A stretch of DNA of 36,714 nt, from NCBI GenBank assembly GCA_001563805.1, contig LKMK01000003.1:1-36714 (forward strand), read 5' to 3'. A model generated the notes under the pieces. It saw nothing but the letters and a program-made list of their open reading frames with translations, did no database searches and was not told the origin of the DNA. Source of the stretch: Natrialbaceae archaeon B1-Br10_E2g2. GTDB taxonomy: Archaea > Halobacteriota > Halobacteria > Halobacteriales > Natrialbaceae. A program made the position numbers and the translations under genes. The stretch's first letter is position 1; each line of letters begins with the position of its first letter. Below are positions 1-36,714 of the stretch, one piece after another.

Positions 1-65
1 CGACGCCCGCCGACCGACGGATACTCAAAGCCTCGCGATCGAACAGCCTCGAGAGACGACGAGAG

Positions 66-1223
66 ATGCCAGACGTACTGATCGGGTTCGACTCGATCCT
101 CGGCGGTATCGAGTCGGCGGAGCTGAAGTTCGCGATCTCGGTCGCAGCGCTCGGTTTACTCGTGTTTGTGTTGCTCTCTTACCGGAGCCTCCAGTCGTGG
201 ATCGGCGAGCGAAGCCGACCGCTGTACGGCGATCTCGTCTCGACTGTGGTCCTCGTCGGGACCTGCGCGTTCGTACTCGCCGTCGTCCTCGGCGTGTGGG
301 GACAGACCGGGACGGTTCGGGACGCCTACACGGACCACGGGATCGACAGCGCACTCGTGCCGAACGCGATCGCGTCGTTCATCCTCCTCGTCGGGACACT
401 GATCGTCACGCGGTTCATCCGCCGACTCATCGACGAGGTCCTCGGATCGTCCTCGGCCGTCACGGCCCACCAGCGCGAGATCACCCACCGGGTCGCCCAG
501 GTGATCGTCTGGTCGGTCTCGCTCGTTGTCGTCCTCGGGGTCTGGATCGACGACCTCGGGGGCCTGCTCGTCGGGGCTGGCTTCCTCGGAATCGTCGTCG
601 GGATGGCGGCCCGTCAGACCCTCGGGACCGTCCTCGCCGGCTTCGTCATGATGTTCGACCGCCCGTTCGAGATCGGCGACTGGATCGTCCTCGACGACGA
701 ACAGGGGATCGTCACCGACATCTCGATCGTCAGCACCCGCATCCGCTCGTTCGACGGCGAATACATTATGATACCCAACGACGTCGTCGCCTCGCGCATG
801 GTGACGAACCGCTCGAAGCGCGGCCGTCTGCGCGTCGAGATCGACGTGGGTGTCGATTACGACGCCGACGTCGAACGGGCGATGGCGCTCGCCGAATCGG
901 CCGTCGACGACCTCGAGTGGGCGCTCTCGGCGCCGGCACCTCGGGTCGTGAGCAAGGAGTTCGGCGATTCGGCGATCGTCCTCGGCGTGCGATTCTGGCT
1001 CGACGATCCGAGCGCCCGGCGCGTCTCGAGCGCCCGGACGGCCGCGATCACCGCGATCAAACGCGCGTTCGACGACGCGGGAATCGGGATCCCGTACCCA
1101 CAGCGCCAGCTCTCCGACCGCACGAGGGCGGCCGACGCGAGGGTCACCGACGACGGCGGCAACGCCGGCCCGGACTCCCGTGACGACCTGGAGCGAGGGC
1201 TATCGCCACGAGAAGACGACTGA
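66..1223 (+). CDS. MscS-family small-conductance mechanosensitive channel
   Basis: A 385-residue membrane protein expected to open under membrane tension and release solutes on hypo-osmotic shock. About four hydrophobic segments fill residues 20-160. They are followed by a glycine/alanine-rich pore-lining helix (roughly 165-195, including VGMAARQTLGTVLAGF) that runs directly into the MscS beta-domain signature (FDRPFEIGDWIVL). The rest matches the cytoplasmic vestibule, and the last 40 residues form a charged, probably disordered tail. The family assignment is firm; ion selectivity cannot be inferred. The start at 66 is the first ATG of the open frame. The next gene starts 18 bases downstream on the same strand, so the two may be co-transcribed. 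Confidence 0.93.
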   Translation: MPDVLIGFDSILGGIESAELKFAISVAALGLLVFVLLSYRSLQSWIGERSRPLYGDLVSTVVLVGTCAFVLAVVLGVWGQTGTVRDAYTDHGIDSALVPNAIASFILLVGTLIVTRFIRRLIDEVLGSSSAVTAHQREITHRVAQVIVWSVSLVVVLGVWIDDLGGLLVGAGFLGIVVGMAARQTLGTVLAGFVMMFDRPFEIGDWIVLDDEQGIVTDISIVSTRIRSFDGEYIMIPNDVVASRMVTNRSKRGRLRVEIDVGVDYDADVERAMALAESAVDDLEWALSAPAPRVVSKEFGDSAIVLGVRFWLDDPSARRVSSARTAAITAIKRAFDDAGIGIPYPQRQLSDRTRAADARVTDDGGNAGPDSRDDLERGLSPREDD

Positions 1224-1241
1224 CGCCACTGATACCGACCG

Positions 1242-1820
1242 ATGACACTCAGAGACCGACGCGATATCGAGACCGACGTGTACCAGCCCGCCGAAGACTC
1301 GCAGCTGCTCGCCGACGTCGTCTGCGAGCGACTCGCCGCCGATCCCGACGACGTGATCCTCGAGGTCGGCACGGGCTCCGGCTACATTGCCGGGCGGATC
1401 AGTGAGACGACCGACGCACGCGTGATCGCCTCGGACGTGAACCCCCACGCCGTCCGGCAGGCCCGCGGTGAGGGCGTCGAGACGGTTCGTGCCGACCTCG
1501 TCTCCCCGTTCGCCGACGGCGCCTTCGACGTCGTGGCGTTCAACCCGCCGTACCTGCCGACCGAGCCCGAAACCGAGTGGGACGACTGGATGGAACGGGC
1601 CCTCTCGGGCGGCGAGGACGGTCGTGCGGTGATCGACCCGTTCCTCGAGCGCGTCGGCCGCGTGCTCGCGCCCGGGGGCGTCGTCTACCTCCTCGTGAGC
1701 AGTCTCACCGGCGTCGACGAGGTCGCCGAACGGGCCGGCGAGGAGGGGTTCAGCGCCGTCGCCGTCGCCGACGAGTCGTTCCCGTTCGAGACGCTGACCG
1801 TCCTCGAGTTACATCGGTAG
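1242..1820 (+). CDS. HemK2/PrmC-like class I SAM-dependent methyltransferase
   Basis: A 192-residue methyltransferase without the N-terminal helical domain of bacterial PrmC, matching the short archaeal/eukaryal HemK2 (Mtq2) form that methylates glutamine in the GGQ loop of class I release factors. The N-terminal VYQPAEDSQLL is the hallmark of this subfamily. The SAM loop is LEVGTGSGYIAG, and the catalytic NPPY motif is seen as FNPPYLPTEPE, which supports an N-methyltransferase acting on a planar amide. aRF1 glutamine as the substrate is inferred from family knowledge. It lies close behind the MscS gene and may share its transcript. No key motif is missing. Confidence 0.92.
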   Translation: MTLRDRRDIETDVYQPAEDSQLLADVVCERLAADPDDVILEVGTGSGYIAGRISETTDARVIASDVNPHAVRQARGEGVETVRADLVSPFADGAFDVVAFNPPYLPTEPETEWDDWMERALSGGEDGRAVIDPFLERVGRVLAPGGVVYLLVSSLTGVDEVAERAGEEGFSAVAVADESFPFETLTVLELHR

Positions 1821-1884
1821 GGCCCACGGCCGAGCCGCGACGAGGGGGTTAAGTCGAACGGGGACCAGAGAGCGAACGGATTCC

Positions 1885-2661
1885 ATGCCCCGTGAGCACG
1901 AGGGAGAGGGGCCGACGGACGTCGCGACCGACGAGTCGGCGACCGACGAGCCGTCGGTGACCTCCACAGCCGGTCAGAACGGCAACCAGCTGACGCTCAA
2001 ACTTACCCATCCGAACTGCTGGATGCGGGAGGTGACCGCCGAAACGGACGCACAGTTGCTCGTCAACGCGGTCTACATCGTCGAGGGACAGGTCAAAACG
2101 CACGTGGTCGCGTACGCGGAGTCGAGGGCGGCCCTCGAGGAACTCGTCCGGCTGACCCACGAGTCGGAACACACCGTCTCCGTGACCGAGATGTACAGCC
2201 AGCACGATTTCGGGAGCGATTCCGCCCTCGAGAAGAAGGCCCAGCGGAGCCTGCTCGTCGAGTACGATCCGGCAAAGAGCATCCACGACGCGCTGGTTTC
2301 GCGGGGGTTCATGCCACAGGAGCCGATTCGCATCCGCGACGGCTGGGAGTACTGGACGGTCGCCGCCGACGACTCCCGCGAGACGATCCAGGAGAAACTC
2401 GAGACGGTCCAGTCGGAAGGAGACGCCGAAATAACGGTCCAGAAGATCACGAGCCACGGCAGCGTCGATTACCCCGAGGTGTCCCTCGAGCGCCTCTCGG
2501 ATCGCCAGCGCGAGGTCTTCGAACTGGCCCGGGAACTGGGCTACTACGACTCGCCCCGGCAGATCTCCGGGACGGATCTGGCCGAGGAACTTGGCATCTC
2601 TAAGACGACAGTCCACGAGCACCTCCGGAAGGTGGAGGCCACACTCCTGGGCTCGAGCTGA
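1885..2661 (+). CDS. Bat-type helix-turn-helix transcriptional regulator
   Basis: A 258-residue protein with a C-terminal HTH_10 (bacterio-opsin activator type) DNA-binding domain at about residues 204-256: LSDRQREVFELA, then a tyrosine/aspartate turn, then the recognition helix ISKTTVHEHLRK. The first 35 residues are acidic and low-complexity. Residues 35-200 form the beta-rich sensory/BAT-like region of these haloarchaeal regulators, with no PAS or GAF motif I can name. Ligand and target genes are unknown. The upstream sequence contains a short TTAA element about 35 bases before the ATG. It probably controls neighbouring or remote metabolic genes, as such proteins do elsewhere in haloarchaea. 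Confidence 0.9.
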   Translation: MPREHEGEGPTDVATDESATDEPSVTSTAGQNGNQLTLKLTHPNCWMREVTAETDAQLLVNAVYIVEGQVKTHVVAYAESRAALEELVRLTHESEHTVSVTEMYSQHDFGSDSALEKKAQRSLLVEYDPAKSIHDALVSRGFMPQEPIRIRDGWEYWTVAADDSRETIQEKLETVQSEGDAEITVQKITSHGSVDYPEVSLERLSDRQREVFELARELGYYDSPRQISGTDLAEELGISKTTVHEHLRKVEATLLGSS

Positions 2662-3052
2662 CCGCTCGGTCGAAGCTCCTCTCCCGTGAACCGGTGAAAT
2701 CTGCACGGTTGAACGCGCCGGGCAGAAGTCCTCTACGGCCGTTGCGGTGGTGGTCGAGACGGACACCGCCTCGGCGACGTTTCGAAGGGGGAACGAATCT
2801 GACGGGCAACCACCTCGAAACGCACCGGAACAAATTACGAACGTCCTCGAGGGGAATGAGGCCACCGCCGAAAGAGCCACATCACATCGGTCCACCGCAG
2901 CAGGTCTCCACGGGACGATCGAATCTCCGTCGAAATCGAACAGTATCCTCAGCCTGACCACGGCGTCGAAACTCGATTTCGGACTAGTTTCAGCCATCGG
3001 GAGCGAACCCGTCGTCAGTGGAATTAATATCAATCGGCAATATCGTCGAGAT
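2662..3052. other. Intergenic stretch, no gene recognised
   Basis: A 391-base stretch between the Bat-type regulator and the small membrane gene. Open frames through it on both strands show no recognisable domain and read like shadows. The only supported element is an AT-rich promoter-like box (AATTAATATC at about 3021-3030) serving the gene that starts at 3053. Confidence 0.5.
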
Positions 3053-3265
3053 ATGGTCTCGCCCGAACTCTGGTTGATGGCCGCCGGTGGGATCGCGATC
3101 GGCGGCGGCGTCGTCCACTGGTTTCGACCGTTCCTCACACATCAGGGCGCCGGTCTCGAGGTCGACGTGGAGCGACTCACGCGGTTCGATCTGATCGTCG
3201 GCCGACTCACGGGCGTCCTCATCGCGGGCTTCGGGGTGTTGCTGCTCTCCGTGGGGCTGTTCTAG
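3053..3265 (+). CDS. Small two-TM membrane protein, conserved-type hypothetical
   Basis: A 70-residue protein with one hydrophobic segment near residues 5-20 and a second near 50-68, joined by an acidic and arginine-rich loop (VDVERLTRFDLIVGRLTG). The frame stays open far upstream, but the ATG at 3053 is preferred because an AATTAATATC TATA-like box lies 23-32 bases before it, as expected for a leaderless haloarchaeal transcript. Residues upstream of that ATG are hydrophilic and unlike a haloarchaeal N-terminus. Function is unknown. The second helix, with its glycine and leucine-rich pattern, resembles many small haloarchaeal membrane proteins of unknown role. Confidence 0.7.
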   Translation: MVSPELWLMAAGGIAIGGGVVHWFRPFLTHQGAGLEVDVERLTRFDLIVGRLTGVLIAGFGVLLLSVGLF

Positions 3266-3314
3266 CGCCAGCCACCCATGGACGCACTACAAACGCGACC
3301 GGTTCACCCCACCG

Positions 3315-4298
3315 ATGGACGTCACTAAGCTGCAGTTGGCGTTGCTCCTGGCCGGGCTTGTCCTCGTCAGCGTCTTCACAGACGGTGGTCTCCTTCCGGG
3401 ATCGGTCGGACTGCTCGCCTGGATCGCCTTCGCTCTCGTGGTGATTGTTCCGTGCTGGGCGATCGGGCCCACGATAACGCTCTATGCCCGGAAGTTCAAC
3501 GTCTCCATCCCCACGCTGATCGCGTGTTCGCTGGCCTTGCTCGTCGTCCTCGCCACGACCACGCGAGTTGGGTCGCCGTCGATGACTTACGACGGAGTCG
3601 CTCCGTACTTCAACCTCACGAGCTACGGCTACGGGTTTGCACTCGCCGTGGGGGGACTGCTCGGACTGCCGATCATGGTCGGGAATCTCCGATACTATCG
3701 AGGGCTCAGGAACGCAACCGCCGCTGGAGCGGCCGAGGATGGTGATCCAGTAGTGGCCTGCGGAACAGTCAGAACACTCGACGCCGAGGGTCGAGCCGAC
3801 CGCGACGAACGTACCGTCTGTTCACAGACCGTGATCAGACGACGCGGCGGCGGCCGGCTTCGCGCCGCTGACCAGTACGTCTCCGGGCACAGACGAGCTG
3901 CCACCGACTTCTATCTGAGAGCGGAATCCAAACCGGAGCGCCTGCTCGTCACCCCGAAGCAAGTCTCCCTCGAGTTCGACGCCGACAACTCGACCCTGGC
4001 AGACGACGGGACGACCGATGCGACTGACTCGGATGGATCCGATGACCAAGCAGGCCTCGAGCGGTCACGAATCGTGACCGGAGAGACTGCGTGCGTCGTC
4101 GGCAAAGCGGTTACCGTCTCCGGAGCCGAGTACCCCGACTCGCCCGTCGTCGGGGCCGACGGGTCGCCCGTGTTGATCGCCGACGGATCTCGCGAGGAGA
4201 CGATGCGGACGCTCCAACTGCGTGTCTACGGCGGCGGCTTCTTCGGGCTGGTAGTGACGCCGCTCGGGTACCTACTCATGCTCGTTGGGACGCTCTGA
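3315..4298 (+). CDS. Membrane protein with soluble beta-domain (GIDE-like), hypothetical
   Basis: A 327-residue protein with four hydrophobic segments in the first 125 residues, a soluble region of about 170 residues, and a final TM helix (about 305-325). The soluble part contains paired features (VACGTVRTL, CSQTVIRRR, RIVTGETACVVGKAV, PVLIADGSREE) resembling the GIDE/MUL1-type ligand-like domain found between TM helices in many archaeal proteins. That resemblance is by pattern only. An acidic Asp/Ser/Thr linker around residues 225-250 splits the soluble part. No RING finger is present, so a ubiquitin-ligase role is not implied. It lies 49 bases after the preceding small membrane gene, possibly as an operon. 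Confidence 0.75.
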   Translation: MDVTKLQLALLLAGLVLVSVFTDGGLLPGSVGLLAWIAFALVVIVPCWAIGPTITLYARKFNVSIPTLIACSLALLVVLATTTRVGSPSMTYDGVAPYFNLTSYGYGFALAVGGLLGLPIMVGNLRYYRGLRNATAAGAAEDGDPVVACGTVRTLDAEGRADRDERTVCSQTVIRRRGGGRLRAADQYVSGHRRAATDFYLRAESKPERLLVTPKQVSLEFDADNSTLADDGTTDATDSDGSDDQAGLERSRIVTGETACVVGKAVTVSGAEYPDSPVVGADGSPVLIADGSREETMRTLQLRVYGGGFFGLVVTPLGYLLMLVGTL

Positions 4299-4686
4299 TC
4301 GCTGATCAGGCTGGCGAGTTCGTCACCGGCTGGTGACGGTTCGAGCTTCGTCGATGGTACCCGCGTCGCCGAGGGCCTGCCTGGACGTCGGTCTCGGTCG
4401 CCGGTCACCGCGCCGGTGTTGACACCAGCCCGTCGCCACCCGACCAAGCGAACGGTCGTGGGTTGAACGGGGAGACGGATTTCAGTGGGAGACCTCAACC
4501 CGCCGTGAACGACGGGTCGTGCGCTCGAAGATACCGAATGGGTACTACCCACCTTCCGTCCGGTCCAGTAGCCACTCGCCGGAGTTGATGGCACACATCC
4601 CTGGAGCGTCGATACGGAACCGCTGTCGCCCGTGTCGACATCGAGGCGCCTTCCCACGCTCGCGCCGAGACTCGGGAGGAACCGTT
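4299..4686. other. Intergenic region with a dyad between convergent genes
   Basis: About 390 bases lie between the end of the membrane protein gene and the 3' end of the minus-strand cyclodeaminase gene, and no convincing gene is seen. A perfect 7-base inverted repeat GGGTTGA (4460-4466) / TCAACCC (4495-4501) encloses a doubled GGGAGAC, and is followed at once by a short hairpin around GCCGTGAACGACGG (4502-4515). This could be a transcription end structure for the converging genes or a worn transposon end. Confidence 0.4.
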
Positions 4687-5673
4687 TCAGTCGCTTCGCA
4701 TGAGCGCCAGCGAGTCGGCGTTGGCCGACCGGGCGCGGTCGTAGACGACGCGCGCGGCGGCGACGTCCTGGATCGCCAGCCCGGTCGAGTCGAACACCGT
4801 GATCGCGTCCGCGTCGGTTCGGCCCGGACTCGACCCGACGACGATCTCGCCGATCTGGGCGTGAATGTCCGCCTCCGTCAGCGTCCCGTCCTGCCAGGGG
4901 ACGTTGATCTCGCCGGAGTGGGTCGTCTGCTCGTAGTCGTCGATGACGAGTTTCGCCTCGAGCAACACCTCGTCGGCGAGTTCGTGTTTTCCGTCGGCAT
5001 CGGCGCCCATCGCGTTCACGTGCGTGTGTTCGCCGAGGTCGGCCCGAGAGACGATCGGCTCTCGGACCGGCGTCACCGTCGAGAGGACGTCACAGCCCGC
5101 AGCTTCGGCGATCGAACCCCGGCGGACGTCGAACTCGTCGCCGAAGGCCTCGAGGAACGCCTCAACGGCTGCTTCGTCGAGGTCGGAGACGACGACCTCC
5201 TCGATCGGACGGACCTCGCTGATCGCCTCGAGCTGGGCGTACGACTGGACGCCGGCCCCCACGATGCCGAGCGACCGTGCGTCCTCGACCGCGAGGTGAT
5301 CGGTCGCGACGGCGGCCGCGGCGCCGGTTCGACGCATCGTCAGTTCCGTCCCGTCCATCACCGCCAGCGGAAAGCCGGTCTCGGGGTCGGAGTAGATCAT
5401 CGTCCCCATCACCGTCGGCAGGTCGTTCGCGTCCGGGTTGTCGGGGTGGACGTTGACCCACTTGATGCCGGCCGCGTCCCACTCGCCCGCGTCCATGTAC
5501 GCCGGCATCGCCCTGAAGTCCCCGTTGTACTGTGGCAGATCGATGTAGGATTTAGCCGGCATCTGTACGTCGCCGCGCTCGTAGGCAGCGAAGGCGTCCT
5601 CGACAGCGTCGACCAGCGCGGACATCGGTGCGAACCGCGTCACGTCGTCGCTGGACAGGAAGGTCGTTTCCAT
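4687..5673 (-). CDS. Ornithine cyclodeaminase / alanine dehydrogenase family protein
   Basis: A 328-residue NAD(P)-dependent enzyme of the ornithine cyclodeaminase/mu-crystallin family. Members convert ornithine to proline, interconvert alanine and pyruvate (Archaeoglobus-type AlaDH), or reduce imino acids. Visible hallmarks are MPAKSYIDLP (about 38-47), KWVNVHP (71-77), TMRRTGAAAA (about 112-120), the dinucleotide loop GIVGAGVQSYAQ (136-147), the active-site aspartate region MGADADGKHEL and the C-terminal DSTGLAIQDVAAA. All family motifs are intact. The ATG at 5673 is preferred over longer frames because it begins the conserved domain and a TATA-like element (AGTATACT, 5697-5704) sits at the right distance. 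It is divergent from dgcN, suggesting a role in D-amino acid or imino acid metabolism. Confidence 0.92.
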   Translation of the reverse strand: METTFLSSDDVTRFAPMSALVDAVEDAFAAYERGDVQMPAKSYIDLPQYNGDFRAMPAYMDAGEWDAAGIKWVNVHPDNPDANDLPTVMGTMIYSDPETGFPLAVMDGTELTMRRTGAAAAVATDHLAVEDARSLGIVGAGVQSYAQLEAISEVRPIEEVVVSDLDEAAVEAFLEAFGDEFDVRRGSIAEAAGCDVLSTVTPVREPIVSRADLGEHTHVNAMGADADGKHELADEVLLEAKLVIDDYEQTTHSGEINVPWQDGTLTEADIHAQIGEIVVGSSPGRTDADAITVFDSTGLAIQDVAAARVVYDRARSANADSLALMRSD

Positions 5674-5901
5674 ACTCGCTGGTTTCACCTGACCCCAGTA
5701 TACTGTGACCCGCACATGTCCGGTTTGTTGGCTGGGAGACAGGTGCGTCGCACACTCCCGGCGCTCGCTCGCCTCCTCGCGTATTCGTCCGGCCGTCCCC
5801 CCGCGTATTCGTCCGCTCGTGCCTCGCGTATTCCGCGGCGCTGCGACTGGACCGGAGATGTCCGGTCGTACTACTTTGACCGAACTGCCGTAACTCGAGG
5901 T
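5674..5901. promoter_or_regulatory. Divergent promoter region with repeat and dyad array
   Basis: This spacer controls both the cyclodeaminase gene (minus) and dgcN (plus). Seen directly: a 10-base palindrome CAGTATACTG (5696-5705) overlapping the minus-strand TATA position; three direct repeats CGCGTATTCGTCCG / same / CGCGTATTCCGCG starting at 5778, 5802 and 5825 (spacing 24 and 23 bases); a perfect dyad ACCGGA-GATG-TCCGGT at 5851-5866; and a second ATGTCCGGT at 5716-5724. A TACTACTTT box (about 5868-5876) fits the dgcN promoter. The layout suggests a shared operator region for one or two regulators. Confidence 0.6.
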
Positions 5902-6945
5902 ATGAGCCTCGAAACGACGTTCAGACCGCAAACGCCCGCGATCGTTCTCGCGGACGGTGCGTTCGGCCAACCCGCCGGGAAGACCGCCAACGGCGTCGTC
6001 GTACACAGCGACCTGTTCGACCCCCGCGTCGTCGTCGACTCCACCTGCGCCGGCTCCGACGCGGGATCGGTACTCGACCGACCGGAGGCGGGGGACGTCC
6101 CGGTCGTCGACAGCATGACAGCCGCGCTGGAGGCCGCTCCCGACGCCGAGGCGCTCGTTCTCGGCGTCGCCCCGGCCGGCGGAGCGCTTCCCGACGCGTG
6201 GGTCGACGACATCCAGGACGCGATGCGAGCCGGCTGTGACGTGGTCTCCGGGCTCCACGTCTTCCTCAGCGATGACGACTCCTGGCGGGCCGTCGCCGCC
6301 GAGTGCGGAGTGGACCTCGTCGACGTCCGAAAGCCGCCGGCCGAGGACGACCTCCGGGTGGCCGACGGGCGATCGCTGGATCTCGAGTCCACTGTGGTCC
6401 TCACGATGGGCACGGACTGTGCCGTCGGGAAGCGAACGACGACGTTCGAGCTGTACCAGGCCGCGAAAGCAGCCGGGCTAGACGCCGGCTGGGTGGCGAC
6501 CGGGCAGACCGGACGCCTGATCGGGGCCGACCGCGGCGTCGTGATCGACCGCGTCCCCGCGGATTTCACCGCCGGCGTCGTCGAGGAGATGGTCTGTGAC
6601 GTCGCCGCGGACCACGACTACGTCTTCGTCGAAGGACAGGCCGCACTCACCCACCACGCGTACGCCGGCGTGACGCTCTCGCTCTTACACGGGGCCGCAC
6701 CCGACGCCGTCGTCCTGGTCGACGAACCGGACCGCGAGACGCGGTCGCACTTCGACCGACTGTCCGTCTCGAGCGTCGAAACGGAGCGGCGGGCGATCGA
6801 GATGCTCTCCGGGGCCACGGTTGCCGCCGTCTCGACCTGGGCGGACGGCGACGCGGCGTCGGCCCTGTACGATCTCCCGGCGGCCAACGTCTACGAGGAC
6901 GGCGGCGCGGACGAACTCCTCGACGCGGTCGTAGACGCGCTATGA
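5902..6945 (+). CDS. dgcN: DgcN, D-glutamate N-acetyltransferase (DUF1611 family)
   Basis: A 347-residue DUF1611 protein. Family members were shown in marine Proteobacteria and halophilic archaea to be the N-acetyltransferase DgcN, which acetylates D-glutamate so that DgcA can racemise the product. The N-terminal half is a Rossmann-like domain. The C-terminal half carries a P-loop (GTDCAVGKRTTT from residue 170) followed by ATGQTGRLIGADRG and VEGQAALTHHAYAG, all typical of the family. The frame extends far upstream, but the ATG at 5902 begins the conserved N-terminus and follows a plausible TATA box. It overlaps dgcA by four bases (ATGA), so the two are translationally coupled. The specific substrate is inferred from the conserved pairing. 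Confidence 0.9.
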   Translation: MSLETTFRPQTPAIVLADGAFGQPAGKTANGVVVHSDLFDPRVVVDSTCAGSDAGSVLDRPEAGDVPVVDSMTAALEAAPDAEALVLGVAPAGGALPDAWVDDIQDAMRAGCDVVSGLHVFLSDDDSWRAVAAECGVDLVDVRKPPAEDDLRVADGRSLDLESTVVLTMGTDCAVGKRTTTFELYQAAKAAGLDAGWVATGQTGRLIGADRGVVIDRVPADFTAGVVEEMVCDVAADHDYVFVEGQAALTHHAYAGVTLSLLHGAAPDAVVLVDEPDRETRSHFDRLSVSSVETERRAIEMLSGATVAAVSTWADGDAASALYDLPAANVYEDGGADELLDAVVDAL

Positions 6946-7997
6946 GCACGATCACGGGCCTCTCCGCGGAGCCACACGATCTGCCGCTCCGAGAGCCGTT
7001 CGAGATCAGCCTCGGGGCCCGAGCGCGGGCGCGCAACGTGCTGGTGACGGTGGAGACGGATGCCGGCGTCCGAGGGCACGGCGAGGGATCACCGCTGCCG
7101 CCGGTCACGGGGGAGACCCAGCGTGCGGCCGTGGCGACGGCGCGAGCGGCGGCGTCCGTCGTCGAGGGCCGTGACATAGAGGAGTACCGGGCGCTCGTGA
7201 CCGACCTTCGCGACGCGTTCCCCGGGATGGTGTCGTCGCTGTTCGCCGTCGAAACGGCGCTCCTCGACGCGTACTGTCGCGAACGGGAGCTCCCGCTTTC
7301 GGCGCTGTTCGGCGGCCCGGCGGCGCCGGTTCGGACCGACCTGACGATTCCGATCCTCCCGCCGGAGTCGGCGGCCGAGCGTGCCGAGGCGGCTGCCGTG
7401 GCCGGGTTCGACCACCTCAAAATCAAGACCGGCACTGACGTCGCCGAGGACATCTCGCGGGTCGTCGCCGTTCGGGACGCCGCGCCCGAGGCCGCGTTGA
7501 AAGTGGACGCGAACCAGGGGTGGACGCCGTCCGAAGCCGTCTCCTTCGTAACCGAACTGGACTCGCGCGGTATCGACCTCGAACTGCTCGAACAGCCGGT
7601 CGCGAAAACCGACGTCGGCGGCCTCGCTCGAGTCAGGGACGACGTGTCGGTGCCCGTCGCCGCGGACGAGGCGGTCTTTACGCCCGCGGACGCGATTCGA
7701 GTCGTCAGGGAGGACGCCGCGGACGTCATCAACGTCAAACTCGGCAAGTCCGGACTGATGAACAGCCGAGCGATCGGCGAAATCGCGGCCGCCGCGAACG
7801 TGGAGCTGATGGTCGGCTGTATGCTCGAGAGCGCGATCGGCATCCACGCGAGCGCCCACCTGGTGTCGGGGTTCGGGGCGTTCGACTACGTGGACCTCGA
7901 CGGGAACCTGCTGCTAGAATCGGACGTCGTCGACACCACGTTCGATCCGGTCATCGAGCCGAGAGGGCCCGGTCACGGCGTCGAACCCGCTCGATAA
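6942..7997 (+). CDS. dgcA: DgcA, N-acetyl-D-glutamate racemase (enolase superfamily)
   Basis: A 351-residue mandelate-racemase/muconate-lactonising-type enolase superfamily member of the dipeptide-epimerase group. The acid/base lysines (KIK at 160-162 and K266, K269 of NVKLGKSG), the Mg ligands D189 (DANQGW), E217 (LEQP) and D242 (ADEA), and the C-terminal LDGNLLLESD are all present, so it should be active. By itself it would be called an L-Ala-D/L-Glu epimerase. The overlap with dgcN points instead to DgcA, racemising N-acetyl-D-glutamate to the L form that feeds arginine or glutamate metabolism. A deacetylase is not encoded next door, so the final step must be supplied elsewhere. Confidence 0.9.
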   Translation: MSTITGLSAEPHDLPLREPFEISLGARARARNVLVTVETDAGVRGHGEGSPLPPVTGETQRAAVATARAAASVVEGRDIEEYRALVTDLRDAFPGMVSSLFAVETALLDAYCRERELPLSALFGGPAAPVRTDLTIPILPPESAAERAEAAAVAGFDHLKIKTGTDVAEDISRVVAVRDAAPEAALKVDANQGWTPSEAVSFVTELDSRGIDLELLEQPVAKTDVGGLARVRDDVSVPVAADEAVFTPADAIRVVREDAADVINVKLGKSGLMNSRAIGEIAAAANVELMVGCMLESAIGIHASAHLVSGFGAFDYVDLDGNLLLESDVVDTTFDPVIEPRGPGHGVEPAR

Positions 7998-8015
7998 CGA
8001 CGCTCGAACACTGCG

Positions 8016-8471
8016 CTACTCGTCGCCGTCGTCACCGTCGTCACCGCCTTCGCCGTCGTCACCGCGCGATCGCACCGCGCTGAGGGCGAGGAGGACGAGT
8101 ACGACGCCGAGGACGCGGACCGCGGTCACGAAGTCGTCGGACCACTCGACGTCCTCGGGGTTCTCGTAGGCGAGTTCGGCGCCAAACGCGAGGTAGCGGT
8201 CGGGGAACAGCGCGACCACGACGCCGGCGACGCCTCCGATGCCCAGTAGCCAGCGGTACGCGCGCCCGCCGACGACGCTCGCCAGCGCGTAGACGACGCC
8301 TTCGACCCGGACCGCCGGAACGAGGTATGGCTTGGCCGTACACTCCTCGGGGTTCTCGAGGGCGACGTCCTCGAAGGCCTCGAGGACTGCGTCGGGAAAC
8401 AGTGCCATGACGAAACCCAGCGGACCGAATGCGAGTCGTACCATACGGATATATTTCAATTCGAATGACAT
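8016..8471 (-). CDS. Small membrane protein with internal duplication, hypothetical
   Basis: A 151-residue membrane protein not assigned to a named family. It is built from two similar halves. The first reads MALFPDAVLEAFEDVALENPEE... then VPAVRVEGVVYALASV. The second reads VALFPDRYLAFGAELAYENPED... then VTAVRVLGVVLVLLAL. Each half has two hydrophobic segments, so four TM helices are likely, with the ALFPD and YENPE motifs in the loops. The C-terminus is an Asp/Gly tail. The start at 8471 gives the N-terminus MSFELKYIRM. An in-frame ATG at 8444 is the alternative, giving 142 residues. Its 3' end faces dgcA. It lies downstream of the VOC gene on the same strand and may be co-transcribed with it. 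Confidence 0.75.
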   Translation of the reverse strand: MSFELKYIRMVRLAFGPLGFVMALFPDAVLEAFEDVALENPEECTAKPYLVPAVRVEGVVYALASVVGGRAYRWLLGIGGVAGVVVALFPDRYLAFGAELAYENPEDVEWSDDFVTAVRVLGVVLVLLALSAVRSRGDDGEGGDDGDDGDE

Positions 8472-8518
8472 AACGATAGCGTCGATTCCCCCGCCGCGAG
8501 AGGGCGTGAGACGCCGGC

Positions 8519-9349
8519 TTATGAGCGCTCGAGTACGCCGAGTTGCCGGCCGAGCAGCTCGGAGTCGAAGAACGCGATCCGGCCGTCGGGCCACTCGATG
8601 GGGTCTCCCAGCGGATACCGGTTCCGGGCCGCCGCGAGGTCGTCGGTGGCGAGCAGACACGAACACGGCCCGTCGGGAAACTCCTCGAGACGGGCGCCCA
8701 GCCGGCCGTCGCTCGCCGGCCCGGGCGTCGCGAACGCGATGGGATAGCCGGGAACCGTGGCGATCGTCCCGAACCCGGGGACGTCGTCACGGACCGGCAC
8801 CGGAATTCGGTAGCAGTCGCGGAACAGCTCGATGGCGGCCTCGAGGTCCCGGACACCGAGAACGACCTGTCCGATACCGGTCAGGGGTCCGCCGGCGACG
8901 CTCGCGCTGGGTTCGACGCGGGCGGACAGCGGCGTTCGATCCGCGATAGCGAAGGGCAACAGGAGTCGGTCCTCGTCGGTGCCGAACACGGCTCGATCCC
9001 ACTCGACGAGCGTCCCGTCGTCGCGCTCTCGGGAGTCGTACAGCGGCCCGCGAACGGGGACCCCGCGCTCGAGTAGCCGTTTACACGTCGCGACGACGTC
9101 GGGGACCCGAACGCACCAGGCAACCGGGCCCGCGTCCGCGCGGATGTGTGCGGGCCAGAAATCGTGGCTCCCCTCGGCGCGTTCGGAGATGAGTTCGACG
9201 TACGAGCGGTCGTCGAATCCGAGGACGGACATATGGGTGACGCCGTTGCCGTGGACGCCGCCGTAGTCGGCCTCGAGTCCGAGCCGGTCGAATTCGTCGC
9301 TGATCGCCTCGAGATCGCTGTGGGCGAACGGGACGTGATCGATTTGCAT
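8519..9349 (-). CDS. VOC (glyoxalase-fold) family protein
   Basis: A 276-residue protein of the vicinal-oxygen-chelate superfamily, closest in pattern to the Glyoxalase_3/glyoxalase-like group. The N-terminal module starts IDHVPFAHSDLEAISDEF (His at residue 4 is the usual first metal ligand) and contains GNGVTHMSVLGFDDRSYVELIS, with a conserved glutamate as the partner ligand. The second module (about 155-276) begins GIGQVVLGVRDLEAAIELF, with glutamine replacing the histidine, so only one metal site may remain. The substrate is unknown; members act as dioxygenases, lyases or resistance proteins. An AGGTTATCC element about 30 bases before the ATG fits a promoter. The gene is divergent from the methionine synthase pair. 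Confidence 0.87.
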   Translation of the reverse strand: MQIDHVPFAHSDLEAISDEFDRLGLEADYGGVHGNGVTHMSVLGFDDRSYVELISERAEGSHDFWPAHIRADAGPVAWCVRVPDVVATCKRLLERGVPVRGPLYDSRERDDGTLVEWDRAVFGTDEDRLLLPFAIADRTPLSARVEPSASVAGGPLTGIGQVVLGVRDLEAAIELFRDCYRIPVPVRDDVPGFGTIATVPGYPIAFATPGPASDGRLGARLEEFPDGPCSCLLATDDLAAARNRYPLGDPIEWPDGRIAFFDSELLGRQLGVLERS

Positions 9350-9435
9350 GGCTCTGCTGGGGCCGCCACGGGGATAACCTTCGGGGACGCAGACAAATCG
9401 ACGCTGAGGACGGGATCGGATTCCGTGTGATTACT

Positions 9436-9466
9436 CTAATGCATTAGTCGTGATGGAAAATATTAA
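9436..9466 (+). promoter_or_regulatory. Promoter and palindromic operator candidate for the metE pair
   Basis: A perfect 12-base palindrome CTAATGCATTAG (9436-9447) is followed by GGAAAATATTAA (9455-9466), a good BRE plus TATA box 29-40 bases before the ATG at 9495. A repressor or activator bound at the palindrome would touch the transcription factor B contact. Methionine- or cobalamin-dependent control is an inference from the downstream genes. Confidence 0.55.
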
Positions 9467-9494
9467 GCGTCGGTATAACCTAGCCCGGCCTACG

Positions 9495-10496
9495 ATGACT
9501 GAGTACGTTTCGACCACGCCCGGCTGTTATCCGCTGCCGGACTGGGCGAAAGACGACCTCTCGGACCTGAAAGGCCACCAGAAACACGATCTCATCGGCG
9601 GCGACGAACGCGAGGAGATCGTCACCGTCTACGAGGAAGCCCGCGAGGAACTGATCGGCGTCCAGCAGGAGGCCGGCCTCGATCGAATCGTCGAGGGGCA
9701 GCTGCGCTGGGACGACATGATCGCCCACCCGCTGGCCGTCCACGACGCCGTCGAAACCCGCGGCATCGTCCGCTACTACGACAACAACAACTTCTACCGC
9801 GAGCCCGTCGTCTCGGGCGAACTCGACTTCTCCGGCGACGTCGCGAGCGAACTCGAGGCCGCGGCCGACCTCGTGGACGACGGCCTGCAGGCGGTTCTCC
9901 CGGGCCCGTACTCGCTCGCCGACCTCGCGACGGACGAACAGTACGGTGACGAGGCCGACTTCCTGGCTGCGATCGCCGACTTCCTCGCGGGCGAAGTCGA
10001 CGCCTTCCCCGACGTCGAGACGCTGTTCTTGCTCGAGCCCTCGCTCGTCGAGTCGGCACCCGACGACGGCCTCGACGAGCGCGCGAGCGAGGCGATCGAC
10101 CAGGTCGCCGCCGCGACGGACGCCGACGTCGTCGTCCAGCCCTACTGGGGCGCACTCGAGGAGAAGGTCTACGCCCACCTGCTCGACGCCGACGTCGAGG
10201 CGGTCGGATTCGACTTCGTCGCCGACCAGGACCAGAATCTCTACAACATCCAGGAGTACGGCGCGACCGACGACGTCTCGCTCGGCCTCGCGGACGGTCA
10301 GAACACGCTCGTCGAGGACCCCGAAGCGATCCGCGACCGGGTCGACTGGGTGTTCGACCAGCTGCCGGTCTCTACGTTCGAGACGGTCTATCTCACGACG
10401 AACACGGAGACGTTCTACCTGCCCTACGCCAAACACGAGGAGAAACTCGCCGTCCTCGCCGAAGCCGCGGAACTCGCGGAGGTGACCGCCGCATGA
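9495..10496 (+). CDS. MetE N-terminal-like protein, partner of archaeal methionine synthase
   Basis: A 333-residue TIM-barrel protein of the UROD/MetE-like superfamily. It resembles a MetE barrel (TTPGCYPLPDW at the start, RIVEGQLRWDDMIAHPLA, LPGPYSLADLA, VQPYWGALEEKVY, GFDFV) but lacks the His-Cys...Cys zinc set, so it is unlikely to activate homocysteine itself. In haloarchaea this gene type regularly precedes the catalytic metE. It may bind the methyl donor or assist transfer; that role is inferred. ATG 9495 is preferred over an in-frame ATG at 9450, because the promoter TATA box lies between them. Its last codons overlap the next gene by four bases (ATGA), indicating tight coupling. Confidence 0.85.
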   Translation: MTEYVSTTPGCYPLPDWAKDDLSDLKGHQKHDLIGGDEREEIVTVYEEAREELIGVQQEAGLDRIVEGQLRWDDMIAHPLAVHDAVETRGIVRYYDNNNFYREPVVSGELDFSGDVASELEAAADLVDDGLQAVLPGPYSLADLATDEQYGDEADFLAAIADFLAGEVDAFPDVETLFLLEPSLVESAPDDGLDERASEAIDQVAAATDADVVVQPYWGALEEKVYAHLLDADVEAVGFDFVADQDQNLYNIQEYGATDDVSLGLADGQNTLVEDPEAIRDRVDWVFDQLPVSTFETVYLTTNTETFYLPYAKHEEKLAVLAEAAELAEVTAA

Positions 10497-11563
10497 GCAA
10501 CGAGAACAAAGACCAGTTCCGACCCGAGGGCCACGAGAACGACCACTTCCTGCTGACGACCGTCGTCGGCAGCTACCCCAAACCGAAGTGGCTCAACCGT
10601 GCGAAGGAACTCTACGAGGACCCCGACCACAAGTTCGACGCCGACGATTACCAGGAGGCCAAAGACGACGGCGCTCGCCTCATCACGCAGGAACACGAGC
10701 GTGCAGGCCTCGACGTCGTCGTCGACGGCGAGATGCGCCGCAACGAGATGGTCGAGTTCTTCGCTCACCGCATCGAAGGCTACGAGTTCAACGGTCCCGT
10801 CAAGGTCTGGGGACACAACTACTTCGACAAACCGAGCGTCGTCTCGGAGGTCGAATACGACGAGAGCTGGCTCGTCGACGAGTACGAGTTCACCGCGAGC
10901 GCGACCGACCGCCCCGTCAAGGTGCCGATCACCGGCCCGTACACGCTCGCAAACTGGTCGTTCAACGAGGCCTATGACGACGACGACGAACTGACGCTCG
11001 ACCTCGCCGACCTCGTCAACGAGGAGATCGAAAAGCTCGTCGAGGCCGGCGCCCGCTACATCCAGATCGACGAACCCGCGCTCGCGACCACGCCCGACGA
11101 CCACGCCATCGTCGGGGAGGCACTCGAGCACATCGTCGCCGACATCCCCGAGGAGGTCCGCATCGGCCTGCACGTCTGTTACGGCGACTACTCGCGGATC
11201 TACCCCGAGATCCTCGAGTTCCCCGTCGACGAGTTCGACCTGGAGCTCGCAAACGGCGACTACGACCAGCTCGACGTCTTCAAAGATCCCGAGTTCACGG
11301 CCGACCTCGCACTCGGCGTCACGGACGTCCACGTCGCCGATGTCGAATCGGTCGAACAGATCGAGGAGAACATCAAGAAAGGCCTCGAGATCGTCCCGCC
11401 GGACCAGCTCGTCGTCTCGCCCGACTGCGGCGTCAAGTTGCTGCCCCGCGAGGTCGCCTACGGCAAGATGGCCAACATGGTCGAGGCCGCCCGCAACGTC
11501 GAGGCGCAACTCGACGCCGGCGAGATCGACCTCGAACACGCGCACGCCCCGGCCGACGACTGA
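10493..11563 (+). CDS. metE: Methionine synthase, MetE catalytic-domain type
   Basis: A 356-residue cobalamin-independent methionine synthase of the short archaeal form, corresponding to the C-terminal catalytic barrel of bacterial MetE (which is about 750 residues). It shows LLTTVVGSYPKP, DVVVDGEMRRNEMVEFF, ITGPYTLANWS, IQIDEPALA, the zinc ligands His and Cys in GLHVCYGDYS, and the second Cys in VSPDCGVKLLPRE. All catalytic parts are therefore present. It methylates homocysteine to methionine. Short archaeal forms often use a donor other than polyglutamylated methyl-folate, and which donor is used here is not visible. It is translated in overlap with the preceding MetE-like gene. Confidence 0.92.
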   Translation: MSNENKDQFRPEGHENDHFLLTTVVGSYPKPKWLNRAKELYEDPDHKFDADDYQEAKDDGARLITQEHERAGLDVVVDGEMRRNEMVEFFAHRIEGYEFNGPVKVWGHNYFDKPSVVSEVEYDESWLVDEYEFTASATDRPVKVPITGPYTLANWSFNEAYDDDDELTLDLADLVNEEIEKLVEAGARYIQIDEPALATTPDDHAIVGEALEHIVADIPEEVRIGLHVCYGDYSRIYPEILEFPVDEFDLELANGDYDQLDVFKDPEFTADLALGVTDVHVADVESVEQIEENIKKGLEIVPPDQLVVSPDCGVKLLPREVAYGKMANMVEAARNVEAQLDAGEIDLEHAHAPADD

Positions 11564-11650
11564 CGGCCCCGTTCTCGACTCCGATTCATCGTTTCTCCAC
11601 TTTCGACCCGTCTTCGATCCCGGCGTGCGCTTAGGTATTATTTAATTCTC

Positions 11651-11942
11651 GACACAGTGTACGGCCACGTAGAAATCCCACACGAGGCGACGGCGGCGAC
11701 GGCTCCCCGTAGTTCGAGTATCTGAACCTCTCCAGTCGAGCGGCAGCGTCACGTCGCCACAGTAACTCGAGCCCGACCGCCTCGTTCGAGGGCCACACTG
11801 CCGAACAGCGCGCGTTCGTCGACGCGATTGTCGGTGACACCGAGATACCGAGAACGTCGAGCAGACACTGGCCGTCCAGCGCCTGCTCGAGGACATCTCT
11901 CGTTCACGCAAGCGTGAACAAACCGTGCGAATTAACCAGTGA
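11651..11942 (+). pseudogene. Decayed C-terminal remnant of a Gfo/Idh/MocA oxidoreductase
   Basis: This otherwise gene-free stretch contains consecutive protein-like pieces in three different plus frames. DTVYGHVEIPHEAT is readable from 11651. TASFEGHTAEQRAFVDAIVG lies in a second frame up to about 11840. NVEQTLAVQRLLEDISRS and a short tail run in a third frame from 11853 to a stop at 11940-11942. FVDAI...TLAVQRLLE is the typical C-terminal helix of Gfo/Idh/MocA dehydrogenases. The order and spacing fit one ancestral gene broken by at least two frameshifts, with the N-terminal dinucleotide domain lost. The intact family member at 13041-14165 is a neighbour. The remaining bases to 12044 hold nothing else recognised. 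Confidence 0.6.
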
Positions 11943-12044
11943 CGCCGTGGAAGCGGACGGTGTCGATCCCGTAACACGTGACCCGCCCTGACTGTATCGC
12001 CCGCCAACCACCACGAAAGATCCCCACTACACGAGACCAAACCC

Positions 12045-13013
12045 ATGGATATCGGCGTTCACACCCCACCGTTGTACGATCGATCGTTCGAGGAGGCCCT
12101 CGCGTTTCTCGCGGACCGCGGCGTCACCGCGGTCGAACCCGGCGTCGGCGGCTACCCCGGCGACGACCACCTCGAGCGTGAGCAGTACCTCGACGACGAG
12201 TCGGCACAGGAGACCCTCCAGGAGACGCTTGCGGACCACGAGATGCGCATTAGCGCCCTCGCGACGCACAACAACCCGTTGCACCCCGACGAGGACGAGG
12301 CCGAGACGGCCGACACCGAACTCCGCGAGGCGATCCGACTCGCCGCCCAGCTCGAGGTCGGGACCGTCACCTGCTTTTCGGGCCTGCCAGCCGGCGGGCC
12401 CGACGACAGCGTCCCCAACTGGATCACCGTGCCCTGGCCGCCCGAACACGCCGCGGCGCTCGAGTACCAGTGGGGCCGGGCCACCGAGTACTGGTCCGAG
12501 CTTGCCGAATTCGCGGACGAGCACGACGTCGACCTCGCGATCGAGATGCACCCGAACATGCTGGTGTACGAACCCGCCGGCTTGCTCCGGCTCCGGTCGG
12601 TGACGAACGAGCGCGTCGGGGCCAACTTCGATCCATCCCACCTCTACTGGCAGGGGATCGACGTCACCGACGCGATCCGGTTTCTCGGCACCGACGACGC
12701 GATCCACCACGTCCACGCGAAGGACACGCAGATCTACGACGAACAGGCGCGGATCAAAGGTGTCCTCGATACGACCGCTTACGACGACGAACTGCACCGT
12801 TCGTGGCTGTTCCGCTCGGTCGGCTACGGCCACGGCGAAGAACACTGGAAAGACGTCGTCTCGACCCTGCGGATGGTCGGCTACGACGACGTCCTCAGCA
12901 TCGAACACGAGGACTCGCTCACCAGTTCGATCGAGGGCCTCGAGAAAGCGATCGACTGCCTCCATCGGGCCGTCTTCCGGGAAACCCCCGGTGAGGCCTA
13001 CTGGGCGGAATAA
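12045..13013 (+). CDS. Sugar phosphate isomerase/epimerase (xylose isomerase-like TIM barrel)
   Basis: A 322-residue AP-endonuclease family 2 TIM barrel. It begins MDIGVHTPPLYDRSFEEAL and shows the metal-binding set: E167 (AIEMHPNM), D196 (NFDPSHLYWQ), H222 and H224 (HHVHAKD) and E287 (LSIEHED). That set is typical of sugar isomerases and epimerases rather than DNA repair enzymes. Such proteins are commonly paired with Gfo/Idh/MocA dehydrogenases in inositol, 3-keto-sugar or glycoside catabolism, and here the next gene, 27 bases downstream, is exactly such a dehydrogenase. The exact sugar is unknown. The length is slightly above the 270-300 usual for the family. Confidence 0.92.
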   Translation: MDIGVHTPPLYDRSFEEALAFLADRGVTAVEPGVGGYPGDDHLEREQYLDDESAQETLQETLADHEMRISALATHNNPLHPDEDEAETADTELREAIRLAAQLEVGTVTCFSGLPAGGPDDSVPNWITVPWPPEHAAALEYQWGRATEYWSELAEFADEHDVDLAIEMHPNMLVYEPAGLLRLRSVTNERVGANFDPSHLYWQGIDVTDAIRFLGTDDAIHHVHAKDTQIYDEQARIKGVLDTTAYDDELHRSWLFRSVGYGHGEEHWKDVVSTLRMVGYDDVLSIEHEDSLTSSIEGLEKAIDCLHRAVFRETPGEAYWAE

Positions 13014-13040
13014 CCACCGACGATACAGCTCCCATACACT

Positions 13041-14165
13041 ATGACACTCGACGTTGGCGTTCTCGGCTACCGGTTCATGGGTAACGCACACGCAAACGCC
13101 ATGGCGCGACTTCCGATGTTCTTCCCGGACGCGCCCGCGGTCGACCGCTCGGTCCTCGTCGGCCGCGACGAGTCCGCCCTCGAGGAGGCGGCCGACCGCT
13201 TCGGCTTCGATTCGATCGCGACCGACTGGGCGGACGTCGTCGACGAGGTCGACGTCTTCTACAACCTCGGTCCGAACCACGTCCACGCCGAGCCCTCGAT
13301 CGCCGCACTCGAGGCCGGCACGCCCGTCTTCTGTGAGAAACCCCTCGCCCCGACGCTCGAGACTGCCGAGGAGATGGCGGACGCCGCCGCGAACGCGGGC
13401 GAGGACGTACCCGCAGGCTGTGCGTTCAACTACCGGTTCGTCCCCGCGATCCAGTACGCAAAGCGGCTGGTCGCGGCCGGCGAGCTCGGCGAGATCCGCC
13501 ACGTCCGCGGCCGCTACCTGCAAGACTGGCTGGTCGACCCAGATGCCCCGTGGTCCTGGCGCAACGACGCCGAACTGGCGGGCTCCGGCGCGCTCGGCGA
13601 TCTCGGCGCGCACACGGTCGATCTCCTGCGCTTTCTCGTCGGCGACGACGACCTCGCGGGCGAGATCCGACGCGTCAGCGGCCACCTGCGGACGTTCGTC
13701 GACGAGCGTCCCGTCCCCGGAGAAGACGAAACGCGACCAGTCACCGTCGACGACGCCTACTCCGCACAGGTCGAGTTCGAACACGGCGCGATGGGAACCA
13801 TCGAGGCCTCGCGGGTCGCGAGGGGTCACAAGAACGACCACACGATCGAGATCCACGGCTCGGCGGGCAGCCTGCGGTTCTCGCTCGAGCGATTGAACGA
13901 ACTCGAACTCTTACGCGATGGCAATCGAGGCTACGAGACGATCCTCGTCACCGACGCCGACGACCCCTACGTCGACCACTGGTGGCCGCCCGGACACGTG
14001 CTGGGCTGGGAACACACCTTCGTCCACGAGAACTACGAGTTCCTCAGCGCCGTCGCCGACGGCTCCACGTTCGAGCCGAGTTTCGCCGACGGCCTCGCCG
14101 CCCAGCGTGTGCTCGCGGCGATCGAAAAGAGCGACGAGCGCGGCGAGTGGATCACGCTCGAGTGA
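13041..14165 (+). CDS. Gfo/Idh/MocA family NAD(P)-dependent sugar dehydrogenase
   Basis: A 374-residue two-domain oxidoreductase. The N-terminal Rossmann fold begins LDVGVLGYRFMGNAHANAM, with the glycine loop altered to GYRFMG. The catalytic EKPLAPT motif places the family lysine at residue 100. The middle SGALGDLGAHTVDLLRFL supplies the histidine/aspartate active-site segment, and the C-terminal beta sheet ends with FADGLAAQRVLAAIEKS. It should oxidise a cyclic sugar or polyol hydroxyl with NAD(P). It is probably co-transcribed with the upstream isomerase, so the pair likely oxidises and isomerises the same substrate. A broken relative lies upstream at 11651-11942. Confidence 0.93.
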   Translation: MTLDVGVLGYRFMGNAHANAMARLPMFFPDAPAVDRSVLVGRDESALEEAADRFGFDSIATDWADVVDEVDVFYNLGPNHVHAEPSIAALEAGTPVFCEKPLAPTLETAEEMADAAANAGEDVPAGCAFNYRFVPAIQYAKRLVAAGELGEIRHVRGRYLQDWLVDPDAPWSWRNDAELAGSGALGDLGAHTVDLLRFLVGDDDLAGEIRRVSGHLRTFVDERPVPGEDETRPVTVDDAYSAQVEFEHGAMGTIEASRVARGHKNDHTIEIHGSAGSLRFSLERLNELELLRDGNRGYETILVTDADDPYVDHWWPPGHVLGWEHTFVHENYEFLSAVADGSTFEPSFADGLAAQRVLAAIEKSDERGEWITLE

Positions 14166-14201
14166 GTCGCCAGAGCGGGTCGACTCGAGTGAGTCGGCTC
14201 G

Positions 14202-14474
14202 TCAGGTCGGCCCCGAGTCGGGGTTCGACTCCGACTCGACGCGTGTCACCGTCTTGATCTCGTCGTATCGGACGCTTTTGCCGTCGAGCGGCTGGCCGTC
14301 GAGCTCGAGGTAGCCGGCCTCGACGCCGGTCACCTCGCCCGTCACCGCCGGGTCGTCGCCGCCGGTGCGTTCGGCCTCGCGGACCTCGACCTCGTCGCCA
14401 ACGTCGACGTGGTCGCGAACGAGCGCTTCAGTTCGGTCGTCGTCCGCGTCCGGCGGAATCGTGAGTTCGGTCAT
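14202..14474 (-). CDS. Small acidic protein, hypothetical
   Basis: A 90-residue acidic protein, beginning MTELTIPPDADDDRTEALV, with alternating beta-strand-like stretches (VGDEVEVREAE, AVTGEVTGVEAGYLELDG, KSVRYDEIKTVTRVE) that suggest a small SH3- or Sm-like beta barrel. I do not recognise a named family. The upstream part of the frame (rich in Arg, Cys and Gly) is unlike haloarchaeal protein, so the ATG at 14474 is chosen. It ends in a short Ser/Asn/Asp tail. It is downstream of the thioredoxin-reductase-like gene on the same strand, 152 bases away, so a shared transcript is possible but not shown. Confidence 0.65.
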   Translation of the reverse strand: MTELTIPPDADDDRTEALVRDHVDVGDEVEVREAERTGGDDPAVTGEVTGVEAGYLELDGQPLDGKSVRYDEIKTVTRVESESNPDSGPT

Positions 14475-14626
14475 CACTCGACACCTCGAGCGGCCCGGCC
14501 GTAACCGACCGCACGGCACCTGACGGCGCTTTTTTCGACGCCGCTCGAGCGTCGTGCTTCCGGACAGCAGTCACTCAACCGAAGACGGCGTCCGTCGAAT
14601 CCTTACGCCACCTCTGTTCGACGGTA

Positions 14627-15691
14627 TCAGTCGTCGGCGCCCCCCTCGGAATCCCCGGCATGTCCCTCGTGGTCGACCGCCGTCGCTTTCAGCCTCGAGG
14701 AGACCGCCGGGACGTCAGTTTCCGAGACGGCTCCGCACGCGTCGATCTCCTCGAGCGACCGCGGGAACGCACGGAGGTCCTTGTGGACAGCGATGCCCGC
14801 GTTGGCACCTTCGCCCATCGCGATCGGGACCTGGTTGTGTCCGGGCGTGAGGTCGCCGACGGCGTAGACGCCCTCGAGCGACGTTCGGCCGTGGTCGTCG
14901 ACGGCGACGGTGCCCTCGTCGGTTCGCTCGAGGCCCAGCGACTCGACGAGGTCGTCGTGATAGTTCGAGCCGTACATCGGGAAGCCGCCGGTGTACGCCC
15001 GCGTCGTCCCGTCGTCGAACTCGAAGGACTCGAGCCAGCCGTCGTCGCGTCGGGTCATGCCCGCGATCTCGGCGGTCACGACGTCGACGGGGTGGGCCTC
15101 GAGCAGCGTCGCCGTCTCCTCGCTCCACGCGGGCGCTTCGCCGCGGGTGAGCACGTCGACGTCGTCGGTGTAGTTCAACATGATCATCGCGACGTGGGCC
15201 GCGGCGTCGGTCGTCCCCATCACGTAGACCGGCTCGTCGACGAACATGAACGCATCACAGTGCAAACAGTAGTGTAGCCCACGGCCGGTGCGTGGAAGCG
15301 GCGGATCGGGATGCTCGTCGGCGAACCCCGTGGCGAGGACGACCCGGCAGACGTCGACCGCCTCGTCGTTGAACGAGACGCGGAAGCCGCCATCGACAGG
15401 ACTCGAGTCCGGCCCGTCGATCGGGGTGACGTTCTCGACGAGGCCGCGTTCGACGTCGGCGCCGTAGCCCTGGACCTGTTCGCGGGCGGTCTGGAGGAAC
15501 TCGTTGCCGGAGACGTGCTCTTCGACGCCAATGACGTTGTGGGTCTCTTGCATCATCGCCGCTCGTCCACCGCCGCGGTCGACGACCAGCGTGTCGAGCC
15601 CCAGTCGAGTCGCGTACAATGCAGCCGAGAGCCCCGCCGGCCCGCCGCCGACGACCGCGACGTCGTAGTCGAATCCATCCTCCGTATACAT
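14627..15691 (-). CDS. Thioredoxin-reductase-like FAD/NAD(P) oxidoreductase
   Basis: A 354-residue flavoprotein of the thioredoxin reductase family. The FAD dinucleotide motif VAVVGGGPAGLSAALYATRLG lies at the N-terminus (about 10-30). The redox-active pair is present as HYCLHCDAF (CxxC), compared with CATC in classical TrxB. The C-terminal FAD motif is LEGVYAVGDLTPGHNQVPIAMGEG. The NADPH motif region (VYVMGTTDAAAHVAMIML) departs from the standard GGGxxA loop, so the electron donor may not be NADPH; some archaeal homologues use other donors. A C-terminal extension of about 40 residues carries a low-complexity Asp/Gly tail. ATG 15691 begins the conserved domain, and CTTTTCTTG at about 15715-15724 is a possible promoter. 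Confidence 0.9.
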   Translation of the reverse strand: MYTEDGFDYDVAVVGGGPAGLSAALYATRLGLDTLVVDRGGGRAAMMQETHNVIGVEEHVSGNEFLQTAREQVQGYGADVERGLVENVTPIDGPDSSPVDGGFRVSFNDEAVDVCRVVLATGFADEHPDPPLPRTGRGLHYCLHCDAFMFVDEPVYVMGTTDAAAHVAMIMLNYTDDVDVLTRGEAPAWSEETATLLEAHPVDVVTAEIAGMTRRDDGWLESFEFDDGTTRAYTGGFPMYGSNYHDDLVESLGLERTDEGTVAVDDHGRTSLEGVYAVGDLTPGHNQVPIAMGEGANAGIAVHKDLRAFPRSLEEIDACGAVSETDVPAVSSRLKATAVDHEGHAGDSEGGADD

Positions 15692-15894
15692 ACGTAAGGG
15701 GTTTGATGCGGGCAAGAAAAGGTTGTCTGCCCGGTAGCTCGGGCTGGCCTGGGCCCCGGTATCACCGAACGAGGTATCGAATCGGGGCGGTCACGGCGCA
15801 GGGCCGGATTCGCTGCGTCGGTCGATCCAGCCGGGTCGTCTCGACACTGCCCGACGAGGGCCGTCGATCGGATCCTCACGCCGGCGACGACCAA

Positions 15895-15990
15895 TCACTC
15901 CTCCCACTGTGTCGAGATGTAGAGCAACGCGATCAGACAGAGGATCACGATGACGAACAGGGCGATCGTCATGATCCGGGGTGCGACCAT
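15895..15990 (-). CDS. 31-residue single-TM microprotein
   Basis: A very short open frame from ATG 15990 to a TGA stop at 15895-15897. It encodes a positively charged start (MVAPRI), a continuous hydrophobic helix of about 20 residues rich in Ile, Leu and Val, and an acidic end (STQWEE). The clean charge-hydrophobic-charge layout is what a real membrane microprotein looks like, and similar tiny single-TM proteins are common in haloarchaea. The surrounding DNA (15692-16121) otherwise contains no gene. No partner can be named. It lies upstream of the flavoprotein gene on the same strand, so a role beside that gene is possible. Confidence 0.6.
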   Translation of the reverse strand: MVAPRIMTIALFVIVILCLIALLYISTQWEE

Positions 15991-16121
15991 ACGCGCGGTT
16001 CGAACGCGTCGCTCAAAGCCATACCGGTCGCGGGCGGCCCGAGCCCGGTCGCCGGCGACTCGAGCGCCGAATGCGAGGAAGCCGCACGACGGTTTTTGTA
16101 CGATCCGGGCGAACGACAGGT

Positions 16122-17354
16122 ATGAAAGTTATCAAGGATAGCGTCCACGATCACATCCAGATCAACGGGGTGGCGCGCGACCTCCTCGATACGCCGGCGC
16201 TCCAGCGACTCCGGCGTATCAGCCAGCTCGGTACCGTCTCGCTGGTCTACCCGTCGGCCAACCACACCCGGTTCGAGCACAGCCTCGGCGTCTACCACCT
16301 CGCCTGCGAAGCCCTCGAGCAACTCTCCATCGAGGGCAGACGGGCCAAGCGCGTCCAGGCCGCCGCACTCCTACACGACGTGGGTCACGGACCGTTCAGT
16401 CACAACCTCGAGGCACTCACGTACCGTCGAACCGGTCGATACCACGACGACGTCTCCCACCTCCTCGCCGAAGGTGCGGTAGGCGACGTCCTTCGCGAGC
16501 ACGACCTCGAGCCAGCGACGATCGCGGGCCTCGTGGCCGGCGAGGGTCGGTTCGGCCAGCTCGTCTCCGGTGAACTCGACGTCGATCGAATGGACTACCT
16601 CGTCCGCGACGCCCACCACACCGGCGTTCCCTACGGGACGATCGACCACGGCCGGCTGGTCCGCGAACTCACGTTCGCCGACGGCGAACTCGTCCTCGAC
16701 GAGGGGAACGTCCAGACCGCAGAGAGCCTGCTGGTCGCCCGTGCGCTCATGAACCCGACCGTCTACAGCCACAGCGTCGCCCGGATCAGCAAAGCCATGC
16801 TCAGACGAGCGGCCGAACGACTGCTCGAGGCGCCCGATGCGGCCCTCGACGCAGCCACCCTCCAGCGGATGGACGACTCCGATCTGATCGTCGCCTTACG
16901 CTCGAGCGAGGCGACGAGCGAGTTCGCCCGGCGATTCGACCGGCGAAACCTGTTCAAACGAGCCGTCTGGGCGGAGATCGACGACGTTCCTGGCGGGATC
17001 ATCGAGGCCGACCACGACGCGATTCGGGCGTTCGAACGCGAGGTCGCCGACCGGGCCGGCGTCGACCCCCAGGCCGTGATCCTCGACGTACCAGGCCGGC
17101 CCTCGATGACGGAGTCGACCTCCCGCGTGCTCGTCAACGGCGAGATCCGAGAACTCGGCCAGCAGTCGCCGCTGGTCGGGGCGCTCCGGGCGGCCCAGTA
17201 CTCCCAGTGGCGACTGGGCATCTACTCCCCCGAGGCCGACCGCGAGCGCGTCGGCAGGGCCGCCGTCGACGTGCTTGGCCTCGACATCGACGGGGCCCTG
17301 GTGAGCGACGTTCGGGACGGCCTCGACGCGACGCTCGACCAGTTCGTCGAGTGA
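16122..17354 (+). CDS. HD-domain phosphohydrolase (SAMHD1/dGTPase-like)
   Basis: A 410-residue metal-dependent phosphohydrolase of the YdhJ/SAMHD1-like HD superfamily. The metal ligands are readable: H48 and H53 in NHTRFEHSLGVYHLA, H85 and D86 in LLHDVGHGPFSH, and the later DVDRMDYLVRDAHHTGV segment that supplies the last aspartate. Family members hydrolyse dNTPs or related nucleotides; the substrate here is unknown. The start at 16122 begins with the conserved MKVIKDSVHDHIQING and sits 22-31 bases after a GGTTTTTGTA promoter box, so the longer upstream frame is rejected. It is a stand-alone gene converging on rdfA. All catalytic residues are intact. Confidence 0.92.
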   Translation: MKVIKDSVHDHIQINGVARDLLDTPALQRLRRISQLGTVSLVYPSANHTRFEHSLGVYHLACEALEQLSIEGRRAKRVQAAALLHDVGHGPFSHNLEALTYRRTGRYHDDVSHLLAEGAVGDVLREHDLEPATIAGLVAGEGRFGQLVSGELDVDRMDYLVRDAHHTGVPYGTIDHGRLVRELTFADGELVLDEGNVQTAESLLVARALMNPTVYSHSVARISKAMLRRAAERLLEAPDAALDAATLQRMDDSDLIVALRSSEATSEFARRFDRRNLFKRAVWAEIDDVPGGIIEADHDAIRAFEREVADRAGVDPQAVILDVPGRPSMTESTSRVLVNGEIRELGQQSPLVGALRAAQYSQWRLGIYSPEADRERVGRAAVDVLGLDIDGALVSDVRDGLDATLDQFVE

Positions 17355-17660
17355 TCGGTGCCGTCCTGGCTCACGGATCCAGTTGGCCTCCGTCAGTTTT
17401 GAACGAGCGAAACGACGAGCGCCAGCCCGTCAATCATCGTCGACACCTCACGTCCGAATACATGATTCAACATATACACCTCACGTCGAAATACATCATT
17501 CGAAATAGAGAGGATTGCGTAGACTCGAGACGGAGCTACCGTGGCTGGTACCGCTCGAGGGCGGCTCGGTCACGAACGAAAGTCTGCGAGAGGACGTGCG
17601 GTCGGGACAGCACGGGACAGAGAGGCGCTACGAAACGAGAAACCGAGCTCGAGCGGCGGG
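17355..17660. other. Convergent intergenic region with a tandem repeat
   Basis: A 306-base gap between the 3' ends of the HD hydrolase gene and rdfA. No gene is supported. It contains the 33-base tandem duplication listed separately at 17443-17508 and is AT-richer around it. Confidence 0.5.
17443..17508. repeat. Two-copy 33-base direct tandem repeat
   Basis: Copy one (17443-17475) and copy two (17476-17508) both begin ACACCTCACGTC and share 27 of 33 positions by my count. Each ends in an AT-rich block containing ATACAT and ATTC. The repeats lie between two converging genes, so they could be a termination, antisense-promoter or protein-binding element. Function is not known. Confidence 0.75.
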
Positions 17661-18299
17661 TCAGTCGTCGGCTCCGGCTTGACAGTCACAGCCGCCGCGC
17701 TCGAGCAAGTCGCGGACGGTGTACTGCTGGCGACACTCCTTGCAGGTGACGCTGACCGAAACGAGGACGTCGAACTCGCCGACCTCGAGGACGTCGTTGC
17801 GCTCGAGCTGGGCGATCGTATCCTCGGTTACCGCGCTGGTCCGGTTGCGGAGCGCGCCGAGTTTGTCGCGACTGCGCTCGAGTCGCTCCTCGTCGCTCGG
17901 TGACTCGAGGGAGGCCTCGAGACAGTCAGTCAGGTGGTTGTAGACGGTCTGGTGGGAGACGAAATCGCGCTCGACGTCCTCGACCGGGACGCCGTCGCGC
18001 TCGAGTTCCTTTCGGGTCTGAACCCTGGTCCCGCTGCTGACGTCGTCGTCGGTGAGCAGCCGATAGCTGTTGGCGACCTCGCCTTCTTTGTACTGTAAGC
18101 CGGCGTCGTCGAGCGCGGCCTGGAGGATTCGTTCGTTGACGTGTTGTGCCAGCTCCCGCGTGCTGTAGCGGTCTTCGGTCCGGTCCGTCCAGAAGCGAAC
18201 GAGTTCGTCGTCGAGGTCCTCGAGATCGTACCGCTCTCGGTCGCGGCCGACTTTACAACACACCGAGCCCGTCGCTGTCTCTGCTGGTTGTTCGCTCAC
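17661..18299 (-). CDS. rdfA: Rod-determining factor RdfA
   Basis: A 212-residue homologue of RdfA, a haloarchaeal protein needed for rod-shaped cells in Haloferax. Recognised features are VCCKVGRDRERYDL near the N-terminus, LVRFWTDRTEDRYSTRELAQHVNERILQAAL, YRLLTDDDVSSGTRVQTRKELE, VERDFVSHQTVYNHL, and a C-terminal pair TCKECRQQYTVRDLLERGGCDC that could bind zinc. The family has no enzymatic motif. Segments such as the VSHQTVYNHL helix resemble homeodomain-like DNA-binding helices, which is a guess only. A GTG at 18299 (VSEQPAE) is chosen as start because the region before it reads unlike haloarchaeal protein; an ATG at 18359 would add 20 residues. It has no operon partner. Confidence 0.85.
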   Translation of the reverse strand: MSEQPAETATGSVCCKVGRDRERYDLEDLDDELVRFWTDRTEDRYSTRELAQHVNERILQAALDDAGLQYKEGEVANSYRLLTDDDVSSGTRVQTRKELERDGVPVEDVERDFVSHQTVYNHLTDCLEASLESPSDEERLERSRDKLGALRNRTSAVTEDTIAQLERNDVLEVGEFDVLVSVSVTCKECRQQYTVRDLLERGGCDCQAGADD

Positions 18300-18610
18300 T
18301 GATCGAACGTAACACAGTTCGACCTCAAAAAGATTCCGCACCGCGACACTGTCGATCACCGCTCGACTGCTTTACGCCAATACGCCCGTAAGGCGATCCG
18401 ACGAGTCGAGATGGTATTCCACGACTGCGATATAACAAATCTAGTATATTATGTCTATATTATCGGATTTAATATATTTGGGGTGGAAGCCGTCCGTTCC
18501 CCTGCTGGCAGACACTCGCTCGAGCCAGGGAGACGACGACATCCCACGGCAGCTGTCAGGCAGTTCCAGGACACCGGCGACCACCCTGGTTCCGGTCCGG
18601 GGGCAGCGGA
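18300..18610. other. AT-rich intergenic region upstream of rdfA
   Basis: A 311-base gap between the rdfA start and the 3' end of the glycerate kinase gene, both on the minus strand. It includes a strongly AT-rich island (about 18430-18480) with TATATTAT twice in close succession and TTTAATATATTT. No gene is supported. The AT-rich island could be a transcription end for glycerate kinase or a distal control site for rdfA. Confidence 0.45.
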
Positions 18611-19963
18611 TCAGTCGACCGGGTCGACGACGATCACCCTGAGATCGTTGACGTTCGTTCCGGTCGGCCCGGTCCGTACGACGGCGTCCGCGCTCGCGAG
18701 CGCAGACAGTGAATCGTTTCGGTCGAGGGCCGTTCGACCGGCCGCATCGTCGACAGTTCTCGCGTCGGCGATCGCCCCGGCGACGTCGGTGGCGCCGTCG
18801 ATCCCATCGGTGTCGACGCTCGAGACGACGATCCCGTCCGTCTCGAGCGCCAGGACCGCACTGAGGACGAACTCCTGGTTGGGGCCGCCGTCGCCCGGCT
18901 CGTCAGAGAGTCGGACCGTCGTTTCGCCACCGGACAGGAGCACGGCGGGCGGTTCGACCGGCGTTCCGGTCTCGTGACACTCCTCGGCGATCGCGACGTG
19001 TGTGAGCGCCGACTCACGGGCCTCGCCGCGAACGCGCGAGGAGAGGAGCAACGGTTCGTATCCACGGTCGATGGCGACGTCCCGTGCCGCCTCGAGTGCC
19101 GACCGTCCGCTACCGACGAGGTGGGTGTGGGTGTCCTCGAACGCCGGATCGCCGACCGTCGGCGTCTCCGGGCAAGCCCCGTCGACGCCGGCCTCGAGGT
19201 ACTCCCGTACGGCGTCGGGAACGTCGAGGTCGTAGCGTTCCAGGACCGTGACGGCGTCGGCGTACGTCGACGGGTCGGGGACCGTCGGCCCGCTCCCGAT
19301 CACGCTGTAGTCGTCACCGACGACGTCGCTCAGGACGAGCGTGACCACGGTCGCCGGCGACGCGGCCCGGGCGAGTTGCCCACCCTTGATCGCCGAGCAG
19401 TGTTTGCGGACGGCGTTGATCTCGTCGATCGACGCGCCGCAGGCGAGCAGTTCCCCCGTCACTGCCCGGAGGTCAGCCAACGTAAGGGGGTCCGCGGGAG
19501 CCGCGAGGAGCGCGCTCGCTCCGCCAGTGACGACGGCGATGACCAGGTCGTCGGCCTCGGCCGCGGTTGCGACCTCGAGGACCCGGCGGGCGCTCCGAAC
19601 GCCGGTCTCGCTGGGGAGCGGGTGGTCACCCGGAAGGACGTCGATCGCGTTCGTCCGGGCCGAATCGTCGGTGACGACGGCGCCGCCGGTCACGGAGTCG
19701 CCGAGTTCGTCCTCGAGCGCGGCGGCGAACCCGCCGGCCGCGTTGCCGCCGCCTACCACGACGACCTCGTCGAACCGGTCGAGATCGTACCCGCCGCCGT
19801 CGTCAGTCTCGATCGATAGCTGTCCGTCTCCAACCGATATCGTCCGTCCGACACGAACGACAGGGTGGGCGGCCTCGATCCCCGCGAGGAGGCACTCGAT
19901 GGCGACCTCGTGGGCGGGCGTCCGTTCGAGGGAACGCCGGTCGTGAACGTCGATTGAGTCCAT
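18611..19963 (-). CDS. Glycerate 2-kinase (type II, DUF4147/MOFRL family)
   Basis: A 450-residue class II glycerate kinase that phosphorylates D-glycerate to 2-phosphoglycerate for entry into lower glycolysis. It shows the N-terminal DUF4147 domain (VVVVGGGNAAGGFAAALED, GDHPLPSETGVRSARRVLE, VVTGGASALL, INAVRKHCSAIKGGQLA, LVLSDVVGDDYSVIGSGPTVPD) and the C-terminal MOFRL domain (VLLSGGETTVRL, GGPNQEFVLSAVLAL, DTDGIDGATDVAGAI). The usual GKAA near the N-terminus reads GNAA, replacing the proposed catalytic lysine with asparagine. The gene is divergent from the IclR regulator across a 423-base control region, so IclR control is plausible. A serine, glycerol, or hydroxypyruvate source of glycerate is possible. 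Confidence 0.9.
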   Translation of the reverse strand: MDSIDVHDRRSLERTPAHEVAIECLLAGIEAAHPVVRVGRTISVGDGQLSIETDDGGGYDLDRFDEVVVVGGGNAAGGFAAALEDELGDSVTGGAVVTDDSARTNAIDVLPGDHPLPSETGVRSARRVLEVATAAEADDLVIAVVTGGASALLAAPADPLTLADLRAVTGELLACGASIDEINAVRKHCSAIKGGQLARAASPATVVTLVLSDVVGDDYSVIGSGPTVPDPSTYADAVTVLERYDLDVPDAVREYLEAGVDGACPETPTVGDPAFEDTHTHLVGSGRSALEAARDVAIDRGYEPLLLSSRVRGEARESALTHVAIAEECHETGTPVEPPAVLLSGGETTVRLSDEPGDGGPNQEFVLSAVLALETDGIVVSSVDTDGIDGATDVAGAIADARTVDDAAGRTALDRNDSLSALASADAVVRTGPTGTNVNDLRVIVVDPVD

Positions 19964-20386
19964 GTCGGTGAATTCATCCGGTTGTGATTTGTATGTGCCG
20001 GGTCCAGACCCCGATCGGCTATCTCAGCGTCGGGTGCAGGGGTCGCCGCTCGAGACTGGAGGTGCGACGTTCACATCGGCAGTTCGACGGTCACTGCGTT
20101 CGCCGATGACGAACGGAACTGATTTTACAAAAGTACGGCCGTAACTCGAGACGTGTTTTCGGCTTATACGTTCACCACCTTATAGAAATATTATATGTAC
20201 ATATTAATGCACCATAATTGGATTCGCCGAGCTGTATTCGGTAGCTCCGAACAACCTTTGCAATACGGGCGTGTTCGTCACGATGATTTTGTCTGCGTTC
20301 CCAGAGGAATGTTCGCGAAGGGTCAAACCATGTCGGTCGTTCGCTGACCACACCGTTTATTCGACTCGAGAGTGATCGTGACTATC
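19964..20386. promoter_or_regulatory. Divergent control region between glycerate kinase and IclR genes
   Basis: This holds the promoters of both genes. TTTATT (about 20356-20361) lies 26-31 bases before the IclR start. ATACAAAT, read on the minus strand, lies a similar distance before the kinase start. In the middle is an AT-rich island with a perfect palindrome ATATGTACATAT (20193-20204). A 46-codon open frame (20207-20347) follows a possible TATA (CTTATAGAAA), but its protein is not haloarchaeal in composition and is not called a gene. Confidence 0.55.
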
Positions 20387-21148
20387 ATGAAAAACGACCG
20401 CAAACGAACCGTCAAATCGGCCGACAACCTGTTCGGCGTCCTGGAAACGGTCCACGAACTCGATGGGGCGGGTGCGACAACGGTCGCCGACCACCTGGGG
20501 ATCGCCAAGAGCACGGCCCACGACCACCTTTCCACGCTCGTCGAACACGAGTATCTCATCAAGGACGGCTCGACCTACCGCGTCGGACTCAAGTGCCTGC
20601 ACTTCGGTGTGCAGGCGAAAAACCGGATCGAACTCGCCGACGTCGCCCGTCCGTCGCTCGAGCAGATGGCCGACGAAACTGGGGAAATCGCCTGGCTCAT
20701 GGTCGAGGAGTACGGAAAAGGCGTCTACCTCGAGAAGGCGATGGGCGATCGGGCGGTCCAGCCCTATGGTGAGCTCGGGAAACGGGTTCCCTTGCAGAAT
20801 ATCGCCTCCGGAAAAGCGATCCTGGCACACCTCCCGGACGACCGAGTTCGCGAGATCGCCGTGACCCACCCGCCTACCCCACGGACCGAGAAGACGATCA
20901 CGGACGTCGACGAGCTACTCGAGGAGCTCGCCACCGTCCGCGAGCGCGGCTACGCGCTGAACGACGGGGAGACGTTCGAAGGGTTTCGAGCGGTCGGGAG
21001 TCCGATCGTCTCGGACGGGACAGTGCTCGGATCGATCGCTGTCTCCGGGCCGGAGAACCGATTTCGGGGCGATCGGTTCACGAAGGAGATTCCGGAGATC
21101 GTCACTGGAGCGGCGAACGCGATCGAACTGAGCCTGGCGAGTCGATAA
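20387..21148 (+). CDS. IclR-family transcriptional regulator
   Basis: A 253-residue IclR regulator. The N-terminal winged HTH (about 8-70) includes SADNLFGVLETVHEL and the recognition helix TTVADHLGIAKSTAHDHL. The C-terminal effector domain (about 85-253) has the family pattern MVEEYGKGVYLEKAMG, PLQNIASGKAILAHLPDDRV, RGYALNDGETFEGFRAVGSPI and GSIAVSGPENR. Such proteins sense small metabolites and control catabolic genes. A TATA-like box is correctly placed for the start at 20387. Its position divergent from glycerate kinase and convergent with an SDR gene suggests it regulates this catabolic block; the effector is unknown. Confidence 0.94.
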   Translation: MKNDRKRTVKSADNLFGVLETVHELDGAGATTVADHLGIAKSTAHDHLSTLVEHEYLIKDGSTYRVGLKCLHFGVQAKNRIELADVARPSLEQMADETGEIAWLMVEEYGKGVYLEKAMGDRAVQPYGELGKRVPLQNIASGKAILAHLPDDRVREIAVTHPPTPRTEKTITDVDELLEELATVRERGYALNDGETFEGFRAVGSPIVSDGTVLGSIAVSGPENRFRGDRFTKEIPEIVTGAANAIELSLASR

Positions 21149-21165
21149 CCCGCCGTCGCCGGATC

Positions 21166-21180
21166 GGCGCCACTGGCGCC
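21166..21180. terminator. Short hairpin between convergent genes
   Basis: GGCGCC-ACT-GGCGCC can form a 6-base-pair hairpin with a three-base loop, in the 47-base gap between the 3' ends of the IclR and SDR genes. No T tract follows, so a role as bidirectional terminator is only possible. Confidence 0.3.
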
Positions 21181-21195
21181 TGTGTACGAGCCGTC

Positions 21196-21969
21196 TCAGT
21201 ACCAGGCCGTTCCACCGTCGACGTTGATGTCCTGTGCCGTTACGTGACGGGCGTGTGGTCCCAGCAGGAACGAGACCATCTCCGCGACGGATTCGGGATC
21301 GACGAGTTCGCCGAGTGCTGCATCCTCGGTGAAGACAGTCCGTTTAGCCTCCTCGAAGGAGAGACCGCGCCGTTCGGCCTGGTTCTGTATTACGCGATCG
21401 ATCCGCGGTCCGACGGTCGCGCCCGGACAGACGGCGTTGACGGTGACTCCCTCGTCCCCCAGTTCGAACGCGAGCGTCCGTGTCAGCCCGATCAGGGCCA
21501 TCTTCGAGGCGGTGTAGGGGGTGCGGTCCTCGAGCGGTCGCTTCCCGCTGATCGAGGAGATGTTCACGATCGCTCCGTGATCGCTCTCGATCAGGTGCGG
21601 CGTCGCGTGCTTTGTCACCAGAAAGGGACCCTTCGCGTTGACCGCCATCGTGTGGTCCCACTCGGTCGCCTCGACGTCGGTAACGGGTGCGGTCGGTCCA
21701 GCGATTCCGGCGTTGTTCACCACGCCGTCGATCCCGCCGAACGCCGAGGCGACCTCCTCGATCGCCCGTTCGACCGACGACTCGTCCGTGACGTCCATTC
21801 GGACCGGCAGCGCGCGCTCGCCGGCATCGGCCAGCTCGGCTGTCCCGTCGATCCCGTCGCTCCGGGCCGCCAGCGCGACGGTGGCACCGCTGTCGAGCAA
21901 CTCGAGTGCGATTGTGCGGCCGATACCGCCGCTTGCACCGGTGACGACGAACGATTTACCTGCGTGCAT
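21196..21969 (-). CDS. SDR-family NAD(P)-dependent oxidoreductase
   Basis: A 257-residue classical short-chain dehydrogenase. It shows the cofactor loop VVTGASGGIGRTIALE at residues 7-22, acidic residue-poor second strand (ALAARSDG, suggesting NADP or NAD cannot be decided), NNAG, the catalytic NISSISG serine, and YTASK with the catalytic Tyr and Lys. The C-terminus VTAQDINVDGGTAWY is the usual end of the family. A TTAATGG box at about 21992-22000 fits its promoter. It could oxidise the same alcohol substrate class as the HisD-family enzyme nearby, or form an HpsO/HpsP-like companion; that is inference. The gene has no sign of damage. Confidence 0.93.
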   Translation of the reverse strand: MHAGKSFVVTGASGGIGRTIALELLDSGATVALAARSDGIDGTAELADAGERALPVRMDVTDESSVERAIEEVASAFGGIDGVVNNAGIAGPTAPVTDVEATEWDHTMAVNAKGPFLVTKHATPHLIESDHGAIVNISSISGKRPLEDRTPYTASKMALIGLTRTLAFELGDEGVTVNAVCPGATVGPRIDRVIQNQAERRGLSFEEAKRTVFTEDAALGELVDPESVAEMVSFLLGPHARHVTAQDINVDGGTAWY

Positions 21970-22109
21970 GGTGCATCGTTTCGGAGCCGGCCCATTAACT
22001 GTTCGCCGCCGCGGGACGGCTCGGCCCAGACCGACGGTCACGTTGCATACTCCCCCGATCGGAAAGTAACAATCATGTATAATACGGGGCGCCTCCAAGA
22101 GGTGAGCGG

Positions 22110-22544
22110 ATGTACGATACGATTCTCTTTCCGACCGATGGAAGTGAACTGTCAGAACAGGGTATCGACCACGCCGTAAGCCTCGCTCGGGCTTACGACG
22201 CGGAACTCCACACGCTGTTCGTCGTCGACCAGACTGCGTTCGTCGGCCACCCGAACGACATGGATCGCGAGGCGATCCACGACCAGCTTCGGGAAGCCGG
22301 CCAGCGGTCACTCGAGCAACTCGAGGAGAGGGCTGCTGATGCGGGCGTATCGCTCAAGACGGGCGTGAGCGCGGGCGTTCCACACGAGCAGATCGTCGAG
22401 TACGCCGAGACGAACGGCGTCGACCTGATCGTCATGGGAACCCACGGGCGATCTGGCCTCGACCGAGTGCTGCTCGGGAGTACGACGGAGAAGGTCCTCC
22501 GGGTGAGTCCGGTGCCGGTTCACTGCGTCCCTCGTGAGCAGTGA
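22110..22544 (+). CDS. Universal stress protein (UspA family)
   Basis: A 144-residue single-domain UspA protein. It begins MYDTILFPTDGSELSEQGI with the conserved aspartate, and ends with the ATP-binding motif GTHGRSGLDRVLLGSTTEKVL (G-x2-G-x9-G-S/T) and VPVHCVP. It should bind ATP and form dimers. A TGTATAATAC box lies 26-35 bases before the start, and GAGGTG just before the ATG could act as a ribosome binding site, so this transcript may have a leader. It may modulate the neighbouring transporter and dehydrogenases, as USP genes often sit beside haloarchaeal transporters. Its role in this locus is not shown. Confidence 0.94.
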   Translation: MYDTILFPTDGSELSEQGIDHAVSLARAYDAELHTLFVVDQTAFVGHPNDMDREAIHDQLREAGQRSLEQLEERAADAGVSLKTGVSAGVPHEQIVEYAETNGVDLIVMGTHGRSGLDRVLLGSTTEKVLRVSPVPVHCVPREQ

Positions 22545-22620
22545 GTCGGTCCTGCCCGGCAGTGGCTGACGTGCGGACTAGCAGCTATCGGTCGTCCGAG
22601 GACCGGTATTCGCTCGGTCG

Positions 22621-22658
22621 GCCCCACACTTTTTGTAGTGAAGTGTCAATTGTGGGGC
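22621..22658 (+). promoter_or_regulatory. Inverted repeat bracketing the HisD-family gene promoter
   Basis: Perfect 8-base arms GCCCCACA (22621-22628) and TGTGGGGC (22651-22658) enclose a T-rich TATA candidate (CTTTTTGTA, about 22629-22638) at the expected distance from the ATG at 22665. Inner ACACT/AGTGT bases extend the symmetry. A dimeric regulator bound here would cover the promoter. The IclR protein is a candidate, by proximity only. Confidence 0.55.
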
Positions 22659-22664
22659 TGTGGC

Positions 22665-23963
22665 ATGACCAGCACTGAATATCTCAAAGAAGCAGGGAGT
22701 GCCTCGCTCGAAATCGAACGGGAGGTCGTGGACGCCGTCCGCGACATCTGCTCGGCAGTCAACGAGCGCGGCGACGACGCCCTCGTCGAGTTCACGTCGC
22801 GGTTCGACGACGTCGACCTCGAGGAGTTTCGCGTCAGCGAAGCCCAGATCGCGGCTGCAGCCGACGACCTGACCGCGGCCGAACGGGAGACGATCGACAA
22901 CACCATCGCGAACGTTCGGGCGTTCCACGAAGCACAGCGAGAACACATCTCCGGGTTCGAGCGGGAGTTCGAGGAAGGGGTTCGACTCGGCCAGCGCGTC
23001 GTGCCCGTCGAATCGGCAGGGACTTACGTTCCCGGCGGCCGTCACCCGCTCGTCGCCGCCCCGGCGATGTCGATCGTTCCTGCGACCGTCGCCGGCGTCG
23101 ATCGGATCGTCACCTGCGCACCACCGCAGGGAGACGGCAGCATCCAGTCCGCCCAGCTGTACGCGATGGATCGTGCCGGCGCGGACGAAATCTACAGCAT
23201 CGGCGGTGCACAGGCGATCGCCGCGATGGCCTACGGCACCGAGAGCGTGCCGGCGGTCGCGAAAGTCACCGGCCCGGGGAACGTCTTCGTCACCGAGGCC
23301 AAGCGCCAGGTCTTCGGTCGAGTCGGCATCGACTTCCTCGCCGGCCCGTCCGAGGTACTGATTCTGACCGACGAGACGGCCGATCCGGACCTGGTTGCGA
23401 CGGACTTGCTCGCTCAGGCCGAACACGACCCCAACGCACGGGCGATTCTCGTCTCGACCGACCGCGACGTCGCCGACGCCGCCATCGAGGCGCTCTACGA
23501 TCGACTGCCCGACCTGCGGACCGAGGACGTCGCTCGCGAAAGCTGGGAGGCAAACGGCGAGGTCGTCCTCGCAGAGACGATGAGCGATGCGGTCGCCGTC
23601 GCCAACGACTACGCGATCGAGCACTTGCAGGTGATGATCGACGAGCCCCGGTCGGTTGTCGACGACCTCACTAACTACGGCTCGCTGTTCCTTGGCGAGC
23701 ACTCGCCCGTCGTCTTCGGAGACAAGGCCGTCGGGACGAACCACAGTCTCCCGACGCTCGAGGTGGCCCGATACAGCGGCGGCATCACGGTCAACACGTA
23801 TCTCAAGGTCCTTACCCATCAGGAGGCGACCGAGGCAGGCGCCGCCCGAATCGCGCCGTGGGCGGCGAAGATCTGTGAACTCGAGGGGACACACGCCCAC
23901 CAGCTATCGGCGGAGGCACGACGTCGGGACGACGTGAGTCCATCGCACGGTCCCCAGGAGTAA
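22665..23963 (+). CDS. HisD-family dehydrogenase, HpsN-like (annotated as histidinol dehydrogenase)
   Basis: A 432-residue zinc NAD-dependent dehydrogenase of the histidinol dehydrogenase superfamily. Zinc and catalytic residues are intact: Q251 and H254 (QAEH), E319-H320 (AIEHLQV), D353 (GDKAVGTNH) and H412 (EGTHAH). Several blocks differ from biosynthetic HisD and match the sulfopropanediol dehydrogenase HpsN: TYVPGGRHPLVAAPAMS instead of the VPGG-AYPS-VLMN type, IYSIGGAQAIAAMAYGTESV, and NHSLPTLEVARYSGGITV. It sits in a catabolic neighbourhood with no other his genes. A polyol, sulfonate or similar vicinal alcohol is therefore the more likely substrate. HpsN oxidises R-DHPS to R-sulfolactate; that exact activity is inference. 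A true HisD cannot be fully excluded. Confidence 0.88.
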   Translation: MTSTEYLKEAGSASLEIEREVVDAVRDICSAVNERGDDALVEFTSRFDDVDLEEFRVSEAQIAAAADDLTAAERETIDNTIANVRAFHEAQREHISGFEREFEEGVRLGQRVVPVESAGTYVPGGRHPLVAAPAMSIVPATVAGVDRIVTCAPPQGDGSIQSAQLYAMDRAGADEIYSIGGAQAIAAMAYGTESVPAVAKVTGPGNVFVTEAKRQVFGRVGIDFLAGPSEVLILTDETADPDLVATDLLAQAEHDPNARAILVSTDRDVADAAIEALYDRLPDLRTEDVARESWEANGEVVLAETMSDAVAVANDYAIEHLQVMIDEPRSVVDDLTNYGSLFLGEHSPVVFGDKAVGTNHSLPTLEVARYSGGITVNTYLKVLTHQEATEAGAARIAPWAAKICELEGTHAHQLSAEARRRDDVSPSHGPQE

Positions 23964-24147
23964 CCGGAGACCCCAGTGGACGACTGTTGTGGGCGTCTCG
24001 ACCGCTGGTTCGTTGGACTCAGATGACGGTCGGTACGTCTGCCCAACACCCCTCACGAACGTTATTTCGTTTATTTCCACGAGGACATGTTGGAAAACGA
24101 TCATAATTATTAAGCTTCCTGATTAGGGATGGGTGACTGTACCACGC

Positions 24148-24321
24148 ATGAACGTACTACAAGTACTCGCAACGACGTCGATCCTGTTCGTGCTGTTCGC
24201 AATCCTCTGGGTATTTTACGTCGAGGAGTGGCTCGAACAGCGAGAGATAACGTATACGAATCGGGACCGACCGGAGACGAGAGGGTCCGAAGAGCAGGCC
24301 CAGCAGAGCGGAGGTAACTGA
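24148..24321 (+). CDS. Small single-TM subunit coupled to sodium:solute symporter
   Basis: A 57-residue protein with one hydrophobic helix (about 4-24, LQVLATTSILFVLFAILWVFY) and a charged, hydrophilic C-terminus rich in Glu, Arg and Gln. It resembles the small accessory subunits that precede SSS-family symporters. Its TGA stop overlaps the symporter ATG (TGATG), so the two are translationally coupled and probably form a complex. ATG 24148 is chosen. A GTG at 24133 in the same frame is about 25 bases after an AATTATTA box and could be a leaderless start, adding five residues. Upstream bases 24061-24120 carry the promoter. Confidence 0.75.
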   Translation: MNVLQVLATTSILFVLFAILWVFYVEEWLEQREITYTNRDRPETRGSEEQAQQSGGN

Positions 24322-25985
24322 TGACAGCGGAGCTTCTCGCCGGCGAGTTCGTCATGCAGGCGGGTGACGAACTCGATCACGGAACGGTCATCACGTGGGG
24401 ATGGGTTTTCCTCGCCGCCTACCTGTTCCTGATCGTGGGACTCGGCTACATCGGGTACCGACGCGTCGAGGGCGGAAGAGGGGCGACCAGCGCCCAGGAC
24501 GAGTACGCGACCGCTCGCGGCGGGTTCGGCTTCCTCGCGCTCGCACTGGCGTACGCCGCCACCGTCGCGAGCGGTGCGACGTTCATGAGTATCCCGGGGA
24601 TGGGGTACGACATGGGGTTCATGGCGGGATACTACGCGCTGATCTACCCCATCGGGATCTTCTTCGGCGCGATCGTCGTCGCACGCGTCAGCAAGAAGGT
24701 CAGCGACCGCTTCAACTCACAATCCGTTCCCGATCTGATCGGCGACCGATTCCAGAGTCCCGGTCTGCGGGTCGTCACGGCGTTGCTCTCGCTGTTCCTG
24801 ATCTTCTACGCGATGGCACAGATTTCAGCGGCGGGCTGGATGTTCGAGGTCATCCTCGGCGTCGAGTACGTCGTCGGAATCTGGGTGGCCGGCCTGCTCA
24901 TGTTGGTCTACATGGCGGCCGGTGGCTCGCATGCCGACATCCTGACTGACGCCGTCCAGGGCGCGATCATGATCGGGATTACGTTCCTGATCTTCATCAT
25001 GTTCGTGACAGGCTGGGGCATCGACGGCGGGATGAGTTCGGTCAACGCCGCCCTCGAGAGCAGCCAGCAGTGGGACCAGCACACCGATCCGGACAACCCG
25101 ATCTTCCCCGGCTGGTGGGCGATCCTCCTGTTGATGATCGCCCACATCGGCTTCACGGCCCAGCCCCACCTGGGTAACAAGTTCTTCGCGATCAAGAGCA
25201 ACCGGTACATCCGCCGGTTCCTGCTCGCGACCTCGCTCGTCGGCATCTTCCTCCCCGTGATGTACCTGGGTGGCATCCTCGGTGCCGCACAGGGTCTCGA
25301 GGTGTCCGACCCCGACGCGATCATCCCGACGCTGTTCGTCGAGAACATCCACCCGATCATGGCGGCGTTCCTGGGAATCGCGATCCTCAGCGCGATCGTC
25401 TCGACGTCCGACGGGCTGATCATCGCGATCTCTCAGATCTTCGCGAACGACCTCTACCGCAAGTCCTACGTGCCGTGGAAGGGCGGTGACCCCGAAGCCG
25501 ACGAGGTCCAGCAGCGCGCGCTGCTCATCTCGCGCATCTCGACGATCTTCATCGTCTTCGTCGCCGTCGCCGCGGTCATCACGCCGCCACAGTACCTCGT
25601 CGTCTTCATGTGGACGGGCATCGGCGGCATCATCGCCTCGTTCGGTGGCCCGTACATGATCGGACTGATCTGGCGGCGCACCACCAAGCACGCGGCCTAC
25701 GCGGCGATGATCCTCGGGTTCGGGGTGTACTTCTACATCCACCTCGGCCCGCAGTTCGGCGTCATGGAGGGCTTCTGGCCCCTGAACGAGAACCCGTTCG
25801 CGTCGACCGGTATCGGGTTCATCGTCAGCGTCGCGACCACGGTCGTGGTGAGCTTCTTCACCGAGCCGCCGAGCGACGAACACCTCGAGGAAGTGTTCTC
25901 CGCCGAGACGCGCCTCCTGGACAGCGACCAGCCCGGCGGCTCGTCGCCGACCGGGCCGGCCGGCGCCTCCGAGAGCGACGACTAA
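24321..25985 (+). CDS. Sodium:solute symporter (SSS family)
   Basis: A 554-residue sodium-coupled transporter of the SSS family (PanF/ActP/PutP-like), with about 13 hydrophobic segments and a hydrophilic acidic C-tail. Typical motifs are ARGGFGFLALALAYAATVASGATFMSIPG in the first core helices, VSKKVSDRFNSQSVPDLIGDRF in the following loop, QISAAGWMFEVILG, GGSHADILTDAVQGAIM, and AILSAIVSTSDGLIIAISQIFANDLYR, which holds the conserved Ser/Thr sodium site. It imports an organic anion, sugar or amino acid with sodium, a fitting mode in high-salt media. The position after the HpsN-like gene suggests the same substrate, but no substrate is readable. Confidence 0.94.
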   Translation: MTAELLAGEFVMQAGDELDHGTVITWGWVFLAAYLFLIVGLGYIGYRRVEGGRGATSAQDEYATARGGFGFLALALAYAATVASGATFMSIPGMGYDMGFMAGYYALIYPIGIFFGAIVVARVSKKVSDRFNSQSVPDLIGDRFQSPGLRVVTALLSLFLIFYAMAQISAAGWMFEVILGVEYVVGIWVAGLLMLVYMAAGGSHADILTDAVQGAIMIGITFLIFIMFVTGWGIDGGMSSVNAALESSQQWDQHTDPDNPIFPGWWAILLLMIAHIGFTAQPHLGNKFFAIKSNRYIRRFLLATSLVGIFLPVMYLGGILGAAQGLEVSDPDAIIPTLFVENIHPIMAAFLGIAILSAIVSTSDGLIIAISQIFANDLYRKSYVPWKGGDPEADEVQQRALLISRISTIFIVFVAVAAVITPPQYLVVFMWTGIGGIIASFGGPYMIGLIWRRTTKHAAYAAMILGFGVYFYIHLGPQFGVMEGFWPLNENPFASTGIGFIVSVATTVVVSFFTEPPSDEHLEEVFSAETRLLDSDQPGGSSPTGPAGASESDD

Positions 25986-26053
25986 CTATCGATTCGTGTC
26001 GACCCGTTTTTCGACCGAGCGCTTAACACCCAGTGGCTACCATCGTAGTAGAT

Positions 26054-26626
26054 ATGAAGATCAGCGCGTTCGAGGAACGGCTCGACGAAGCGTCCGCCAT
26101 CGAGCAGACCCGTAACCTGAGCGCCAAAGAGTACGCGTACGCGGTGCTGGCGGACTACCTGGACTGGGAAACCGAGACGCCCGACTTCGACGTGACGCTC
26201 GTCTACTACCCGGATTACATCGCCTACACGACGGCGACGATTCGCCGGACCCTTCGCGGAAAGAAGGTCCTCAAATTTCTGGCGGGAATCGACGCGGTCA
26301 CCGCTCGACCGGGTGAAGTCGACGTCACACTTCCGGCACGGCGAACGATCGACGCCGATCCCGAGGCGGTGATCGAGCCACAGATCGACGAGGACGAGGC
26401 CGAACGAATCTGGCGTGAGTGGCTCTTCAAATACGTCGGCCGGTACCACCGGGCCACGGCTATGCCGGAGTACTCCCTCGACGAACTGGAACTCGTCTAC
26501 ACCCCCTACTGGATCATCGACTACGGCACGCTCGAGGAGAGTCTCGCCGTCAGCGACCTGACCGGCCGAACCGCGAAAATCGAGGAGATCCAGGTTCTCG
26601 AGGAGTTTTACCAGTACCACATGTGA
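26054..26626 (+). CDS. Soluble hypothetical protein downstream of the symporter
   Basis: A 190-residue protein with no TM segment or signal peptide and no family I recognise. It is acidic with aromatic-rich beta-like stretches: VTLVYYPDYIAYTTATI, a basic patch RRTLRGKKVLKF, a central acidic helix (IDEDEAERIWREWLFKYVGR), and LELVYTPYWIIDYGTLEE. The paired VYYPDYI and VYTPYWI motifs hint at an internal repeat. ATG 26054 is chosen because it begins the conserved-looking sequence and GCTTAACA lies about 28-35 bases upstream. It follows the symporter by 68 bases on the same strand and could be a soluble partner or an unrelated gene. Coding compositional character is typical of a real haloarchaeal gene. 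Confidence 0.75.
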   Translation: MKISAFEERLDEASAIEQTRNLSAKEYAYAVLADYLDWETETPDFDVTLVYYPDYIAYTTATIRRTLRGKKVLKFLAGIDAVTARPGEVDVTLPARRTIDADPEAVIEPQIDEDEAERIWREWLFKYVGRYHRATAMPEYSLDELELVYTPYWIIDYGTLEESLAVSDLTGRTAKIEEIQVLEEFYQYHM

Positions 26627-26694
26627 GCCGATCAGGTGGGACGCCCGGTATCGCAGGCGTAACTCGTTTGGCCGAAGCGGTCGGTTCGCCGCGG

Positions 26695-26844
26695 TCAGTA
26701 CTCGACGCCGAGCAGCGTGTTCGAAACCGAGAACGCATCGGTGATCTCCGGCACCACCGGGCTGACCGCCAGCCGACCCACCATCGTCACGAAGAACGCC
26801 AGCATACACAGTCCCAGGACACTCCCTGGGTATCGCCAGCGCAT
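26695..26844 (-). pseudogene. N-terminal fragment of an MFS transporter
   Basis: A 49-codon piece from ATG 26844 to a stop at 26695. It starts MRWRYPGSVLGLCMLAFFVT and continues MVGRLAVSPVVPEITDAFSVS, which is the first helix and following loop of the haloarchaeal MFS carriers, whose full length is about 400 residues. Everything after TM1 is missing, and downstream DNA on that strand does not resume the protein in any frame. It is a truncated relic of a transporter gene, or at best a tiny membrane peptide. Confidence 0.65.
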
Positions 26845-26902
26845 GGTGGACCGGTTCCAGTTCGAGGTGTACGTCCCGAGGAAGTATCGCTGTCGAAACC
26901 CG

Positions 26903-26964
26903 GTGGCCTTCCGTGGCGTCCACTCGAGACCGTGTGGCCTTCCGAAACACCCACTCGAGACCGC
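26903..26964. repeat. Two-copy 31-base tandem repeat with variable core
   Basis: Units at 26903-26933 and 26934-26964 share GTGGCCTTCCG and CCACTCGAGACCG exactly but differ in the six-base core (TGGCGT versus AAACAC). It lies upstream of the iron alcohol dehydrogenase promoter and next to the MFS fragment. It could be an operator pair or the product of slippage. Confidence 0.7.
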
Positions 26965-27031
26965 AGATGAGCGTCGGACAGGCCATCGGCCGGGCAGTAC
27001 TGCTTTACTCGCTCGCCTCACAACGGAGCGT

Positions 27032-28231
27032 ATGGACAGTCCAGCCGTCACCCACGATGGGCACACCGGCCACTTCTCGTTCACCGCCACCGACGTCACC
27101 TTCGGCGATGGCGTCGCGACCACCCTCGAGGACGTCCTCGAGCGCCTCGACGTATCCGCTCCGCTGATCGTCACCGACGCGGGCGTTGAGGACGCCGGCG
27201 TGCTCGGGCCGATCCTCGACCCCCTCGAGGCCGACCCGGTGGTCCACTACGCGACGATCGAACCGTCGACCGACGACTTCGCCGACCTCCCGACCGACGC
27301 CGTCGACGGCGCCGTCGCGGTCGGCGGCGGCTCCTGTATCGACACCGCGAAAGTCGTCGCGACCCTGCTCGCTCACGGCGGCGAGGCCGCAGACTACCTC
27401 GGCGTCGACGAGGTTCCCGGCCCGGTCGCGCCGCTCGTGGCGGTCCCGACGACGAGCGGCACCGGCTCCCAGGCCACCCAGACAGCGGTCGTCTCCCACG
27501 ACGGTATCAAACTCGGCTCGAGCGACGAGCACCTCCGCCCGGACGTCGCGCTGGTCGATCCGACGCTGACGTACGGGCTGCCACCAGCCATCACCGCCCG
27601 CGCCGGCTTCGACGCGTTCGTCCACGCCCTCGAGTCGGTGACCGCCCGCGACCACCGGTGGGTCGAACCCCGTCCCATCACCTACCAGGGAGCGAACCCC
27701 GTCTCCCGCGCGCTCGCCCGGGAGGCCCTCTCGCTCGTCCACGGCGCGCTCGAGCGGGCGACGTTCGACGGGGCCGATCGAGAGGCGCGACGCGCGATGA
27801 GTCTCGGCTCCCACCTCGCCGGGACCGCGTTCTCCGTCTCCGGACTGGGCGTCGTCCACGCTCTCGCGAGCACGCTTGGGGGCCTCACCGACGAACCACA
27901 CGGTGCGTGCCTGGCGGCGTCCATCGAGGCCGGCTTGACCTACAACTTGCCCGTCCGTCGCGGGGAGTACGCCTCGATCGCCCGCTCGCTCGAGGTCGTC
28001 GACGACGGGGCGACCGACGACGAGGCCGCGAGCGCGCTGGTCGCCGAGTGCGATCGACTCCGGCGATCCCTGGGCCTCCCCGCGTCGATGGCCGAACTCG
28101 GGCTCGAACGCGAGGACCTCGAGACGATCGTCGAGAACACGCTCGTCCAGGAACGGCGGCTACCGACGAATCCCCGGGAGGCCGGTGACGACCTCCGCGA
28201 GCACCTGCTGGCCGTGGAGTTCGGCGACTGA
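27032..28231 (+). CDS. Iron-containing alcohol dehydrogenase
   Basis: A 399-residue group III (Fe-ADH) dehydrogenase. The NAD-binding region contains AVGGGSCIDTAKVVATLLAHGG, then PLVAVPTTSGTGSQATQTAVV, the signature of the family. Metal ligands are visible in GFDAFVHALE (Asp and His four apart) and in GVVHALASTLGGLTDEPHG (two His fourteen apart, as in lactaldehyde reductase FucO). It reduces or oxidises primary alcohols, glycerol-like polyols or hydroxy acids; the substrate is unknown. ATG 27032 is preferred over longer frames because it starts the recognisable protein. It heads a plus-strand series of three redox enzymes, but each of the later two has its own promoter-like sequence. Confidence 0.93.
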   Translation: MDSPAVTHDGHTGHFSFTATDVTFGDGVATTLEDVLERLDVSAPLIVTDAGVEDAGVLGPILDPLEADPVVHYATIEPSTDDFADLPTDAVDGAVAVGGGSCIDTAKVVATLLAHGGEAADYLGVDEVPGPVAPLVAVPTTSGTGSQATQTAVVSHDGIKLGSSDEHLRPDVALVDPTLTYGLPPAITARAGFDAFVHALESVTARDHRWVEPRPITYQGANPVSRALAREALSLVHGALERATFDGADREARRAMSLGSHLAGTAFSVSGLGVVHALASTLGGLTDEPHGACLAASIEAGLTYNLPVRRGEYASIARSLEVVDDGATDDEAASALVAECDRLRRSLGLPASMAELGLEREDLETIVENTLVQERRLPTNPREAGDDLREHLLAVEFGD

Positions 28232-28384
28232 CCGCGAGGTGATCGGCCTCGGTGACCGTGCTCGCACACGGCCGCGGGTTGCGGCTCCCGACCCCCCGTT
28301 CGCCGCGAAGGCTTCGATCGCTGCCGGAATTTTCACCCGTGAGCCGTCGATTCGCCGACGAAACGGACTTCAGTCGACGGAAGA

Positions 28385-28392
28385 TTTATTTT
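28385..28392 (+). promoter_or_regulatory. TATA box of the zinc alcohol dehydrogenase gene
   Basis: TTTATTTT lies 22-29 bases before the ATG at 28414, preceded by a purine-rich BRE-like stretch (GGAAGA). This is the spacing of a leaderless haloarchaeal transcript and supports the chosen start. Confidence 0.6.
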
Positions 28393-28413
28393 GTGAGCCA
28401 GAAACATCGAGCT

Positions 28414-29517
28414 ATGGGAGCACGACCCACTGGAAAGCTCGTCTACCTGTCAGAGCCGGAACAGCTCGAGATCAAAGAGTACGAGGTTCCGGAGCCCGAA
28501 CCGGGCGCGGTACTGACCGAGATCGAACAGGCCAACGTCTGCGGCTCGGAACTCCACATCTGGCGGGGCCACCACCCAGAGGTGAAAGAGGGAGTGTTGG
28601 GACACGAGGCCGTCTGTCGGGTGAGCGAACTCGGCGAGGGCGTCGAGACCGACTACGCGGGCGACCCGATCGAGGAGGGCGATATCGTCGCGCCGGCGTA
28701 CTTCTTGACTTGCCAGCGCTGTCCGCCGTGTCGCGAGGGACAGTTCAACCTCTGTGAGAACGCCTACACCTACTGGTCGAAGCCGCCGGAGGAGTCGCCG
28801 CACTTCCACGGGACGTTCTCGACGCACTACTTCGTCCACCCGAACCAGTACTTCTACAAGGTTCCCGAGGGCGTGAACCTGCAGGTCGCCGCTGCGGCGA
28901 ACTGCGCGCTCTCACAGATGCTCTACGGGCTCGACCAGGTCGGCGTCGACTGGAACGACACGGTCGTCGTTCAGGGCGCCGGCGGCCTCGGCCTCAACAC
29001 GGTCGCCATCGCCCGCGAGCGCGGCGCGAAGACCATCGTCGTCGAAGGCGTCGACGGCCGTATCGAACGCGCCAAGGAGTTCGGGGTCGACCACGTCATC
29101 GACTTCCGCGAGTACGAGACGGTCGAGGAACGCGCAAAGCGAGTGCGCGAGCTGACCGACGGCGTCGGCGCCGACGTCGGCGTCGAAGTCGCTGGCGTCC
29201 CCGAAGCGTTCGCCGAAGGGCCACACCTCCTGCGCCAGGGCGGCCGATACCTCGAGGTCGGCAACGTCAACCCCGGCATCATGTCCGAGTTCGACACCGG
29301 CACGCTGACCCGCAGGGGAATCGACATCACGACGGCGATCCGGTACCAGCCGTGGTACCTGAAGACCGCCCTCGAGTTCCTCGCCGAGTGCGGCGACGAC
29401 TACCCCTACGAGGACCTGATCGACGCCGAGTTCGACCTGCTCGACGTCGAAGAGGCGCTCGCGAAGTCCGACACCCGTGAAATCACTCGCGCGGCGTTGC
29501 ACCCGCACGCGGACTGA
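28414..29517 (+). CDS. Zinc-dependent alcohol dehydrogenase (MDR family)
   Basis: A 367-residue medium-chain dehydrogenase. The catalytic zinc set is NVCGSELH (Cys) and GHEAV (His, Glu). The structural zinc lobe has four cysteines in TCQRCPPCREGQFNLC. The Rossmann motif is VVVQGAGGLGLNTVAIARERG, then VVEGVDGRIERAKEFGVDHVIDF, with a glutamate at the end of the second strand favouring NAD. It resembles haloarchaeal enzymes annotated as L-threonine or sorbitol dehydrogenase-like, but no substrate-specific motif is firm. Its own TATA box precedes it. With the following aldehyde dehydrogenase it could oxidise an alcohol through aldehyde to acid. Confidence 0.94.
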   Translation: MGARPTGKLVYLSEPEQLEIKEYEVPEPEPGAVLTEIEQANVCGSELHIWRGHHPEVKEGVLGHEAVCRVSELGEGVETDYAGDPIEEGDIVAPAYFLTCQRCPPCREGQFNLCENAYTYWSKPPEESPHFHGTFSTHYFVHPNQYFYKVPEGVNLQVAAAANCALSQMLYGLDQVGVDWNDTVVVQGAGGLGLNTVAIARERGAKTIVVEGVDGRIERAKEFGVDHVIDFREYETVEERAKRVRELTDGVGADVGVEVAGVPEAFAEGPHLLRQGGRYLEVGNVNPGIMSEFDTGTLTRRGIDITTAIRYQPWYLKTALEFLAECGDDYPYEDLIDAEFDLLDVEEALAKSDTREITRAALHPHAD

Positions 29518-29694
29518 TACGGACTGCTGAACCGATTTACCGGTCGACCCCTGATCGCTCTGGAAACGACGTCAAACAGGCCGTACGACACGCCGGAGCC
29601 TGATCGACCGGACCCACGGTTCCGTTCAGGCGTCGACCGACCGTATCCGAGCGAAGCACTCATTTTCGTCGCCGCTGAATGTAGGGCGAGCACT

Positions 29695-31191
<1,497 letters not shown>

Positions 31192-31765
31192 ATCCGTAGA
31201 GGCTTTCGTTCTCGGGACGGAGGGCTCGAGCTGGTGGGACTCATTGACACCCGGTTGTTGATTCCACAGTTGGGGAGACGGCATACCCCTCATATGGGCC
31301 CGTTCTGCGATGAACAATTCTCATATATGTCACGGAATATCGAAGGAGCTGTCGATATGGTGACTAGTGCTGCCACCCTGCGCGGGGAACGACGGGCCTC
31401 AGTTCGAACCCATCGATCGGGATCGTCTATAGGACCCAGGACCGGCGTTCGCGTCGAATACGAGGTCCGGCACCGACGGACCCGATGGAAAGCGGGGCGA
31501 GGCTCGTTTAGCTCACCAATAATGCACATGAGCCTGTCCGGGTCCTTCGAAACCGCACGATCTGCCTGGCGGAACACTACACCAGTCGGCTTCCGTGTTG
31601 TGGAATCGACACATAGGACCTCTATGAGGTAACTGTCCATGAAATTGTCAGTAGTGGGTCGACGGTCGTTGCCTGATCGGCCCCCGAACGCCGTGCTACG
31701 AGACTGGGCCTCGAGAAGTCCCCTCGCTGGGTACAGGCCCAATCCTGCCGACGGTTCGAGATTCG

Positions 31766-31784
31766 ATATCGTATAATACGATAT
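31766..31784. promoter_or_regulatory. Perfect 19-base palindrome beside an AT-rich promoter-like box
   Basis: ATATCGTAT-A-ATACGATAT has perfect 9-base arms around one base. ATATAATATA directly follows and could be a TATA box. No coding gene starts within the usual distance, so it could drive a non-coding RNA or be left over from a lost gene. Confidence 0.5.
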
Positions 31785-32080
31785 AATATAAGAGTGAAAG
31801 ACGTCGTCGACGCTCTACCGCGACGACCGTCTGCTGCTGGCAGTCGCTGGATCGACGGCGCGGTGGTTCGGACCGCTCAGCCGCTGGGTGTTCGTGATGG
31901 GCTACCCCGCTGTCGTTGCCGGTCTCCGACGGCCCCGTCCTCGTCAAAAAAAGGACGTCGCAAACGGGAACGAACTCTCCGTCCCGTCGGCGATTCAACG
32001 CCGAACTGTCGCTCGCAACTCGGTCGAGTACGATGCCGTGGTGGGCGATCCCCCCTCACCCCTGAGGCCGGCATCTACAA

Positions 32081-32238
32081 TATAGTAACAACTGCAACGA
32101 TTTACACACTGATCGCCGAACCGTCTGGCGATCAGGTGTGCAATGACTTGCAGTGGCTACTATAACAACTGCACCGATTCATATGCTGATCGCCGATTCG
32201 TCTGGCGACCACGTATGTAATGACGCACAGTGGCGACT
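32081..32238. repeat. Tandem pair of long hairpin-forming repeats
   Basis: Two copies with a 77-base period. Each contains CTGATCGCC, a 9-base loop (GAACCGTCT or GATTCGTCT), then GGCGATCAG or GGCGACCAC. In copy one the inner stem is a perfect 9 pairs (32109-32117 with 32127-32135) and extends past a one-base bulge. In copy two the sequence has changed but pairing is largely kept. The arms continue with imperfect symmetry to the ACTGCA/TGCAGT ends, so each unit is one long imperfect hairpin. No gene overlaps it. It may be a structured RNA element, a MITE-like unit or a protein-binding site. Confidence 0.75.
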
Positions 32239-32471
32239 GTAGGCGTGGGTTCGAGAACGGGACCGGTCGTTCAGCGGGATCGCGACTGGAACGCTCCCGA
32301 CTGCAGCGATCTCTCCGTCCAAACCCATGCAAAGGACTGTCGTGGGATCTCCCCTCTCGGCACGATTACGTGCCGACCGACCGTCGCCACAAGCGGACGC
32401 GATTCACAGCCCCGCGTCGGGCTCGAGGCTACCGTGACCACGATGCCGACTTCGATTCCGGCCCAATCCCG

Positions 32472-32480
32472 TGTTTATAT
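32472..32480 (+). promoter_or_regulatory. TATA box of the LarA-like gene
   Basis: TGTTTATAT lies about 26-34 bases before the ATG at 32506, as expected for leaderless transcription, and decides that start over upstream alternatives. Confidence 0.6.
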
Positions 32481-32505
32481 ACGTCGGGCATCGATACGTC
32501 GTCGT

Positions 32506-33804
32506 ATGGAGTTCCCAACCGCGGACGATCTCGAGGCCCTGATCGATCCGCCCACCTATCCGTCGGTGGCGTCGGTCCGGTACGACCCCGAGACCGAGAC
32601 GCTCGAGGACCCCCTCGCCGAGACCCGAGCGGAGCTCGACCACCTCCCGATCTCTCGGCTTGAGCCGGGGGCGACGGTGGCCGTCGGGGTCGGGAGCCGG
32701 GGCATCCACGGCATCGACGAGATCGTCGCCGAGACGGTCGCGTTTCTCGACGACCGCGGTTTCGAGCCCGTCCTGGTGCCGGCGATGGGGAGCCACGGCG
32801 GTGCGACGGCCGCGGGACAACTCGAGATCCTCGAGACCCTCGGTATCACGGACGAACGCGTCGGGGCGCCGATCGACGCGCGGATGGACGCCGATCCCGT
32901 CGGCGAGGTCGACGTCGGCGAGACGACGACCCCGGTGTACGTCGCTCGCGCCGCCCTCGAGGCCGACGCCGTCATGGCCATCAACCGGGTGAAACCACAC
33001 ACGAACTTCACGGGGCGACTCGAGAGCGGCCTCTGCAAGATGCTCACGGTCGGACTGGGAAAACAGCGGGGCGCCCAGGCCTTTCACTCGACGGCGCTCG
33101 CGGAGGGGTACGTCCCGACGATCGAGGCGATGATCGAGGCCGTCAGGGAGTCCGTGCCACTGCTCGGCGGGCTCGCGCTCGTGGAGAACTTCCACGAGGA
33201 AACGGGGATCGTCGAGGGGATTCCGGGCGAGTCGCTCGAGGAGCGAGAGCCGGCCCTGCTCGAGGTCGCCCGCGAGGAGATGGCGACGCTGCCGTTCGAC
33301 GACCTCGATCTGCTCGTCGTCGACGAACTCGGCAAAGAGATCTCCGGCGCGGGGATGGACACCAACGTGATCGGACGGTATCGCGTCCTGAACGCGCCCG
33401 ATCCGGAGACGCCGGCGATCGACCTGATCTACGCCCGCGGGCTCACCGAGGGGACGAAGGGCAACGGCAACGGCATCGGCCTGGCCGACATCACGCGACG
33501 GGCGGCCCTCGACCAGCTCGACCTCCAGAAGACGTACGCCAACGCCCTGACGAGCGGTTCGTTAGCCAAGGCGAAACTCCCGCCCGTTGCCCCGACCGAC
33601 GAACTGGCGCTGAGAGTCGCCCTGAACGCGCTGGGCGGCTACGACCCCGAGACCGTCCGTCTCGCGTGGATCGAGAACACTACCGATCTCGCCGAGTTCC
33701 GGGTCTCCGAAGCGCTGCTCGAGTCGCTTCCGGCCGAAGCGACCGTCCTCGAGCGCGAACGGCTCGCGTTCGACGACGGAACCGCGACGTTCGAGTCACT
33801 CTAA
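32506..33804 (+). CDS. LarA-like nickel-pincer racemase domain protein (DUF2088 family)
   Basis: A 432-residue homologue of lactate racemase LarA, the enzyme that carries the nickel-pincer nucleotide cofactor. Positions equivalent to the LarA His, His, Lys, His set are visible: H97 (MGSHGGAT), H165 (VKPHTNF), K178 (LCKML) and H194 (AFHS). The 16-residue spacing of the last two equals that in LarA (K184, H200). Sequence around them (SHGG instead of the LarA THRP type) shows it belongs to a divergent subgroup acting on another 2-hydroxy acid, or on an unrelated substrate. No larB, larC or larE is encoded here, so the cofactor would have to come from elsewhere. It begins after a TATA box and is not obviously in an operon. 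Confidence 0.88.
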   Translation: MEFPTADDLEALIDPPTYPSVASVRYDPETETLEDPLAETRAELDHLPISRLEPGATVAVGVGSRGIHGIDEIVAETVAFLDDRGFEPVLVPAMGSHGGATAAGQLEILETLGITDERVGAPIDARMDADPVGEVDVGETTTPVYVARAALEADAVMAINRVKPHTNFTGRLESGLCKMLTVGLGKQRGAQAFHSTALAEGYVPTIEAMIEAVRESVPLLGGLALVENFHEETGIVEGIPGESLEEREPALLEVAREEMATLPFDDLDLLVVDELGKEISGAGMDTNVIGRYRVLNAPDPETPAIDLIYARGLTEGTKGNGNGIGLADITRRAALDQLDLQKTYANALTSGSLAKAKLPPVAPTDELALRVALNALGGYDPETVRLAWIENTTDLAEFRVSEALLESLPAEATVLERERLAFDDGTATFESL

Positions 33805-34105
33805 CCGCTACTCGACGACGTACTCCTCGGAGTAGGTGAGGGTCAACTCGAGTTCCGCATAGCGGGTACTCGAGCGACCAGGAGACTGAGTCAGTCGTCA
33901 GCATCGACATGACTCGAAAACGAATGCCAAACCGTTCCGGAGAACGGACTGATCACGATAATAAACGGGGCACCACGCACTATTATTTAGACTCATACCC
34001 CTGTAATCACTGGGCGCACTGTCACCACTACCGGTCGCTCCGGCCACGACAAGGCCCGAAACAGGCGATTCGAGCGCGACGGCGTGAGTTTCCGCTCTCC
34101 GGAAC
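33805..34105. other. Intergenic region between convergent genes
   Basis: A 301-base stretch between the 3' ends of the LarA-like and MmsA genes. An AT-rich patch (about 33958-33999) includes CACTATTATTTAGAC. A short minus-strand frame ending near 33822 reads RYAELELTLTYSEEYVVE, which looks like the end of a lost protein but is too short to call. No gene is supported. Confidence 0.4.
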
Positions 34106-35587
34106 TCAACGGTCGGGCCAGCGCTCGAGGTAGATCGTCTCGTCGGTGTAGAACTGAATCGCGTCCTGGCCCTGGGCGTGGAGGTCCCCGAAGAACGAGT
34201 CCTTCCGCCCGCCGAAGTGGAAGAAGGCCATCGGCGCGGCCGTCCCGACGTTGACGCCGAGGTTGCCGGCTTCGGCCCGATGTCTGAACGCACGGGCGTC
34301 CGACCCGCTTCCGGTGAACAGGCTCGCGGCGTTCCCGAAGTCGCTTCGGTTCATCGTCTCGATCGCCTCGTCGATCCCGTCGACGGGCGCGAGGCCGAGT
34401 ACCGGCCCGAAGATCTCCTCGCGGACGATCCGCATCTCGGGGCTCACGTCGCCGAAGACCGTCGGCCCGAGGAAGTTGCCGTCTTCGTAGCCCTCGACGG
34501 TGACGTCGCGGCCGTCGAGCAGCAGTTCGGCGCCCTCCTCGATCCCGCTCTCGACGTACTCACGGACCCGCTGTTCGTGTTCCGGCGAGACGAGCGCCCC
34601 GATGTCGGTGTCCGCCTCGAGGCCGTAGCCGACCGTCTGGGCGCGGGCCTCCTCGAGCACCAGTTCGGTGAACTCGTCGTACACCGAGGCCTCGACGAGT
34701 GCGACGTCGTTCGCGAGACAGCGCTCGCCCCCGCAGGCGAACGACGAACTGACCGTCTGTTCGGCCGCGAACGCGAGGTCGGCAGTCTCGGTAACGATCA
34801 CGTGGTTCTTCGCGCCACCCTGGGCCTGGATGCGCTTGCCGTTTGCGGCGGCAGTCTCGTAGACGTGTCTTGCGACGGGCGTGCTCCCGACGAACGAGAC
34901 GCCGACGACGTCGTCGTGTTCGATGAGCGCGTTCACCGCGTCGGGACCGCCGTTGACGAGCTGGACGACGCCGTCGGGAAAGCCAGCCTCGTCGATCAGT
35001 TCGAACAGTTTCAGGGGAACCAGCGGGTCCTGCTCGCTGGGTTTCAGGACGAAGCTGTTGCCGGTCGCGACGGCGTACGGCAGAAACCACAGCGGAATCA
35101 TGCCGGGGAAGTTAAACGGCGTGATCGCCGCGAAGACGCCGAGCGGTTCGCGAATCGCCCGTTCGTCGATCTCCGGCGCGGCGTTGGCCACTGTCCCGCC
35201 CTGGATCATCGACGGCATCCCGCAGGCGACCTCGACGTTCTCGATGCCCCGGCGCAGCTCCCCGCGGGCTTCCGCGAGCGTCTTCCCGTGATCCCTGACG
35301 AGAATTTCCGCGAGTTCCTCCTGGTGTTCCTCGAGCAACCCCTTCAGTTCGAACAGCGGCTGGATGCGTTCCTCGACCGGCCGGGAGCGCCACTCGAGGA
35401 ACGCCTCGTGGCCGGACTCGACGGCGCGGTCGACGTCGGCCGCGGAGCTGTAGGGAATCGTCGCGAGTTCCTCGCCGGTTGCCGGGTCGACCACCTCGTG
35501 TTCCGTCTCACCGTCGGGTCGTTCCCACGCACCGTCGACGTAGTTCCGAACTGTCTCGTCCGTCGAAACCGGTTCTCGCTGGACCAT
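34106..35587 (-). CDS. mmsA: CoA-acylating methylmalonate-semialdehyde dehydrogenase
   Basis: A 493-residue MmsA-type aldehyde dehydrogenase, converting (methyl)malonate semialdehyde plus CoA to propionyl- or acetyl-CoA with release of CO2. The type is set by the catalytic region SSFACGGERCLANDVALVE, by ITPFNFPGMIPLWFLPYAVATGNSFVLKPSEQDPL, and by IQAQGGAKNHVIV, where ordinary ALDHs carry a glutamate (ELGGK) that MmsA replaces. The C-terminal FGGRKDSFFGDLHAQGQDAIQFYT is also diagnostic. AAATAAGC (read on the minus strand as GCTTATTT) at 35611-35618 gives a promoter 24-31 bases from the start. It is divergent from the omega-aminotransferase gene, the classical partner for beta-alanine or valine-type catabolism. 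Confidence 0.94.
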   Translation of the reverse strand: MVQREPVSTDETVRNYVDGAWERPDGETEHEVVDPATGEELATIPYSSAADVDRAVESGHEAFLEWRSRPVEERIQPLFELKGLLEEHQEELAEILVRDHGKTLAEARGELRRGIENVEVACGMPSMIQGGTVANAAPEIDERAIREPLGVFAAITPFNFPGMIPLWFLPYAVATGNSFVLKPSEQDPLVPLKLFELIDEAGFPDGVVQLVNGGPDAVNALIEHDDVVGVSFVGSTPVARHVYETAAANGKRIQAQGGAKNHVIVTETADLAFAAEQTVSSSFACGGERCLANDVALVEASVYDEFTELVLEEARAQTVGYGLEADTDIGALVSPEHEQRVREYVESGIEEGAELLLDGRDVTVEGYEDGNFLGPTVFGDVSPEMRIVREEIFGPVLGLAPVDGIDEAIETMNRSDFGNAASLFTGSGSDARAFRHRAEAGNLGVNVGTAAPMAFFHFGGRKDSFFGDLHAQGQDAIQFYTDETIYLERWPDR

Positions 35588-35761
35588 GCACCGTGGTACA
35601 CCGACGCTCGAAATAAGCGTTCGGACATTTCGATCACAGTTGTACTGTTCTGGAGTACAGTTGGAACTCGTTCGATAGAATCGCGTTCTGGCCGAATTAT
35701 AACGGTTACTATTCCCGGCTGGAAAAACATTATTGATCTCGGCCTCGAGGTGTCGAGTACC
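35588..35761. promoter_or_regulatory. Divergent promoter of mmsA and aminotransferase with dyad
   Basis: The TATA box of mmsA (35611-35618, minus) and GGAAAAACATTATTG (35721-35735, BRE plus TATA, plus) flank a dyad TGTACT-GTTCTGG-AGTACA (35641-35659), itself bounded by two ACAGTTG direct repeats. This is a likely common operator for both genes. Confidence 0.55.
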
Positions 35762-36714
35762 ATGTCAGGTTCCGACGACGCGACTATTCCACACTGGTAC
35801 GCGCCGGAGCGCCCGCCGATCTCGATCAGGGACGGCAACGGCGTCACCGTAACCGACGAGGACGGTACCCAGTACCTCGATTTCCTCTCACAGCTGTACT
35901 GCGTCAACGCCGGCCACGGCAACCGGGAGATCGTCGACGCGATGATCGAGCAACTCGAGCGCGTGCAGTACGTCTCGCCGTCGAAGCGGACGCCGGTCCG
36001 GGCCGAACTCGCGAACCGACTCGTCGACGTCGCTCCCGATTCCCTCTCGGACGTGGTGTTTTCGGTGACGGGCAGCGAGGCGAACGAACTCGCGATCCAG
36101 TTTGCCCGCGAGTACACCGGTGCCTCGAAGATCCTCACCCGCTGGCAGTCCTACCACGGCTCGACGTACGCCGCGGGCGCGCTGACCGGCGATCCCGAGA
36201 CGCGAAACGCCGTCGAATCACACGCCGCGACGACCGGCGTGGTGAAATTCCTGCCGCCGTTGACCCACCGCTCGCCGTTCGACGCCGAGACGCCCGACGA
36301 ACTCGCCGAGCAGGCGGCGAACCACCTCGAGTACGTTATCCGGAACGAGGGCCCCGACAGCATCGCGGCGATCCTGACCGAACCGATCGGCGGCACGAGC
36401 GGGGCCTACACGGCGCCGCCGGGGTACTTCGAGCGGGTTCGTGAACTCTGTGACGAGTACGACGTCCTGTTGATCTCCGACGAAGTCATCGCCGGCTTCG
36501 GCCGCTGTGGCGAGTGGTTCGGTATCGACACCGAGGGCGTCGAACCCGACATGATAACGTTCGCGAAGGCAGTCACGAGCGGCTACGCGCCGCTGGCCGG
36601 CGTCCTCGCCCGACCGGAGATAACCCGGTCGCTGCGCGAGGATGGGTTCCCGGTCGGGCAGACGTTCGGCGGCCACCCCGTCGCCTGTGCGGCCGGCAAC
36701 GCCGCGATCGAAGC
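35762..36714 (+). CDS. Class-III (omega) aminotransferase, partial at window end
   Basis: The first 317 codons of a PLP-dependent class III aminotransferase; the 3' end is beyond the window. Visible features are VTDEDGTQYLDFLSQLYCVNAGHGN near the start, FSVTGSEANELAIQFAREYTG (PLP phosphate region), WQSYHGSTYAAGALTGD, LTEPIGGTSGAYTAPPGYF, the cofactor aspartate in LLISDEVIAGFGRCG, and the catalytic lysine in TFAKAVTSGYAPLAGVLA. It likely moves the amino group of an omega-amino acid (beta-alanine, taurine, GABA or similar) to pyruvate or 2-oxoglutarate. Divergence from mmsA makes beta-alanine to malonate semialdehyde to acetyl-CoA the most economical reading; taurine is an alternative. Confidence 0.93.
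   Translation, partial: MSGSDDATIPHWYAPERPPISIRDGNGVTVTDEDGTQYLDFLSQLYCVNAGHGNREIVDAMIEQLERVQYVSPSKRTPVRAELANRLVDVAPDSLSDVVFSVTGSEANELAIQFAREYTGASKILTRWQSYHGSTYAAGALTGDPETRNAVESHAATTGVVKFLPPLTHRSPFDAETPDELAEQAANHLEYVIRNEGPDSIAAILTEPIGGTSGAYTAPPGYFERVRELCDEYDVLLISDEVIAGFGRCGEWFGIDTEGVEPDMITFAKAVTSGYAPLAGVLARPEITRSLREDGFPVGQTFGGHPVACAAGNAAIE

Follow-up and report, generated by a model that had tools for sequence, protein, structure and literature searches.

Insertion at a TA dinucleotide that is duplicated in the process is established behaviour of the IS630/Tc1-mariner group of transposable elements, and in experimental transposition of the IS630 family the target was likewise a TA that became duplicated (PMC2170065); IS630 itself prefers CTAG according to Tenzen and Ohtsubo (1991) as cited in PMC2170065. 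The MITEs of this group found in bacteria and eukaryotes are short, carry no gene, have inverted ends, duplicate the TA and occupy intergenic positions in many copies. MITEs are known from Sulfolobus, Halobacterium and Haloquadratum among others, in a review in which IS630 goes unmentioned (PMC10969869). In Haloquadratum three transposase-free classes have been distinguished, namely MITEs, PATEs and SMRs (PMC3119063). The SMRs were reported to lack a target duplication and to have ends unlike those of any transposon (PMC3119063). PATEs (PMC3119063), together with REP/REPIN, are palindromic and dispersed, have neither inverted terminal repeats nor a target duplication, and are tied to IS200/IS605.

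In this study we analysed a stretch of 36,714 nucleotides from Natrialbaceae archaeon B1-Br10_E2g2 (the window), in which the first-pass annotation had described two related hairpin units 77 nt apart in a gene-free region of 1.3 kb. Both observations were confirmed: the second repeat stretch lies 77 nt from the first and is 79% identical to it, and the region corresponds to the intergenic gap listed in Table 1. However, the length of the unit is not 77 bases as had been proposed but 84 nt, consisting of an 80-bp near-palindrome and flanking TA duplications, and the value of 77 arises from the nesting of one copy in another. The unit shares with the bacterial and eukaryotic MITEs of the IS630/Tc1-mariner group all the features named above, but differs from them in being haloarchaeal, in that almost all of its 80 bp form a single dyad, and in having only a candidate helper.

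Table 1. Proposed features of the composite locus and its surroundings in the window.
Feature	Position	Strand	Basis or remark
Composite locus	32075..32242	.	C32075 and G32242 are the target bases around the outer MITE; sequence, length arithmetic, empty sites
Reconstructed empty target of the outer MITE, GCATC-TA-GGCG (CTAG)			CTAG target known from empty sites
Left tip of the outer (old) MITE, TACAA, columns 1-5	32076..32080	+	Severed by the inner insertion; 5 + TA + 77 nt give exactly 84 columns
Left TA of the inner MITE's target duplication (columns 6-7 of the outer copy)	32081..32082	.	Empty sites, length arithmetic
Inner (young) MITE, 80 bp, TAGTAACAACTG...CAGTGGCTACTA	32083..32162	+	29/29 Watson-Crick pairs
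Right TA of the inner MITE's target duplication	32163..32164	.	Empty sites, length arithmetic
Remainder of the outer degraded MITE, columns 8-84	32165..32241	+	TA at its end, then G32242
Intergenic region	31192..32505	.	Aldehyde dehydrogenase gene on one side, DUF362-domain gene on the other
Aldehyde dehydrogenase gene	29695-31191	+	Upstream flank of the intergenic region
DUF362-domain gene	32506-33804	+	Downstream flank of the intergenic region

The limits of the element were read from empty sites. To find these, sister genomes were searched with the flanking sequences of ten Natrialba aegyptia and N. taiwanensis copies, and the stretches that matched were aligned. Three clean empty sites were obtained between N. 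aegyptia and N. taiwanensis (GCCGA-CTAG-CTGTG, GACAG-CTAG-CGCGG and CGAA-CTAG-AAGCA), the filled counterparts of which read C-TA-[TAGTAR...YTACTA, 80 bp]-TA-G, and two further empty sites, AACCAGCC and AACCTAGCC, agreed with one base changed. Among 105 full copies the element was preceded by C in 71 and followed by G in 86, with both bases present in 62. The clean empty/filled pairs and the C/G flanks imply that the element comprises 80 bp, that it inserts into CTAG and that the TA is duplicated. The terminal inverted repeats read TAGTAAC... and ...GYTACTA, and the 29 paired columns were 92% Watson-Crick in 98 copies. Since insertion into CTAG with duplication of the TA is the signature of IS630/Tc1-mariner elements, the unit is very probably a non-autonomous element, a MITE, of this kind that inserts at TA/CTAG. 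An IS630-family DDE transposase provided in trans would bind both inverted ends, excise the element and join it to a TA. One insertion (L110:2288-2371 and L126) was common to N. aegyptia and N. taiwanensis and most of the others tested occurred in a single species, which implies that the insertions are of mixed age; N. hulunbeirensis and N. chahannaoensis were too divergent for an exact junction to be defined.

In the host's own genome, a 2.87-Mb draft that is 78% complete, the unit was found at at least 35 places, mostly at a length of 84 nt and with many copies 96-99% identical; the family consensus is TATAGTAACAACTGCAACGAKTTACACACTGATCGCCGAACCGTCTGGCGATCAGGTGTGCAMTGACTTGCAGTGGCTACTATA. Relatives in the host's family carried up to at least about 30 copies each. 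The first-pass annotation had proposed a search with a covariance model, many dispersed copies being expected of a mobile repeat, and this was the outcome, as matches occurred in 94 of 242 sampled genomes of the haloarchaeal class and in 30 of 73 genera. The carriers include Natrialba, Natronorubrum, Natronococcus, Halobiforma, Natronobiforma and Natrinema, and copies were also located on plasmids of Haloarcula, Halomicrobium and Halostella. The phage records and viral contigs searched held no copy of the unit; an aldehyde-dehydrogenase query of the viral contigs gave no match and was uninformative. Strings of the MITE sequence appeared in no open PMC paper. A haloarchaeal MITE family of IS630 type is thus widespread, belonging to an already known kind of mobile DNA and new as a family, though ISfinder may list it.

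Both units had been thought to keep their folding. This was true of the inner copy, which gave -38.3 and -45.0 kcal/mol on the two strands (z -7.3 and -10.7 against shuffles), whereas the second stretch, as first delimited, was no more stable than shuffled sequence (z -1.3 and -0.8). When rejoined as an 84-mer the outer copy folded marginally (z -1.6 on the + strand and -3.0 on the - strand, base-shuffled), and 20 of its 29 pairs were Watson-Crick, with 2 G.T, 5 A.C and 2 others, so that a loss of pairing, initially named as an argument against selection on structure, is seen in part, in the window's second copy. The exchange of C32107-G32138 for T32184-A32215 in the second copy (columns 27/58) was verified; it is one of three compensated pairs (with 3/82 and 17/68) among the 12 that differ between the inner and outer copies, the other nine being uncompensated. 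The two window copies alone therefore prove little about compensation, but across the family the covariation is real. In 29 copies from the host's genome we counted 20 double-change cells against 6.0 ± 2.0 in shuffled data (0 of 500 shuffles), and in 98 copies 126 such cells against a shuffled mean of 47 and maximum of 59, kinship between copies being left in for both comparisons. The covarying changes are mostly subfamily differences, as at columns 15/70 (C-G in 49, A-T in 37) and 37/47 (C-G in 51, A-T in 32). Certain mismatches were kept in 80-97% of the 98 copies (A.C at 8/77, A.G at 10/75, C.C at 18/67 and A.C at 24/61); they span the subfamilies and distinguish the two ends and strands of the element. 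The internal loop, with G.A/A.G at 19/66 and 20/65, might be taken for a kink-turn, but this was rejected, as there is no 3-nt bulge and the columns vary between subfamilies.

The genomic context was assessed in 115 sequences (the window, stretches of the host's genome, named loci and annotated plasmid stretches) with a total of 826,701 bases and 143 copies. Genes were called by codon usage; on a test stretch that shared sequence with its own training genes, the caller found 20 of the 22 genes annotated there. After 19 copies at sequence edges had been left out, 124 were classified under a 40-base rule by which small gene overlaps count as intergenic. None of the 124 was genic, while approximately 78-81% of positions were; one plasmid copy, counted as intergenic, runs 33 bases into the 3' end of an annotated gene. 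CTAG is scarce in these loci (395 occurrences against approximately 2,821 expected from base composition, or about 14%), and 188 of the 395 sites are genic. The presence of so many genic CTAG sites beside the absence of genic copies suggests that harmful insertions were lost, beyond the effect of target choice alone. Same-direction, convergent and divergent gaps held 62, 31 and 31 copies, which is close to their shares of gap length (48, 22 and 29%), and within same-direction gaps the copies lay nearer to the upstream stop than to the downstream start in a ratio of 45:17, compared with 38:40 for intergenic CTAG sites.

It is conceivable, but in our view unlikely, that the MITE also has a host function, as a DNA hairpin or cruciform binding site or as a 3'-end signal recruited in many genera. 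The conserved mismatches and the frequent position behind a stop would then reflect that function, and the element would persist in genomes without a detectable IS630 transposase. The alternative that the repeat is a structured RNA (a small RNA, a 3'-UTR hairpin or a bidirectional terminator) under selection for RNA pairing is less probable still. The strong hairpin formed by young copies, the significant family-wide covariation and the proximity of same-direction copies to the upstream stop could all be cited in its favour; however, the loss of insertions near promoters explains the last of these equally well. RNA selection acting on one strand would favour G.U over A.C on that strand, but the non-Watson-Crick cells of the + strand in the 98 copies were evenly divided (G.T 66, A.C 78; distinct kinds 24 and 28), and thus no RNA-level signature is present. 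Moreover, the copies were randomly oriented relative to genes (29:33), their convergent share was 25% against 22% expected, sites were present or absent between sister species, and a search of the window with Rfam 15 returned no family at the gathering score. A search of the window for tRNAs likewise found none, and the reading frames in the gap at 31192-32505 contained no Pfam domain above the cut-off. The suggestion that the hairpins are an RNA element, for which a single conserved locus, not seen here, would have spoken, thus found no support. Given the absence of a strand bias between G.T and A.C, the dyad symmetry is best read as a property of the DNA, reflecting either like ends for the transposase or the correction of palindromes by template switching. 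Symmetry would be maintained by the need for the same binding site at both ends, or by template-switch repair, and RNA folding would play no part in keeping it.

The unit also recalls the SMRs of Haloquadratum, which have inverted ends, are not flanked by a target duplication and lack a known transposase. SMR-A and SMR-B of Haloquadratum walsbyi are similar to it in size (80-110 bp), inverted ends, lack of a gene, high copy number and haloarchaeal host (PMC3119063). However, the TA duplication seen at the empty sites contradicts the definition of an SMR, and the TAGTAR ends of the unit are common to an IS630-family element, so that we regard membership of the SMR class as very improbable. A TA duplication is easily missed beside elements that themselves end in TA, and for this reason the SMRs might deserve a second look.

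With the unit taken as a MITE of the IS630/Tc1-mariner kind, the arrangement in the window can be resolved. The inner copy matched the family consensus at 82 of 84 positions, TA flanks counted, while the whole outer copy matched it at 64 of 84. Removal of the inner 80 bases and one TA (82 nt) left 32076-32080, TA and 32165-32241, which add up to exactly 84 columns of the family, and this rejoined copy begins after C32075 and stops before G32242. Judged by length and sequence, the pair is a nested insertion, in which the TA that forms bases 6-7 of an old copy was entered by a young one and no tandem duplication took place. That the outer copy has exactly 84 columns and sits in a CTAG site once the inner copy is removed implies that the old copy came first and the young insertion later, and the nesting accounts for the 77-nt spacing without a duplication. 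Tandem duplication of a single hairpin unit, which the spacing and the 79% identity might suggest, has hardly any probability, as the inner copy is nearly identical to dispersed copies whereas the outer one is not, and as nesting, unlike duplication, predicts that exactly 84 columns in a CTAG site remain once 82 nt are removed. The relatives examined could not be aligned up to the insertion, and no empty counterpart of the locus was found among them.

Under the weakest alternative, a TnpA of the IS200/IS605 type would recognise the hairpin in single-stranded DNA, as with PATEs or REP/REPIN, which the unit resembles in being a dispersed palindrome without transposase. This would suit the imperfect hairpin and the conserved mismatches that tell its strands apart, but elements of this type leave no target duplication and have no inverted ends, and the occurrence of both here, with the TA duplicated at three independent sites, makes it extremely improbable. 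Thus, of the original proposal of a hairpin-recognised mobile unit, mobility was borne out by the copy number in the host's genome, the spread over 30 genera and the precise empty sites, whereas the use of CTAG sites and the duplicated TA suggest that a DDE transposase acts on the ends in double-stranded form rather than on the hairpin.

Several copies depart from the standard form. In some, 35-95 nt are inserted in the apical loop (L051:4840-4975, L064:7514-7634, L094:6320-6455 and L092:7518-7673, and further L053:3102-3220, L053:4197-4375, L041 and L042); these inserts often hold a second palindrome of the form CGCGGTTC...GAACCGCG, and the MITE arms are mostly still paired. The copy at L071:494-577 has a family-like inner hairpin, with the outer arms swapped for an unrelated complementary pair, CGTCGCTCTTGT / ACAAGCGCGACG, and is perhaps another subfamily with different ends. 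At junctions of identical repeat ends the letter N was observed (L070:6629-6802, L074:7855-8000, L130, L160 and L174). The drafts were apparently joined there, so that apparent tandem copies are probably artefacts; L070 and L074 each seemed to hold a 90-nt tandem array, but with an N at the junction this was rejected as a probable scaffolding artefact at the repeat.

As to the helper, DDE_3 (PF13358) transposases were searched in relatives, and close homologues of one of them were then searched in MITE-rich genomes. Several MITE-bearing genomes contained an IS630-family element that is 1,055 bp long and includes reading frames of the HTH and DDE_3 types. Its ends read C-TA-TAGTAACCGTTAGAA and C-TA-TAGTAGNCGTTAGAAATAATTGCTCAC and its context C-TA-[TAGTAR...YTACTA]-TA-G, so that it has the terminal TAGTAR and the C-TA/TA-G flanks in common with the MITE; the terminal 6-8 nt are identical, and the subterminal CGTTAGAA is absent from the MITE. 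A profile of its right end (90 bases) matched 83 of 98 MITEs (median 3.6, top 12.1 bits) compared with 15 of 490 decoys in which the ends were kept and the cores shuffled (top 4.3 bits); as members of a single family the 83 matched copies do not count as independent, which makes this moderate evidence. The left-end profile gave no signal in the MITEs, and pairwise alignment of the ends of the insertion sequence and the MITE beyond base 6 was not significant. No DDE_3 match was found in the host's draft genome or in 20 of 48 other MITE-bearing genomes, and none of the transposase loci examined held an autonomous element that carried the MITE ends over their full 40 nt. On these comparisons the 1,055-bp group is the best available helper candidate, and one that we somewhat favour; the TA/CTAG transposition chemistry is well supported, the identity of the helper is not. 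In locus L183 an IS630-family element abuts a MITE cut at approximately column 21. A 75-nt repeat at L134:1095-1169 and L147:1316-1390, 100% identical between the two, lies near two copies of another IS630-family element, which has the ends TATAGTGATG and belongs to a genome of the same genus.

These results explain a covarying hairpin that might otherwise be mis-filed as an RNA gene. Covariation within a dispersed palindrome is by itself no evidence for RNA, and the strand-bias test separates the two. The mobile-element family can now be annotated across Natrialbaceae, Haloarculaceae and other haloarchaea, and gene-less haloarchaeal repeats are tied to a specific transposition chemistry, that of TA/CTAG, a link that may aid the re-examination of the SMRs, the mobilisation of which was termed enigmatic.
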